From positions 1 through 46,379 of the IMG/VR virus record IMGVR_UViG_3300033571_004547: 46,379 nucleotides of DNA, one strand, 5' to 3'. Every line of letters begins with the position of its first letter. The stretch's first letter is position 1. Made by a program: the position numbers and the translations under genes. The notes under the pieces are model-generated. The model saw nothing but the letters and a program-made list of their open reading frames with translations, searched no databases and was not told where the DNA came from. This document shows positions 1 through 46,379 of the stretch, one piece after another. This stretch comes from a virus.

Positions 1-1945
<1,945 letters not shown>

Positions 1946-1975
1946 TTATTTAAAAGTTGTCATTCTTGCCAACCA

Positions 1976-2007
1976 AAAAAATACCCGACCAAAGCCGGGT
2001 ATTTTTT
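1976..2007 (-). terminator. Bidirectional intrinsic terminator
   Basis: A perfect 12-bp stem (1976-1987 with 1996-2007) has an 8-nt loop and carries the core TACCCG/CGGGTA. It is flanked by A and T runs, so it can act in both directions. It lies just after the stop of the leftward 671-aa gene and before the fibre promoter, so it separates two transcription units. Confidence 0.85.
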
Positions 2008-2024
2008 CATAAGTATGTTTTTAC

Positions 2025-4040
2025 TTATTTCTTGATACCAGCAAGTTTTTGCCAGTCATCTACATGGTCTACTGTACGCTGTTCATCACCTGCAAGTACA
2101 GGAATTGTCTGCTGACCAGTTGACTTAGGCTTGTTCAAACCGCCACTGATTACCTTTGTCATGAATTCGATATCACGCTCAAAACTTGCTTCAGTGCCAT
2201 CCTTGCCTGCTTCGTTTGCCCATTCATTTAACTCTACTGATTCTGCATATTTCTGACGCAATCTATCTGCCTCTTTTTCTGCTCTTGCCTTGTTTGCTGC
2301 TGAGACTTGACTAAATGTTCTGTCTAGTTCGCGGCGACCTGATTGTCCTGCACCAGTGACCTTTTTAGCAGCCGCTGTAGCAGCATGTCTTGCTAATGCT
2401 TTGGCAACATCACCCTTTGGCTCACCTACAGTATTAGAAGTGCCTACATTTTTTGGCCAGTAACTATCCTTTTCTTCATCTAAATCTTCCATGCCATCAC
2501 CGCCTTCGTTGACAGCACCACCACTTGCTGGTTTACCGATATTATCTAGTTCAGTGTTTCTTGCGCTTTGGTCATATCCATCATCATCGCTTTCTGCTAC
2601 TTCATCAGTCATTTGGTCTTCTGTTTCAGTTTCATCTAAAACTTCTTCGTCACACTGACACTTTGTTTCGTTCATGCCGCATTCGTTGCATGTACCATGT
2701 TCTTCTTTGACTCTTTCTCCGTTAACTCTAATTACCTTTGGTTCATCATGATGATGTTCATCTGAACCTTCTTCATGTTCGTAGTCATCACCGCCAGTTG
2801 CAACCTTAATCAAATCACTCATCATGTCATGACCATTGAATGCAGGTGCACCATAGTCACTTGATAGTCCTGCTACAGGCATTAGTTCAGTACCACTTGC
2901 CTCTTGACTACTCATGCCACCTAAGCCAACCTGCTTGATGAAACCCAGTAGTTTGTCTGCGTCATCGCCTGTTGCTGTTACACTTACAGTATCCTCACTA
3001 TTGCCATATGTACCTGACATACCCTGTGCAATGTTTACACTCAATCCTTCTTGAACATTGTCTTCATTTAATAATGCATTTAATTGCTTTTCTAGTGATT
3101 CAAATACGCTTTCATCTACATCTTTAGTGTTAAAAGTCTGTCCAAACGCATCGAATGATGATTTACCCGTTCTTTCTGCTTTTCTATCTTGCTGCTTAAT
3201 CCACTCGCCTCTGCTGACTTCTTCTAGGTCTGCTTCGTCAAGTTCTATATCACGCAATTCAGCGTCAGGCATGTCTGTCAACATATCATCTGATTCACCT
3301 GAATCACTAATATCAATATCACTAGATGAATCTATACCTAGTAATTCTACAGGAATCTCCATTGACTCGCCGTCTTTGAGATTGTTAATCTTTTGTTCTA
3401 AATCTTCAGGTGAAGTAGGAGTTCTTGCTCCATAAGAAGCCATATTTTGTACAACATCATCGTCACCTTCTACCATAGTCTCATCGACTAAGCCGCGATT
3501 TGGCATCATGCCATAGCATTCATCTAATCCAGACTTGTAGCCTTCATAGTATTGTCTGGCTTCTTCCATGTCAGAGTAATGTTTTACACGACATGTTTGT
3601 TCTCTTAATCCATGTGCATATCCTTCTTGGTATGCTGCTTTTAGTTTGGTATCCATAGACTCGCGTATCCTTTTATTTTCTAAAACTTTGTTGCTACGAC
3701 CAGACATAGATAATGGACCCTGTTGATCACCATCTAGTGGTCTGTCGGCTTCTTTAACTGCCTTTTTCTTATTTAGTTTTGGTAACTCAGTTTCTTTGAC
3801 ATTCTTATGCTTTTGTTTTGCTTTTGCCATTTTATCTGCATTTTCGTTAGCAGGCACATGCTGTGGTAAACCTTTACGCTTAGTACTTGCGAACTTTTCT
3901 AATTCTTTCTTTGACATGCCTGCCATTTGTGCGGCTGCACCTTTACCGGGCGGCTTCTTGCCTTTTTCTTTAGCCGCTAAAGCAATTGCTGCTGCTTGTT
4001 GCTGCGCTTTGCTTACTGCTTTTTCGTAAATCTTTTTCAT
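2025..4040 (-). CDS. Large acidic protein with N-terminal DUF3008-like domain, probably virion-associated
   Basis: 671 aa. The first 65 residues are Lys/Ala-rich and contain KKPPGKGAAAQMAG followed by SKKELEKFASTKRKGLP, which resembles the small bacterial domain DUF3008. The rest is strongly acidic and low in complexity, with Asp/Glu clusters. A Cys cluster (CNECG...KCQC) near residues 447-460 could bind a metal. A C-terminal region of about 100 residues (after residue 540) is Ala/Lys-rich and helical. AGGAA precedes the ATG. It ends an operon with the 162- and 203-aa genes and is followed by a strong terminator. The position beside structural genes suggests a capsid-core or structural role, but no function is assigned. 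Confidence 0.6.
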   Translation of the reverse strand: MKKIYEKAVSKAQQQAAAIALAAKEKGKKPPGKGAAAQMAGMSKKELEKFASTKRKGLPQHVPANENADKMAKAKQKHKNVKETELPKLNKKKAVKEADRPLDGDQQGPLSMSGRSNKVLENKRIRESMDTKLKAAYQEGYAHGLREQTCRVKHYSDMEEARQYYEGYKSGLDECYGMMPNRGLVDETMVEGDDDVVQNMASYGARTPTSPEDLEQKINNLKDGESMEIPVELLGIDSSSDIDISDSGESDDMLTDMPDAELRDIELDEADLEEVSRGEWIKQQDRKAERTGKSSFDAFGQTFNTKDVDESVFESLEKQLNALLNEDNVQEGLSVNIAQGMSGTYGNSEDTVSVTATGDDADKLLGFIKQVGLGGMSSQEASGTELMPVAGLSSDYGAPAFNGHDMMSDLIKVATGGDDYEHEEGSDEHHHDEPKVIRVNGERVKEEHGTCNECGMNETKCQCDEEVLDETETEDQMTDEVAESDDDGYDQSARNTELDNIGKPASGGAVNEGGDGMEDLDEEKDSYWPKNVGTSNTVGEPKGDVAKALARHAATAAAKKVTGAGQSGRRELDRTFSQVSAANKARAEKEADRLRQKYAESVELNEWANEAGKDGTEASFERDIEFMTKVISGGLNKPKSTGQQTIPVLAGDEQRTVDHVDDWQKLAGIKK

Positions 4041-4052
4041 GGTGTGTAATTC

Positions 4053-4541
4053 CTATTTTTTAAGTAGTTTCGCTAATTGCGGTATATATTTTTTGAACGC
4101 ATGTAAAGTCTGAGTATCTTCAATATCATCTTTTACAATTTGTTGTACAGGTTGCATTCCTGGTTTTTGTTGAGTTTGTTGTTGATTCTGTTGTTGAGTT
4201 TGCTGTGGCTGCTGTGTGGTAGGCATTACTATTTGTGCCTTTTTGTCTTTTGCCAACTTACCAAGCGCATCACTCATTGCCTTTCCTGCAGGACTAGTAT
4301 CATCAATATGCAAAAATCCTGCTTGTGCGCTAGTCTTATCTCCTGCTTTACCTACGACAGGTATGGGAGTTTGAGTTTGTAATACTTCATCTACTTTTTT
4401 GTTAGATTGTTCAACTAAATGATTTTCAACATGTTCAACCCAATCTTTAAGAGTTTTTGTTTTCTTGACTTTTTTCTTTTTTGCAGGTTTTTTGTCTAAT
4501 GAGCCTTCATTGACTATAGACAACATCTTTCTAAAATCCAT
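4053..4541 (-). CDS. Small Lys- and Gln-rich protein, unknown function
   Basis: 162 aa. A basic N-terminal patch (KPAKKKKVKKTK, residues 18-30) is followed by a predicted helix, a middle segment with GFLHIDDTSPAGKAM, a Gln-rich linker (about residues 108-130), and a C-terminal helix ending in KKYIPQLAKLLKK. GGGAG lies 6-8 nt before the ATG. It sits 2 nt after the 203-aa gene and 12 nt before the 671-aa gene, so the three are one late operon. I do not recognise the family. The build (basic end, flexible linker, helical end) would fit a head-core or minor structural protein, which is inference. Confidence 0.55.
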   Translation of the reverse strand: MDFRKMLSIVNEGSLDKKPAKKKKVKKTKTLKDWVEHVENHLVEQSNKKVDEVLQTQTPIPVVGKAGDKTSAQAGFLHIDDTSPAGKAMSDALGKLAKDKKAQIVMPTTQQPQQTQQQNQQQTQQKPGMQPVQQIVKDDIEDTQTLHAFKKYIPQLAKLLKK

Positions 4542-4543
4542 GA

Positions 4544-5155
4544 TTATCTCCCTGCACCTGTTTTGGGTTTAGCAGGCATATTAATTTTTGTCATTGGACT
4601 CATATCGCCCATTTTTTCATCATCTGTATATGGCTTGAATGGATCGAAACTGTCAGGTGTTTTAGCAGCACTATATGGTATCAATACCTTGCTGTCCTTT
4701 GTTTGTTCTTTTATGCTATCAAGATAACTGTTACCATATGCCTTACTTGCTTCTTCAGCACCACTTATCTTGTCAAAATCTTTGTTGTTTGGCTGCATTT
4801 GATTAGCATATTCTTCTTGTTCACGGTTGATGCTATCGTCATACTTGCTGTCTACTAATCTTACATAGTTCAAATTATAACCCAACAACTGTGCTAATTG
4901 CTGAACCATTGGTTCTGTGCATGGGTATCGGAACTTGCACTTTAGTAGTGTCACTGGTTGATTGCTAACACCGGGAAAACCATATGGGTCTTTTGCGATA
5001 GGTAGTGTTTTGGGTGTGATAGGCCCTGCTGGTTCGAACTTCTTTAAGTTATAAATGAATAGGTCTAAGAAGTTCTTGTCAACTTCTCCTGCTATTTTTA
5101 TCGTGACATCGTATAAATGTACGCTTTCAGAAATATATTGTTTTAGACTTCGCAT
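4544..5155 (-). CDS. Conserved phage protein of unknown function, probable virion assembly
   Basis: 203 aa, beginning MRSLKQYISESVHLYDVTIKI. Residues 16-100 alternate strands and helices (VTIKIAGEV, FLDLFIYNLKKF, LLKCKFRYP, MVQQLAQLLGYN), suggesting a small alpha/beta domain. The C-terminal half is polar and probably extended. The RBS AAGGAAA lies 6 nt before the ATG, inside a 13-nt leader after a GATAAATA late promoter. It is the first gene of the operon that continues into the 162- and 671-aa genes. A head-core or scaffold role would suit its place among T4-like morphogenesis genes but is not shown by motifs. Confidence 0.55.
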   Translation of the reverse strand: MRSLKQYISESVHLYDVTIKIAGEVDKNFLDLFIYNLKKFEPAGPITPKTLPIAKDPYGFPGVSNQPVTLLKCKFRYPCTEPMVQQLAQLLGYNLNYVRLVDSKYDDSINREQEEYANQMQPNNKDFDKISGAEEASKAYGNSYLDSIKEQTKDSKVLIPYSAAKTPDSFDPFKPYTDDEKMGDMSPMTKINMPAKPKTGAGR

Positions 5156-5173
5156 AATAGTTTCCTTATCTTA

Positions 5174-5181
5174 TATTTATC
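5174..5181 (-). promoter_or_regulatory. Late promoter overlapping an upstream stop codon
   Basis: The minus strand reads GATAAATA within TGATAAATA. The TGA stop of the upstream gene (5180-5182) overlaps the promoter. Predicted start near 5168, 13 nt before the ATG at 5155. Confidence 0.75.
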
Positions 5182-5662
5182 ACTTATCTACTTTTTTGTC
5201 TAATATTGACTTAAGTAATTCGTTTCTGTCAAAAGCAGTACCTTCTCCTAAGGGAATAGCATTTAACTCTTTTTCTTTGCTATTTTGCTTTTGTTCTAGT
5301 GTAGCCTGCCTTAACTGTAACTCTACCATTTTAAGTTTTTTCTGTAGTTTTGCTGTTTTTGCAGTGATTGCATGACCCAAAAATCCAGATGCTGCATTGA
5401 ACAATTCCGGACTATATTTTGCTTCAACCTGAAAGCCTAGGTCTATTAGGTCTTTGTAGCTGGCTGTAGCAAGTTCTGCTAGTTCGTCTAGTTCTTGGTC
5501 GCTAGATTCAAGTCCCCTTACTTGGGGTAGAGCGGTTTCAATTTTGTCTAAAGCATTCAACGCTTTTTCTGTAACTTCAACCGTTTCTTCAGGTAATTCG
5601 TTTATTACTTTAACATCATCATTTGAAGCCAAATTTAGTAATTCTTCCAATTTTCTAGTCAT
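5180..5662 (-). CDS. gp16: Probable small terminase subunit (gp16-like)
   Basis: 160 aa, close to T4 gp16 (164 aa). Residues 30-75 form an acidic helical pair (ALDKIETALPQVRGLESSDQ), residues 85-125 a long basic coiled-coil-like helix (AKTAKLQKKLKMVELQLRQA), and the C-terminus ends with FDRNELLKSILDKK. This helical layout with the terminal D/N-R-N-E-L-L motif is what I recall for small terminases of marine T4-like phages. Small terminase binds phage DNA and regulates the gp17 packaging motor; gp17 itself is not in this window. It follows gp4. A scaffold or chaperone coiled coil is the main alternative. Confidence 0.5.
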   Translation of the reverse strand: MTRKLEELLNLASNDDVKVINELPEETVEVTEKALNALDKIETALPQVRGLESSDQELDELAELATASYKDLIDLGFQVEAKYSPELFNAASGFLGHAITAKTAKLQKKLKMVELQLRQATLEQKQNSKEKELNAIPLGEGTAFDRNELLKSILDKKVDK

Positions 5663-5673
5663 GTTCTATTTAG

Positions 5674-6108
5674 TTACCGTTTTGGATTATGAAAAATTTG
5701 GTCTTCATTTATCACACGAAAAACAAGTCCTGCCCTTTTACAGTAAATGGAAGCGGCTTCCCATTTAGCATGGTTGACTGCAACTATTGCTCTGTCTCTT
5801 ACGCTTGCAGCCTTGCTTTCAATTAAACTTTGTTTTTTGGGTTTAATTTCTACTATCTCTGCTTTTTTATTGCCGAACTTATCTTCGTATAACACAAAAA
5901 AATCCGGAACATAAACAGTTTGTTTTCCCGTCAATGGATTTCTATATGGAATTTGCATGGGTTCGCTAGCCCAAGAAAGAATAGATTTATGATTATCACA
6001 CATAGTCATGAATACAAATTCCCAACTGCTTCTATATCTAGGCTTATGATTACCTATATATTTTTGTGGATTTTTAGGTGTAAAAATATCATTAGCAAAT
6101 TTAGCCAT
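5674..6108 (-). CDS. gp4: Head completion protein gp4 (PD-(D/E)XK fold)
   Basis: 144 aa, close to T4 gp4 (about 150 aa). Nuclease-fold signature residues are visible: E30 in RSSWE, D69 in VPDFF, and E87-x-K89 in EIVEIKPKK. The basic C-terminus is HNPKR. gp4 (also called gp50) acts on filled heads before tail joining. The PD-(D/E)XK core is complete, so nuclease activity is possible. It starts 2 nt after the 121-aa gene and precedes the small terminase candidate, all within a leftward late block. Confidence 0.75.
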   Translation of the reverse strand: MAKFANDIFTPKNPQKYIGNHKPRYRSSWEFVFMTMCDNHKSILSWASEPMQIPYRNPLTGKQTVYVPDFFVLYEDKFGNKKAEIVEIKPKKQSLIESKAASVRDRAIVAVNHAKWEAASIYCKRAGLVFRVINEDQIFHNPKR

Positions 6109-6110
6109 TT

Positions 6111-6476
6111 TTATATGACCACATTACGAGCAACTGATTGATTTGGTTTGGGTAATATTGCAACCCCATATAGACTAGCCTTACTCTTAAAACTGTTAAG
6201 ATAGTATGCAAATGTTTTGTTTATATCTAACTTAGTTTTTGCTGTGCCTTTTACTGTATCCAAAAATGTTATTGCATCTATGTTTGCTTCTTGTGCAATT
6301 CTAAACAATATTGCTGTATAATTATTTGCAATTTCTTTTGTTTCGCATATGCCTTTAAAATAACTGTAAACTAAATCATATTGATTTGAGTTTATTATCA
6401 ATGAATTGCTATAAAAACTATCAAATATTTTTACTGTTTGATCTATATTATTCTGTTCGATTGTAAAAAGAGACAT
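6111..6476 (-). CDS. Conserved late protein of unknown function
   Basis: 121 aa, no recognised domain. The predicted structure is mostly helical, with DAITFLDTVKGTAKTKLDINKTF followed by AYYLNSFKSKASLYG and a short C-terminal tail ending ARNVVI. The ATG overlaps the stop region of the preceding tube-like gene (TAATATG) and AGGG lies upstream, so it is translationally coupled. Its position between a baseplate tube-like protein and gp4 suggests a tail or head-joining part. That role is inference. Confidence 0.55.
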   Translation of the reverse strand: MSLFTIEQNNIDQTVKIFDSFYSNSLIINSNQYDLVYSYFKGICETKEIANNYTAILFRIAQEANIDAITFLDTVKGTAKTKLDINKTFAYYLNSFKSKASLYGVAILPKPNQSVARNVVI

Positions 6477-6477
6477 A

Positions 6478-7683
6478 TTATACCCCTGGTCCTAATGGTA
6501 ATGGTCCACTTATTTGTTTACCTGCAGGTTGTTCACCTAGTGTATTTGGTGATGATACACCTACTGTGGGTGCGTTTGCTACTCCGGCATTACTTGGTGT
6601 AGCACTTTTTACAGGAATACTCCAAAGTGTATTGCGAATTTCTGTGGTGTTGTCACGAAACACATTTATCAAATCTTGCTGTAACAATGCTGATTGAGTG
6701 TTTCGTAACTGTATATTTTTGAAAGTGTTATAAGCAGTACCTGATGGATCGGCTAATGTATTAGTAGATATGTCAAAAGTATTAACATAGCCACCTGTTG
6801 AATCTATCAATCCACCTTGACCTAAGATATCGGTTCTTGAATCTATATTGTTTATAGGACTATCAGTTAAATCATAGTTTTCAGGTAATCCAAATCCTGT
6901 AACTATGTTACTAGGATCTTTACCATCCATTGCTCCCTCGTTATATGTCACAGTTTCATAATCTATAGTCATGGTATTTTGCATAATGCCGTTGCCTTCA
7001 CTATAAGCATATGTATCATGTGCAAAACTTGTTATTAAAGGATTTATCAAAGTATATGCTGTGAAATTCTTTTGATTAAAACCAAATACTGTTATATTTT
7101 GAAAAAAGGGAACTTTTACATTACTATTTTGTTGTGTTGATTCTCCTATATAACCCCAATCATCGTTGCCTAATAAATCATCAGTATAAATGTTTCTTAA
7201 ATTATAGTCTGCCATAGTACTTTGAGTGCTATTATTGACACCATTATTTTGTCTTCCTGAACCTCTGTTTCCAGAAAATACTACATTAGGTTTATTAGCA
7301 TCTTTGTAATAGTAAGTGTAATACGCATACCACATCTTGTTTATAGTATTATTATTGTCATCGTGAAATGTTGCTTGTATGGCTTCGTACTTGATTTTAG
7401 TTTGAATGATTCTTTTTCTATTATATTGATTTTTAATATCTACTTGAAAATTGTATGTTGGTAGTTTTATATCTTTTACTAATATGCCAATGTTTTGCTG
7501 GTCTGCTAATGGCCATGCTTGTGGATTGATGTTAAAGTAAACATGAAATAGAAATTTATATTTAGGAGCATTAGCATAACTGTTGCTTCTAAATATTTTA
7601 CTAGCATGTGCGTAATCGCGCAGATATTCACTACCAAATATCTGCGCGGCTGTTTGAGTAGCTCTACCCCAGTTTCCTATCAT
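6478..7683 (-). CDS. Tail-tube-fold baseplate protein (gp48/gp54-like candidate)
   Basis: 401 aa. The N-terminal 120 residues contain YKFLFHVYFNIN, VKDIKLPTYNFQVDIKNQY and KIKYEAIQATFHDD. This is the pattern of tail-tube family proteins (gp19 and the tube-initiating gp48/gp54 of T4). A large middle region of about 200 residues is rich in Asn, Thr and Tyr. The C-terminus is Pro/Gly-rich (PSNAGVANAP). It follows gp19 directly, 20 nt downstream. The tube-like domain and gene order suggest a tube initiator at the baseplate. Assignment to gp48 versus gp54 is not possible here. Confidence 0.55.
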   Translation of the reverse strand: MIGNWGRATQTAAQIFGSEYLRDYAHASKIFRSNSYANAPKYKFLFHVYFNINPQAWPLADQQNIGILVKDIKLPTYNFQVDIKNQYNRKRIIQTKIKYEAIQATFHDDNNNTINKMWYAYYTYYYKDANKPNVVFSGNRGSGRQNNGVNNSTQSTMADYNLRNIYTDDLLGNDDWGYIGESTQQNSNVKVPFFQNITVFGFNQKNFTAYTLINPLITSFAHDTYAYSEGNGIMQNTMTIDYETVTYNEGAMDGKDPSNIVTGFGLPENYDLTDSPINNIDSRTDILGQGGLIDSTGGYVNTFDISTNTLADPSGTAYNTFKNIQLRNTQSALLQQDLINVFRDNTTEIRNTLWSIPVKSATPSNAGVANAPTVGVSSPNTLGEQPAGKQISGPLPLGPGV

Positions 7684-7703
7684 TACCTGGGCCTCAACTT
7701 CTA

Positions 7704-8336
7704 TTAAGAACCGATACCAGTTGCACTATCGCCTGTTAATATTCTTCCGATTGGTGCGCCTACGCCTGAATTCAACGGTGAGTTCACTGCGTTGTCATAA
7801 CGGATCTGTAACTGAATAGATACTGCTTCGCTTGTTGCATAGTTCAACGAGTTGTAGTTCGCATTTTTCAAGTAGCATCCATATAGTTCCCATGTTTCAA
7901 GTACATTTGGAACTGCTGTACCGTTTCCACCATCTAATATTTCGATATTAGTTTGGAACTTGTAGTCTTGACCTGTTGCTGCTGATGCTTGTTCAACCAT
8001 GTCAAGTTGCTTCTGTAGTTGTTGTCCTACTGCTCTTGCTACTGTTCCGGACGCATCGTCACGAATGTTAACAGTGACTTCTGACCATGTGTGCTTACCT
8101 GGCAAGTATAATCTTGAATTATAAACATTTAATGTAATTTCATCGAAAGTCAAATTTGGACGAGTAACATCCATAACCTGTTTAGTTAGTGCCAACCCAC
8201 CTGCTGAGTCAACGCCAAAGTTCAAGAAATTCACTCTAAAGCGATATTGTAGTTTTGGCATCAACAGGCCCTGATTGCCTCCGGCATTATCAGATGCTAC
8301 TGTCATGTTAAAAAGTGATTGTGAGGCTGTTGCCAT
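7704..8336 (-). CDS. gp19: Tail tube protein gp19
   Basis: 210 aa; T4 gp19 has 163. Motifs include YRFRVNFLNFG, a LPGKHTWSEVTVNIRDD segment, and the C-terminal WELYGCYLKNANYNSLNYATSEAVSI, typical of the gp19 tube family (the segment before the last strand forms the inter-subunit sheet). The tube polymerises inside the sheath and carries DNA. AGGAG sits 6 nt before the ATG, in a 16-nt leader from a GATAAATA late promoter, so gp19 has its own strong late expression even though gp18 lies just upstream. Confidence 0.9.
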   Translation of the reverse strand: MATASQSLFNMTVASDNAGGNQGLLMPKLQYRFRVNFLNFGVDSAGGLALTKQVMDVTRPNLTFDEITLNVYNSRLYLPGKHTWSEVTVNIRDDASGTVARAVGQQLQKQLDMVEQASAATGQDYKFQTNIEILDGGNGTAVPNVLETWELYGCYLKNANYNSLNYATSEAVSIQLQIRYDNAVNSPLNSGVGAPIGRILTGDSATGIGS

Positions 8337-8357
8337 GTAAATTCTCCTAATATATTT

Positions 8358-8365
8358 TATTTATC
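8358..8365 (-). promoter_or_regulatory. Late promoter of gp19
   Basis: The minus strand reads GATAAATA. Predicted start near 8352, leader 16 nt with AGGAG at 8343-8347. Confidence 0.8.
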
Positions 8366-8370
8366 TAGTT

Positions 8371-8398
8371 TGTAATGGACTCCTAAGAGTCCATTACA
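8371..8398. terminator. Perfect 12-bp hairpin between gp18 and gp19
   Basis: The arms at 8371-8382 and 8387-8398 pair perfectly around a 4-nt loop, immediately after the gp18 stop codon. On the plus side the stem is followed by a T run (8399-8403). On the minus side, the direction of gp18, it is not followed by a U tract, so it may be a 3'-end protecting or processing hairpin rather than a classical terminator for gp18. Confidence 0.65.
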
Positions 8399-8404
8399 TT
8401 TTTA

Positions 8405-11400
8405 TTACGCTCCTGCTAATTCCCCTGTGTTCAATATACGAACTGGGATATAGATGAATTCAGCAGCCTTCACAGGCTCGATTGCAACATCTATCCACAA
8501 TTCGTTGCGATCTATTCTAGCAGGAGTATTGTTACTCTCATCACAGACTACCAAGTAGTCATAGATGCCTCTCTTGGCTACTAGATCAACCATCAATGAC
8601 TCTACTACACCAGCAATTTGCTGACGAGTTAATGCATCGTTTGGTTCGAACACGAATGGTCTTGCTGCTACAGTCAATTGACGGCGAATATAAGCAATCA
8701 ATCGTGCGACATTTGTACGATCCAATGCACTCTGGCTATTGAATGATGTCTTGTTACCATAGTTCAACAATCCGTTACCAGTAAAGAACACTAGTGGGTT
8801 GATGAAGTTTGTGTACAATGTATCACGAATTCCCAATCTAGTCTTGATAGTTACGAACTCACCTGTAATACGGTCTAAGTAACCTATATTCAATGCGTTG
8901 TCGATGATACCACGACGAGTACCTGCTGCCGCTAACCAAGGATAAGCCACTGCATCGTTACGCAAGAATGTACGCAACATCATGTGACTTGCTGGAACTG
9001 CTACTTCATTGCCGCTTAGGTCAAGAGCAAGTCCGCTTGGGTAGAACAAGCCTAGATAAGTGTTACGAGTTACACAACCGTCTTCACCTGTGCTTGTTGC
9101 GCCTGCTGCGTTAGTTGCCCATGCCTGAATTGCTGTTGCATCTTCTGATAGACCCATTGGAGTATCACCTAAGATGTAGCCTGTTTCGCCTCTGTCACCG
9201 TTTAGTACAACTAGATTTGGCTGTAACTCAGGGTAGTTTGGTGCTGCCAACATATTGAAGAAGTTATCTTCATCACGAATGGCTGTATTTGTGTCTATAA
9301 CTGAACGCAATGCTTGAACTACCATTGCTCTTTGGGCTTTGCGACCCATGTAAGGACTACCGTTTGATTGCAATCCGCTTGCTGATACCCAAGTGCTACG
9401 GATAGTTGGTAATGTCTCATCAGGGAAACTTGTAGCATTGAAGTAGTTATTACGCCATTGCTTGACATTGTAACCGCTGCGACGAGTATTGAACAACAAC
9501 ATACCCACTGGATACAAACTTGTAGTTGGTGCATCTAGATCCAAATTGTTGCTTGTCAACAATGAAACTATTGTTGGTACAGGATCGTTTGCTGGGTTGA
9601 TAGTATTTTGATTACTTGACCAACGAGCATCGGCAAACAATATGCCTGACGGACTAGTTTGGTCTGTGTTGTCTATACGGACCCATTTATCTTCACCGTC
9701 AACTTGCTGCCAACGGTTTATGATTGGATAATTTTCTAAGTCGCTAGTATCTACCCAAAGATCTCCATATGCCAATGCTGAACCATCTGACTGAACTGTT
9801 GGTTCGCTTGCACTTACGATTGGACCGTTAGGATCTGTTGTGTTTGTACCAGAAGGTAGTGGGAAACCATTGCTATCATAATTTACATTACGGTATCCTC
9901 TCCATCCTGATGAAGTGTTTACCATGACATCGACTTCATCTACTACACTATAGAACCAATTGGTGTTGTTTGCAGGAAGTTCTGTTGGGGCACCTTCATT
10001 AGCAGTATATGTAAATTCTACCCAGTTACTTAAACTGACTTCATATGCATATGCAGCACTTTCACTATTTGAAGATATAGCAACCTTAGTGACTACACCT
10101 GTGCTTGCTGCTGTGACAACTACTTCAAGGTCATTTGTAGCATTAACACCGCCTAGGTCTGAGCCATCAATCGTGATAGTGTCTCCTACCACATATCCTG
10201 AACCACCTGCCGCAACAGATGAGATAACATATCCATTACTACCAGTAGCAACTACAAGTTGTACACCTGTGCCTGAACCTGAACTTGAACTTTGTGATAC
10301 AGTAAATGATAGTGGTACAATCTGTCCAAATTTTACACCATCTGTAAGTCCTGCTTCAAGTCCTGCTTCTGCAAGCAATCCATTTGAATAACCTGTTGTT
10401 GTATTAATATCACTTATTCTGATAACACCACCTAATGTGTGTGTTAATTGAATTGCACCATTGCTTGCAACTGTTGCAGTAGTATAAGGTATTGCTGCCA
10501 ATTGCCATGCTTCAACAAAGTCTTCGGCAAAAGTATTATCTGCCAATGTTACTGTGTATGGGCCAGAGAATCCACTGCTGTTTGGTATTGATACATAAAC
10601 AGTAGCAGTATATGGTCCTGCAGTGAAACTTGCGTCTGTGTTTGTGCCTGTTACTACAGTTGGACCTGTTGCAACACGCTCCCAAAGATATACTGGTCCT
10701 TCAGCGTATTGTCCATTATATCCATATTGTGCATAGATTGTACCAGCAGGAATTGCTTGTCCACCTGTAGCATCTAGATTTGCTATTGCGCTTGCGTCAC
10801 TAGTTGCAAGTGTAACAGTCTTGCTCAACCATGCATCTGCTGTAGCATTGTAAACTGACACTGACGGTGCAAGTCCATTACCTGCTGCGCCTACCTTGAT
10901 CCATACTGAACCTGTTGGACGAGAATATGTCTGACCTGTTTGCCATAGTGGCTGTTCTGCTGCTGTACCATATGCAAAACCAGGACTATAATAAGTTCCT
11001 GCTGTGATGCCGATATTAGTCAATACAGTACCTGTTCCGCTAGCAATTACTAATCCTGTATTGCCTGACTGTACTGAATATATTTCTAACTTGCCTGCAC
11101 TATTAACACTTGCTGATAGACCTTTCCAATCTAAAGAATTGATCTCAGCAGCAACACCTGTCACAGTGTTTGAACCTAATCCAGGAACCGTAATAGTTGC
11201 TGTACTTAAACTTGCACCAGAACCTATAGTGACTGTAAATGTATTGCCCGCTGTTAGTGTTGGGTTAGAATTTGAACCCATAACAGTTGGTACGCTATCC
11301 TGCCACTCAGTTGAGCCAACTACTACCCAAACATTATTAGAGTTCTTGTAGAAGAACTGATGACTAGTTGCTGATGTTGGAGTACTATATGTTGGTAATG

Positions 11401-11965
11401 CGACTACAGCATATGAACCAATAGAACCTAAAAATCCTGCTGGATAGCCAGCAACTACATTGTCACTATCAGTAATTACTAGTGGCTGTTGTAGTGTAAA
11501 TGTGCTTGATGTTTTATTGAATTCATAGATACCCCATGATGTCAATGTAGTATCTAACCAATATGCATTATTTTCAGGGCTACCTGTTGGGCGACCTGTT
11601 TGTCCTACTAGACTTGCAAGGTCTACATCTGCTCTTAGGCAGTAAACACGATTAGTTACGCCCAATGCTGAATATGCAGCAAGAAGGCCATATTCGTTTA
11701 GTTCATATCCTTGTACAGGTGTGCCATCAGATGTGGTATAAAAGAATGGGTTACCATATAAAGTAACTAAATCTCTTTGACTAGTAACTAAGAACAACTT
11801 ACCTGCATTTGCAGCAGTGGTGCCTTGTGCTAGTCCTGTCCCGTTAGGATTTGCCTTATCTTGTGCAGTTGCAAAAACTACAAAAGGTACTGAATTGGTT
11901 GGGGCTGGTAGATACTGACTTTGATCTACGATTGTAACTTCTACGCCTGGTGATGCTAGTGCCAT
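8405..11965 (-). CDS. gp18: Tail sheath protein gp18, enlarged
   Basis: 1186 aa against 659 in T4. The N-terminus (MALASPGVEVTIVDQS, AALGVTNRVYCLRADVD) and the C-terminal 300 residues (DTPMGLSED, GTRRGIIDNALNIGYLD, INPLVFFTGNGLLNYGNKT, NVARLIAYIRRQL, WIDVAIEPVKAAEFIYIPVRI) are typical of the contractile sheath family. Residues from about 220 to 640 are inserted, Gly/Ser/Thr-rich, and look like several beta domains (for example GGSGYVVGDTITIDGS). These probably decorate the outer surface of the sheath. AGGAAG precedes the ATG. A variant late promoter (ACTAAATA) lies 55 nt upstream. Confidence 0.95.
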   Translation of the reverse strand: MALASPGVEVTIVDQSQYLPAPTNSVPFVVFATAQDKANPNGTGLAQGTTAANAGKLFLVTSQRDLVTLYGNPFFYTTSDGTPVQGYELNEYGLLAAYSALGVTNRVYCLRADVDLASLVGQTGRPTGSPENNAYWLDTTLTSWGIYEFNKTSSTFTLQQPLVITDSDNVVAGYPAGFLGSIGSYAVVALPTYSTPTSATSHQFFYKNSNNVWVVVGSTEWQDSVPTVMGSNSNPTLTAGNTFTVTIGSGASLSTATITVPGLGSNTVTGVAAEINSLDWKGLSASVNSAGKLEIYSVQSGNTGLVIASGTGTVLTNIGITAGTYYSPGFAYGTAAEQPLWQTGQTYSRPTGSVWIKVGAAGNGLAPSVSVYNATADAWLSKTVTLATSDASAIANLDATGGQAIPAGTIYAQYGYNGQYAEGPVYLWERVATGPTVVTGTNTDASFTAGPYTATVYVSIPNSSGFSGPYTVTLADNTFAEDFVEAWQLAAIPYTTATVASNGAIQLTHTLGGVIRISDINTTTGYSNGLLAEAGLEAGLTDGVKFGQIVPLSFTVSQSSSSGSGTGVQLVVATGSNGYVISSVAAGGSGYVVGDTITIDGSDLGGVNATNDLEVVVTAASTGVVTKVAISSNSESAAYAYEVSLSNWVEFTYTANEGAPTELPANNTNWFYSVVDEVDVMVNTSSGWRGYRNVNYDSNGFPLPSGTNTTDPNGPIVSASEPTVQSDGSALAYGDLWVDTSDLENYPIINRWQQVDGEDKWVRIDNTDQTSPSGILFADARWSSNQNTINPANDPVPTIVSLLTSNNLDLDAPTTSLYPVGMLLFNTRRSGYNVKQWRNNYFNATSFPDETLPTIRSTWVSASGLQSNGSPYMGRKAQRAMVVQALRSVIDTNTAIRDEDNFFNMLAAPNYPELQPNLVVLNGDRGETGYILGDTPMGLSEDATAIQAWATNAAGATSTGEDGCVTRNTYLGLFYPSGLALDLSGNEVAVPASHMMLRTFLRNDAVAYPWLAAAGTRRGIIDNALNIGYLDRITGEFVTIKTRLGIRDTLYTNFINPLVFFTGNGLLNYGNKTSFNSQSALDRTNVARLIAYIRRQLTVAARPFVFEPNDALTRQQIAGVVESLMVDLVAKRGIYDYLVVCDESNNTPARIDRNELWIDVAIEPVKAAEFIYIPVRILNTGELAGA

Positions 11966-12019
11966 GTTTTTACTTCCTATAGTTATATTTTGAGGGTAAC
12001 AACCCTAATTTCTTAATAG

Positions 12020-12027
12020 TATTTAGT
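12020..12027 (-). promoter_or_regulatory. Variant late promoter upstream of gp18
   Basis: The minus strand reads ACTAAATA, one mismatch from NATAAATA. Predicted start near 12014, leader about 49 nt. A 5-bp hairpin (AGGGT/ACCCT, 11993-12006) lies in the leader. Confidence 0.5.
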
Positions 12028-12058
12028 AAAGATTTGAAAAAACTGATTATAAGGTACG

Positions 12059-12068
12059 CCTTCGAAGG
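12059..12068. other. Perfect palindrome CCTTCGAAGG between divergent late units
   Basis: The 10-bp palindrome sits in the extended imperfect inverted repeat 12054-12073, just upstream of the rightward late promoter at 12074. It could be a small hairpin or a protein-binding site. No function is shown. Confidence 0.4.
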
Positions 12069-12073
12069 TATAC

Positions 12074-12081
12074 TATAAATA
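12074..12081 (+). promoter_or_regulatory. Late promoter with start at the ATG
   Basis: The plus strand has the exact T4 late consensus TATAAATA. With the last A at -6 the transcript would begin at 12087, the A of the ATG, giving a leaderless mRNA. Confidence 0.75.
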
Positions 12082-12086
12082 CAACT

Positions 12087-12440
12087 ATGAAGAATGCTAG
12101 GCCTATCTGCTCAACTTGTAATAAAAATGTCTGTAGTATCAATTACAAACGAAAAAACATTACCCATTACCGCAGTATGTGCAATGAATGCGGGAAAAAG
12201 AAAAACAAAAAGAAATTGGGTAAACCTAACTGGGAAAAGTCAGGTTATAAAAAGAAGTCTATATGTGATGTTTGCGGGTTCAAGAGCATTTACCCCTCAC
12301 AAACTACGGTATATCACATAGACGGAGATTTAAAAAATATCAACTTCTCTAATCTAAGGACAATATGTCTGAACTGTGTTGAGGTCGTTAAAAGAAAACA
12401 AATAACATGGCGTAGGGGAGACCTACAAGTCGATTATTGA
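12087..12440 (+). CDS. HNH-like zinc-binding protein with degenerate active site
   Basis: 117 aa, basic. Cys pairs at C8/C11, C32/C35, C60/C63 and C94/C97 suggest zinc sites. The C-terminal half (CDVCG, VYHIDGDLKN, NLRTICLNCVE) follows the HNH pattern found in phage HNH proteins (DHIDGNHNN...NLQTLCANCH). The usual Asp before the first catalytic His is Tyr, and the His after the last Cys is Val98, so cleavage activity is doubtful. It is a lone rightward gene among leftward genes, driven by its own exact late promoter with no leader. Its end overlaps the dNMP kinase end by 18 nt, tail to tail. No SD is seen. Confidence 0.7.
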   Translation: MKNARPICSTCNKNVCSINYKRKNITHYRSMCNECGKKKNKKKLGKPNWEKSGYKKKSICDVCGFKSIYPSQTTVYHIDGDLKNINFSNLRTICLNCVEVVKRKQITWRRGDLQVDY

Positions 12441-13058
12441 ATCTATTTTTTTGTATAGGTCTTCTAGTGTGCTGCTATTATCAATATGATAATCGTAATC
12501 TAGCCCTATACTACTGTACTCGCTAGCATGTACATTATGTATATCTTCCAATATACGCAAACTATCACGATAGTTGGGGCCATAAAACCCTTTATTTACG
12601 GCTAGTGCTTGTTGATACCATACTGGAGGACTACCCCTAGATACTCTGATAGTTTTACCACCTGCTTGCTTTATTGCTTTTATTTCATTTGGAAATCTGC
12701 AATCACTGATTACAATATTGTCAGTAATAGACCGTAGTTTATTTTCTATACTAGCAATCCAAATGTCATCGTGAAAGGCCCTACGACCTACTTCTGTACC
12801 CCACTGCTGCAATACCCATCTGGGTGTGAGGTGTCGGATATTTAATCGGGTTGCCCACCATTCATCTACTTGGTCTCGCCATTCACGGCTTTCAATAGTA
12901 GTACCTTCTAACAGATTTCTGTCCCAACCAAATATGGCACTGACCGCATCTTTCAATGGTTCTGCAAAACTCATTCTGCGAAAACCTTTTTCGGTCACAA
13001 GATAGTCTGCTATTGTATCTTTGCCTGAGGCGATTTGGCCCGCGATTCCTATTAACAT
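12423..13058 (-). CDS. Deoxynucleoside monophosphate kinase (gp1-like)
   Basis: 211 aa, adenylate-kinase-like. The P-loop GIAGQIASGKDT occupies residues 4-15. FAEPLKDAV, a lid-type segment with WATRLNIRHLTPRWVLQQWGTE, and the Walker-B-like NIVISDCRFPNEI follow the layout of T4 gp1. The enzyme phosphorylates dNMPs to supply precursors for phage DNA synthesis. Because the P-loop begins at residue 4, the start cannot be moved downstream. A perfect sigma-70 promoter (TTGACA-N16-TATAAT) places the transcript start exactly at this ATG, so the early mRNA is probably leaderless. Confidence 0.85.
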   Translation of the reverse strand: MLIGIAGQIASGKDTIADYLVTEKGFRRMSFAEPLKDAVSAIFGWDRNLLEGTTIESREWRDQVDEWWATRLNIRHLTPRWVLQQWGTEVGRRAFHDDIWIASIENKLRSITDNIVISDCRFPNEIKAIKQAGGKTIRVSRGSPPVWYQQALAVNKGFYGPNYRDSLRILEDIHNVHASEYSSIGLDYDYHIDNSSTLEDLYKKIDSIIDL

Positions 13059-13064
13059 ACTACG

Positions 13065-13092
13065 ATTATACTGTATAAATTATAAATGTCAA
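13065..13092 (-). promoter_or_regulatory. Consensus sigma-70 promoter of dNMP kinase
   Basis: On the minus strand, TTGACA (13087-13092), a 16-nt spacer and TATAAT (13065-13070) are both perfect consensus boxes. The start seven nt downstream is 13058, the A of the ATG. Confidence 0.85.
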
Positions 13093-13099
13093 TCAAAGA

Positions 13100-13885
13100 T
13101 TAGCCCTGTATCCATGTCAAGGGCTGGGATCTGTCCTGATATCTACGCAAGTCTTCAATCAATCTTTCCATTTCTGCCTTACCTTCTGACTTCATAGCAG
13201 CACCATTCAAACTTGTTCCGCCGCTTGGACCTGCGATACTAGCAAATTTTTCACGGGCTTCACCTATTATTATTTTACATTGTGCAAGTATAAAATCTTC
13301 TAACCATACACCTGAACCCGGGTCTTGCAATAATTCTGTCTCAGGTCGTTGTATGTCTGCCCATATTAATATTCTTTCACCTGTGCCCTTGAAGTCACGA
13401 ACTACACGCAAGACTTTGGTGACAGGGTTAAAAGTATATGTGACATAACCACCAAACATACGAGCGGCTAATTCAACATATCCTGCATAGAAGTCATATG
13501 TTGCCATACCGCCTGTATAGTTGTAGTTTAGCAGGTATGTATTTAGTATCGCGCTACTAAAAGGGTCAAATGCTGTGCTGCTTGGTCCTGTTTCTAGTCC
13601 TACTGTCCTACGGTACAAGCAACGAACATTAATAAATTCACTTGGCAATGTGTATGTATCTACATTTTTCAATACCGTCATCAGTGTATAACTTTCTTGT
13701 GTGGCGTTTTGCGCTCTTTGACGGTATACTTTGATAGCATAGTTATATGCTGCTTCATAGTGTTGTGGGTCTAACTCAAGGTCTACAATGTCACGACCTA
13801 AACGCAACCCAATATTATTGAACATCTGTTCTTTAAGTTGTAATAAATTACTGTTTGTAGGTACTGAAAGTGGATCTGCTGCCAT
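13100..13885 (-). CDS. gp13: Neck protein gp13-like
   Basis: 261 aa (T4 gp13 309). The N-terminal third (GRDIVDLELDPQHYEAAYNYAIKVYRQRAQNATQE) followed by VDTYTLPSEFINVRCLYRR fits the family of phage head-tail joining proteins, where an acidic helical start precedes a beta domain. The C-terminus is helical (MERLIEDLRRYQD). Neighbouring gp14 and gp15 genes support gp13. It lies behind a late promoter embedded in a hairpin that includes its RBS (AGGAA). Confidence 0.6.
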   Translation of the reverse strand: MAADPLSVPTNSNLLQLKEQMFNNIGLRLGRDIVDLELDPQHYEAAYNYAIKVYRQRAQNATQESYTLMTVLKNVDTYTLPSEFINVRCLYRRTVGLETGPSSTAFDPFSSAILNTYLLNYNYTGGMATYDFYAGYVELAARMFGGYVTYTFNPVTKVLRVVRDFKGTGERILIWADIQRPETELLQDPGSGVWLEDFILAQCKIIIGEAREKFASIAGPSGGTSLNGAAMKSEGKAEMERLIEDLRRYQDRSQPLTWIQG

Positions 13886-13890
13886 AAAAA

Positions 13891-13920
13891 AGTTCCTGAT
13901 AGTTGTATTTATCAGGAACT
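13891..13920 (-). promoter_or_regulatory. Late promoter overlapping an 11-bp hairpin that hides the gp13-like RBS
   Basis: Arms 13891-13901 and 13910-13920 pair perfectly (11 bp, 8-nt loop). GATAAATA (13906-13913, minus) spans the loop and the 5' arm. A late start near 13900 would leave out the 5' arm, so the RBS AGGAA (13893-13897) in the 3' arm stays free. Transcripts from upstream form the hairpin, which is followed by six Us and could also terminate. Confidence 0.75.
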
Positions 13921-13935
13921 TATTATTGTGAGTCT

Positions 13936-14139
13936 TTACCAGTCTTGTGGGTTTTTACCCTTCATAAACCTTAGTAAAGGAATCATACTATCGGGTAACG
14001 GCTCTTTCCTGAGATAAGGTGTATGTGCTGAATCATCTGTACTCTCACACACAGGGCAACGCCAGCGTTGTTTTGAATCATCGCGTGGATATAATTTTAC
14101 ATAGACATTACATTCTATGCAGACAAAAGGACCCAACAT
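13936..14139 (-). CDS. Small zinc-ribbon protein
   Basis: 67 aa. CIEC near residues 7-10 and CPVC near residues 28-31 form a two-CxxC zinc ribbon. The segment between them is basic and aromatic (YVKLYPRDDSKQRWR). The C-terminus is PLLRFMKGKNPQDW. It starts 2 nt after the MazG stop, so it is probably co-expressed with mazG. Such ribbons bind nucleic acid or partner proteins; no specific role is recognised. Confidence 0.6.
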   Translation of the reverse strand: MLGPFVCIECNVYVKLYPRDDSKQRWRCPVCESTDDSAHTPYLRKEPLPDSMIPLLRFMKGKNPQDW

Positions 14140-14141
14140 GT

Positions 14142-14591
14142 TTATAGGTCGCCCTCTTTACGGTTCTCGCTATAGAAAACATCAAACTTTCCGCCGGGAT
14201 ATCGTGCTTCCAACTTCTTGACATTCTCAGCAATGACATCGTTGGGATCAAAACCCAATGCTCTGCAACTGTTAACCCAATACCAAAGAATATCACCCAA
14301 TTCACGCTTCATATGAAAGTGTGATTCTTCATTCAGTGGCTTGCCCTGAAAGATAATCTTTTTGACAATCTCTTGAAACTCACCTGTCTCGCTGCCAAGA
14401 CCAATAGCACCGCACAACAGCAAGGGTACATTGATATCTGGACCATGCATATACTCACCATCTGAACCAAACGATTCATAGTTAGCATCAACACGGTCAA
14501 GACGGTTGATAAACATTGTCATGTCGTGGCTAGCATCGCTAGTCACTGCCTGTACGAAATCCTTATACTTATTCAAGTCAACATTACTCAT
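14142..14591 (-). CDS. mazG: MazG-family nucleotide pyrophosphohydrolase
   Basis: 149 aa from the ATG at 14591, preferred over the GTG at 14597 because AGGAG lies 5 nt before it. The all-alpha NTP-PPase signature is present: SETGEFQE (E68, E71, E74) and ELGDILWYW (E97, D100), four-helix metal-binding residues that hydrolyse NTPs to NMP and pyrophosphate. Phage MazG proteins are common in aquatic T4-like phages and are thought to influence nucleotide pools or stress nucleotides. It follows the 377-aa gene by 11 nt and is probably in the same early operon. Codon use looks more GC-rich than the late genes. Confidence 0.9.
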   Translation of the reverse strand: MSNVDLNKYKDFVQAVTSDASHDMTMFINRLDRVDANYESFGSDGEYMHGPDINVPLLLCGAIGLGSETGEFQEIVKKIIFQGKPLNEESHFHMKRELGDILWYWVNSCRALGFDPNDVIAENVKKLEARYPGGKFDVFYSENRKEGDL

Positions 14592-14602
14592 ATTCACTCC
14601 TA

Positions 14603-15736
14603 TTAAAATGCTCTCAAAATAATCATGTTCGCGTTAAAGCGACCGTTGGGAGTAGCACTAGTAGCGCGAATGTCATTGAAAAACTTACGCGCTGCGGGCT
14701 TGCTACCCATAATCTCTTTAATCTGAGTTTCGGGCTTACGCAGTGTTTTGATTTCCGATTCCTTAGTACAGAAACCAATCAGAGCATTGCCCTTGACACC
14801 GATAGTCTTAGTGTACTCGTCAGCAACATAGTGATGCAGTTTACGCTTCTTGGTATCGTAAACCCAAGCCTCACTACAACCATGAAGTTTAGTTGGGCTT
14901 ACGCCTTCAAGTTCAAGTTTCTCCAACTTGAAGTTCTTGAGATACTTGAGGCGCTTGACAATCTTCTCGACAGGCACGGGCTTCTTAGCACGGGGCTTGC
15001 GATTAGACTTCTTGATGTTGATATAACTGTTCAAGTCAGCAAGAACATTCTGAATAGTGTTGACGATGTTACGCAACTGAATCTTGCCGAAACGGTTATA
15101 TGCCTCAGTAAGTTGTTCGTCTTCGCCCTCAACAACTGCTTGATACTCATCCAACTTATTCTGCCACGCAGTAATCAACAGACCAACATGCTGAGGAAGA
15201 ATGTTGCGCTGTGTGAGAATGTCGATGACCTTGATGGCATCATCTTTCTTAGCACCGTTCTTGAGGTAAGTATCCCACATGCCCTCAAGTTCGCCGCCTG
15301 CTTCAAGAGTACGCTCACGCATAATCTCTTGAACATTGGGGCGGTTAGTAACGATAACAGTCTCTTTGACTTCATCCTTGACAACAGTAGACTTGAGGCG
15401 AGCAATCTCAGTATTGAGCCGCTCAGACTCAGATTCAGTCATCTTGTATCCGCGCATGATGGAACGACAGAGCCAGCCATAGGTAATACGAATATTACTA
15501 TCACTCACACGGCGAATAATCTTAGCGTCAGTAGTATTACCGATGTAATCAAGGTAGTGGGCGACAAACTCCTTAGAATCCTTCTTGTCATAGAAGTAAT
15601 TGTACCAATTAATGGCGACACCCAAATGATACTTGGTACTGGTATCACCATTGAAAATGGGTTCTCCACCAAGGTAGTTGGTCTCAATGCTCTTAGGCCT
15701 GAGTTCCTTGACTTCAGTTTTGGATTTGGTAGACAT
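14603..15736 (-). CDS. Early-type basic protein of unknown function
   Basis: 377 aa, Lys-rich, no recognised domain. The N-terminus is polar (MSTKSKTEVKELRPKSIETN). The middle is helical with the DAIKVIDILTQRNILPQHV segment. The stretch at about 240-255 is very basic (NIKKSNRKPRAKKPVPVEK). The C-terminal part is compact (YDTKKRKLHHYVADEY, GVKGNALIGFCTK). CTGGAG precedes the ATG and a sigma-70-type promoter lies upstream. Third codon positions are notably richer in G and C than in late genes, as in the early module at 43-45 kb. Nucleic-acid binding is plausible but unproven. Confidence 0.6.
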   Translation of the reverse strand: MSTKSKTEVKELRPKSIETNYLGGEPIFNGDTSTKYHLGVAINWYNYFYDKKDSKEFVAHYLDYIGNTTDAKIIRRVSDSNIRITYGWLCRSIMRGYKMTESESERLNTEIARLKSTVVKDEVKETVIVTNRPNVQEIMRERTLEAGGELEGMWDTYLKNGAKKDDAIKVIDILTQRNILPQHVGLLITAWQNKLDEYQAVVEGEDEQLTEAYNRFGKIQLRNIVNTIQNVLADLNSYINIKKSNRKPRAKKPVPVEKIVKRLKYLKNFKLEKLELEGVSPTKLHGCSEAWVYDTKKRKLHHYVADEYTKTIGVKGNALIGFCTKESEIKTLRKPETQIKEIMGSKPAARKFFNDIRATSATPNGRFNANMIILRAF

Positions 15737-15768
15737 GACTGTATCTCCAGTGATTTACTACAGTATAT

Positions 15769-15797
15769 AGTCTAACTGAAACCGTAATAAAAGTCAA
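15769..15797 (-). promoter_or_regulatory. Early promoter TTGACT-N17-TAGACT
   Basis: On the minus strand the -35 is at 15792-15797 and the -10 at 15769-15774, with a 17-nt spacer. Start near 15762 gives a 25-nt leader with the RBS CTGGAG. Confidence 0.65.
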
Positions 15798-15825
15798 TAG
15801 TCTTGTAAGTCATTGATTCTATTAG

Positions 15826-15833
15826 AATAAATA
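15826..15833 (+). promoter_or_regulatory. Late promoter of gp14 with start at the ATG
   Basis: The plus strand reads AATAAATA. With the last A at -6, the transcript begins at 15839, exactly the ATG; no SD is present. It is divergent from the early promoter at 15769-15797. Confidence 0.7.
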
Positions 15834-15838
15834 GATAT

Positions 15839-17566
15839 ATGCCTAAACTAAGTCTGTACCAACCAGTAAAAAACAACGATTATCGCTATTTTGACAGAGT
15901 TATCAGTGAGCAATTTACTGTGGGCGGCACAGATCTTTATATACACAAATATTTGGGTCCTGTCGCACAGACTCCTAGCGTAGATTTCACGCAGCCCGAA
16001 TATGTATCACCGAACCCTACTCAGATACAAGATTTGTTGTTTCTAGAAAACCGTGACAGAAAGTACGAAACAAATATTTATAGATTGCGTGGTCACTACA
16101 ATGTACAAAATCTAGATTTCGATTTAAGTCAGTTTGGGTTGTTTTTGAACAATGACATCATATTCATTACTGTTCACTATAACGACATGATTGACATAAT
16201 CGGTAGAAAATTAATGGTGGGTGATGTATTAGAATTACCACACTTGCTTGATTACAACCCATTAAAAGAAACTATACCAGTTGCATTAAAAAGATTTTAT
16301 CAAATCACAGATGCAAACTATGCAAGCGAGGGTTTTAGTCAAACATGGTATCCGCACTTATGGCGTATCAAATGCGAACCATTGATTGACAGTCAAGAGT
16401 TTAGCAACATATTAAAAGAACCTATCAGTCAAGATAATTATTTGGGTGATTGGGATAAAAACAAAACTTATCCACCTGGATATGTAGTAAGTTATGGTGA
16501 CAAGAATTACATAAGTATCACAGAAGTTCCAGTAGGCAAAAACCCACCTGACCCATTATATTGGCAACTTGATACTGAACAAAGCCTTAAAGACATATTA
16601 TCGACATACAATAGAAATATTGAAATCAACAATGCTCAGTTGGAAGAAGCAAAGAGAATATTGCCTAAGTCTGGATATGATAACAGTCAACTATATGTAG
16701 TACCTACATATGGTGTTTTTGAAAGTAACTTTGTATTAAGTGACAAACTCAATCAACCTGCACCACCTGTCAATATAATAACAAGTAGCAAAGGTGCACC
16801 TAGTACTACTGGCACTGTTGTGTTCATGCGTAATCCTAAATACAAAAACCCAAGTATAGGAATAAAAATATCAAAAGAAACAGTTCAAAGTATTTGGGAC
16901 ATGACTGTTGACATGGATTTATCTACTAAATTTGATAAATTTGTACCAACAAGTTTAGAAGTAGTAGAAACTAGACCAACAAAATTACAAGATGTTTCTG
17001 GTTCAATAGCATTACAAGGCGACAAAGTATTAACTGTAAAATCGATTGGTCCTATAGTTGGCCCATATGGTACCGCAGACAACACATATGCTACTGCTGA
17101 CCAAGATCCAACACAGCCCAACTTTACAGGTACAGAACCATATGGTCCACAAACAATGGATTACCGTGCAGACTGTGACCCAAGATTCCAATATATAACT
17201 CGTTCAAGTCCTAGAAGTTTTGGTTATGAAGCAGGATACATGACGGGCGATGGGTCTGCACCAAACGGCGAACCAACTGGTGCAGGAATCAGTTTCCCAC
17301 AAAATCCACAAGTTGGTGACTATTTCTTGCGTATAGATTATAGCCCACAAATACTATACCGCTGGGACGGAGTATTATGGGTACGCATATCTACCAATGT
17401 ACGAACAGATACTGGATTTACAGCAGAAGATAATTCACAACTAAGTTCATTCATAAATAATGAAAGCGTGATTTATAACAACAATACACAATCTGTTATA
17501 CCTGAGTCACAACCATTGTCAAGTGTCTTACAAGTCGCACCTGATACAATACCACCTATAGAGTAA
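15839..17566 (+). CDS. gp14: Neck protein gp14 with an inserted carbohydrate-binding-like module
   Basis: 575 aa, about twice T4 gp14 (256). Residues 70-190 carry the core I associate with gp14: IDIIGRKLMVGDVLELPHLLDY, ANYASEGFSQTWYPHLWRIKCEPLIDSQEF. Residues 204-243 (WDKNKTYPPGYVVSYG...YWQL) resemble the short aromatic CBM5/12 chitin-binding pattern. A second aromatic segment at about 500-525 (VGDYFLRIDYSPQILYRWDG) may be another surface module. gp14 joins filled heads to tails. The gene is rightward, 3 nt before gp15, and probably leaderless. Confidence 0.8.
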   Translation: MPKLSLYQPVKNNDYRYFDRVISEQFTVGGTDLYIHKYLGPVAQTPSVDFTQPEYVSPNPTQIQDLLFLENRDRKYETNIYRLRGHYNVQNLDFDLSQFGLFLNNDIIFITVHYNDMIDIIGRKLMVGDVLELPHLLDYNPLKETIPVALKRFYQITDANYASEGFSQTWYPHLWRIKCEPLIDSQEFSNILKEPISQDNYLGDWDKNKTYPPGYVVSYGDKNYISITEVPVGKNPPDPLYWQLDTEQSLKDILSTYNRNIEINNAQLEEAKRILPKSGYDNSQLYVVPTYGVFESNFVLSDKLNQPAPPVNIITSSKGAPSTTGTVVFMRNPKYKNPSIGIKISKETVQSIWDMTVDMDLSTKFDKFVPTSLEVVETRPTKLQDVSGSIALQGDKVLTVKSIGPIVGPYGTADNTYATADQDPTQPNFTGTEPYGPQTMDYRADCDPRFQYITRSSPRSFGYEAGYMTGDGSAPNGEPTGAGISFPQNPQVGDYFLRIDYSPQILYRWDGVLWVRISTNVRTDTGFTAEDNSQLSSFINNESVIYNNNTQSVIPESQPLSSVLQVAPDTIPPIE

Positions 17567-17569
17567 CAT

Positions 17570-18946
17570 ATGGCTAAATTTTTCTATGATTCGCAAATAA
17601 GAAGATTTTTACTGCAATTTGCTAAAATATTTTCAAGTTGGTATGTGACTAAGGGCAAAGACCCAAACGGCAATGACATATTAGTTCGTGTACCAGTTCA
17701 ATATGGTGACGCAAGCAGACAGGTTGCTACCATAATAGCAAACAATACTGCTAGCAATTTACCAAGTGCACCAATGATTACATATTGGATAGCCGGGTTA
17801 GAATATGATCAAAAAAGAACACAAGAACCATATTTTGTGGATAAAGTCAATGTAAGACAAAGAGCCTATAACCAAGATACACAAAGTTATGAAACTACAC
17901 AAGGTCAAGCATTTACTGTAGAACGGTTGATGCCTGTACCGTATACGCTTCGTGTACAAGTTGATTTTTGGACAACCAATTACAACCAAAAATTAGAACT
18001 TATCGAACAGTTAGGTACATTGTTTAACCCAAGTTTAGAAATACAAAGCACTGATAACTTTGTTGATTGGACATCGTTGTCAGTAGTATACCAGGATGGT
18101 TTGACATTTACTAGCCGTAGCATACCGCAAGGCACTGGAAACCCAATTGATATCATGAGTTGGAAATTCTATATGCCTATATGGATAAGCACTAGCACTA
18201 AACTCAAGAAAATGGGTGTTATCAATAAAATCATTGCTAGTATCTATAAAGGCACTGCATTACAAGACATACAAGATGAAGATTTATTGCTAGGTACACG
18301 ACAAAAAATAAGTCCATATGGATATAAGTTGTTGTTGATAGGTGATAGATTGCAATTGTTGCCCGCAAATGAAGCATTCTATCCACCAAACACAGATTTA
18401 AGTAATCCAGCACCACCAAATACAAATCTATATTGGAGCAGTTTGCTCAATGTCTACGGAAATGTACAGCCGGGAATAAGTCAAGTATGGTTACAAAATC
18501 CATACATGGAAGACGATATAGTTGGAACAATAGTTCCTGACCCATTAGATGATAGACTGTTGATTTACAACATAGACCCAGATACTCTTCCACAAAATAC
18601 ATTAGACCCGATAGATGCTGTCATCAATCCACAGATACAAGGACCAAATGCAGGATTGCCGGGACCAATAAATGGTCGTAGATACTTGATTGTTGAAGAC
18701 ATAGGCAGTGAGGGCAGTAGTACAATAGCCTGGGGAAATTTAGTAGCAAATGCTAATGACATAATTGAATTTAACAGCACTACCATGAGTTGGAATGTTT
18801 CATTTGATAGCAGTGAATCAACTTCAGTTCAATATGTATTGAACTTAACAACTAACATACAATACCGCTATGTATCTACAGAAGGTCAATGGATGAAGAG
18901 CGTAGATGGTTGGTATTCAGAGGGCGATTATAGCATTGTCATTTGA
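17570..18946 (+). CDS. gp15: Tail sheath stabiliser gp15
   Basis: 458 aa (T4 gp15 272). The N-terminus FFYDSQIRRFLLQFAKIFSSWYV with ILVRVPVQYGDASRQ is close to the T4 gp15 pattern (FYNSSFRRY, FIRVPITYAS). PYTLRVQVDFWTTNYNQKLELIEQLGTLFNP and MSWKFYMPIWIS complete the core. Residues from about 260 are extra (Asn/Pro/Asp-rich, then a beta segment). gp15 caps tube and sheath and contacts the neck. It lies 3 nt after gp14 and is transcribed with it. Confidence 0.85.
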   Translation: MAKFFYDSQIRRFLLQFAKIFSSWYVTKGKDPNGNDILVRVPVQYGDASRQVATIIANNTASNLPSAPMITYWIAGLEYDQKRTQEPYFVDKVNVRQRAYNQDTQSYETTQGQAFTVERLMPVPYTLRVQVDFWTTNYNQKLELIEQLGTLFNPSLEIQSTDNFVDWTSLSVVYQDGLTFTSRSIPQGTGNPIDIMSWKFYMPIWISTSTKLKKMGVINKIIASIYKGTALQDIQDEDLLLGTRQKISPYGYKLLLIGDRLQLLPANEAFYPPNTDLSNPAPPNTNLYWSSLLNVYGNVQPGISQVWLQNPYMEDDIVGTIVPDPLDDRLLIYNIDPDTLPQNTLDPIDAVINPQIQGPNAGLPGPINGRRYLIVEDIGSEGSSTIAWGNLVANANDIIEFNSTTMSWNVSFDSSESTSVQYVLNLTTNIQYRYVSTEGQWMKSVDGWYSEGDYSIVI

Positions 18947-18964
18947 TAGATATTGTGTTAATAT
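18936..18964 (+). promoter_or_regulatory. Sigma-70-like promoter of the Nudix gene, start at the ATG
   Basis: TTGTCA (18936-18941), exactly 17 nt, then TAATAT (18959-18964). The predicted start is 18971, the A of the ATG. It overlaps the end of gp15. Confidence 0.5.
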
Positions 18965-18970
18965 TTTTAT

Positions 18971-19381
18971 ATGTCTACTAGTGCAGGAATATTCTTTTAC
19001 AGCAAAAAAACAAATAGATTTTTTTATTTGTTGAGAAATGATACCAACTATAGTTGGGGTGTTCCAGGCGGAAAGATTGAAAAAGATGAGACATTGTTAG
19101 CAGGCATAGAACGAGAATGCCGTGAAGAAATTTCTTATTTCCCCACAGATGCTAAATTAGTACCAATACAAAAATTTGTAAACAATAGTTTTGTTTATCA
19201 CACATTTTTCTGTGCAGTTGAAAATGAGTTTATTCCCTTATTGAATAACGAACATGTAGGATATGCATGGGTAGGAGAAAATCAACACCCTAAACCATTA
19301 CATCCTGGATTATTTAGTACGGTAAATATTGATATAGTCAAAGAAAAACTAAAAACTCTTACTGAAACAGAGCATGAATAG
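18971..19381 (+). CDS. Nudix hydrolase
   Basis: 136 aa. The Nudix box is at residues 34-53 (G34-x5-E40, then R48-E49-C50-R51-E52-E53); only the usual Gly after REUXEE is replaced by Ser. The box binds Mg for hydrolysis of a nucleoside diphosphate linked to another moiety. Substrate (damaged dNTP, ADP-ribose, cap-like ends) cannot be read. It has no SD; a promoter placed to start exactly at the ATG suggests a leaderless early mRNA. Its 3' end overlaps the opposite-strand coiled-coil gene by 23 nt. Confidence 0.85.
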   Translation: MSTSAGIFFYSKKTNRFFYLLRNDTNYSWGVPGGKIEKDETLLAGIERECREEISYFPTDAKLVPIQKFVNNSFVYHTFFCAVENEFIPLLNNEHVGYAWVGENQHPKPLHPGLFSTVNIDIVKEKLKTLTETEHE

Positions 19382-19676
19382 TTTGCCAGCCCATAGCACC
19401 TGCTAGAGCGGCTGCTCCCATTAACATCCATCTCCACTTTTCTAGAGTTTCTACTTTGCCAGACAATTCATCATGTTGAGATTGGTTAGAGGTCTGAAAC
19501 TCTTTGAGTAAACTCAAAGTTGCCTCAGACCCCTTATCCATGCTATGTCTTAACTCTTTTAATTCAGATTTAATTTCATCTACTTTTTCATCAAGCATCT
19601 GAACTTGAACCTGAAGGACTGCTACTTCAGTTTCGGTCTTACTTTTTCTAACTTTTAACTGAGTAACATTTCCCAT
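19359..19676 (-). CDS. Coiled-coil protein with C-terminal membrane segment (XhlA/holin-like)
   Basis: 105 aa. Residues 10-75 are a heptad-rich coiled coil (AVLQVQVQMLDEKVDEIKSEL). Residues 80-103 are WRWMLMGAAALAGAMGWQTIH, one membrane segment near the C-terminus. This is the build of XhlA-like haemolysins and some phage lysis or membrane-anchoring proteins. Position just behind the fibre and structural block fits a lysis-associated role. No endolysin gene is adjacent, so the lysis role is only inferred. Confidence 0.55.
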   Translation of the reverse strand: MGNVTQLKVRKSKTETEVAVLQVQVQMLDEKVDEIKSELKELRHSMDKGSEATLSLLKEFQTSNQSQHDELSGKVETLEKWRWMLMGAAALAGAMGWQTIHALFQ

Positions 19677-19688
19677 AATCGTATTCTA

Positions 19689-20702
19689 TTAAGCCTTGTT
19701 GATGGTAACGATTGGGTATGGCTGACCACCATAAGTATTAGCAGCATAAGCAGTATTGAATGTGCTGAATGCTGGACTACTATTGTTGATGTTTGCAGTA
19801 TTGTTTGGATCAGCAGTTATACCTGAATCTGCTGTAAACAATTCTGCTGTGTGGTCGCTTAATGACTGAACATTAACTGTTGCAGCATTTGCATATGTAC
19901 CGATAATGCTCATAGTACCTGGATATAGTGCAGCATTAGCAAGATTTGCTGTATAGCAAGCACCTAATAATCCTGAACTTGTACCTTGAACTAGATACTT
20001 TTGCTTACCCTTCTGACGAACTATATAACCTGCTTCGTTATTTGCAAATTCAAAACTTGCATCTGCGGCATTTGCTGCTGAGTTGGCGGCAAAAGTTGCA
20101 AATGTTGCGTTAGCATTTGCGATATCATCAATAATACCTAAGAATACACCATCTGCTGTTGATACTGCTGTACCATCAGAAAGAGCGTTTACTAAGTCTG
20201 TACCTACACCAGTGATATTTGCTGAACCTGTATCTACAGTGATAGTACCTACACCGTTCTGTGCGATTGCTACACGGCAAAGAACTTGACTACCATAGAT
20301 TGCTGTGTTACCACCAACTACTGAGTAAGTGTTTGCGTTTGTTGCGGGATAACCGTCACCACCGAATGGATTGTTGAAATATCCATCAACAACGCCTACT
20401 GATAGTGCTACAGATTGTGCAGAAGTTGTACCTAAATTAAACTTAGTGTATGTTGGGTTTGCTGACAACTGTGTTGCTGATACTGTGAATGTGCTATTGT
20501 TGCCTGCGTTCAATACTTCTAATATCCAATATGTTGTGCCGGCTAATAGATTACCTACATTACTTGCAGGGATGAATGGCATACCAGCAATGATACCTAG
20601 GTTAGTAAAGTTTGCATTTGTTGTAACTACTTCTGTAGTACCGTTTGTTGCAGTTAGAGTAATAACTGCTTGTGCTTTTGCGATTTTAAGTGGACGACCC
20701 AT
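19689..20702 (-). CDS. Virion structural protein (MGRPLKIAK family)
   Basis: 337 aa from the ATG at 20702, chosen because AGGAG lies 7 nt upstream; the longer frame would cross its own promoter. The protein is rich in Ala, Asn, Thr and Val with short beta strands. It has GDGYPATNANTYSVVGGN, GYIVRQKGKQKYLVQGTSS and a C-terminal PYPIVTINKA. The start MGRPLK and the GYIVRQKGK motif occur in structural proteins of marine T4-like phages as I recall. It is probably a virion surface or fibre-associated protein. A late promoter lies 73 nt upstream, with an upstream mini-ORF in the leader. Confidence 0.65.
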   Translation of the reverse strand: MGRPLKIAKAQAVITLTATNGTTEVVTTNANFTNLGIIAGMPFIPASNVGNLLAGTTYWILEVLNAGNNSTFTVSATQLSANPTYTKFNLGTTSAQSVALSVGVVDGYFNNPFGGDGYPATNANTYSVVGGNTAIYGSQVLCRVAIAQNGVGTITVDTGSANITGVGTDLVNALSDGTAVSTADGVFLGIIDDIANANATFATFAANSAANAADASFEFANNEAGYIVRQKGKQKYLVQGTSSGLLGACYTANLANAALYPGTMSIIGTYANAATVNVQSLSDHTAELFTADSGITADPNNTANINNSSPAFSTFNTAYAANTYGGQPYPIVTINKA

Positions 20703-20727
20703 TGTTTTTCTCCTATAATGTCGGGTT

Positions 20728-20754
20728 TTAGCCGATACGCGGCGGGTACCGCAT
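20728..20754 (-). CDS. Possible 8-codon leader peptide in the 5' UTR of the structural gene
   Basis: GGGAG (20760-20764) stands 5 nt before an ATG that opens MRYPPRIG then TAA. It lies entirely within the leader of the 337-aa structural gene and includes a small GC-rich hairpin sequence (GCGG/CCGC). Ribosome pausing at the Pro-Pro pair could tune expression. It may also be chance. Confidence 0.35.
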   Translation of the reverse strand: MRYPPRIG

Positions 20755-20781
20755 AAACTCTCCCTATGAGAATGTATGATG

Positions 20782-20789
20782 TATTTATC
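20782..20789 (-). promoter_or_regulatory. Late promoter of the 337-aa structural gene
   Basis: The minus strand reads GATAAATA. Predicted start near 20776 gives an unusually long leader of about 73 nt. Confidence 0.75.
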
Positions 20790-20810
20790 TAATATACTCA
20801 AATCTTGTGG

Positions 20811-21836
20811 TTAGCAAGGTGCTCCCCATTGTGGTCTTGTTGCGTTGCCGCCCGCCCAACTATTTGCATTTGTATCAAAATCGGTTGGTTTAGTTGGTAT
20901 AATTGCCACACACCAACTAGATAAGTCTTGATTGAATGTATTTGCATTATTGAACATAAAATTCATGTTAGTAACATTGCTAGTATTCCAATTACTGATA
21001 TCTTGATTGAATGCCTGTGCTCCATTAAACATATTTGTCATATTAGATACATTACTAGTAACCCAATTACCGATATTTTGATTGAATGCTGCTGCGTCCC
21101 TAAACATCGTACCCATGTTAGTAACATTACTGGTGTCCCAATTACCGATATTTTGATTAAAGGTAAACGCTAAACGGAACATATCACGCATATTAGTAAC
21201 ATTGCTAGTATTCCAATTACCGATATCTTGATTGAAAACACTTGCTTGTTGAAACATAAAACTCATATTAGCGACATTACTAACATTCCAACTACTCAAT
21301 GGTTGATTGAATGCGAAGGCTCCGTAAAATGAAGATGCCATATTTGTGATATTAGAAACATTCCAGTTTGATATATTAGCATCATTGATTAGGGGCGATC
21401 CATCAAATATACCTCTAATATTACTCACATTAGAGGGAATAGAATTTGGAACTATGGTTATATTATTGGAGCGGCATGCTCCTGCTAAATTTACTAACCC
21501 TATATTACCAAAAGTTGTTATTGATGTCATCCAATTAGAAAAAGACAAAGTTCCTACTGAGCCAAAATTTGGAACAGTGCCACTTATTTCTATTGTGTAG
21601 TTGCCTGCTGTAGCATAAGTTTTTTGTACATTAGCAGTTGTTCTATTACTAGTAGTATTTCCGTCACCCCAATCGATGTTGGCATTTAATCCAGTACCAC
21701 CAATATATACTGTAATTGTTTGTCCTGCGCTTACATTAGCAGTTAATACCATTGGATCTGATTCTGGGCCCGAAGATCCACTTTCCAATGTTATCCCACT
21801 ACCTATTGTTATTCCTGATCCTATAGTAATAGTCAT
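20811..21836 (-). CDS. DUF285/BspA-like repeat adhesin, copy 2
   Basis: 341 aa. The N-terminus is MTITIGSGITIGSGITLESG, a low-complexity stem. Residues 28-90 are PKD-like (IDWGDGNTT, KTYATAGNYTIEISG). Residues 130-310 hold repeats of about 25 aa with the pattern FNQ(D/N/P)-hxxW-N-x-S-N-V-x-N-M-xxMF, six FNQ copies. This is the DUF285 repeat known from Mycoplasma and bacterial surface proteins. The C-terminus is WAGGNATRPQWGAPC. It is a paralogue of the gene just upstream. A role as fibre tip or receptor-binding adhesin is inferred from the repeats and the fibre cassette. Confidence 0.8.
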   Translation of the reverse strand: MTITIGSGITIGSGITLESGSSGPESDPMVLTANVSAGQTITVYIGGTGLNANIDWGDGNTTSNRTTANVQKTYATAGNYTIEISGTVPNFGSVGTLSFSNWMTSITTFGNIGLVNLAGACRSNNITIVPNSIPSNVSNIRGIFDGSPLINDANISNWNVSNITNMASSFYGAFAFNQPLSSWNVSNVANMSFMFQQASVFNQDIGNWNTSNVTNMRDMFRLAFTFNQNIGNWDTSNVTNMGTMFRDAAAFNQNIGNWVTSNVSNMTNMFNGAQAFNQDISNWNTSNVTNMNFMFNNANTFNQDLSSWCVAIIPTKPTDFDTNANSWAGGNATRPQWGAPC

Positions 21837-22560
21837 GATTAATATCCTAATAATTTATTATGGGTTAGGGCAAGTACTCCATTGCGGTCTTGTTGCGTTG
21901 CCGCCTGTCCAAGCGTTTGCGCCATCATCAAATTCGAAAGGTTTTGATGCTATGTTTGATACACACCAGTTAGATAAATTTTGATTAAAAGATGTTGCAT
22001 TTTTGAATACTTGCGTCATGTTAGCGACATTTCCTGTTTTCCAATTTCCTATGTTTTGATTGAATGCGGTAGAATTATTAAACATTGAAAACATATTAGT
22101 GACTTTGCTAGTATTCCAATTAGCAATATTTTGATTAAATGATGAATTAAAGGCAAACAGATAACTCATATCAGTGACATTGCCAGTATCCCAAGTTACG
22201 ACATTTCCATTGAAGCCAGAAGGGAACATCCCAAACATGTTAGTGACCTTACTAGTATTCCAATTATTCAAGTCTTGGTTAAACACGGTTGCATCATTGA
22301 ACATACCCAACATATTACTGACATTACTTACATTCCAACTATTTATATTTTGGTTAAACACTCTTGCTCTTTCGAACATACTATTCATAAGTTGTACTTT
22401 ACTAACATTCCAATTGCCGATTGGTTGATTGAATTTTTCTGCATCGACAAACATAATACTCATAACGGTGACATTACTTGTATTCCAATTTGAAATGTCT
22501 TGATTGAATTGAAGTGCTCCATAGAACATATTTGCCATATCAGTAACATTACTTGTATTC
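20925..22560. repeat. 75-bp coding repeats of the two DUF285 genes
   Basis: Each repeat is 25 codons (about 75 bp) with near-identical cores such as GTAACATTACTAGTATTCCA on the plus strand. The two arrays lie at about 20925-21310 and 21975-22560. They could recombine within and between the genes. Confidence 0.75.
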
Positions 22561-23039
22561 CAAGTTACTATGTTAGAATCGTTAAATACATTAGCTATGT
22601 AGAACATGCTTCTTACAGTAGTCACCGTAGATGGAATATTATTTGGTACAACGGTAATGTTATTAGAACTACAAGCATTGGATAAATCTGTTAGCCCGAC
22701 ATTACCAAAATTAGTTATCGATGTTAACCATGACATATTTGCGGTACCAAATCCTGGAACAGTACCATTTATTACAATAGTATAATTACCTGCCGTAGTA
22801 TATGTTTTAGTTGGATTATCTGTAGTTCTACCAGTAGTAGTATTACCATCACCCCAATTGATAGTAGCGTTTAATCCAGTACCGCGAATCGGCAAGGTAA
22901 TAGTTTGATTATTAGTGGTTGTAACCGCAGTTAGTGTGAAATTACCAGTAGGCTCGGGTGGAGGTGGTGGAGTGGGTCCGCCTGATGTGATTGATATCCC
23001 GCTGCCTATTGTTATTCCTGGTCCTACATTTATAGTCAT
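21858..23039 (-). CDS. DUF285/BspA-like repeat adhesin, copy 1
   Basis: 393 aa, with the same plan as the downstream paralogue: a stem MTINVGPGITIGSGISI, a Pro-rich linker (PTPPPPPEPT), a PKD-like segment (TINWGDGNTTTGR) and about eight DUF285 repeats of 25 aa (NWNTSNVTNM, NMFSMF). One repeat is degenerate (FPSGFNGNVVTWDTG). The end is WTGGNATRPQWSTCPNP. AGGAG precedes the ATG. Two adjacent divergent copies fit duplication followed by variation in the ligand-binding repeats. Surface location is inferred. Confidence 0.8.
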   Translation of the reverse strand: MTINVGPGITIGSGISITSGGPTPPPPPEPTGNFTLTAVTTTNNQTITLPIRGTGLNATINWGDGNTTTGRTTDNPTKTYTTAGNYTIVINGTVPGFGTANMSWLTSITNFGNVGLTDLSNACSSNNITVVPNNIPSTVTTVRSMFYIANVFNDSNIVTWNTSNVTDMANMFYGALQFNQDISNWNTSNVTVMSIMFVDAEKFNQPIGNWNVSKVQLMNSMFERARVFNQNINSWNVSNVSNMLGMFNDATVFNQDLNNWNTSKVTNMFGMFPSGFNGNVVTWDTGNVTDMSYLFAFNSSFNQNIANWNTSKVTNMFSMFNNSTAFNQNIGNWKTGNVANMTQVFKNATSFNQNLSNWCVSNIASKPFEFDDGANAWTGGNATRPQWSTCPNP

Positions 23040-23060
23040 GATTAATCTCCTATGTATGCC

Positions 23061-23336
23061 TTAATTGTTTGTTGGCATACCCAAATCTGTTATTGAAAAA
23101 ATATCAGTACCGCCATCAGCACTGATATATGCTATATAATTACCTTCTCCTACTATGAAAGAATTAAGTACTGTATTTATTGGAACTATTTCACATGCAG
23201 TTAAATTTGCTGTAGCCGAACTATTACCAACTGCTATTGCTATTGCAGTTCCTGTAGTTGCAATACGGACTTTGTCAGTTGTTGCTACCACTGATAATTG
23301 ACTGCTTCCGCTAGGTGTATAAATTTTTGATGCCAT
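23061..23336 (-). CDS. Small beta-rich structural protein, unknown
   Basis: 91 aa, rich in Ala, Thr, Ile and Val, with no Cys motif beyond one Cys. Strand-like segments QLSVVATTDKVRIATTGTAIAIAVG and YIAYISADGGTDIFSI suggest a small beta sandwich. It is placed between the fibre-tip gene and the first adhesin and shares their operon. It may be an accessory fibre or capsid decoration protein, but I do not recognise a family. Confidence 0.55.
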   Translation of the reverse strand: MASKIYTPSGSSQLSVVATTDKVRIATTGTAIAIAVGNSSATANLTACEIVPINTVLNSFIVGEGNYIAYISADGGTDIFSITDLGMPTNN

Positions 23337-23354
23337 ATTATTTCATATCCTATA

Positions 23355-24119
23355 TCAAGTTCTACCAACTAGAACTTCTATAATACCTTCATCATCGTCT
23401 GTTTTATTGTTTATCGCTTTTCCTATCACTGTGCCAATCTTAGGAGTAACAGTAGATGCTTTTGCTAGTCCATTGCCTGCACTAACTAACATGTCACCTT
23501 TGTTTACCTTACCTATCACTTTGACAGGCACACGACCTATCAATACCAGTGCGATTGGATATTGTGTTTGTATGTTGCTGTTCATCACATATGCAGGTTC
23601 TGTAGTCACTACACCTGCAATCTTGTTGCTTTCTATACCTGCTAATGTGACTTCACTATCGCCGCCAAATTCTAATACAGTACCGGGCTTATACTGTTTG
23701 TCACCACTATAATATTCAGCCAAGTCACCGCTTAGTGATTCTAGTACAGAACCTGCGGTCAATTGCCAATTACCTGTTATAGTTGCTGGAGTAGTGTTTG
23801 CGCCGCTAGTTAAAACAGTAGTAGTAACACTACCTACAGTTATTGAATTACTGTTTACCCAATCATTACCGTCATATGTCAATATCTCGCCATTTGCTAC
23901 ATTGGCTGATATATTTAAGTTCCCTACACTGCCTTCTATTTGATTAAACGCTATGTTGGAATATGCAGTAAGAACTTCTACATTTTCTATATTACCCGTA
24001 GTTTTACCTATGAAAAGACGGTTTACATCTGTAGCAAAACCAAACTCTGCTTGGTCTAACTGTGGTAAATCTACTAATTCGCCTGAACGATGCTGTATCT
24101 TGCTAATCTGTATTATCAT
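23355..24119 (-). CDS. Tail fibre protein
   Basis: 254 aa. The N-terminus ISKIQHRSGELVDLPQLDQAEFGFATDVNRLFIG is the common phage fibre head (tropism-determinant-type). The middle repeats Asn/Val-rich strands. The C-terminal half DLAEYYSGDKQYKPGTVLEFGGDSEV, with KIAGVVTTEPAY and IALVLIGRVPVKVIGKV, matches the fibre domain with the DLAEY motif often seen near self-processing fibre tips. It starts the fibre/adhesin operon. Its start codon lies in a hairpin overlapped by the late promoter. Confidence 0.75.
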   Translation of the reverse strand: MIIQISKIQHRSGELVDLPQLDQAEFGFATDVNRLFIGKTTGNIENVEVLTAYSNIAFNQIEGSVGNLNISANVANGEILTYDGNDWVNSNSITVGSVTTTVLTSGANTTPATITGNWQLTAGSVLESLSGDLAEYYSGDKQYKPGTVLEFGGDSEVTLAGIESNKIAGVVTTEPAYVMNSNIQTQYPIALVLIGRVPVKVIGKVNKGDMLVSAGNGLAKASTVTPKIGTVIGKAINNKTDDDEGIIEVLVGRT

Positions 24120-24150
24120 AGTTGTAACGCCGTTATTACAACTATTTATC
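24118..24150 (-). promoter_or_regulatory. Late promoter overlapping a hairpin that includes the fibre start codon
   Basis: Arms 24118-24127 and 24136-24145 are a perfect 10-bp stem with an 8-nt loop. The arm near the gene contains most of the ATG (24117-24119). GATAAATA (24143-24150, minus) gives a start near 24137, which removes most of the far arm. Late transcripts should have a free start codon; read-through transcripts should not. Confidence 0.65.
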
Positions 24151-24156
24151 TAGAAA

Positions 24157-24867
24157 TCAGATAAACGAACTATAGTATTTTTCTAATCTTTCGTACCAAA
24201 GATTGGTATAATGGTCGAACTCTTTGCCCTCAATGATGAAGTCCAAATACTGGGGTTCTTCATTGCTATTTAACTGCGGGGCTACACACATGAATACTAC
24301 ACCCTTACGAATTTTGGTATTGTACACTTCATTATGTGCTAAAGCATAAGCAGTCAACTGTATGAAGTAGTCTTCAATCCATTCTCGCTTTTTTGGTTTG
24401 TTTGATTGTTTATAGTCCATTACACACTCGACTTTGTTGTGTATCCCCAACAAGTCTGTGGTTCCAGCATAGACTTTGGGAAAATGCAAAGATACTTCGG
24501 TTCCCCAAAATTCTTGACAGTTGTTCAAGCCTTTGCCTATGATAGACTTAGCCATTTTATGACTTTGTATACTATAGGGATTGGTACCCGGCTCTCCCAT
24601 ATCTCCTGTTTTGATATGATTTTCAAGAAACTTGTGCATTCTTGTGCCGCGTCCTGCTGCCTCAGTGGTAATAGATTGTGCTTGCTTATGCCCAACTCGG
24701 TTACGCCATTCGCGCAGTGCTTTTTTACTTTCTTCTGATTTGGTTGCATCAAGTATTGTAGTAACACTTGGTAACTTTGAACCATCTGGTGCTAGATAAA
24801 CACGCGAACCACCGGTTGTAGTTTTTTGTAATAAAGAATAGGGAAATTTGTTAGGTATGTAAATCAT
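24157..24867 (-). CDS. PD-(D/E)XK exonuclease (RecB/Cas4-like)
   Basis: 236 aa. The core is visible: RGTRMHKFLE (H78), E124 in FWGTEV, D138 in AGTTDLLG, D151-x-K153 in VMDYKQSN, and Q170-xxx-Y174 in FIQLTAYA. This order (H, E, D, DxK, QxxxY) is that of RecB/Cas4-family nucleases. Such enzymes process DNA ends in phage recombination or host DNA degradation. It lies after the scaffold-like genes and before the fibre operon, separated by about 50 nt on each side. No Cys cluster for an FeS site is seen, so it is not a full Cas4. Confidence 0.75.
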   Translation of the reverse strand: MIYIPNKFPYSLLQKTTTGGSRVYLAPDGSKLPSVTTILDATKSEESKKALREWRNRVGHKQAQSITTEAAGRGTRMHKFLENHIKTGDMGEPGTNPYSIQSHKMAKSIIGKGLNNCQEFWGTEVSLHFPKVYAGTTDLLGIHNKVECVMDYKQSNKPKKREWIEDYFIQLTAYALAHNEVYNTKIRKGVVFMCVAPQLNSNEEPQYLDFIIEGKEFDHYTNLWYERLEKYYSSFI

Positions 24868-24917
24868 TTTTGTCTTAGAATTATATACGATCTATGACAA
24901 AAGTATAGTGTAAATGG

Positions 24918-25262
24918 TTATTTCTTTTTCTTTTTCATGGCATGTTTAGCCATTTTGTTCACTGTTTTTTTACCTGATTCAGGCGGAGGTGCTTCTATGT
25001 CTTGATTAGCATCAGGTATTCCTCTAAATATAACCTCGTCTCCTTGTATGTTAGAAATAACATTTTTCAAGGGCTTTTGCTTAATCATGTCATATAAATC
25101 TTCAGGGCTTAATATAAGATCGAATTTTCTAAAATAAGTCAACAAAGCATCAATGCTCCAGTTAGTGGAAATTTCGCCAGTATCAAGACCGGTCTTTAAT
25201 TGGTCTATAGCCGCAATCATTTTGGCTAATTTAGGATTATCACTGATTTCAAAGAGGTACAT
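24918..25262 (-). CDS. Conserved small phage protein, unknown
   Basis: 114 aa. Mostly helical (KLAKMIAAIDQLKTGLDTGEI, SIDALLTYFRKFDLILSPEDLYDMIKQKPL), then a short beta hairpin with VIFRGIPD, a Pro/Glu linker and a very basic tail ending KKKKK. GAGGT is 6 nt before the ATG; the gene is 3 nt after the 238-aa gene. The acidic-helical plus basic-tail pair suggests the two gene products interact, perhaps in head assembly, which is inference. Confidence 0.55.
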   Translation of the reverse strand: MYLFEISDNPKLAKMIAAIDQLKTGLDTGEISTNWSIDALLTYFRKFDLILSPEDLYDMIKQKPLKNVISNIQGDEVIFRGIPDANQDIEAPPPESGKKTVNKMAKHAMKKKKK

Positions 25263-25265
25263 TAT

Positions 25266-25982
25266 TTACCTCTTTTCTCTACCTACTCCACCAGTCGGTC
25301 TTTCTTCAGGTTGTTCTAGTTCTTCTGGTGGGCTAGGCAAATCAATATCTTCTTGATCCATATCTAGTTCGGCACCTTCAGGTCCTTCTTCTGCCCCTAT
25401 GTCAGTGACCGCTACTTCTTCGCCACCTGTGCCCATTCCACCTAACATGTCTGAACCACCCTGACCTGTCATTTCATTCATGGCATCTTGTAGAGTTTGC
25501 TTACTTTGACTTAGTGTCTTGTTTAATGCAGTTAATGCTTCATTTGCTGCTTGACTAAACATACCCGACTCGTTAACACCTATCTCACTTTGTATACTAT
25601 CTGTCAATGCAGGTAGTTCCTTAACAAGCATATCATTGACTTCTTCAATCATTTTCTGAACACTGTCAATCATGTCTTGTGCAGCCAATATGACTTGTGA
25701 CTTTTCTACTTCGGTATTTTCTACAACGATTCTTGCAGACTTAGTACGGTGATAGTGTTCTGATAAAGCCTGTTGCATAAAGACCAACTTTAAATAAGAT
25801 GGATCGTTTTGGCTTCTATGAAACTTAGGATTAGACTTTGCTTCTCTTAACAGTTTGTTTACTCTATTGAGCATTTCTACTGTTCTAGCACGGTTCAGTC
25901 TTGAGGTATCAAAACTGAAATCAAAATTTAGTTTTAGTGCTTTTGATGCTGTATTCTTTTTGTTGAGATCATTTAGGTGCAT
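25266..25982 (-). CDS. Coiled-coil, acidic-tailed protein, scaffold-like
   Basis: 238 aa. Helical N-terminal 160 residues (SRLNRARTVEMLNRVNKLLREAKS, QDMIDSVQKMIEEVNDMLVKEL) are followed by a Gly-rich hinge and a highly acidic tail of Asp/Glu/Pro (DMDQEDIDLPSPPEELEQPEE). This is the pattern of phage scaffold or head-core proteins, though the family is not recognised. The late promoter 19 nt before the ATG makes it an abundant late protein. Confidence 0.55.
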   Translation of the reverse strand: MHLNDLNKKNTASKALKLNFDFSFDTSRLNRARTVEMLNRVNKLLREAKSNPKFHRSQNDPSYLKLVFMQQALSEHYHRTKSARIVVENTEVEKSQVILAAQDMIDSVQKMIEEVNDMLVKELPALTDSIQSEIGVNESGMFSQAANEALTALNKTLSQSKQTLQDAMNEMTGQGGSDMLGGMGTGGEEVAVTDIGAEEGPEGAELDMDQEDIDLPSPPEELEQPEERPTGGVGREKR

Positions 25983-26006
25983 GTTGATTTTTCCATATTA
26001 ATGATG

Positions 26007-26014
26007 TATTTATC
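26007..26014 (-). promoter_or_regulatory. Late promoter overlapping an upstream stop codon
   Basis: GATAAATA on the minus strand within TGATAAATA, where TGA is the stop of the 151-aa gene (26013-26015). Start near 26001, leader about 19 nt. Confidence 0.75.
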
Positions 26015-26468
26015 AATTACTGCAAGTTTTTACTTGGTTTTCATTAAACTTCCTAGACTGTAAAAATCTTGAAAAATTTATATATCCCTCTAATTCACGC
26101 ATGGCCATCTTCTTTTTGAATTTATCTTCTACTACTTTAGCAGAATATATGTTTTTATTTTCGTTATCTGACTTTTTAAGCAATCTGCTATGTTGTTGTA
26201 TGATAAAATCCAAACTGCATATTAATTCGTCTAGTTCTATAATACGCTGAACCTCTTTTTGCTTGTTATTATTGTCAAAAACACAATATGTAACAGCGTT
26301 TTTAAGACTAGAAAAAATATAGAATTCTGTTTCGTTGACTTCTTGTACTGTGTATATAGAATTATCTTTTGGGGTTATGATATATTTTCCAAAAAGATTA
26401 TATGTCCCGTCATCTTCTTTGTTAATGAACAGGTCAGTAATTTTAGTTTTTAGCGTCCGTTTGTCCAT
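26013..26468 (-). CDS. Conserved unknown protein
   Basis: 151 aa from the ATG at 26468, which overlaps the TAA of the preceding gene (TAATATG). The longer frame would start at a TTG inside that gene. Residues 1-75 are probably a beta domain (GTYNLFGKYIITPKDNSIYTVQEV, FYIFSSLKNAVTYCVFD). Residues 80-145 are helical with KKKMAMRELEGYINF. It is basic overall. The function is not recognised. It is coupled to the 148-aa gene. Confidence 0.55.
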   Translation of the reverse strand: MDKRTLKTKITDLFINKEDDGTYNLFGKYIITPKDNSIYTVQEVNETEFYIFSSLKNAVTYCVFDNNNKQKEVQRIIELDELICSLDFIIQQHSRLLKKSDNENKNIYSAKVVEDKFKKKMAMRELEGYINFSRFLQSRKFNENQVKTCSN

Positions 26469-26469
26469 A

Positions 26470-26916
26470 TTAGTATTTAACAAAATATATATTTCTTGAA
26501 AATTTGTTACAATCTAACACATTTCCAATGTCAAGATCCATAGTATCTGATAGTATCATTGGAACATTTTGGCAATCATTGTACAAGTAACCCAATTCAT
26601 TATTTCCATCATCAAACACAGACAAATGCTGTATGTCAAAATCAAATGTCCATACTTTATGATATTTATTATCCTTGTACTTTTCTCCAAAATTGCAATT
26701 TTTGTCAAATAATACTTGTATACATTTTGGGTCGTTATATAAATCGGGCTGAGTTCTTAATGATACTATTTGCAGTATGGTGTCAAAATTGCATTGAGTA
26801 TTTCGTTTTTTATACCAATCAGATATGTCTGTTACATCATCTCCGGGCCTTGCTCTATTAAGTACCCCTGTTTTTGTTATATCAAAAAGCGTATAGCAAG
26901 CAATTCTCTGTCTCAT
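26470..26916 (-). CDS. Conserved T4-like phage protein (MRQR...LFDITKTGV type), unknown function
   Basis: 148 aa, start chosen at MRQRIACYTLFDITKTGVLN; the longer frame runs through a terminator and is spurious. The segments KKRNTQCNFDTILQIVSLRTQP and the C-terminal VWTFDFDIQHLSVFDDGNNELGYLYNDCQNVPMIL are, as I recall, highly conserved in marine T4-like phages. No function is known to me. TGTAAATA lies 5 nt before the ATG, so it may be leaderless or depend on read-through. Confidence 0.65.
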   Translation of the reverse strand: MRQRIACYTLFDITKTGVLNRARPGDDVTDISDWYKKRNTQCNFDTILQIVSLRTQPDLYNDPKCIQVLFDKNCNFGEKYKDNKYHKVWTFDFDIQHLSVFDDGNNELGYLYNDCQNVPMILSDTMDLDIGNVLDCNKFSRNIYFVKY

Positions 26917-26923
26917 CCTGTAT

Positions 26924-27049
26924 TTACAGCAAATAAAAAAGCCCAAGAATTTCTTCTTGGGCTTTAAGGGGGCTAGTATCAACGATATTGATGACACCGC
27001 GGTCCACCAGATCAACAATTGCTTGTTGTTCAGTGATATTTATGTTCAT
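26924..27049 (-). CDS. Possible 41-aa small protein between duplicated terminators
   Basis: ATG at 27049 opens a 41-codon frame (MNINITEQQAIVDLVDRGVI... ending LFYLL). It has no clear SD. Codons 2-4 coincide with CATAAATA and its 3' part is the terminator hairpin itself. It may be a real micro-gene or just an open frame between two copies of a terminator. Confidence 0.3.
   Translation of the reverse strand: MNINITEQQAIVDLVDRGVINIVDTSPLKAQEEILGLFYLL
26935..26965 (-). terminator. Intrinsic terminator, copy B
   Basis: A 12-bp stem (GCCCAAGAA/TTCTTGGGC extended by A-T pairs) with a 4-nt loop, followed on the minus strand by TTTTTT. It lies just before the start of the 148-aa gene. Confidence 0.8.
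27037..27044 (-). promoter_or_regulatory. Possible late promoter between duplicated terminators
   Basis: The minus strand reads CATAAATA. Start near 27031 would give transcripts that meet terminator copy B before the 148-aa gene. Confidence 0.4.
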
Positions 27050-27079
27050 AAAAAAAGCCCAAGAATTTCTTCTTGGGCC
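27050..27079 (-). terminator. Intrinsic terminator, copy A
   Basis: Same 28-nt core as copy B, 116 bp away, with a run of seven T residues after the stem on the minus strand. It ends the 126-aa gene, whose stop is at 27106. Confidence 0.85.
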
Positions 27080-27105
27080 TTTGTTTGCTATACTTAAACT
27101 AACTA

Positions 27106-27486
27106 TTAGTTAGTGAAAGTTGCTGATGCTGTTACAGTTACAGCATTTGCCCATGCGGGACCGTTAACATTTTCTAGGGCTGCTACTAGACCAGCAGTAG
27201 TCCATGCACCTGTTGGATATACAGCAAATGCTAATGTGTCATTTGATGCGTCTGTATATTCATAGATGTAGATAGTTGCAAGCTGTTGAATAGCCTGAAC
27301 TGCTGATGCTACTTGTGTAGTAGTTAATGCGCCGTTTGCAGTTGCAGTGAAGAAGTCCAACTTTGGACCCTGTGGCTGAACTGTTAGTGCTGAAGAAACT
27401 GCATTAACGCCTGTGTTAGTGTAATCTGGCTGGTCTAACCATAGAACTGGTTTTAGATCGCCATTAACTCTTGTAAATTGTGCCAT
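27106..27486 (-). CDS. Small abundant late protein, probably structural
   Basis: 126 aa from MAQFTRVNGDL (ATG at 27486 with AGGAG 8 nt upstream; the longer frame passes through the leader). It is Ala/Thr/Asn-rich with strands (FAVYPTGAWTTAGLVAAL, VTVTASATF), like a capsid decoration or fibre-related protein. Its own CATAAATA promoter, a 6-bp leader hairpin and a strong terminator make it a single-gene unit built for high expression. No family is recognised. Confidence 0.6.
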   Translation of the reverse strand: MAQFTRVNGDLKPVLWLDQPDYTNTGVNAVSSALTVQPQGPKLDFFTATANGALTTTQVASAVQAIQQLATIYIYEYTDASNDTLAFAVYPTGAWTTAGLVAALENVNGPAWANAVTVTASATFTN

Positions 27487-27503
27487 TTTAAAATCTCCTA
27501 ATG

Positions 27504-27520
27504 TTGTGAACCATATAGGT
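27504..27520 (-). promoter_or_regulatory. 5' leader hairpin of the 126-aa gene
   Basis: TGAACC/GGTTCA, a 6-bp stem with a 5-nt loop, lies near the 5' end of the predicted late transcript. 5' hairpins of this kind can protect mRNA from decay. Confidence 0.4.
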
Positions 27521-27529
27521 TCATACAAT

Positions 27530-27537
27530 TATTTATG
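27530..27537 (-). promoter_or_regulatory. Late promoter of the 126-aa gene
   Basis: The minus strand reads CATAAATA. Predicted start near 27524, leader about 38 nt with AGGAG. Confidence 0.75.
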
Positions 27538-27564
27538 CCTAAGAGAAAAAAAATACGGTTTTGG

Positions 27565-28710
27565 CTAGCGATTTCTAGAAAAATTTTGGCGTGTAAACCC
27601 TAATCTATCTACAAACTTTAGCCCATGACTGACAAATCCTTCTTGGCTGGGCTGTCCCGAATCCAAATATCCGCGAACTGGGCTTTCCTCAACAGCAAAA
27701 TTCAATTGGCCTAATAAATTCATTTTAAGTTGATATAAATCTTTCCACACTGTAAATAGTCCTAAAACACCTTCTTTATTGTTATTTAAATGGTCTGCTA
27801 GTTTCTTTTTCATACTTAGAGTCATAGATTTGTTTTCAAAATAATCCAAAAAGTCATTTGCTAAATTATCTAAATTACCCGTCAATATTTTATGTGTGAT
27901 AAATGTAGTGAACAGTGAGTGAAAAGAACTTTTTGCTTGGGGTGCATTGTTCATTAATTTTTCGATATCTTTACTGTATTTGTGTATGCTACTTTGTGCT
28001 TGCTTGATTAACTTATTATTAAGTTTTATTGCCGGTGTTTTAGGCATTGCACTTGGTATAATAGCAACATTTGTATTGTTTCTTATTTTACCAATCGTAC
28101 CATTTAATGATATCGCATCTTCGGTATTTACGGCGTCTGGACCTAAATATTGATGTACTGCGATTCCTGCAATTTTATTTGCTAACATTTTACCCATATC
28201 ACTGTCAGCATCTACTACATAAGTAATCCCATTTGGGTTTGCCTTAAAAGTATAGACTCCGTTTTCTTTTTCAAGTGGATGACTAAACAATAAGTCACCC
28301 CAGTAGTATCCTTTGGTTTCTGCACATGCTTTTTCTAAACTAGGCCAAATTCTAGCAATTAATTTATGAAGTTCTGTTCTTTCAACACCTCTATTTTTAT
28401 CGTAATTAACAAAATCGAGGGGACTATGTATGTTTCGCCCAGACCCATCTTTTTTGTCAAACATGTGTTTGTCCATTATACTAAATTTATTGCTGTTTCC
28501 ATAACCAAAAATTAAAGCAGGATAGCCATCCCATTTAATGGTTATAGCATTTGGATGTTTGCTAGTCTTTACTATACTGTCAAGTGCGTGTTTTGCACCT
28601 GTACCTGCGTTGAATATAACCATATCTTCTGGATGGTTTATACGACTCTTTGATTCTTTCAAAGAATTAGTTTGTATAATGTTTACGAATTTTTGCAGGT
28701 CTTCTATCAT
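27565..28710 (-). CDS. DUF6267-like protein with covalent-nucleotidyltransferase-like motifs
   Basis: 381 aa from MIEDLQKFVN (the longer frame has no support). AITIKWDGYPALIFG (K59-W-D-G62) resembles ligase motif I (KxDG), YYWGDLLF (residues 135-142) motif III, and EGFVSHGLKFVD (E357, K365) motifs IV and V. The order and distances suit a DNA/RNA ligase or capping-type adenylyltransferase, although a helical region of about 180 residues sits between motifs III and IV. I associate it with the phage family DUF6267. Activity is inferred only. Confidence 0.55.
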   Translation of the reverse strand: MIEDLQKFVNIIQTNSLKESKSRINHPEDMVIFNAGTGAKHALDSIVKTSKHPNAITIKWDGYPALIFGYGNSNKFSIMDKHMFDKKDGSGRNIHSPLDFVNYDKNRGVERTELHKLIARIWPSLEKACAETKGYYWGDLLFSHPLEKENGVYTFKANPNGITYVVDADSDMGKMLANKIAGIAVHQYLGPDAVNTEDAISLNGTIGKIRNNTNVAIIPSAMPKTPAIKLNNKLIKQAQSSIHKYSKDIEKLMNNAPQAKSSFHSLFTTFITHKILTGNLDNLANDFLDYFENKSMTLSMKKKLADHLNNNKEGVLGLFTVWKDLYQLKMNLLGQLNFAVEESPVRGYLDSGQPSQEGFVSHGLKFVDRLGFTRQNFSRNR

Positions 28711-28714
28711 AAAA

Positions 28715-29743
28715 TTAGAAATTTCTATTAACTCTAGTTGAAGTAGCCAATGTAAATATGATGTTTGCAAGTTCTCTCAATTCTTTTTCTAATTGATTTT
28801 CATTCTTTACTAATTGAGGCAAATTGTTTAATATTTGGTTTATTTTAGGTTGAGCATATCTCATTTGCTGCGGAGTTATACCATCAAGATATAAATCTAA
28901 AAATTGCTCTTTGAAATATTCACTTATGCTTGGTAGTGCAGGCTGAGAAGGCTGAGCAGGCTGTGTAGTCTGCGGGTTATTAGTTGTGTCTGTTTGTTCT
29001 AGTAAAAACAAATATTCTTCGAAAAGTTTATTTAAATTTTGATACTGTACTGACTCACGAACTCTGCCCCTTCTACCTTTTCTCCCTCTTCTAGGAGGAG
29101 GCACAGTCTGCTGTGGTCTATTGGCCTGTCTAGTCTGCTGTGGTCTATTGGCCTGTCTAGTCTGCTGTGGTCTATTGGCCTGTCTAGTCTGCTGTGGTCT
29201 ATTGCTTTGTGCAGTAGTGCTAGTAGTTGTCGGAGGCTGGGCTGCTCCTGGCGTTTGCTGAATCCGTACATTAGGCATTCTAACATTTAAGCCTGTTTGT
29301 GCAGGGGTTCTAACATTGACATTCATGTTGGGGTAATTTTGTCTTGCATTTGCCTGCGGTCCAGAAGGTGGAGGTCCGCTAGGCGGAGGCCCACTAGGTG
29401 GAGGTCCGCTAGGCGGAGGCCCACTAGGTGGAGGTCCGCTAGGAGGGGTAGCCGCTGTAGCAGGTGCTGTAGAAAGTTGATTACTGTTTGGATTAACTAA
29501 ATTATTGCTTACAGCCATTCTTAGGGCTTCTATTCCCCTGCTTGTAAACTTATCAATAAATTTATTTGCGGCCAATTGGTCTTTTGTGGTTCTGCCGCTT
29601 TTCCAAGAGCCGGCCCATGCCCTAGCCCTTGATGCTAGGCTGGTGCCTACATTAGTGCGATTTCTTTCGACATCTCTAACGACATTACTTGATAGTCGCG
29701 CCATGTCGCCAAACATGCTTTCATTAGTCTTTTTTTGTCCCAT
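28715..29743 (-). CDS. Repeat-rich protein with Pro and Gln/Arg low-complexity linkers
   Basis: 342 aa. The basic N-terminal helical 80 residues are followed by six SGPPP repeats (about 100-130), an Asn/Val-rich segment, four RPQQTRQAN-type repeats (about 185-215), a basic patch (PPPRRGRKGRRGRVRE), then a helical C-terminal domain (about 240-342, LFEEYLFLLEQ, ISEYFKEQFLDLYLDGITPQQ). GAGG precedes the ATG. It overlaps the upstream 84-aa gene by 20 nt. It could link DNA or RNA binding with a partner, but no family is recognised. Confidence 0.55.
   Translation of the reverse strand: MGQKKTNESMFGDMARLSSNVVRDVERNRTNVGTSLASRARAWAGSWKSGRTTKDQLAANKFIDKFTSRGIEALRMAVSNNLVNPNSNQLSTAPATAATPPSGPPPSGPPPSGPPPSGPPPSGPPPSGPQANARQNYPNMNVNVRTPAQTGLNVRMPNVRIQQTPGAAQPPTTTSTTAQSNRPQQTRQANRPQQTRQANRPQQTRQANRPQQTVPPPRRGRKGRRGRVRESVQYQNLNKLFEEYLFLLEQTDTTNNPQTTQPAQPSQPALPSISEYFKEQFLDLYLDGITPQQMRYAQPKINQILNNLPQLVKNENQLEKELRELANIIFTLATSTRVNRNF
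29107..29204. repeat. 27-bp tandem repeat, about 3.6 copies
   Basis: Unit starts TCTGCTGTGGTCTATTGGCC and repeats at 29107, 29134, 29161 and 29188, encoding RPQQTRQAN. Copy number is probably variable. Confidence 0.9.
29367..29445. repeat. 30-bp (2 x 15) tandem repeat
   Basis: Units at 29367 and 29397 with a partial copy at 29427, encoding SGPPP repeats. Alternating codon choices (tagg/cagg types) give a 30-bp period over a 15-bp peptide period. Confidence 0.85.
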
Positions 29744-29978
29744 CTTTTTTCCTCAATGACTTACTAAATCTTCTGGGTTCTTTATTCTTTATGGAACTTA
29801 ATAGTTTTTTCTCTAGTAATTCAGCAGTTTCTTTATCATAGTGTTTATTGAGCATTTCGATAAGGTTAATCGCACTTGATATAACATTATGCGCTCTGCT
29901 TTCAACTATGTGTTGAAAATCTCTGTTAGTACCGATTAGTTCTAGTTCCTCTAAGAGGCTTTTGGTTTTCTTTTGCAT
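29724..29978 (-). CDS. Small helical protein, unknown
   Basis: 84 aa. Helical and basic (MQKKTKSLLEELELIGTN, INLIEMLNKHYDKETAELLEKKLL), ending FSKSLRKKDGTKKD. Overlaps the start of the 342-aa gene by 20 nt, so translation is coupled. A short hairpin (TTAGG/CCTAA) lies in its leader. Function not recognised. Confidence 0.5.
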   Translation of the reverse strand: MQKKTKSLLEELELIGTNRDFQHIVESRAHNVISSAINLIEMLNKHYDKETAELLEKKLLSSIKNKEPRRFSKSLRKKDGTKKD

Positions 29979-29998
29979 TTTTAGGTTTATCCTAATAG

Positions 29999-30006
29999 TA
30001 TTTATC
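29999..30006 (-). promoter_or_regulatory. Late promoter before the 84-aa gene
   Basis: Minus-strand GATAAATA. Start near 29993, leader about 15 nt. Confidence 0.75.
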
Positions 30007-30023
30007 TAGAACTAAAGGAAAAA

Positions 30024-31412
30024 TTATTTCTTAAGGGATGCTAGCAAACTCTTCAATTTAGCACTATGCACTTCAGGTACTATTTTGGGTACATCTTCTA
30101 CATTATTATTGTTTGTGACCATTGAATTGGACTTGATTTGACTTAGTATTTGTGACCCTGTGGGCTGTGGTTTATTGTTGGAATTGTCTATTTCATCTGT
30201 AATACGAAGTGTTTCAGTATCAAATTTAAGTTCGATTTTCTGACCCACACCCGAACTACTGCGGGTTTTCATCAACTGAATCTGATACAACCCACGCTCA
30301 CGCATACTACGACTTGTAAAGATACCAAACACATTGTCAGCAGTATTGATTTTACTGATACCACCTGAAATATGACTATGATCAAATTCGATTTCTTCAA
30401 CTGCGCTACGGTTCAACTGACTTGCTGTGACAAACAATATGTTAAGTTCTTTTGCCAAATTACGCAATTCTTCTGACACATACTTGTCCTTAACGAACAA
30501 ATCGCTTGGGCTGACTTTAGCACTTACTGGCATAATCAAATCAAGATAGTCTACACACAAAAAATCAATTTTAAGACCTGTTTGTATTTGTAGTTCTTTT
30601 ACATAAGCACGGATATCATTTACATTGCTTTGTGCAGGCATATATTTGACACGAAGTTTGCCTGCTTTTTTGGATATCATCTTGACTTTCATTTCAACAT
30701 TATCAATGTCCTTAAAAATCTCACGACTTTTAGTGTCGGTCATCATACTATCAAGACGCATAGCACACAAACCCTCACTTAATTCAAGTGTGATATATGC
30801 ACCATTTAATCCATTTTGAACCCAATTTACAGCCAAATTCTGCATAATCAAACTCTTACCTGAACCACTACCACCTGCAAAGATTTGTAGTTCACCCCTG
30901 TTGAAACCACCATATAGTTTATCGTCGAGTGATGGCCAGCCTGTGCTATTTTGACCATTATTTGACTTAAGTTGCATCAATCTACCCCTGGGGTCAGCAA
31001 AGTAATCTGTACCCATGTCACGCTGTAGAGAAATTTGTACTGCATCTTTTACTAATTTCTCTACAGGTCCATAGTCGCCTTTCTCAAGCAATTCTGCTGC
31101 CTTAAGAATAGCCCTCTCAAGTCCTTGCTTTTGACAAAACTTTTCAAATTCTGTCAAAAACCATTCATAATGCCCCTCATCAAGTTCGGGTATTAGTTCA
31201 ACATGCAACCCCGTAACTGCTTGTATCTGTGTTGGTTCGGGCATTACATTGTATTTTGTACTGTGTTCGATTATAAAATCTACGACGGATCGTAGTTTAC
31301 GGTCAAAGTTTTCTGATTTTATAATGTTCATGACTCTGGTATACAATTCTGCATTGGTTACCATCATGCGTAGAAACAACAACTGCACATCAATGTTATA
31401 GTCGTTTTGCAA
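30024..31412 (-). CDS. gp41: Replicative DNA helicase gp41 (DnaB-like)
   Basis: 462 aa (T4 gp41 475). The N-terminal helical domain is followed by the RecA-like core: Walker A GGSGSGKS (180-187), Walker B FLCVDYLDLI (D288), and ASQLNR with the sensor region SHISGGISKINTADNV. Gene 41 forms the hexameric helicase of the replisome and pairs with the adjacent gp61 primase. The start is TTG at 31412, with AAGGAG 8 nt before it. It overlaps the end of gp61 by 17 nt. Confidence 0.95.
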   Translation of the reverse strand: MQNDYNIDVQLLFLRMMVTNAELYTRVMNIIKSENFDRKLRSVVDFIIEHSTKYNVMPEPTQIQAVTGLHVELIPELDEGHYEWFLTEFEKFCQKQGLERAILKAAELLEKGDYGPVEKLVKDAVQISLQRDMGTDYFADPRGRLMQLKSNNGQNSTGWPSLDDKLYGGFNRGELQIFAGGSGSGKSLIMQNLAVNWVQNGLNGAYITLELSEGLCAMRLDSMMTDTKSREIFKDIDNVEMKVKMISKKAGKLRVKYMPAQSNVNDIRAYVKELQIQTGLKIDFLCVDYLDLIMPVSAKVSPSDLFVKDKYVSEELRNLAKELNILFVTASQLNRSAVEEIEFDHSHISGGISKINTADNVFGIFTSRSMRERGLYQIQLMKTRSSSGVGQKIELKFDTETLRITDEIDNSNNKPQPTGSQILSQIKSNSMVTNNNNVEDVPKIVPEVHSAKLKSLLASLKK

Positions 31413-32370
31413 TTTGTTTTCTCCTTATCTCTATCTTGATTTTACTGTTAGTTGCTGATTGCAATATACTTAGTATCGTAGGTACTTTACCATATTTAAT
31501 TACACTATCATTCACATCCTTTATGTCTTTTTCCCAATCAGGCAAAGATACATAAAATCCTAGTTCTAATGCTCTATCACATATATTAAGTCCAGTGCTA
31601 TCCTGATCAGGAACAATAATTACTTTTCTATATAAATTTTTTAGCATGTCTGCTTGTGTATCACTTATGGTATTATGCAACAACGCACAGCCGTTTATGC
31701 TAAGAGCATCAAATATTCCCTCTACTGCAATACATACACTGTATTCTTGTTTTTGCAGGTCATAACCAAACATATATCCTTCTTGATATTCGTTGATATA
31801 TTTTGGAAATCTATTGTCTAAAAATCTACTTGTATGCCCCACTATTTTATTTTCGTAAGTGCAAGGTATAATGATTCTATTTTTATATCTACCTTGCATA
31901 TTTGGAGTACACATGAATGGATAGTCACTGATTTTTATATGTCTTTTTTTCAGATAGTCAATATATATTTCATGGTTTTTGTTAGTCTCGTCTATCAATA
32001 CACATTCATCAGGCAATTGTTTTTCTTGAAACTTGATTTTCTTTTTCTTGTGTTTGACTACAGAAAAATCTATCAAGTCTTTGTATTGCAAACTTTCAAG
32101 GCTATAACGGTTGATATCGTCAATATCAACATTGCAATATGATAAAAGTGTTTTTGTATTTTTAGTAAGTGTTCTACCTAATGTAAAACCGCACTTAAAC
32201 CCGCAGTTAAAACAATGATAACTCCAGTTGTCACCATCAAACTTAATACCGCCACGGCCCCTACGATCGGGCTTATGGCCTCTATTGTGGCAGCAAACAG
32301 CGTTAAAACTATGCCAACCGCTGTTAGATAATTTCTTTTTGCCTGGAATTATTTGTAGTATATCGAACAC
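31396..32370 (-). CDS. gp61: DNA primase gp61
   Basis: 324 aa (T4 gp61 342). The N-terminal zinc module has C26/C27, H28 and the C53-x2-C56 pair, followed by a TOPRIM core: VEGIFDA (216-222) and PDQD (254-257). It makes RNA primers for lagging-strand synthesis. GTG start at 32370; a promoter TTGTTT-N16-TATAAT starts the transcript exactly there, with no SD. gp41 follows with overlap, so helicase and primase are co-translated. Confidence 0.9.
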   Translation of the reverse strand: MFDILQIIPGKKKLSNSGWHSFNAVCCHNRGHKPDRRGRGGIKFDGDNWSYHCFNCGFKCGFTLGRTLTKNTKTLLSYCNVDIDDINRYSLESLQYKDLIDFSVVKHKKKKIKFQEKQLPDECVLIDETNKNHEIYIDYLKKRHIKISDYPFMCTPNMQGRYKNRIIIPCTYENKIVGHTSRFLDNRFPKYINEYQEGYMFGYDLQKQEYSVCIAVEGIFDALSINGCALLHNTISDTQADMLKNLYRKVIIVPDQDSTGLNICDRALELGFYVSLPDWEKDIKDVNDSVIKYGKVPTILSILQSATNSKIKIEIRRKQIAKRL

Positions 32371-32376
32371 TCTGTA

Positions 32377-32404
32377 ATTATAACAGAGCGATATGCAAAA
32401 ACAA
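32377..32404 (-). promoter_or_regulatory. Sigma-70-like promoter of gp61-gp41
   Basis: On the minus strand: TTGTTT (32399-32404), 16 nt, TATAAT (32377-32382). The start seven nt on is 32370, the GTG start codon. Confidence 0.65.
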
Positions 32405-32418
32405 ATACTATTGGATAG

Positions 32419-33219
32419 TTATCTTGCTAAAATATTACTGACTACGCCCGTATTACTAGTGAACACCATTCTTATGAAAGGATGAAAACCTTGAATTGTA
32501 AAGCCTACTGTTTCAGTAGTCTCCAAATATTCACTTGTTGTGATGGGATACCAGTCGGTTAATTGACTGTTGAATGTTCCTTCTATGCTGATATCACCGT
32601 TATACTCATGTAAGTGTGCTTGTATTGTCAATACAGGATTATCGTTAGTATTGATTACTGAACTATAATATGTGTTGGCATTTGGCAATACATTTTCAAT
32701 ATTGTTGTTACTATCTAAATTAGGAAATGGTTGTCCTGTTGGAATCGTTACACTTTGGCTAGGAACAAAACTTGGCAATACGCTATTAACTATGTTTATT
32801 TGACCCCTAGCACCAGCACTTGGATCTACAAATACAGGATACCCAAATTCTCCAGACGGGATTTCTATACTATAGTGGCATAATTGAGCAGGTATATCTT
32901 CTATATCTGCGGCGTTTAGATGCAAATATGCAATACCAGTCAACGGTAATTCTGGAGTTAGTGCTTTAGTGATCAAAATCTCAGTACCGTCGTTATTAAT
33001 AATACGGCAAGTAATAGTTTTACCAGTAATATCTACCGGTTTTTGTTCTTGATTTAAGAACTGAAATTGAATCTTATTGTCTACACCTTTATGTAGCATT
33101 AATGTTTTAGCATAGTTTGGCATATAGGCCCTCGGACTGTTTCCTGATAATAGGACGACAATCTGGCGTTGTGTATAGACAAATACTGCTGCTGAATATC
33201 TTACATTTGTGACGGTCAC
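32419..33219 (-). CDS. Baseplate/virion protein with BppU-N-like beta domain
   Basis: 266 aa. Residues 35-125 (KGVDNKIQFQFLNQEQKPVDITGKT... LCHYSIEIPSG) match the beta-sandwich pattern of BppU-type N-terminal domains: a 'quality of the input, Q/F/L, D-I-T-G-K-T' core. The C-terminal half is another beta domain with VLTIQAHLHEYNGDISIEGTF and FIRMVFTSNTGVV. GTG start with AGGAG 9 nt before it, behind an exact late promoter. It is probably part of the tail or fibre base. Confidence 0.6.
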   Translation of the reverse strand: MTVTNVRYSAAVFVYTQRQIVVLLSGNSPRAYMPNYAKTLMLHKGVDNKIQFQFLNQEQKPVDITGKTITCRIINNDGTEILITKALTPELPLTGIAYLHLNAADIEDIPAQLCHYSIEIPSGEFGYPVFVDPSAGARGQINIVNSVLPSFVPSQSVTIPTGQPFPNLDSNNNIENVLPNANTYYSSVINTNDNPVLTIQAHLHEYNGDISIEGTFNSQLTDWYPITTSEYLETTETVGFTIQGFHPFIRMVFTSNTGVVSNILAR

Positions 33220-33238
33220 AGATTGTTGCTCCTAATTG

Positions 33239-33246
33239 TATTTATA
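33239..33246 (-). promoter_or_regulatory. Exact late promoter TATAAATA, leftward
   Basis: Minus strand TATAAATA, start near 33233, leader 14 nt with AGGAG. Divergent with the promoter at 33272. Confidence 0.85.
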
Positions 33247-33271
33247 AAAATATTTTTGGTATTGTACCAAA

Positions 33272-33279
33272 TATAAATA
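33272..33279 (+). promoter_or_regulatory. Exact late promoter TATAAATA, rightward
   Basis: Start near 33285, two nt before the ATG at 33287, so the mRNA is leaderless or nearly so. Confidence 0.75.
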
Positions 33280-33286
33280 ATATCTA

Positions 33287-33667
33287 ATGACAGACAATAA
33301 TGATTTTTTCAAGAAATTAAGCGAGAACCATCCCTTTATAACGGTTTTATCTTTTGCAAACCAAGATTATGTAGGTATTGTTCAGAACCGTGATGAGCAA
33401 TGTACCAGCATATATGATTATGGGTCTATTGCCGAATCTAAAATCAAAGAGACTTTTTTAAAATTGGGCGAAGTTTGGTGGTGGGAAAGCAATCGTCAGA
33501 TACCAATAAACATATTCTTAAAAGAAGAATGGACTCCTTTCAAGCCATATATGCGCACTTTCAACAATAAAAACCTAATAATAGTTCATGGTCCTGTTGT
33601 TAGTTTGCATGAACTTAACAAAAGAAAAAGTAAAAGACGAAGTATTACACTAGTAAAAAGAATTTAG
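33287..33667 (+). CDS. Conserved unknown late protein
   Basis: 126 aa. Contains FITVLSFANQDYVGIVQNRD, KLGEVWWWESNRQIPINIFLKEEWTPF and a basic tail (NKRKSKRRSITLVKRI). The WWWESNR...NIFLK motif recurs in marine T4-like phages as I recall, with no known role. Single rightward gene with its own late promoter and no SD. Its end overlaps the deformylase stop by 4 nt. Confidence 0.65.
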   Translation: MTDNNDFFKKLSENHPFITVLSFANQDYVGIVQNRDEQCTSIYDYGSIAESKIKETFLKLGEVWWWESNRQIPINIFLKEEWTPFKPYMRTFNNKNLIIVHGPVVSLHELNKRKSKRRSITLVKRI

Positions 33668-34149
33668 AATTTCTTTTTTCTACGGTTTATAGCCATTTCC
33701 AAACTGAGTTTTGCAACTTTTGTGTCATAGCATATACCATTTAAATGGTCATTTTCGTGCTGAAACACACGACTTATCAATCCACTAAAGTCTCTAACTA
33801 CTTCTTCACCTGTTAAAGTATAGTATTTGACTCTTATAAAATCGTGTCTTTTTACTTTCAACCATAGATTAGGAAAACTCAAACACCCCTCTTGACCAAC
33901 GATGTTTTTATTGTCACCTTCAAGTATTTCTGGGTTGATGCAGGTAATTAGTTTTTCACTATTACCCATGATAAACAGTCTTTTTAATATACCGACCTGA
34001 GGTGCCGCTAATCCTATACCATTGTTCTCAAACATGATTTTAGTCATGTGTTTGACTAATTCAGTGGGGTCTTTATCTACATTGAAGTCCCAGGGTTGGG
34101 CTATTTGTCTTAAACCCGTGTCATTTTCTTTTAGTAATTTAATGTCCAT
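33664..34149 (-). CDS. def: Peptide deformylase
   Basis: 161 aa. All three family motifs are intact: GIGLAAPQ (44-51), EGCLS (87-91, C89) and HENDH (131-135), which bind the catalytic metal and remove formyl groups from nascent proteins. It lacks the longer C-terminal extension of bacterial forms, as phage enzymes do. It overlaps the DnaE-like gene start region by 11 nt and is therefore coupled. Phage copies are thought to keep host translation products maturing during infection. Confidence 0.9.
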   Translation of the reverse strand: MDIKLLKENDTGLRQIAQPWDFNVDKDPTELVKHMTKIMFENNGIGLAAPQVGILKRLFIMGNSEKLITCINPEILEGDNKNIVGQEGCLSFPNLWLKVKRHDFIRVKYYTLTGEEVVRDFSGLISRVFQHENDHLNGICYDTKVAKLSLEMAINRRKKKF

Positions 34150-34714
34150 TTTCTTCTAATAAATTCATGTGTACTACTACAAGATGGCTATAAGCCAGGC
34201 TATGAGATTTTTTGAAAGTATATCCATTTTCATCTTTTTCCCATACAGTTTTGGATACTTCACTCCAAGGTAGTCCTATCAAGTGTTTTTTGCTAGGCCG
34301 TATGATAGCAAGAAACATAGCAAGTCTTGGTATAGTATTTATAGGTTCAGGCATCTTGCATATACTTTTATAGTGATTGTTTAGATGTACTAACTGCTCT
34401 ACAAAAGCCTTGTCTTTGAGTCTGTTCCAATTGGGTTCACGCATGAGTTCTAATAAATGCTGTTCGTTTTTTACTTCACTGTAAACATGAACATTCAACA
34501 AGTCTAGTTTGAAATAGCCCCTTTTATCTGCTTCTGAATAATCTATCGCTGCAATATCATGTATAGGGTCATAGGGTATATCTGTTACATGCACTCCTGT
34601 ATTATGTTTTCTTATTGGAGTTACATTACGCATAGCCGCAGGAATATGTTTGATACATGACAATAATTTGTCACGGTCAGGCAAATCAATATCAATGTCA
34701 GAATTTATCTTCAT
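34139..34714 (-). CDS. DnaE-like C-family polymerase fragment
   Basis: 191 aa. Segments read INSDIDIDLPDRDKLLSCIKHI, RKHNTGVHVTDIP, IDYSEADKRGYFKLDLLNVHVY, RLAMFLAIIRPSKKHLIG and YTFKKSHSLAYSHLVVVHMNLL. These resemble the DnaE/PolIII alpha active-site region (PDFDIDF-type loop, then RHxAG and SHAIAY-type helices) but without PHP, thumb or OB parts. It is probably not a full polymerase. The ATG overlaps the stop of the 75-aa gene (ATGA). Resemblance is by eye. Confidence 0.55.
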   Translation of the reverse strand: MKINSDIDIDLPDRDKLLSCIKHIPAAMRNVTPIRKHNTGVHVTDIPYDPIHDIAAIDYSEADKRGYFKLDLLNVHVYSEVKNEQHLLELMREPNWNRLKDKAFVEQLVHLNNHYKSICKMPEPINTIPRLAMFLAIIRPSKKHLIGLPWSEVSKTVWEKDENGYTFKKSHSLAYSHLVVVHMNLLEENGH

Positions 34715-34938
34715 ATATACTTCAATAAAAAGTAAGTCAGTTTAGATTCTTCTTCTGGGGGAATGTCTATGTAAAATTTTGCACTTATCTGATTTTCCCT
34801 GTCCGTAGATATGTTGTAATGAGTCCACCAGCGCACTCCCTCTTTTCCAAAATTATCTGTCAGATAATCTGTAATTTCTTTGAGTTCTTTGAGTTCTTTG
34901 ATTTCTTGTTTCTTTTGAGGAAAGTGAAAAATTTTCAT
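34711..34938 (-). CDS. Small C-terminal-LxxYI protein, array member 1
   Basis: 75 aa. Helical N-terminus (KKQEIKELKELKEITDYL), then NFGKEGVRWWTHYN and beta segments ending YFLLKYI. It is the last member of an array of small genes in this region that share an N-terminal helix, a central (W)xxxxG segment and a hydrophobic tail. Weak SD (AAGAG). The AAG codon (K) near the end takes the place of the array's AGG codon, and the next ATG overlaps its stop. Confidence 0.5.
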   Translation of the reverse strand: MKIFHFPQKKQEIKELKELKEITDYLTDNFGKEGVRWWTHYNISTDRENQISAKFYIDIPPEEESKLTYFLLKYI

Positions 34939-34944
34939 TATATA

Positions 34945-35229
34945 TTACTCTTTTTGTTTCTTATTATCTAGTCCTTTATATATGAAGTCAATTAATTCTA
35001 TGCTAGGATGTGGGTATATACCATATTTACTACCTATTTGGCCTGGTTCATTACTGTTTGTACAACTTAGCCTATGGTCAGTTGCTCTAGGACAACGCTT
35101 GTTGTCGCAAGTTGGGCAAACAATATAAGTTATTAGAGATTTTACAATCGTTAAACTCATATGTTTATCGTCGGGAGGAACCAATTGAACCGTTTCCTTA
35201 CTTAAACATTCATAACACCAGCAACTCAT
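34945..35229 (-). CDS. Cys-rich (zinc) protein
   Basis: 94 aa, start at the ATG 35229 with GAGGT 4 nt before it, overlapping the stop of its neighbour. CWCYEC near the N-terminus, CPTCDNKRC in the middle and CTNSNEPG suggest zinc binding. The C-terminus is helical (SIELIDFIYKGLDNKK). It has no LRW tail and is a different protein inserted in the array. Function unknown. Confidence 0.5.
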   Translation of the reverse strand: MSCWCYECLSKETVQLVPPDDKHMSLTIVKSLITYIVCPTCDNKRCPRATDHRLSCTNSNEPGQIGSKYGIYPHPSIELIDFIYKGLDNKKQKE

Positions 35230-35444
35230 GTATACCTCAGTATAAAACAAATAGCATCAGAATCATTCTCAAAAACTAAATCATATGTAAAACTTCCTAT
35301 GATACCTATCATTTGCCCGTTAGTTGTCTTATGAAATATTTCCTGTACTGCTTCCCAACTAGTAGTTCCTATATCATATTCGTTTGCCCAATTATTTAAG
35401 AAAGCGGGTATAGGTTTTTTCATATCAATAGTAATTTTAGTCAT
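35226..35444 (-). CDS. Small C-terminal-LRYT protein, array member 2
   Basis: 72 aa, start MTKITIDMKKPIPAFLNNWANEY at the ATG that overlaps the upstream stop. The end DAICFILRYT is the array tail with Tyr for Trp. The AGG codon of the R supplies the SD (GAGGT) of the next gene, 4 nt before its ATG. I do not recognise the fold. Confidence 0.55.
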   Translation of the reverse strand: MTKITIDMKKPIPAFLNNWANEYDIGTTSWEAVQEIFHKTTNGQMIGIIGSFTYDLVFENDSDAICFILRYT

Positions 35445-35770
35445 GACCACCTCAGTATAAACCAAGATTCCATTTCTTCTGTAAAGATATAGGTAGTGTC
35501 TAAAGACTCGTCATTCATAGAAAATTCATGAAATTTCCACATAGATATAGGCTGCTCTTCGACCCATGTTCTAATCTCATTCGAACGAACTTTGTATATA
35601 CAAAAGCCAGAAGACCCATCTATACCAATTCGTATCCAATCAACAGTTTTGACGAAAGGATTAGATATGGGTTGTACGCTGATTAGGTCTTTTGCAATGA
35701 TAGTAGGTGTTATCCTGCGTATTAACGACAACAATGTAGTATCAATTTTTTTATTACTATTGGTAGACAT
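35441..35770 (-). CDS. Small C-terminal-LRWS protein, array member 3
   Basis: 109 aa from MSTNSNKKIDTTLLSLI, the ATG overlapping the TAA of its neighbour (TAATG); the preceding GTG is part of the SD. Beta-rich with WIRIGIDGSSGFCIYKVRS and a tail MESWFILRWS. GAGG is 5 nt before the ATG. Array member; function unknown. Confidence 0.55.
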   Translation of the reverse strand: MSTNSNKKIDTTLLSLIRRITPTIIAKDLISVQPISNPFVKTVDWIRIGIDGSSGFCIYKVRSNEIRTWVEEQPISMWKFHEFSMNDESLDTTYIFTEEMESWFILRWS

Positions 35771-36078
35771 TACCACCTCAATTTAAATAATATAGCGTCT
35801 TTTTCGTTCTTGAAACACCAAGTTATACCTTTTGTATTTTCCCAATGATTAATATGACCCCAAATACCGTCGGGGTTATATAAATCCCATTCTTTTCCAA
35901 AATGGTCTTGACACCAGCCCAGTGCTGTCAATATTGGCATTTCATACGAAAGATTAACAGTGTAAGGTAGTGCGGCAACCATCTGTAGTTTCAGTAGTAT
36001 TTCTTTATCTATTTCTTCCCGCAAAAGCTCAGCAAAACTGTTTTCAACATCCCGCAATGTTGGTTTTTTGTCATTCAT
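35770..36078 (-). CDS. Small C-terminal-LRW protein, array member 4
   Basis: 102 aa from MNDKKPTLRDVENSF at the ATG 36078 (the GTG at 36084 lies in the SD). Helical start, then GWCQDHFGKEWDLYNPDGIWG and EKDAILFKLRW at the very end. The ATG overlaps the TGA of the upstream gene. Best example of the family's GWCxxxxG and FKLRW features; function unknown. Confidence 0.6.
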   Translation of the reverse strand: MNDKKPTLRDVENSFAELLREEIDKEILLKLQMVAALPYTVNLSYEMPILTALGWCQDHFGKEWDLYNPDGIWGHINHWENTKGITWCFKNEKDAILFKLRW

Positions 36079-36392
36079 AACCACCTTAACTTAAAAAGTA
36101 CGACGGCTTTCTGAAAACCGTCACTGACGGCTTCCTCATTTTCTAGACTTACTATATAACATTCTTTAATGTCATAATTTTCACAATTTTTCCAAGTCCT
36201 TCGTATTTGCCAGCCTTTGCCATAAACATGGTTATCGCCCTCTATATAGCGTTTAGTACTAGGACCAACATGCTCTACAAGCCAGTTAATTAATTCATTA
36301 ACATCCTTTACATTATTACGGTCAATAATAAAAGTATCAAAAGTATCATATTTAAGAGTCCATCTATTTCTATTATTTCTTCTGATATTCAT
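36075..36392 (-). CDS. Small C-terminal-LRWL protein, array member 5
   Basis: 105 aa from MNIRRNNRNRWTLKY at ATG 36392. VNELINWLVEHVGPSTKRY, then GKGWQIRRTW and tail KAVVLFKLRWL. AAGG is 5 nt before the ATG and the ATG overlaps the upstream stop. Function unknown. Confidence 0.6.
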   Translation of the reverse strand: MNIRRNNRNRWTLKYDTFDTFIIDRNNVKDVNELINWLVEHVGPSTKRYIEGDNHVYGKGWQIRRTWKNCENYDIKECYIVSLENEEAVSDGFQKAVVLFKLRWL

Positions 36393-36607
36393 AACCACCT
36401 TAACTTGAAAAGTATGATATCTTTTTCATTTGCTAAAGTTACTTTATGCCCGTACGGACTACCGTGAATACCCCAATATATACCCCAAGCAGTTCCAAAT
36501 TTATCCGTCTGCAAAGTTGGTGTGATTGTTGGCCCGATATATTCATGAACCCAATCAATTAATTGGTCAAAATGTGCTGAGTTCAATGGTATAAAAATAC
36601 TATTCAC
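36389..36607 (-). CDS. Small C-terminal-LRWL protein, array member 6
   Basis: 72 aa, GTG start at 36607 overlapping the exonuclease stop (GTGA). LIDWVHEYIGPTITPTL, AWGIYWGIHGSPYG and tail EKDIILFKLRWL. It is clearly a paralogue of members 4 and 5. Confidence 0.6.
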   Translation of the reverse strand: MNSIFIPLNSAHFDQLIDWVHEYIGPTITPTLQTDKFGTAWGIYWGIHGSPYGHKVTLANEKDIILFKLRWL

Positions 36608-37152
36608 TTATATAACCCTAATTTCCTATATGCTTCTTGTACTTTGATAGCCTGTCGTTCAGCATCCTCTACTGCTTTGTGAGTTGTCTTATATCCGCCG
36701 TCTTTCAATTTCACATTAGCAAGTTCATATAGTGTGCGAGTATCACGAACAGTATAGAAAGGCCAAGGTATAGGATTTGGTCTGTCGGTAAATACTTGAC
36801 GAAATGCTGTTTCTGCTACGACCACATCGAATGCTGCTCCATTGCTCCATACTGCTCGTCTGTTCCAGCCGAACTTATACAGTTTTTCAAGACATTCGCT
36901 AAAACTTATTCTATTATTATCTCCCATAGCCTCTTCTTGTGCTTCTAGACTTTGTTCGCTCCACCATCGTAATGTATCATCGTTTATGATACGGTTATAC
37001 TTTTCAGTCTGTTCTTCGATTGTGGGTCTTAGTTCTAATCTTTCTGCTATGCCATTTCCATATGGGTCAAATCTTACACATCCAATAGTAAGAATGACAC
37101 AATAAGGGCTTGTGTCTAGTGTTTCCATATCAACCATTATATCGTTTGCCAT
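36604..37152 (-). CDS. dexA: DEDDh 3'-5' exonuclease (DexA/Rv2179c-like)
   Basis: 182 aa. The DEDD core is visible: D8-x-E10 in IMVDMETL, an internal Asp in SNGAAFDVVVAE, and HKAVEDAERQA, the H...D pair of the DEDDh type. T4 DexA is 227 aa; the closer structural class is the Rv2179c-like 3'-5' exoribonuclease. It may trim phage DNA or RNA ends. It lies inside the small-protein array, 1 nt after the upstream gene. Confidence 0.75.
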   Translation of the reverse strand: MANDIMVDMETLDTSPYCVILTIGCVRFDPYGNGIAERLELRPTIEEQTEKYNRIINDDTLRWWSEQSLEAQEEAMGDNNRISFSECLEKLYKFGWNRRAVWSNGAAFDVVVAETAFRQVFTDRPNPIPWPFYTVRDTRTLYELANVKLKDGGYKTTHKAVEDAERQAIKVQEAYRKLGLYK

Positions 37153-37153
37153 A

Positions 37154-37408
37154 TTATTCCTGCCACATTTCCCACATTGTAATTAATCTACTAGACCAAA
37201 TAATCACTTCTAATGATTTGGTACTGCCACTAAAATCCCAACCATCACCCCTGTCACCAAAGTTTCTACGACACCAACTGATGACTTCTATAGGATCACC
37301 TTTAACTTTGAATATCAATTTTTTATGGTCACAATGATTTTTTCTTATCGGATCGACATAATCAATGACAGGTGTTAAACCATGAAACGGTGTAAAGTTA
37401 ATTGCCAT
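37154..37408 (-). CDS. Small protein, diverged array member 7
   Basis: 84 aa. KLIFKVKGDPIEVISWCRRNFGDRGDGWDFSG holds the array's central W-C-xxxx-G pattern, but the tail is LITMWEMWQE rather than LRW. CAGGAA precedes the next ATG, so the SD role of the C-terminus is taken by a different codon pair. GAGGT precedes its own ATG. Function unknown. Confidence 0.5.
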   Translation of the reverse strand: MAINFTPFHGLTPVIDYVDPIRKNHCDHKKLIFKVKGDPIEVISWCRRNFGDRGDGWDFSGSTKSLEVIIWSSRLITMWEMWQE

Positions 37409-37409
37409 A

Positions 37410-37757
37410 TTATCTATACCTCAATATAAGCCAAAATTCTAGTTTTTCACTAATAGCATATGTGAATGGTGTAAATGGATAAGTATCAATTTTTACCCAC
37501 ATGTCTTGTGGTTGAGTTTCTATCCATTCACTGACTACTTTCTTACAGTCAATGACTTTCCAAGTAGGGTTCGACGGTTCCTTCACTGTATCTACATACT
37601 GGTAGTTAGGTAACACATAATGTTTCTCTAGAGGAACATAAGGGCAATAAAAAAAGCCCACATCTATACCACCAGATTTTGCATGGTATTGTGATATCAC
37701 TATATCTTCTGTGTCACTAACAGTATTATCAATATATGTTCTTATTTTATTACTCAT
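37410..37757 (-). CDS. Small C-terminal-LRYR protein, array member 8
   Basis: 115 aa. Beta-rich (DIVISQYHAKSGGIDVGFFYC, KHYVLPNYQYVD), KVIDCKKVVSEWIETQPQDMWVKID and tail LEFWLILRYR. The end codes TTGAGGT, which is the SD of the next gene. Its ATG lies 8 nt inside the neighbour's end. Resembles member 3 in the EEQPISMW/ETQPQDMW segment. Confidence 0.55.
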   Translation of the reverse strand: MSNKIRTYIDNTVSDTEDIVISQYHAKSGGIDVGFFYCPYVPLEKHYVLPNYQYVDTVKEPSNPTWKVIDCKKVVSEWIETQPQDMWVKIDTYPFTPFTYAISEKLEFWLILRYR

Positions 37758-38022
37758 ACTTTAGAATATACACTAAAAATTTCTTTTCGTCAACTACCGT
37801 GTAATCATCACTCAACATACCATTCATTGTTTCTATGGGTCTAAGACCATATGTGTTTTCTAACCATTTCATGTATTCTCTGTGGTCATTATTGCCCGTT
37901 TCACTTGTAAATTCTAGTTTTAGTTTTCTTAGATTTTCCCAATACTTCATGCGAGCCTTTCTTTTGTCGATGTTTGGGTCATCATCATCGTAGTCTTGAA
38001 AATTGTTAGGAACTTTTACCAC
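37750..38022 (-). CDS. Small C-terminal-LKYE protein, array member 9
   Basis: 90 aa. GTG at 38022 with AGGA 8 nt upstream is preferred over the TTG at 38028. Acidic start (FQDYDDDDPNIDKRK), helical part (WENLRKLKLEFTSE), EYMKWLENTYGLRPIETM and tail KKFLVYILKYE. AAG replaces the AGG seen in other members. Function unknown. Confidence 0.5.
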   Translation of the reverse strand: MVKVPNNFQDYDDDDPNIDKRKARMKYWENLRKLKLEFTSETGNNDHREYMKWLENTYGLRPIETMNGMLSDDYTVVDEKKFLVYILKYE

Positions 38023-38024
38023 TG

Positions 38025-38714
38025 TCAATATCCTGCACTATCTAACATGCTTTTGATATCACTGGCTATATCATGGTATTTCTTGAATTTTATAGCGTAT
38101 ACTTCTGGATTTATATAATCGATGATCATCTTTTGTTGTGTGATATCTATTGTATCTAAAAATTTGATACCACTTTGACTATGATATAACATCCATGGGC
38201 TGATTTGCCCCTTTGTTATTTCATGACAAATTACATTCTTATTGCCATAGCGTAATACATCATTCGAAGGTATACCAAAAGTTGAAGATAGTTTAATTGT
38301 AGTTTCAATGCTTCTAGCGACTGCATCTAATGGGTCTTCGGTCTTTAGATACTCTACTATGAATTTTGTATAGTGTGTATCACGATTCCAATTGTCTATA
38401 CTGATTTTATTTTCTAACAACCAATCCAAATACCTCAATGGATTTAGTACACTACACTCTACACAATAATTACCAAACTTGACAAATGCAGTGTAATATG
38501 AACTTTTAGCAAAGTCCATATATTCTTTCTTTTTCTTGTTAGTGTTCTTTTTGTAAAAATGAATCCATGACAAAAAGCCAATTCTATTGCTTGGTTTGTC
38601 TTTATCTTGAAATCTGCGCTTGGTTTCGCAAATGTGTTTTATTAAACTAGTTTCACGAACAAAGTGTTGTTTGCAGAATTCACATACATGTTCACTCACC
38701 GTATTTTTGTTCAT
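38025..38714 (-). CDS. Conserved phage protein with N-terminal C2H2-like finger
   Basis: 229 aa from MNKNTVSEHVCEFC; ATGs at 38732 and 38729 are in the same frame and no strong SD selects one. CEFC...KHIC forms a C2H2/C3H-type finger at the N-terminus (residues 11-30). The rest is helical (FAKSSYYTAFVKFGNYC, RYLDWLLENK, YHDIASDIKSMLD). I associate it with a widely conserved protein of marine T4-like phages; function is not known to me. It overlaps the gp62-like gene. Confidence 0.6.
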   Translation of the reverse strand: MNKNTVSEHVCEFCKQHFVRETSLIKHICETKRRFQDKDKPSNRIGFLSWIHFYKKNTNKKKKEYMDFAKSSYYTAFVKFGNYCVECSVLNPLRYLDWLLENKISIDNWNRDTHYTKFIVEYLKTEDPLDAVARSIETTIKLSSTFGIPSNDVLRYGNKNVICHEITKGQISPWMLYHSQSGIKFLDTIDITQQKMIIDYINPEVYAIKFKKYHDIASDIKSMLDSAGY

Positions 38715-39270
38715 AAGATTCAATGTCATCATGTGTAATAATATTTGCTAATGTTTCTATGTCTTCAAACTTCATGTGTGGAAATTTTTCTGCCAGATAT
38801 ACTTTTTTATAGTTAGTGCTAACATAAAGGTTAGATATCTCTTTGATGGTTTCTTTATCTGCGTTTGGATATGTTTTAGTATAATACTCTTCTAAATCTT
38901 TTAATTTAGCCTTTTCTTTTAACTGTGAAACCTTTTCTTTAATCTGAGGTATCCATTGTCTTTTGACAAACCCGTTGTTTGGGCTAGCCGCACACATAGA
39001 TAGATAAACTAACTTTGGATGGTCTTGTATAGTGTCATTGAATATGTGTTTGTTGACAAACTCGTTTGTACTGAGTACATAATATCTCACCAAATCGCTG
39101 TTATCAGAGTTTACATAACTAAACCATTTGACCATCATGTAGGGATTGAACTTCTTTTGCTGTTCACTTGTCAAAGTATCAAAATATTCGTAGTTTTTCT
39201 TATCTATATTAGAAAGTGCTTTGAATAAATCAAAGTCGGTATTTTCTAATTTATTTTCATCTTTCTTCAT
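38692..39270 (-). CDS. gp62: Clamp-loader small subunit (gp62-like)
   Basis: 192 aa (T4 gp62 187). All helical: FDLFKALSNIDKKNYEYFD, QQKKFNPYMMVKWFSYVN, YVLSTNEFVNKHIF, VYLSMCAASPN, then KEKVSQLKEKAKLKDLEEYY. This matches the pattern of the marine T4-like proteins annotated as gp62 as I recall. gp62 with gp44 loads the gp45 clamp; neither partner gene lies in this window. Overlaps the 57-aa gene's end. Confidence 0.6.
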   Translation of the reverse strand: MKKDENKLENTDFDLFKALSNIDKKNYEYFDTLTSEQQKKFNPYMMVKWFSYVNSDNSDLVRYYVLSTNEFVNKHIFNDTIQDHPKLVYLSMCAASPNNGFVKRQWIPQIKEKVSQLKEKAKLKDLEEYYTKTYPNADKETIKEISNLYVSTNYKKVYLAEKFPHMKFEDIETLANIITHDDIESYEQKYGE

Positions 39271-39430
39271 ATTTTTCTACTTTAGCAGTTTCTCCCCAGA
39301 CATTCAACGCATAGTCTTCCGCTTCTTTTTGTGTGCCAAACAATACAGGTCTTAGTTGGAACTTACTATCACCCATAGTTACCCATAAAAAGTCGCCATC
39401 GGGGAAGTAAACTTTTATACCATATTTCAT
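39257..39430 (-). CDS. Small 57-aa protein, unknown
   Basis: 57 aa, below usual length cut-offs. The ATG at 39430 overlaps the TGA of the preceding gene (ATGA). It reads MKYGIKVYFPDGDFLWVTMG, then GTQKEAEDYALNVWGE and ends VEKYEER, TGA at 39257, 14 nt inside the next gene. Both overlaps show translational coupling and support a true gene. Fold is probably a small beta-alpha unit; no function is recognised. Confidence 0.65.
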   Translation of the reverse strand: MKYGIKVYFPDGDFLWVTMGDSKFQLRPVLFGTQKEAEDYALNVWGETAKVEKYEER

Positions 39431-39723
39431 GTTCGTAAATTTTCGTAAGTTATAATCTTACCTAATTCTTCGCCTAAGTCTTTGTCAACAGTAATGATAT
39501 GTAGATTAAGATTGTTTTCATCATGCTTTTTATCATACATTCTAGTTTCAATCACATATCCACCGTTTGCATAATAAACAGTAAAATTCATACCATTGCT
39601 ATTGATAGGTCTACTAGTACTAAGTTTGTTGGCCGGCTCAACTTCTGATAGATACACAGTATGGCTGTGGTGTAGCCGTGCTTGTGCCCACTTTTTATTG
39701 AACCAATTATCGAACCATTTCAT
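39427..39723 (-). CDS. Small protein, unknown
   Basis: 98 aa from MKWFDNWFNKKWAQ (ATG 39723 after a strong AAGGAG, 6 nt). The longer frame begins inside the upstream gene. N-terminus aromatic and basic; C-terminal half NFTVYYANGGYVIETRMYDKK...LGEELGKIITYENL is a beta-alpha domain. Conserved neighbour of gp62-like in my recollection of marine T4-like phages; no function. Confidence 0.6.
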   Translation of the reverse strand: MKWFDNWFNKKWAQARLHHSHTVYLSEVEPANKLSTSRPINSNGMNFTVYYANGGYVIETRMYDKKHDENNLNLHIITVDKDLGEELGKIITYENLRT

Positions 39724-39733
39724 TTTATGCTCC

Positions 39734-40234
39734 TTAAAATACTTGATTGTAGTCCACAATCTCACAATTTCTGCTTATTTCCTTTACAAAATACACACAT
39801 CTTGGTTTGTCATTATCATCGATAGGAACACACAAGAACTGCCCATTACGCATTCTAGGTGCATACCATGTAACATCGTGATATACATCTACTATCTCAA
39901 TAGGCAAAAATGTAGGATTGAATGAGTTAAGTGGATTATATTCAAACGCACTAAAACCTCTATCATTCAAACTACTTAATGGCACGGTTTCTAAATCGCC
40001 GTGATCTTTCTCGCCTATCAACACTTGCCAATCTAATGGCATCTTGATTGTTTTGTCTCCTATCTTCAACACTAATGCTGCTGAATTGAAACTTTCAAGA
40101 AAAATCAGTGGTATAAAATGATAATCAACATTGTCTGGGTTGCTGTTATCAAGTATAGCAAAATGCAATTCGTCTATTTCTTCTGGAAGTGTTTCTAGAT
40201 TATATGTTTTATTTTCTACGGTTAGTATGCGAAT
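39734..40234 (-). CDS. Conserved unknown protein with probable AUU start
   Basis: 166 aa if it starts at ATT 40234. AAGGAG stands 7 nt before that ATT, and the N-terminus then reads (M)RILTVENKTYNLETLPEEID, which looks like a genuine beginning. Without it the first usable codon is TTG 40168 with no SD. Segments: FIPLIFLESFNSAALVLKIGDKTIKMPLDWQVLIGEK and TWYAPRMRNGQFLCVPID. An upstream homing endonuclease insertion may have altered the start. Function unknown. Confidence 0.55.
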   Translation of the reverse strand: MRILTVENKTYNLETLPEEIDELHFAILDNSNPDNVDYHFIPLIFLESFNSAALVLKIGDKTIKMPLDWQVLIGEKDHGDLETVPLSSLNDRGFSAFEYNPLNSFNPTFLPIEIVDVYHDVTWYAPRMRNGQFLCVPIDDNDKPRCVYFVKEISRNCEIVDYNQVF

Positions 40235-40247
40235 TTTCGTTCTCCTT

Positions 40248-40255
40248 GATAAATA
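40248..40255 (+). promoter_or_regulatory. Late promoter of the homing endonuclease
   Basis: Plus strand GATAAATA; start near 40261. It overlaps the RBS region of the opposite-strand 166-aa gene. Confidence 0.7.
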
Positions 40256-40275
40256 AGTTTTATATAGGAATTTTT

Positions 40276-41055
40276 ATGTTTTTACCTAATAAATACACAG
40301 ATTGTTATAATAGCATTATCGAGCGGGCAAAGTCAAGAACTCTAACAAAAAAAGTTTATACCGAAAATCACCACATTTTACCTAAAAGTTTAGGTGGTTC
40401 TAATTCTAAAGATAATTTAGTCCGTCTGACTGCCCGCGAACATTTTATATGCCACAGATTGTTAGTTAGAATGGTAGAAGACAAAGCAAAATACCAAATG
40501 ATTAAAGCAGCAGAAATGATGACCAAAAAAAATAGTTGGCAGAATAGATATAAGATTACTTCAAGAACATATGAAAGATTAAAAAAAGAAGCATCTTTGG
40601 CTATGTCTATACTGACTAAAGGAAAACCTAAACATACGCCTCATTCTAAAAAAATTCTTTCCGAAAAAGCTACTAATAGAGTTTCTGGTTTTAAAGGAAA
40701 AACATTTAGCAAAGAAATTAGACTTCTCCTCGCACTCCGACGCAGTAAACCTTGTATTTCTCCCGCAGGGGAAAGATTTGGCAGCACTAAAGAAGCAGGG
40801 CAGGCATACGGTATTACTGGTGCAGGTATTCGTGCTTTAATTCAATCAGGAAAAAAAGGGTGGAAATACGAAAGAGAAGAAGACCAGCGTATAGTAGAAT
40901 TAAAGAGAAATTCAAAAATTAAACCTATTAAAAAACCACAAAGTACTGAACATATATCAAAACGCATAGCATCCAGAAAAAAGAATGGTCATTATAAAAA
41001 TAGAGAGACAACTATTAAAAAAATGAAAGTTGCGGCTAAATTGAGATATCAGTAG
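40276..41055 (+). CDS. Free-standing HNH homing endonuclease
   Basis: 259 aa, start MFLPNKYTDCYN at ATG 40276 (AGGAA 5 nt before; the longer frame is untranslated). HNH motif: ENHHILPKSLGGSNSKDNLVR (H32/H33, N47) with EHFICHRLL (H56, H60). Basic linker with SKKILSEKA (NUMOD3-like) and SPAGERFGSTKEAGQAYGITG (about 160-190, NUMOD1-like helix-turn-helix). These are the DNA-binding repeats of phage homing endonucleases. It is opposite to its neighbours and squeezed between them, 7 nt overlapping uvsW: a mobile intergenic element. Confidence 0.85.
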   Translation: MFLPNKYTDCYNSIIERAKSRTLTKKVYTENHHILPKSLGGSNSKDNLVRLTAREHFICHRLLVRMVEDKAKYQMIKAAEMMTKKNSWQNRYKITSRTYERLKKEASLAMSILTKGKPKHTPHSKKILSEKATNRVSGFKGKTFSKEIRLLLALRRSKPCISPAGERFGSTKEAGQAYGITGAGIRALIQSGKKGWKYEREEDQRIVELKRNSKIKPIKKPQSTEHISKRIASRKKNGHYKNRETTIKKMKVAAKLRYQ

Positions 41056-42503
41056 TCAAGTTTTTCAATAGTAAAAGGGTATTTTGCCTCTTTATAGTAA
41101 GCCTTTCTTTGATTCAAATGTCTTTTGGCAAATTTGCAACTGCTAGTAATATCCCAAATCACTACTTCGTCTTTATCTTCGGCTTTTCTAATACCTCGTC
41201 CTATGCTTTGTATGACTCGTACAAAACTCTTTCCTGGTTCAATAAGAACCAAATTAAAGATACGAGGAATGTTAATACCCACAGCAGCAACACCATAGGT
41301 AGCAATGATTATTTTATTGGCGCTTGTTTTAACTTCGTCATATTCTTCTTTGCGCTCAGTGAGTTTAGTTTCACCGCTGACAAATGCGCTATCTTTCAAC
41401 CGTGATTGTAATTCTCGGCCTGCATTAACACGGTCAACAAGTATCAATGTATTACCATTGTCTTTGATTTTGTCTATCAATTCTGCAATTTTATCTAATC
41501 TTTTATCATTCTCTAATAGATATTTCAATTCACTTTGATAGTTAGAAAACTCTACACTGTCTTTTAATTGAACAATATTGACATGACACTGTGCTAATAC
41601 ACCCTTTTCTTGTAGTTCGCTAGCACTTAGTTTTCCGATTACAGGACCTAAACTAACTAACAACGATGTTTGTTCATAAGTTGCTTTAGGTATAGTTCCA
41701 GTCAAACCCCAACGGATAGGTATGTGACTAAATGGACCCGTCAACAATTGCTTTAGTACATCAGCCTTTGCCATGTGTACTTCGTCTACCATGACACAAA
41801 CAACATCTTCAATAAACTCTTTGATGTTTATTTCTGCCTCTCCTGCTTTTGTACTCTTCAACAGATTATTAAGACTTTGCCAAGTACAGATAGTATGACA
41901 TTTGTTGTATTCTTTTCTGTCACCGAAGTATACGCCAACATCTAACCCAAGATTGATGTAGTCTGCCTCAGTCTGTACAACCAAACTTTTATTAGGTACA
42001 ACAACAATACTGCGTCCATATTGTTCTATAGACTTAGACAATGCAGCAGTCATTAATGTCTTGCCTGCACCCGTAGCAACTTCTTGGATGCATTGTGTGT
42101 TTTTTAAGAAATTATTGACTATTTCTACTTGATAGTCGCGCAGTATAATGGGGTTTCCTGCTTCGATATGTCCCGTAGGCCAAGACTTGTTGCTGAATGA
42201 ATCGGTTTGTATTTCGTTAAAGTTGAAGTTATTACTGTAGGTTCTGAGGTCTTCTAGTTCTATGTCATAGTCGTATTGTTCTAATACACTGACTATATCT
42301 GGTATAAGGTTGATATATGTGCTACCAGCAAGACTACAATAACTTACTTTGCCATTCCATCTACCCAGTCTAACACTGGGCAAGTACCTTGCACCGGGTA
42401 CCTCGTACTCAAACTTACGCATCAGTGCCTTGCGGCAGTCTAAATCTAAGTTAAGGATTTTACAATTTACCTCGTCTTTTATTACTATTTTTGCTGTTTT
42501 CAT
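41049..42503 (-). CDS. uvsW: UvsW DNA/RNA helicase
   Basis: 484 aa (T4 UvsW 503). N-terminal DNA-binding domain with LPSVRLGRWNGKVSYC, then SF2 motifs: LRDYQ (Q motif), ATGAGKT (143-149, motif I), DEVH (240-243, motif II), GLTGT (motif III) and QSIGRGIR (motif VI). It unwinds branched DNA and R-loops in recombination-dependent replication, and T4 UvsW helps switch replication modes late. A late promoter lies 31 nt upstream of the transcript's ATG, matching the late timing of T4 uvsW. Confidence 0.95.
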   Translation of the reverse strand: MKTAKIVIKDEVNCKILNLDLDCRKALMRKFEYEVPGARYLPSVRLGRWNGKVSYCSLAGSTYINLIPDIVSVLEQYDYDIELEDLRTYSNNFNFNEIQTDSFSNKSWPTGHIEAGNPIILRDYQVEIVNNFLKNTQCIQEVATGAGKTLMTAALSKSIEQYGRSIVVVPNKSLVVQTEADYINLGLDVGVYFGDRKEYNKCHTICTWQSLNNLLKSTKAGEAEINIKEFIEDVVCVMVDEVHMAKADVLKQLLTGPFSHIPIRWGLTGTIPKATYEQTSLLVSLGPVIGKLSASELQEKGVLAQCHVNIVQLKDSVEFSNYQSELKYLLENDKRLDKIAELIDKIKDNGNTLILVDRVNAGRELQSRLKDSAFVSGETKLTERKEEYDEVKTSANKIIIATYGVAAVGINIPRIFNLVLIEPGKSFVRVIQSIGRGIRKAEDKDEVVIWDITSSCKFAKRHLNQRKAYYKEAKYPFTIEKLDY

Positions 42504-42539
42504 ATAAATGATTCAAAGGTAAACATGTAACCAATGAAT

Positions 42540-42547
42540 TATTTATA
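42540..42547 (-). promoter_or_regulatory. Exact late promoter of uvsW
   Basis: Minus strand TATAAATA. Start near 42534, leader about 31 nt. No SD is visible near the ATG. Confidence 0.75.
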
Positions 42548-42590
42548 TATTGTAATCTATAGCGTTATAATAATCAAATCGAACGGTCAT

Positions 42591-43286
42591 TTAATCACTA
42601 TAGCAAAAATCGGCAGGTCTTTCATTTTTGATAAAGCCAAACAACATTTCCTTTTCAAGACCGGGCCAATCACTTGCGAAAAATCTAACATCATACACAT
42701 ACTTATCGGGCCCGCCGCCGCCCGATCCAGTGTGGATGCCGATCATTTTAAGCATATCTGTTGTTGAACCACTCACCTCTTTGTTAACCTTAAATACAAT
42801 ACGGCCCTCCCAGCCTGGGTACCCAGTAGGGGCAGGAGTACCGTCTTCAAGAAGTTTATCACCTGCCCAATTAGTTACGCCATTGCGGGGACAATAATGA
42901 CTATTTCTTGCACTATTTTTCCATCTAACATCAAGAAAAGTAATTTTTAGATAAAATTTGTCACGCAAATGACTTACTTCTTCACCATATCTGTTAACGC
43001 CTTTGGGAAACATCGTATCAAACAAAAATTCAGGATGATTATGAATCCACTTGATGATTTGTTCAAAAGAAGGTTGATTAATCAGTTCCTGAAAAAGTTC
43101 CTTACGGATTCGGGCACGGATATTACTATAAATAATAGTGTTACGAACCTTCTGCAGGTGTTTTACATAAGCACCTTTGGTAGCAATAATTTCTCTAGTC
43201 CAAGGACACTTATAGGCAAAACTCTTTTTAGCATCGTCAACAGGGATAATCATTCCCCTGCCCTTATAAACCTGAATCTTAGGCAT
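42591..43286 (-). CDS. Unknown protein in early ATPase operon
   Basis: 231 aa. Basic helical N-terminus (AYKCPWTREIIATKGAYVKHLQKVRN), then a beta domain with KFYLKITFLDVRWKN, YPGWEGRIVFKVNKE and Gly-rich loop GSGGGGPD, ending DWPGLEKEMLFGFIK. It lies 14 nt after the AAA+ ATPase gene and is probably transcribed from the same early promoter; the pair could act together. GC-rich third positions as in other early genes. Family not recognised. Confidence 0.55.
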   Translation of the reverse strand: MPKIQVYKGRGMIIPVDDAKKSFAYKCPWTREIIATKGAYVKHLQKVRNTIIYSNIRARIRKELFQELINQPSFEQIIKWIHNHPEFLFDTMFPKGVNRYGEEVSHLRDKFYLKITFLDVRWKNSARNSHYCPRNGVTNWAGDKLLEDGTPAPTGYPGWEGRIVFKVNKEVSGSTTDMLKMIGIHTGSGGGGPDKYVYDVRFFASDWPGLEKEMLFGFIKNERPADFCYSD

Positions 43287-43300
43287 ATTGCTACTCTCTA

Positions 43301-44326
43301 TTAAGAGTTAATCATCACCGTGTTTTCGGCGAGCATCTTCCAGTTGCGAGGATTGACCTTGATAAGGTCAGCAATCTTGATAGCCATACGCATACTCAAT
43401 TCGCGCAGACGGTCCTTGTTTTCCCACATGTAGTTCAAAATCATTTCATCCTCGTTGTTCTTGAACATGTAGTTAGCAAACAGTCCACCGTTGCTGTCAT
43501 TGTGAACCTGCTTGATGCGAAGAATCTTGTCACGCTGAGTGTTGATAGACAAGTCAAGAAAGTGACTACGGCTCTGAAGGGCGTCAAGATGCGGCTGAAT
43601 CTTAGTAGCCTTCTTAGCATCGAAAACCTTGTTAGTGATAAAGATGATAGAGCCGAGGAACTCAAAACTATTGGGAATCTTCTCCTCACGCAGCAAACGG
43701 CTGTCCTTGAAGTGACAGATTCTACGGCTCTTGCCGCTGTCCAAAGCACCCTTAAGATGATTCATAGCGTCGATATCATCCCAGAGGTCGCAATCGTCAA
43801 ACACAAGAACATGCTTGGGCTGAGAGAAGCGATAGAGCAGCATATAGAGTCCGATAGCAGACACAGAACCCTTGATGATTTCGTACTTAACAGGCTCGCC
43901 CTTAATCTTATCGAACATGCTAGCCTTATCAAGTTGAGTAATCACACCATGACTCTTACCGACACCGGGAGGACCAGTGACAATCATGCCGCGAATTTTA
44001 CCATCAATGCAAGCCTTAGACATTTCATCAAGAATGCCAAAACGAGTACGGATGCGCTTGAACGCATCTTCATCACTTTCTTGCACGACAGGCTCAACAA
44101 CATTCTCAACGACAGTATTGCCGCCATTGACCAACTCAAAATCATGATGGTCTTCGACCTTGATTTTGACAATCTCAATACCGGGGTAGTCAGTAAACAC
44201 ACCGTCGTTACGAACGGTAAGGTAATTGCCCTTCTTACCAGTCTGAAATCCCTTGACCAACTTAAACTTGGTGTTGATGACAGGGATACCGCGATAAGAA
44301 CCGTTCTTGACGAGAACAATAGACAT
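43301..44326 (-). CDS. AAA+ ATPase, early operon
   Basis: 341 aa. N-terminal beta domain (1-80: LVKNGSYRGIPVINTKF, LTVRNDGVFTDYPGIEIVKIKVE), helical linker, then AAA+ core: Walker A GPPGVGKS (118-125), Walker B VLVFDDCD (173-180), sensor-like GSIIFITNK, and a C-terminal helical lid (RLRELSMRMAIKIADL). Specific role unknown; candidate DNA- or protein-remodelling motor. Strong early promoter TTGACC-N17-TACAAT and RBS CGGAG upstream. Codon use is richer in G/C than late genes. Confidence 0.75.
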   Translation of the reverse strand: MSIVLVKNGSYRGIPVINTKFKLVKGFQTGKKGNYLTVRNDGVFTDYPGIEIVKIKVEDHHDFELVNGGNTVVENVVEPVVQESDEDAFKRIRTRFGILDEMSKACIDGKIRGMIVTGPPGVGKSHGVITQLDKASMFDKIKGEPVKYEIIKGSVSAIGLYMLLYRFSQPKHVLVFDDCDLWDDIDAMNHLKGALDSGKSRRICHFKDSRLLREEKIPNSFEFLGSIIFITNKVFDAKKATKIQPHLDALQSRSHFLDLSINTQRDKILRIKQVHNDSNGGLFANYMFKNNEDEMILNYMWENKDRLRELSMRMAIKIADLIKVNPRNWKMLAENTVMINS

Positions 44327-44360
44327 AAAAATGCTCCGTTAGTTAGCAGTCAATGTAGAT

Positions 44361-44389
44361 ATTGTAGTCTATGACCCATTTAAGGTCAA
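44361..44389 (-). promoter_or_regulatory. Early promoter of the AAA+ ATPase operon
   Basis: Minus strand TTGACC (44384-44389), 17 nt, TACAAT (44361-44366). Shares the TGGTTGAY...GGGT pattern with the next two early promoters. Confidence 0.75.
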
Positions 44390-44409
44390 CCATTTTAATT
44401 CCAAGAAAA

Positions 44410-44601
44410 TCAAGTACTTAGAATGCTAAAAATCTGACTTTTTAGCATGGAAACGATGTCCTCAGGAACATAAAAATCAGTAGTAGGGTCATAATACTCA
44501 CCTACCTTGGGGTCGTAGTATAGCACAGCACCCGACGGATAAAAATATGGACCCTCAAGGCCCTTACGGGCCTTGTACTTGTTGTCTCTTTTAAGCAACA
44601 T
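44410..44601 (-). CDS. Small early protein, unknown
   Basis: 63 aa. Begins MLLKRDNKYKARKGLEGPYFYPSG, has a Tyr/Pro/Asp-rich middle (YYDPKVGEYYDPTTDFYVPEDI) and a helical end. It is 4 nt after the 89-aa gene and is transcribed with it from the early promoter at 44904-44932. Function unknown. Confidence 0.5.
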   Translation of the reverse strand: MLLKRDNKYKARKGLEGPYFYPSGAVLYYDPKVGEYYDPTTDFYVPEDIVSMLKSQIFSILST

Positions 44602-44605
44602 AATT

Positions 44606-44875
44606 TTACTGAAACTCGTAAAATTTCACAGAAGAATCAAGAGCCATGAGTTCCTTGCAGATTTTCGTCAATGCTGCATGACGGGCACGAACCACATTAC
44701 GGGGCAATTCGCCGTCACAGGTCAAGTTTTCAGGGCTCAACTCAGCATCAAGATTTTCAGCAAGAAGTTGACGGTCGTTAGCGTCATGGATATTATAAGG
44801 ACGCTTGTTCCACTGCTTACGCCAATTGTTCAAATTGGTGACATACTCGTTCAAATTTCGTGCATTAGTGAACAT
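44606..44875 (-). CDS. Small early protein, unknown
   Basis: 89 aa, helical (NARNLNEYVTNLNNWRKQW, AALTKICKELMALDSSVKFYEFQ) with an acidic middle (LAENLDAELSPENLTCDGE). CGGAG lies 6 nt before the ATG; promoter TTGACT-N17-TATAGT upstream. Probably a host-takeover or accessory protein as expected for the early position; no family recognised. Confidence 0.5.
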   Translation of the reverse strand: MFTNARNLNEYVTNLNNWRKQWNKRPYNIHDANDRQLLAENLDAELSPENLTCDGELPRNVVRARHAALTKICKELMALDSSVKFYEFQ

Positions 44876-44903
44876 GTCAATCTCCGTTATTCAGTATGTA
44901 GAT

Positions 44904-44932
44904 ACTATACATCTAAACTAACCCAAAGTCAA
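44904..44932 (-). promoter_or_regulatory. Early promoter of the 89-aa/63-aa genes
   Basis: Minus strand TTGACT (44927-44932), 17 nt, TATAGT (44904-44909). Pattern TGGTTGACTTTGGGTTAG shared with the other early promoters. Confidence 0.75.
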
Positions 44933-44935
44933 CCA

Positions 44936-45262
44936 TCAAGAATTTGCTTTGGAGTAATACTCCGCAATAGCCCGCTGAACTAGTTCAACGGCTTTGTATT
45001 TTTTACCACCAACATGCCATTGGGTTATTTTAGTTTTGGGAGTACCGCTTCGCCCGAGATAATTCTTGCCATTCTTGTAGTTGTAAATCCTAGCAACTGT
45101 GCCATTACGGAACTTAATCACCCACTGAGCGTCAGTCTTGTAACCGTCTCCGTCAGTGGGCTCTCCGAACACCTCACAGAGAGTATTGTAGCCTGCTGAA
45201 ATATAGTCCTGAAAACTAGTACCCCAAAATTCTGAGGAGTTAACTTTTGTAGTGAATTTCAT
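44936..45262 (-). CDS. Early protein, unknown
   Basis: 108 aa. Mixed: SEFWGTSFQDYISAGYNTLCEVFGEP, DAQWVIKFRNGTVARIYNYKNGKNYLGRSGT, TQWHVGGKKYKAVELVQRAIAEYY. The layout (gene-product pattern W...H-V-G) occurs in unnamed phage early proteins. AGGAG is 5-6 nt before the ATG; early promoter TTGATT-N17-CATAAT upstream. Function unknown. Confidence 0.55.
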   Translation of the reverse strand: MKFTTKVNSSEFWGTSFQDYISAGYNTLCEVFGEPTDGDGYKTDAQWVIKFRNGTVARIYNYKNGKNYLGRSGTPKTKITQWHVGGKKYKAVELVQRAIAEYYSKANS

Positions 45263-45290
45263 ACAACACTCCTTTGCTCTAAGTATGTGT

Positions 45291-45319
45291 ATTATGTTTG
45301 AAGACTACCCAAAAATCAA
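45291..45319 (-). promoter_or_regulatory. Early promoter of the 108-aa gene
   Basis: Minus strand TTGATT (45314-45319), 17 nt, CATAAT (45291-45296). Shares TGGTTGAY followed by T-run and GGGTAG with neighbouring early promoters. Confidence 0.7.
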
Positions 45320-45370
45320 CCACTAAAAATCCAACAAAATCAATAACTTACAGACACTTGCTTTTAAAAA

Positions 45371-45964
45371 TCACCAATCTTTATAAACTTGACAATTATT
45401 AATAGTTAGTTGTATAGGTAATGCTAATTGTTCTAGCAAAAACGATTCATTTATTGATATTACATCGTGTTTCATCTTATTATTATCTTGTATACCCTTA
45501 CTTAACCATTTGTTTCTTTCTTCTAAAAGTTTTGTAAAAATTTTAGAATTGTTTGTTTCTTGAAGAATGTCATACAGTCTGCATATGGTTAAATCATTTT
45601 TGTTTCTTGCTACAAAAATATACCGTTGATGCTTTATATCGCCCATAGCATGAAATAGAAATGTTGCATCGCGACCTGCATTTTTTCTAGGCTTGCCTGT
45701 ACTAGTAATAGGACCATCAACACGGGCTGCTTTTTGTTCAATCAATACCGAACCCGACTTAGCATCTTCCCCGTTTCTTGAAAAGTTAATGTTATAATTG
45801 GAATCGTATTGACTTACGATTTCATATATAGACAACGCACTTAAAGCATCTGTATCTAAAATATCAATCTTGTACATTTCGTACATACTTGTGCGAAAAG
45901 AATAGATGTTTTTTCTAGCCAAATTCAGTTCATCTAATATGTCTTTGGTAAAATATTTTGACAT
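45371..45964 (-). CDS. Candidate PD-(D/E)XK nuclease, unknown specificity
   Basis: 197 aa. SRNGEDAKSGSVLIEQKAARV contains D67 in a GEDA loop and E76-x-K78 in VLIEQKAA, the restriction-type nuclease core D...ExK, followed by GRDATFLFHAMGDIKHQRYIFVARN. The N-terminal helical part resembles a small DNA-binding domain. No methylase partner is adjacent. Could act in host DNA degradation or be a defence-related nuclease; not tested. Late codon style. Confidence 0.45.
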   Translation of the reverse strand: MSKYFTKDILDELNLARKNIYSFRTSMYEMYKIDILDTDALSALSIYEIVSQYDSNYNINFSRNGEDAKSGSVLIEQKAARVDGPITSTGKPRKNAGRDATFLFHAMGDIKHQRYIFVARNKNDLTICRLYDILQETNNSKIFTKLLEERNKWLSKGIQDNNKMKHDVISINESFLLEQLALPIQLTINNCQVYKDW

Positions 45965-45966
45965 AT

Positions 45967-46149
45967 TTAATTTTTGTGATTACATGCTACACAGACTCCA
46001 TCAATAAAACTATGTGTGCATATCTCTTCTTGCTCTAGTTCATTTTGCAATAAAGGTATTAGATATCCTGCCTCAGGATATTTGTATAAATCTATAAGAC
46101 TTATTTTGTTGCAAAGTTCTAGACACCTTTCTAATAATGGCCTATTCAT
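45967..46149 (-). CDS. Small Cys-containing protein, unknown
   Basis: 60 aa. Helical start (LLERCLELCNKISLIDLY), then YLIPLLQNELEQEE and a C-terminal CTHSFIDGVCVACNHK with Cys/His residues for a small zinc site. Overlaps the upstream gene by 4 nt and lies 2 nt before the 197-aa gene. Function unknown. Confidence 0.5.
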   Translation of the reverse strand: MNRPLLERCLELCNKISLIDLYKYPEAGYLIPLLQNELEQEEICTHSFIDGVCVACNHKN

Positions 46150-46379
46150 ACTCTATAATACAAACCTTCAAGATTATATAGATAATCATATACCTTTTGC
46201 ACATTGTCACAAACATTGGCATTACTGTTTGATATTACCTTAATATAGGTATCAGTAAAGACCTGTATTTCAACTTTTAGTCCGCTGTAATAAAGTGCCA
46301 TAGATGTATAGGGAATCTTGTCATAGTAATCAGTGACTTGCAGGTCGTTGACTCTATTTTTAGAACTAGACAAATATCC
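46146..46379 (-). CDS. Unknown protein, 5' end outside window
   Basis: The frame is open to the right edge, so the start is probably beyond it; the first in-window start-like codon is a TTG at 46373. Segments YDKIPYTSMALYYSGLKVEIQVFTDTYIKVISN and NVQKVYDYLYNL suggest a small alpha/beta protein. Overlaps the 60-aa gene by 4 nt. Function unknown. Confidence 0.45.
   Translation of the reverse strand, partial: GYLSSSKNRVNDLQVTDYYDKIPYTSMALYYSGLKVEIQVFTDTYIKVISNSNANVCDNVQKVYDYLYNLEGLYYRV

Follow-up and report, generated by a model that had tools for sequence, protein, structure and literature searches.

Termination-reinitiation coupling at ATGA and TAATG overlaps (Huber et al. 2019, PMC6728339) resembles the gene junctions described here in three respects: stop and start codons overlap, the Shine-Dalgarno (SD) sequence lies in the 3' end of the upstream gene, and the contribution of the SD is variable. 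Unlike in that coupling, the SD or the ATG lies here within a conserved protein motif of a large family, and the codon used switches the junction between an SD mode and a start-codon mode. The other point of comparison is gp23, the major capsid protein of T4-type phages (PF07068, phrog_138): three short segments of it are homologous to parts of the proteins described here, but each such part is only 25-50 residues long and is joined to an unrelated module. EF-Tu/Lit exclusion involves the Gol peptide of T4 gp23 (PMC3014915), and capsid proteins, including gp23, trigger the bacterial defences CapRel and CmdTAC (PMC9712102, PMC11618068); the predicted contacts of CapRel are the spine helix and the P-domain sheet. 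CapRel and CmdTAC are host systems, unlike the array reported below. In the literature searched, no phage decoy built of capsid pieces was found.

The window (the whole stretch of 46,379 nt that was analysed) comes from an uncultured T4-like virus of bacteria and contains a chain of overlapping small genes belonging to a single unnamed protein family. Eight minus-strand genes, from 34711 to 38028, carry LRW-like C-terminal tails (YILKYE, LILRYR, FKLRWL, FKLRWL, FKLRW, FILRWS, FILRYT and FLLKYI). Most probably, this is an array of strongly diverged paralogues in which the tail residues are kept by protein function and their codons by coupling, and in which the N-terminal pieces are exchangeable.

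All genes given here are on the minus strand, and their starts are computational calls. The YILKYE gene (37750..38028, AAG as the Lys codon) has an ambiguous start, TTG 38028 or GTG 38022. The LILRYR gene (37410..37757, AGG as the Arg codon) begins with a gp23 segment (residues 1-49, corresponding to gp23 307-350), followed by a body W-I-E-T-Q-P..MW. Downstream come the two FKLRWL genes: the first (36389..36607, TTA AGG TGG) encodes 72 aa, essentially the module alone, and its GTG start overlaps the stop of an exonuclease-like gene; the second (36075..36392, AGG) has an ATGA overlap. The FKLRW gene (35770..36078, AGG, TAATG junction) has an N-terminal helix that resembles gp23 190-216 (DVEnsfAELLREEIDKEILLKL). 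In the FILRWS gene (35441..35770, AGG, ATGA), residues 9-40 are a gp23 N-arm/Gol-region segment (gp23 56-88), ahead of a beta-alpha-beta-beta-alpha body. The last two are the FILRYT gene (35226..35444, AGG, ATGA) and the FLLKYI gene (34711..34938, AAG), which runs by ATGA into the gene at 34139-34714. The array also holds genes other than the tail genes: a probable family member that has lost the LRW tail (37154..37408, C-terminus MWEMWQE), at the end of which CAGGAA forms a further SD-like site ahead of the next gene; the interrupting 3'-5' exonuclease-like gene (36604..37152), which resembles phage genes annotated exodeoxyribonuclease VIII; and a Cys-rich non-family gene (34945..35229) started by the FILRYT tail. 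The preliminary description had every stop overlapping the next start as ATGA or TAATG. This is true of most of the tail genes, but not of the LILRYR gene, which has no overlap (the next ATG begins 1 nt past its TAA, spacing 10), nor of the YILKYE gene, which shares 8 nt (ATGAGTAA) with its downstream neighbour.

A predicted beta-alpha-beta-beta-alpha module terminates in the tail, its last helix ending F-x-L-[R/K]-[W/Y/F]-x-stop; two members are predicted with the same fold. A window tail protein used as a direct query retrieved no relatives, and these were gathered via the neighbouring exonuclease and uvsW genes, and later via the relatives' own tail proteins. When an iterated family profile was searched with the tail cut off, it joined 141 of 229 clusters, with 0 hits in shuffled sequences, and homology spans the whole module. 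The proposal that the members are diverged duplicates thus stands for the C-terminal module, but not for the N-termini, which are mosaic. Among 140 members scanned against Pfam, PHROGs and NCBIfam, no curated model covered the module, the only matches being gp23 hits and scattered weak ones. By tblastn, four family bodies matched no cultured phage, and a fifth query, through its own gp23 piece, matched nothing but gp23 genes, in many phages; bacterial and archaeal genomes, scanned with one subfamily, gave no match. The predicted order strand-helix-strand-strand-helix recalls Ferredoxin-like and RRM-like folds, but the module is without the last strand, and comparison with the PDB gave weak, unspecific ferredoxin-like matches (best Z 5.4) and no functional clue. 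Matching viral structures were uncharacterised proteins of uncultured phages.

Several members start with 25-50-residue pieces of the phage's own gp23, a feature beyond the preliminary description. These pieces are the N-arm/Gol region, helix 190-216 and residues 307-350, corresponding to T4 residues about 94-130, 285-310 and 420-460. They were found by independent profiles, with 0 matches in shuffled or reversed controls; for the helix, single sequences match weakly (E 0.004), and it is group profiles that carry the match. As the pieces are some of the best-conserved parts of gp23, detection is biased towards them. They occur in 15 of 779 tail-bearing small ORFs, whereas the 15,940 other ORFs have none, a single cut full gp23 excepted. 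The proteins that carry them measure 105-140 aa and are not full-length HK97-type proteins, and a separate full 398-aa gp23 is present in longer records of related phages. The N-arm piece aligns to T4 gp23 96-130 and, judging from this alignment, would cover the most conserved region that corresponds to the Gol peptide, in the first quarter of gp23; unlike the Gol peptide, it sits on separate small proteins. In other phages, a gp41-like Walker-A piece occupies the same N-terminal position. The N-terminal pieces are in several cases gp23-derived (three segments) and in one case Walker-A-like. A terminase origin of the P-loop piece was considered and set aside, having only weak phrog_2 matches; profile comparison favours the gp41 helicase, from which the piece may derive. 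The N-terminal groups MIKKR, KSGxSW, QNET and ELKxxG matched no core phage family.

What these pieces do can be read in several ways. The likeliest of them, which we put forward tentatively, is that the family consists of binding proteins that face the host or competitors and present peptides from conserved proteins of the phage, for instance as decoys for capsid-sensing defences. A more elaborate form of it, which we hold to be rather doubtful, is that of a hyper-diversifying "bait" array, in which a constant LRW-tailed globular module would present exchangeable own-protein peptides and saturate or block host sensors before the capsid protein builds up; the array would be expressed as one chain, the end of each protein encoding the next start. 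Alternatively, and this seems to us unlikely, the gp23-piece proteins might interfere with or tune capsid assembly, of their own or of a competing phage, via gp23 contact surfaces rather than as decoys. In the capsid protein, the segments indeed correspond to the N-arm, a long helix and a late beta region, and purifying selection acts on them as on the body (dN 0.08 and dS 0.86 on the gp23 segment, 0.09 and 0.63 on the body), but the Walker-A piece found at the same place in other phages is left unexplained. It is just as improbable that the gp23 and P-loop pieces were captured by accident and serve only as N-terminal leaders: N-termini are short or absent in many members and AlphaFold confidence is low for the gp23 piece, as such leaders would have it, but of the 133 core protein families compared, gp23 and gp41 alone give hits, and the three gp23 segments, selected as above, recur in frame and on different bodies.

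Across 340 related loci, the C-terminal motif was found in 1004 ORFs, versus 21, 29 and 52 for permuted motifs, so that the eight LRW-like tails first noticed in the window are borne out; the tail proteins of these loci form 234 clusters, which are phylogenetically not fully independent. Arrays at one location comprise 2 to about 17 genes, gene ends are alike within one phage, and the same body is paired with different N-termini, the N-terminal pieces being exchangeable. All this would be expected if the near-identical gene ends (TTTATATTGAGGTGGTCATGA) were short recombination joints for cassette shuffling, which keep the DNA similar. We nevertheless regard this as quite unlikely. The Phe codon of the tail varies synonymously (TTT 157, TTC 28), as do the Leu and Arg positions, and Arg is exchanged with Lys, and Trp, Tyr and Phe with one another, so that there is no DNA constancy outside the initiation signal; moreover, the observed swaps are within genes, upstream of the body, and not at the tail.

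In 220 of the 234 clusters, the stop overlaps the start or is at most a few nt away from it, neighbours with GTG or TTG starts counting as coupled by inspection, and exactly one residue follows the aromatic one in 212 of these 220. In the window, the R/K codon is AGG in all six Arg tails and AAG in both Lys tails, as first described; AGG makes up 6.4% of the Arg codons of long minus-strand ORFs of the window (p = 7e-8). Among coupled Arg tails, AGG is used in 103 of 173 (60%) versus a background of 8.1% (p~1e-66), CGT in 4 (2%) versus 36%, and codons ending in T or C in 8. The SD that the preliminary description placed 5 nt before the next ATG in the W-ending members, AAGG or GAGG, was seen at five ATGA or TAATG junctions among the six Arg tails of the array. 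An example is 36390..36401, where AAGG (36398-36401) lies within the Leu-Arg codons, 5 nt before the ATG (36390-36392) of the next gene. The expected weakening of the SD where Arg is replaced by Lys was also found: predicted SD energy has a median of -8.9 kcal/mol where the tail uses AGG (98% of these tails at or below -5), versus -1.5 to -2.7 where it does not; for 419 control pairs, the median is -3.9. Strong SDs are confined to AGG tails (103 of the 220 coupled), the rest being weak or absent; about half of the coupled tails thus do without, and a strong SD is not needed for the array. In a second mode, not part of the preliminary description, the motif itself builds the ATG as NNA-TGG: in 19 pairs, its own NNA|TGG is the sole nearby ATG, and GTG or TTG alternatives are also absent. 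T4-type late promoters (TATAAATA), searched in these genomes, were not enriched. We infer that ribosomes truly couple translation at the junctions of the array.

Uncoupled Arg tails include three clean cases only, coded CGT, CGA and CGC, that is, the CGN codons at ends without a downstream start that had been named beforehand as speaking against the coupling idea (all CGN, p = 0.0015, or 0.012 counting two doubtful cases); the tail also persists uncoupled with an AAA codon. Since CGN tails exist without a coupled start, protein function is what keeps the amino-acid tail, and since AGG is in excess in coupled tails, the codons are tuned to coupling. Of the options first proposed (coupling, protein function or both), both are favoured, with codon choice attributed to coupling and amino acids to protein function. 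The tail residues would be retained since the folded protein needs them, and, given that almost all of the genes overlap their downstream neighbours, the codons for these residues would also be under selection to initiate the neighbour: Leu-AGG-TGG would place a Shine-Dalgarno site about 5 nt upstream of its ATG, NNA-TGG would provide the ATG start in frame for it, and the spacing would be preserved by the constant single residue that follows the aromatic one.

Readings driven purely by coupling or purely by the protein are both rejected on the codon data. That the tail is conserved solely as ribosome-binding-site DNA of the next gene, its protein sequence being a by-product, would explain the extreme AGG bias, the strong SD energies and the fixed spacing. 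This is very improbable and largely refuted by the tails that survive without a coupled gene, by R/K and W/Y/F exchanges that keep the chemistry and destroy the SD, by the synonymous variation at the F and L positions, and by a homology that extends over the whole module, with the tail as part of a predicted helix. That the tail is conserved for the sake of the protein alone, with incidental AGG codons, agrees with its clear protein-level conservation but is scarcely credible, being refuted by the AGG and CGT frequencies unless AGG has another DNA-level role, and by the return of non-AGG codons where coupling is absent.

The dual selection favoured here offers a clean natural case in which one short stretch both encodes a conserved protein end and initiates the following gene; with more than 200 diverged clusters, codon choice can be used to tell protein and coupling pressures apart. 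The array further brings to light an unnamed and highly diverse family of uncultured T4-like phages, which has repeatedly recruited pieces of the major capsid protein. As capsid protein triggers several defences (Lit/Gol, CapRel, CmdTAC), phages may be predicted to carry capsid fragments as decoys or interferers; if this is true, one could read from the array which parts of phage proteins are sensed by hosts.

In this virus, eight minus-strand genes between 34711 and 38028 end, as the preliminary description had stated, in an LRW-like tail that reads approximately F-x-L-[R/K]-[W/Y/F]-x-stop; T4-type genes of the 46-kb window include tail sheath, helicase gp41, uvsW and clamp loader. Nearly all eight overlap the next gene, with a 1-nt gap after LILRYR and an exceptional 8-nt overlap at YILKYE. 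The proposed 5-nt Shine-Dalgarno (SD) spacing holds for the ATGA and TAATG junctions and gives way to 10 nt at LILRYR. The use of AGG for the Arg of the tail was verified in 6/6 cases, this codon representing 6.4% of Arg codons in the long minus-strand ORFs of the window (p = 7e-8). A ninth minus-strand gene (37154-37408) is family-like and has lost its tail.

Elsewhere in the window, two adjoining minus-strand genes (20811-23039) contain repeats of the type TSNVTNMxxMFxxAxxFNQ, which we take to be BspA/DUF285-like surface repeats. Two plus-strand ORFs, opposite to most genes, are HNH-type endonuclease-like (12087-12440 and 40189-41055) and are probable homing endonucleases. Positions 1-2025 lie antisense to an ORF with GPV-rich repeats; a collagen-like protein is probably encoded there on the minus strand.

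A direct search with a tail protein of the window found no relatives, the window proteins being too diverged, so related loci were fetched through neighbouring core genes, and later via relatives. A scan of 340 loci (4.5 Mb) gave 1004 ORFs ending in the motif [hydrophobic]-x-L-[RK]-[WYF]-x(0-2)-stop; letter-permuted versions of it gave 21, 29 and 52. These ORFs group into 234 sense-strand clusters (60% identity), and arrays contain 2 to about 17 genes. In the suggested profile search of the family, an iterated profile from which the last five to six residues had been cut off joined 141 of 229 clusters, and no shuffled sequence passed its threshold. No family covering the C-terminal module was found in Pfam, PHROGs or NCBIfam, and none of four module bodies tried matched the 50,697 records of cultured phages. 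AlphaFold predicts a strand-helix-strand-strand-helix module (mean pLDDT 84), the tail being the end of the last helix, with the same core predicted for window gene 35444-35770.

A downstream start lies within 12 nt of the tail in 220 of the 234 clusters. Among the 173 Arg tails coupled in this way, AGG reaches 60% against a background of 8.1% (p about 1e-66), AGA 30%, and CGT 2% against 36%; in 84 of the 103 AGG tails a preceding TTG codon for Leu completes the sequence GAGGTGG. The median predicted energy of anti-SD pairing is -8.9 kcal/mol for AGG tails, -3.9 for 419 overlapping pairs taken from the same loci as controls, and -1.5 to -2.7 when other codons are used. Lys tails exhibit no preference for AAG (12/47). 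In a second mode the motif itself supplies an ATG, formed by an A-ending codon followed by TGG and lying in the reading frame of the downstream gene; for 19 pairs no other ATG is nearby, nor any GTG or TTG alternative. T- or C-ending Arg codons, useful to neither mode, are scarce (8/173). The AGG bias, SD energies, motif-internal ATG and scarcity of these codons show that tail codons are tuned for initiation of the next gene. Overlapping gene pairs are usually coupled, with a variable SD contribution (PMC6728339), and by this general finding translation in the array would be coupled as well.

Whether coupling, protein function or both keep the tail had been left undecided, and the data favour both: initiation accounts for the codons, and does not explain the residues. 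LRW tails with CGN codons at ends lacking a downstream start had been named as evidence against coupling, and three such Arg tails were found (CGT, CGA, CGC; related loci L051:1354-1677, L216:6878-7135 and L293:8878-9105). Uncoupled and coupled Arg tails differ (p = 0.0015, or 0.012 if two doubtful AGG cases are included). R/K and W/Y/F exchange freely, though the SD arises from R-AGG alone. A single residue stands after the aromatic in coupled (212/220) and in uncoupled or near tails (10/11) alike, which makes the position of the end a protein feature as well. Sequence comparison argues firmly for a protein-level constraint on the tail residues.

Pfam and PHROGs searches match two window proteins to gp23, the major capsid protein, and the same search on whole records found gp23 pieces in many related phages; one long record, G048, has an intact gp23 at 283417 and two pieces, at 201018 and 13510. 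With a profile made from gp23 of related phages and T4, 15 distinct pieces were detected among 779 small ORFs with a tail. Among 15,940 small tail-less ORFs the sole match was an otherwise full gp23 truncated where its contig ends, and shuffled copies gave none. Of 133 core protein families screened, only gp23, with five matches, and the gp41 helicase, with a single protein matched by two related profiles, gave any; shuffled or reversed controls had none. The three recurring gp23 regions are residues 56-99, the N-arm, which aligns with T4 96-130 and covers the Gol region described in PMC3014915; helix 190-216, for which the group profile gave E 9.5e-5 (the best among 133) and single sequences reached no better than E 0.004; and residues 307-350. 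Detection is biased to these regions, as they are among the best-conserved parts of gp23. For tail proteins with a Walker-A piece, profile comparison gave gp41 as best (E 8e-7, top four all gp41), and terminase matches were weak.

The same body is found behind different N-termini. WIExQPxxMWK is joined to the gp23 N-arm in the window (35444-35770) and in loci L222, L121 and L359, to gp23 307-350 in the window (37413-37757), to the Walker-A piece in L273, and to another start in L315-L318. In front of KYKFSRAKWY stand the gp23 N-arm (at least six phages), a Walker-A piece (at least eight) or, in others, little N-terminus. The body hardly differs between L318 and L130 (dN 0.03, dS 0.34) and the gp23 piece is far more diverged (dN 0.30, dS 3.3), which argues for a history of the piece separate from that of the body. 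Purifying selection is apparent between L364 and L365 on the piece (dN 0.08, dS 0.86) and likewise on the body (dN 0.09, dS 0.63).

In the genes L315:3627-3971, L316:7654-7995, L317:9004-9354 and L318:7556-7900, an N-terminal piece LETINRLLKLFGGKVQEQATEKFTKPGDPFSPF stands where L359 has the gp23 N-arm. At L384:851-1226 (minus-strand coordinates), a KYKFSRAKW body follows DGAYYAPYIP, similar to gp23 around 340-350; seen by eye and below the profile threshold, this is possibly the 307-350 piece. The N-arm gene L359:1498-1854 lies outside an array, between epimerase-like and DegT-like aminotransferase-type genes, and is coupled on both sides. Five phages have a lone tail gene outside the array, ending in LK[YF][EK] and overlapping the start of an NAD-dependent epimerase-like gene that begins with MNILVTGG or similar (L359:298-534 and, in other records, G004:C1:93706-93957, G007:C1:76409-76753, G009:C1:21068-21346 and G011:C1:114890-115162).

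At the level of sequence, the data show overlapping genes, two-mode codon tuning, a shared module and exchangeable gp23 N-termini under purifying selection. Coupling with an SD within the upstream gene was already known; location of the SD within a protein motif that is shared across a family and coded in two modes is new, as is the mosaic use of capsid-protein segments. Capsid proteins trigger CapRel and CmdTAC (PMC9712102, PMC11618068), and Lit through Gol (PMC3014915); CapRel is predicted to contact the capsid spine helix and P-domain sheet (PMC9712102). The recruited gp23 regions are therefore plausible sensor targets and, more speculatively, the pieces might act as decoys or assembly interferers.
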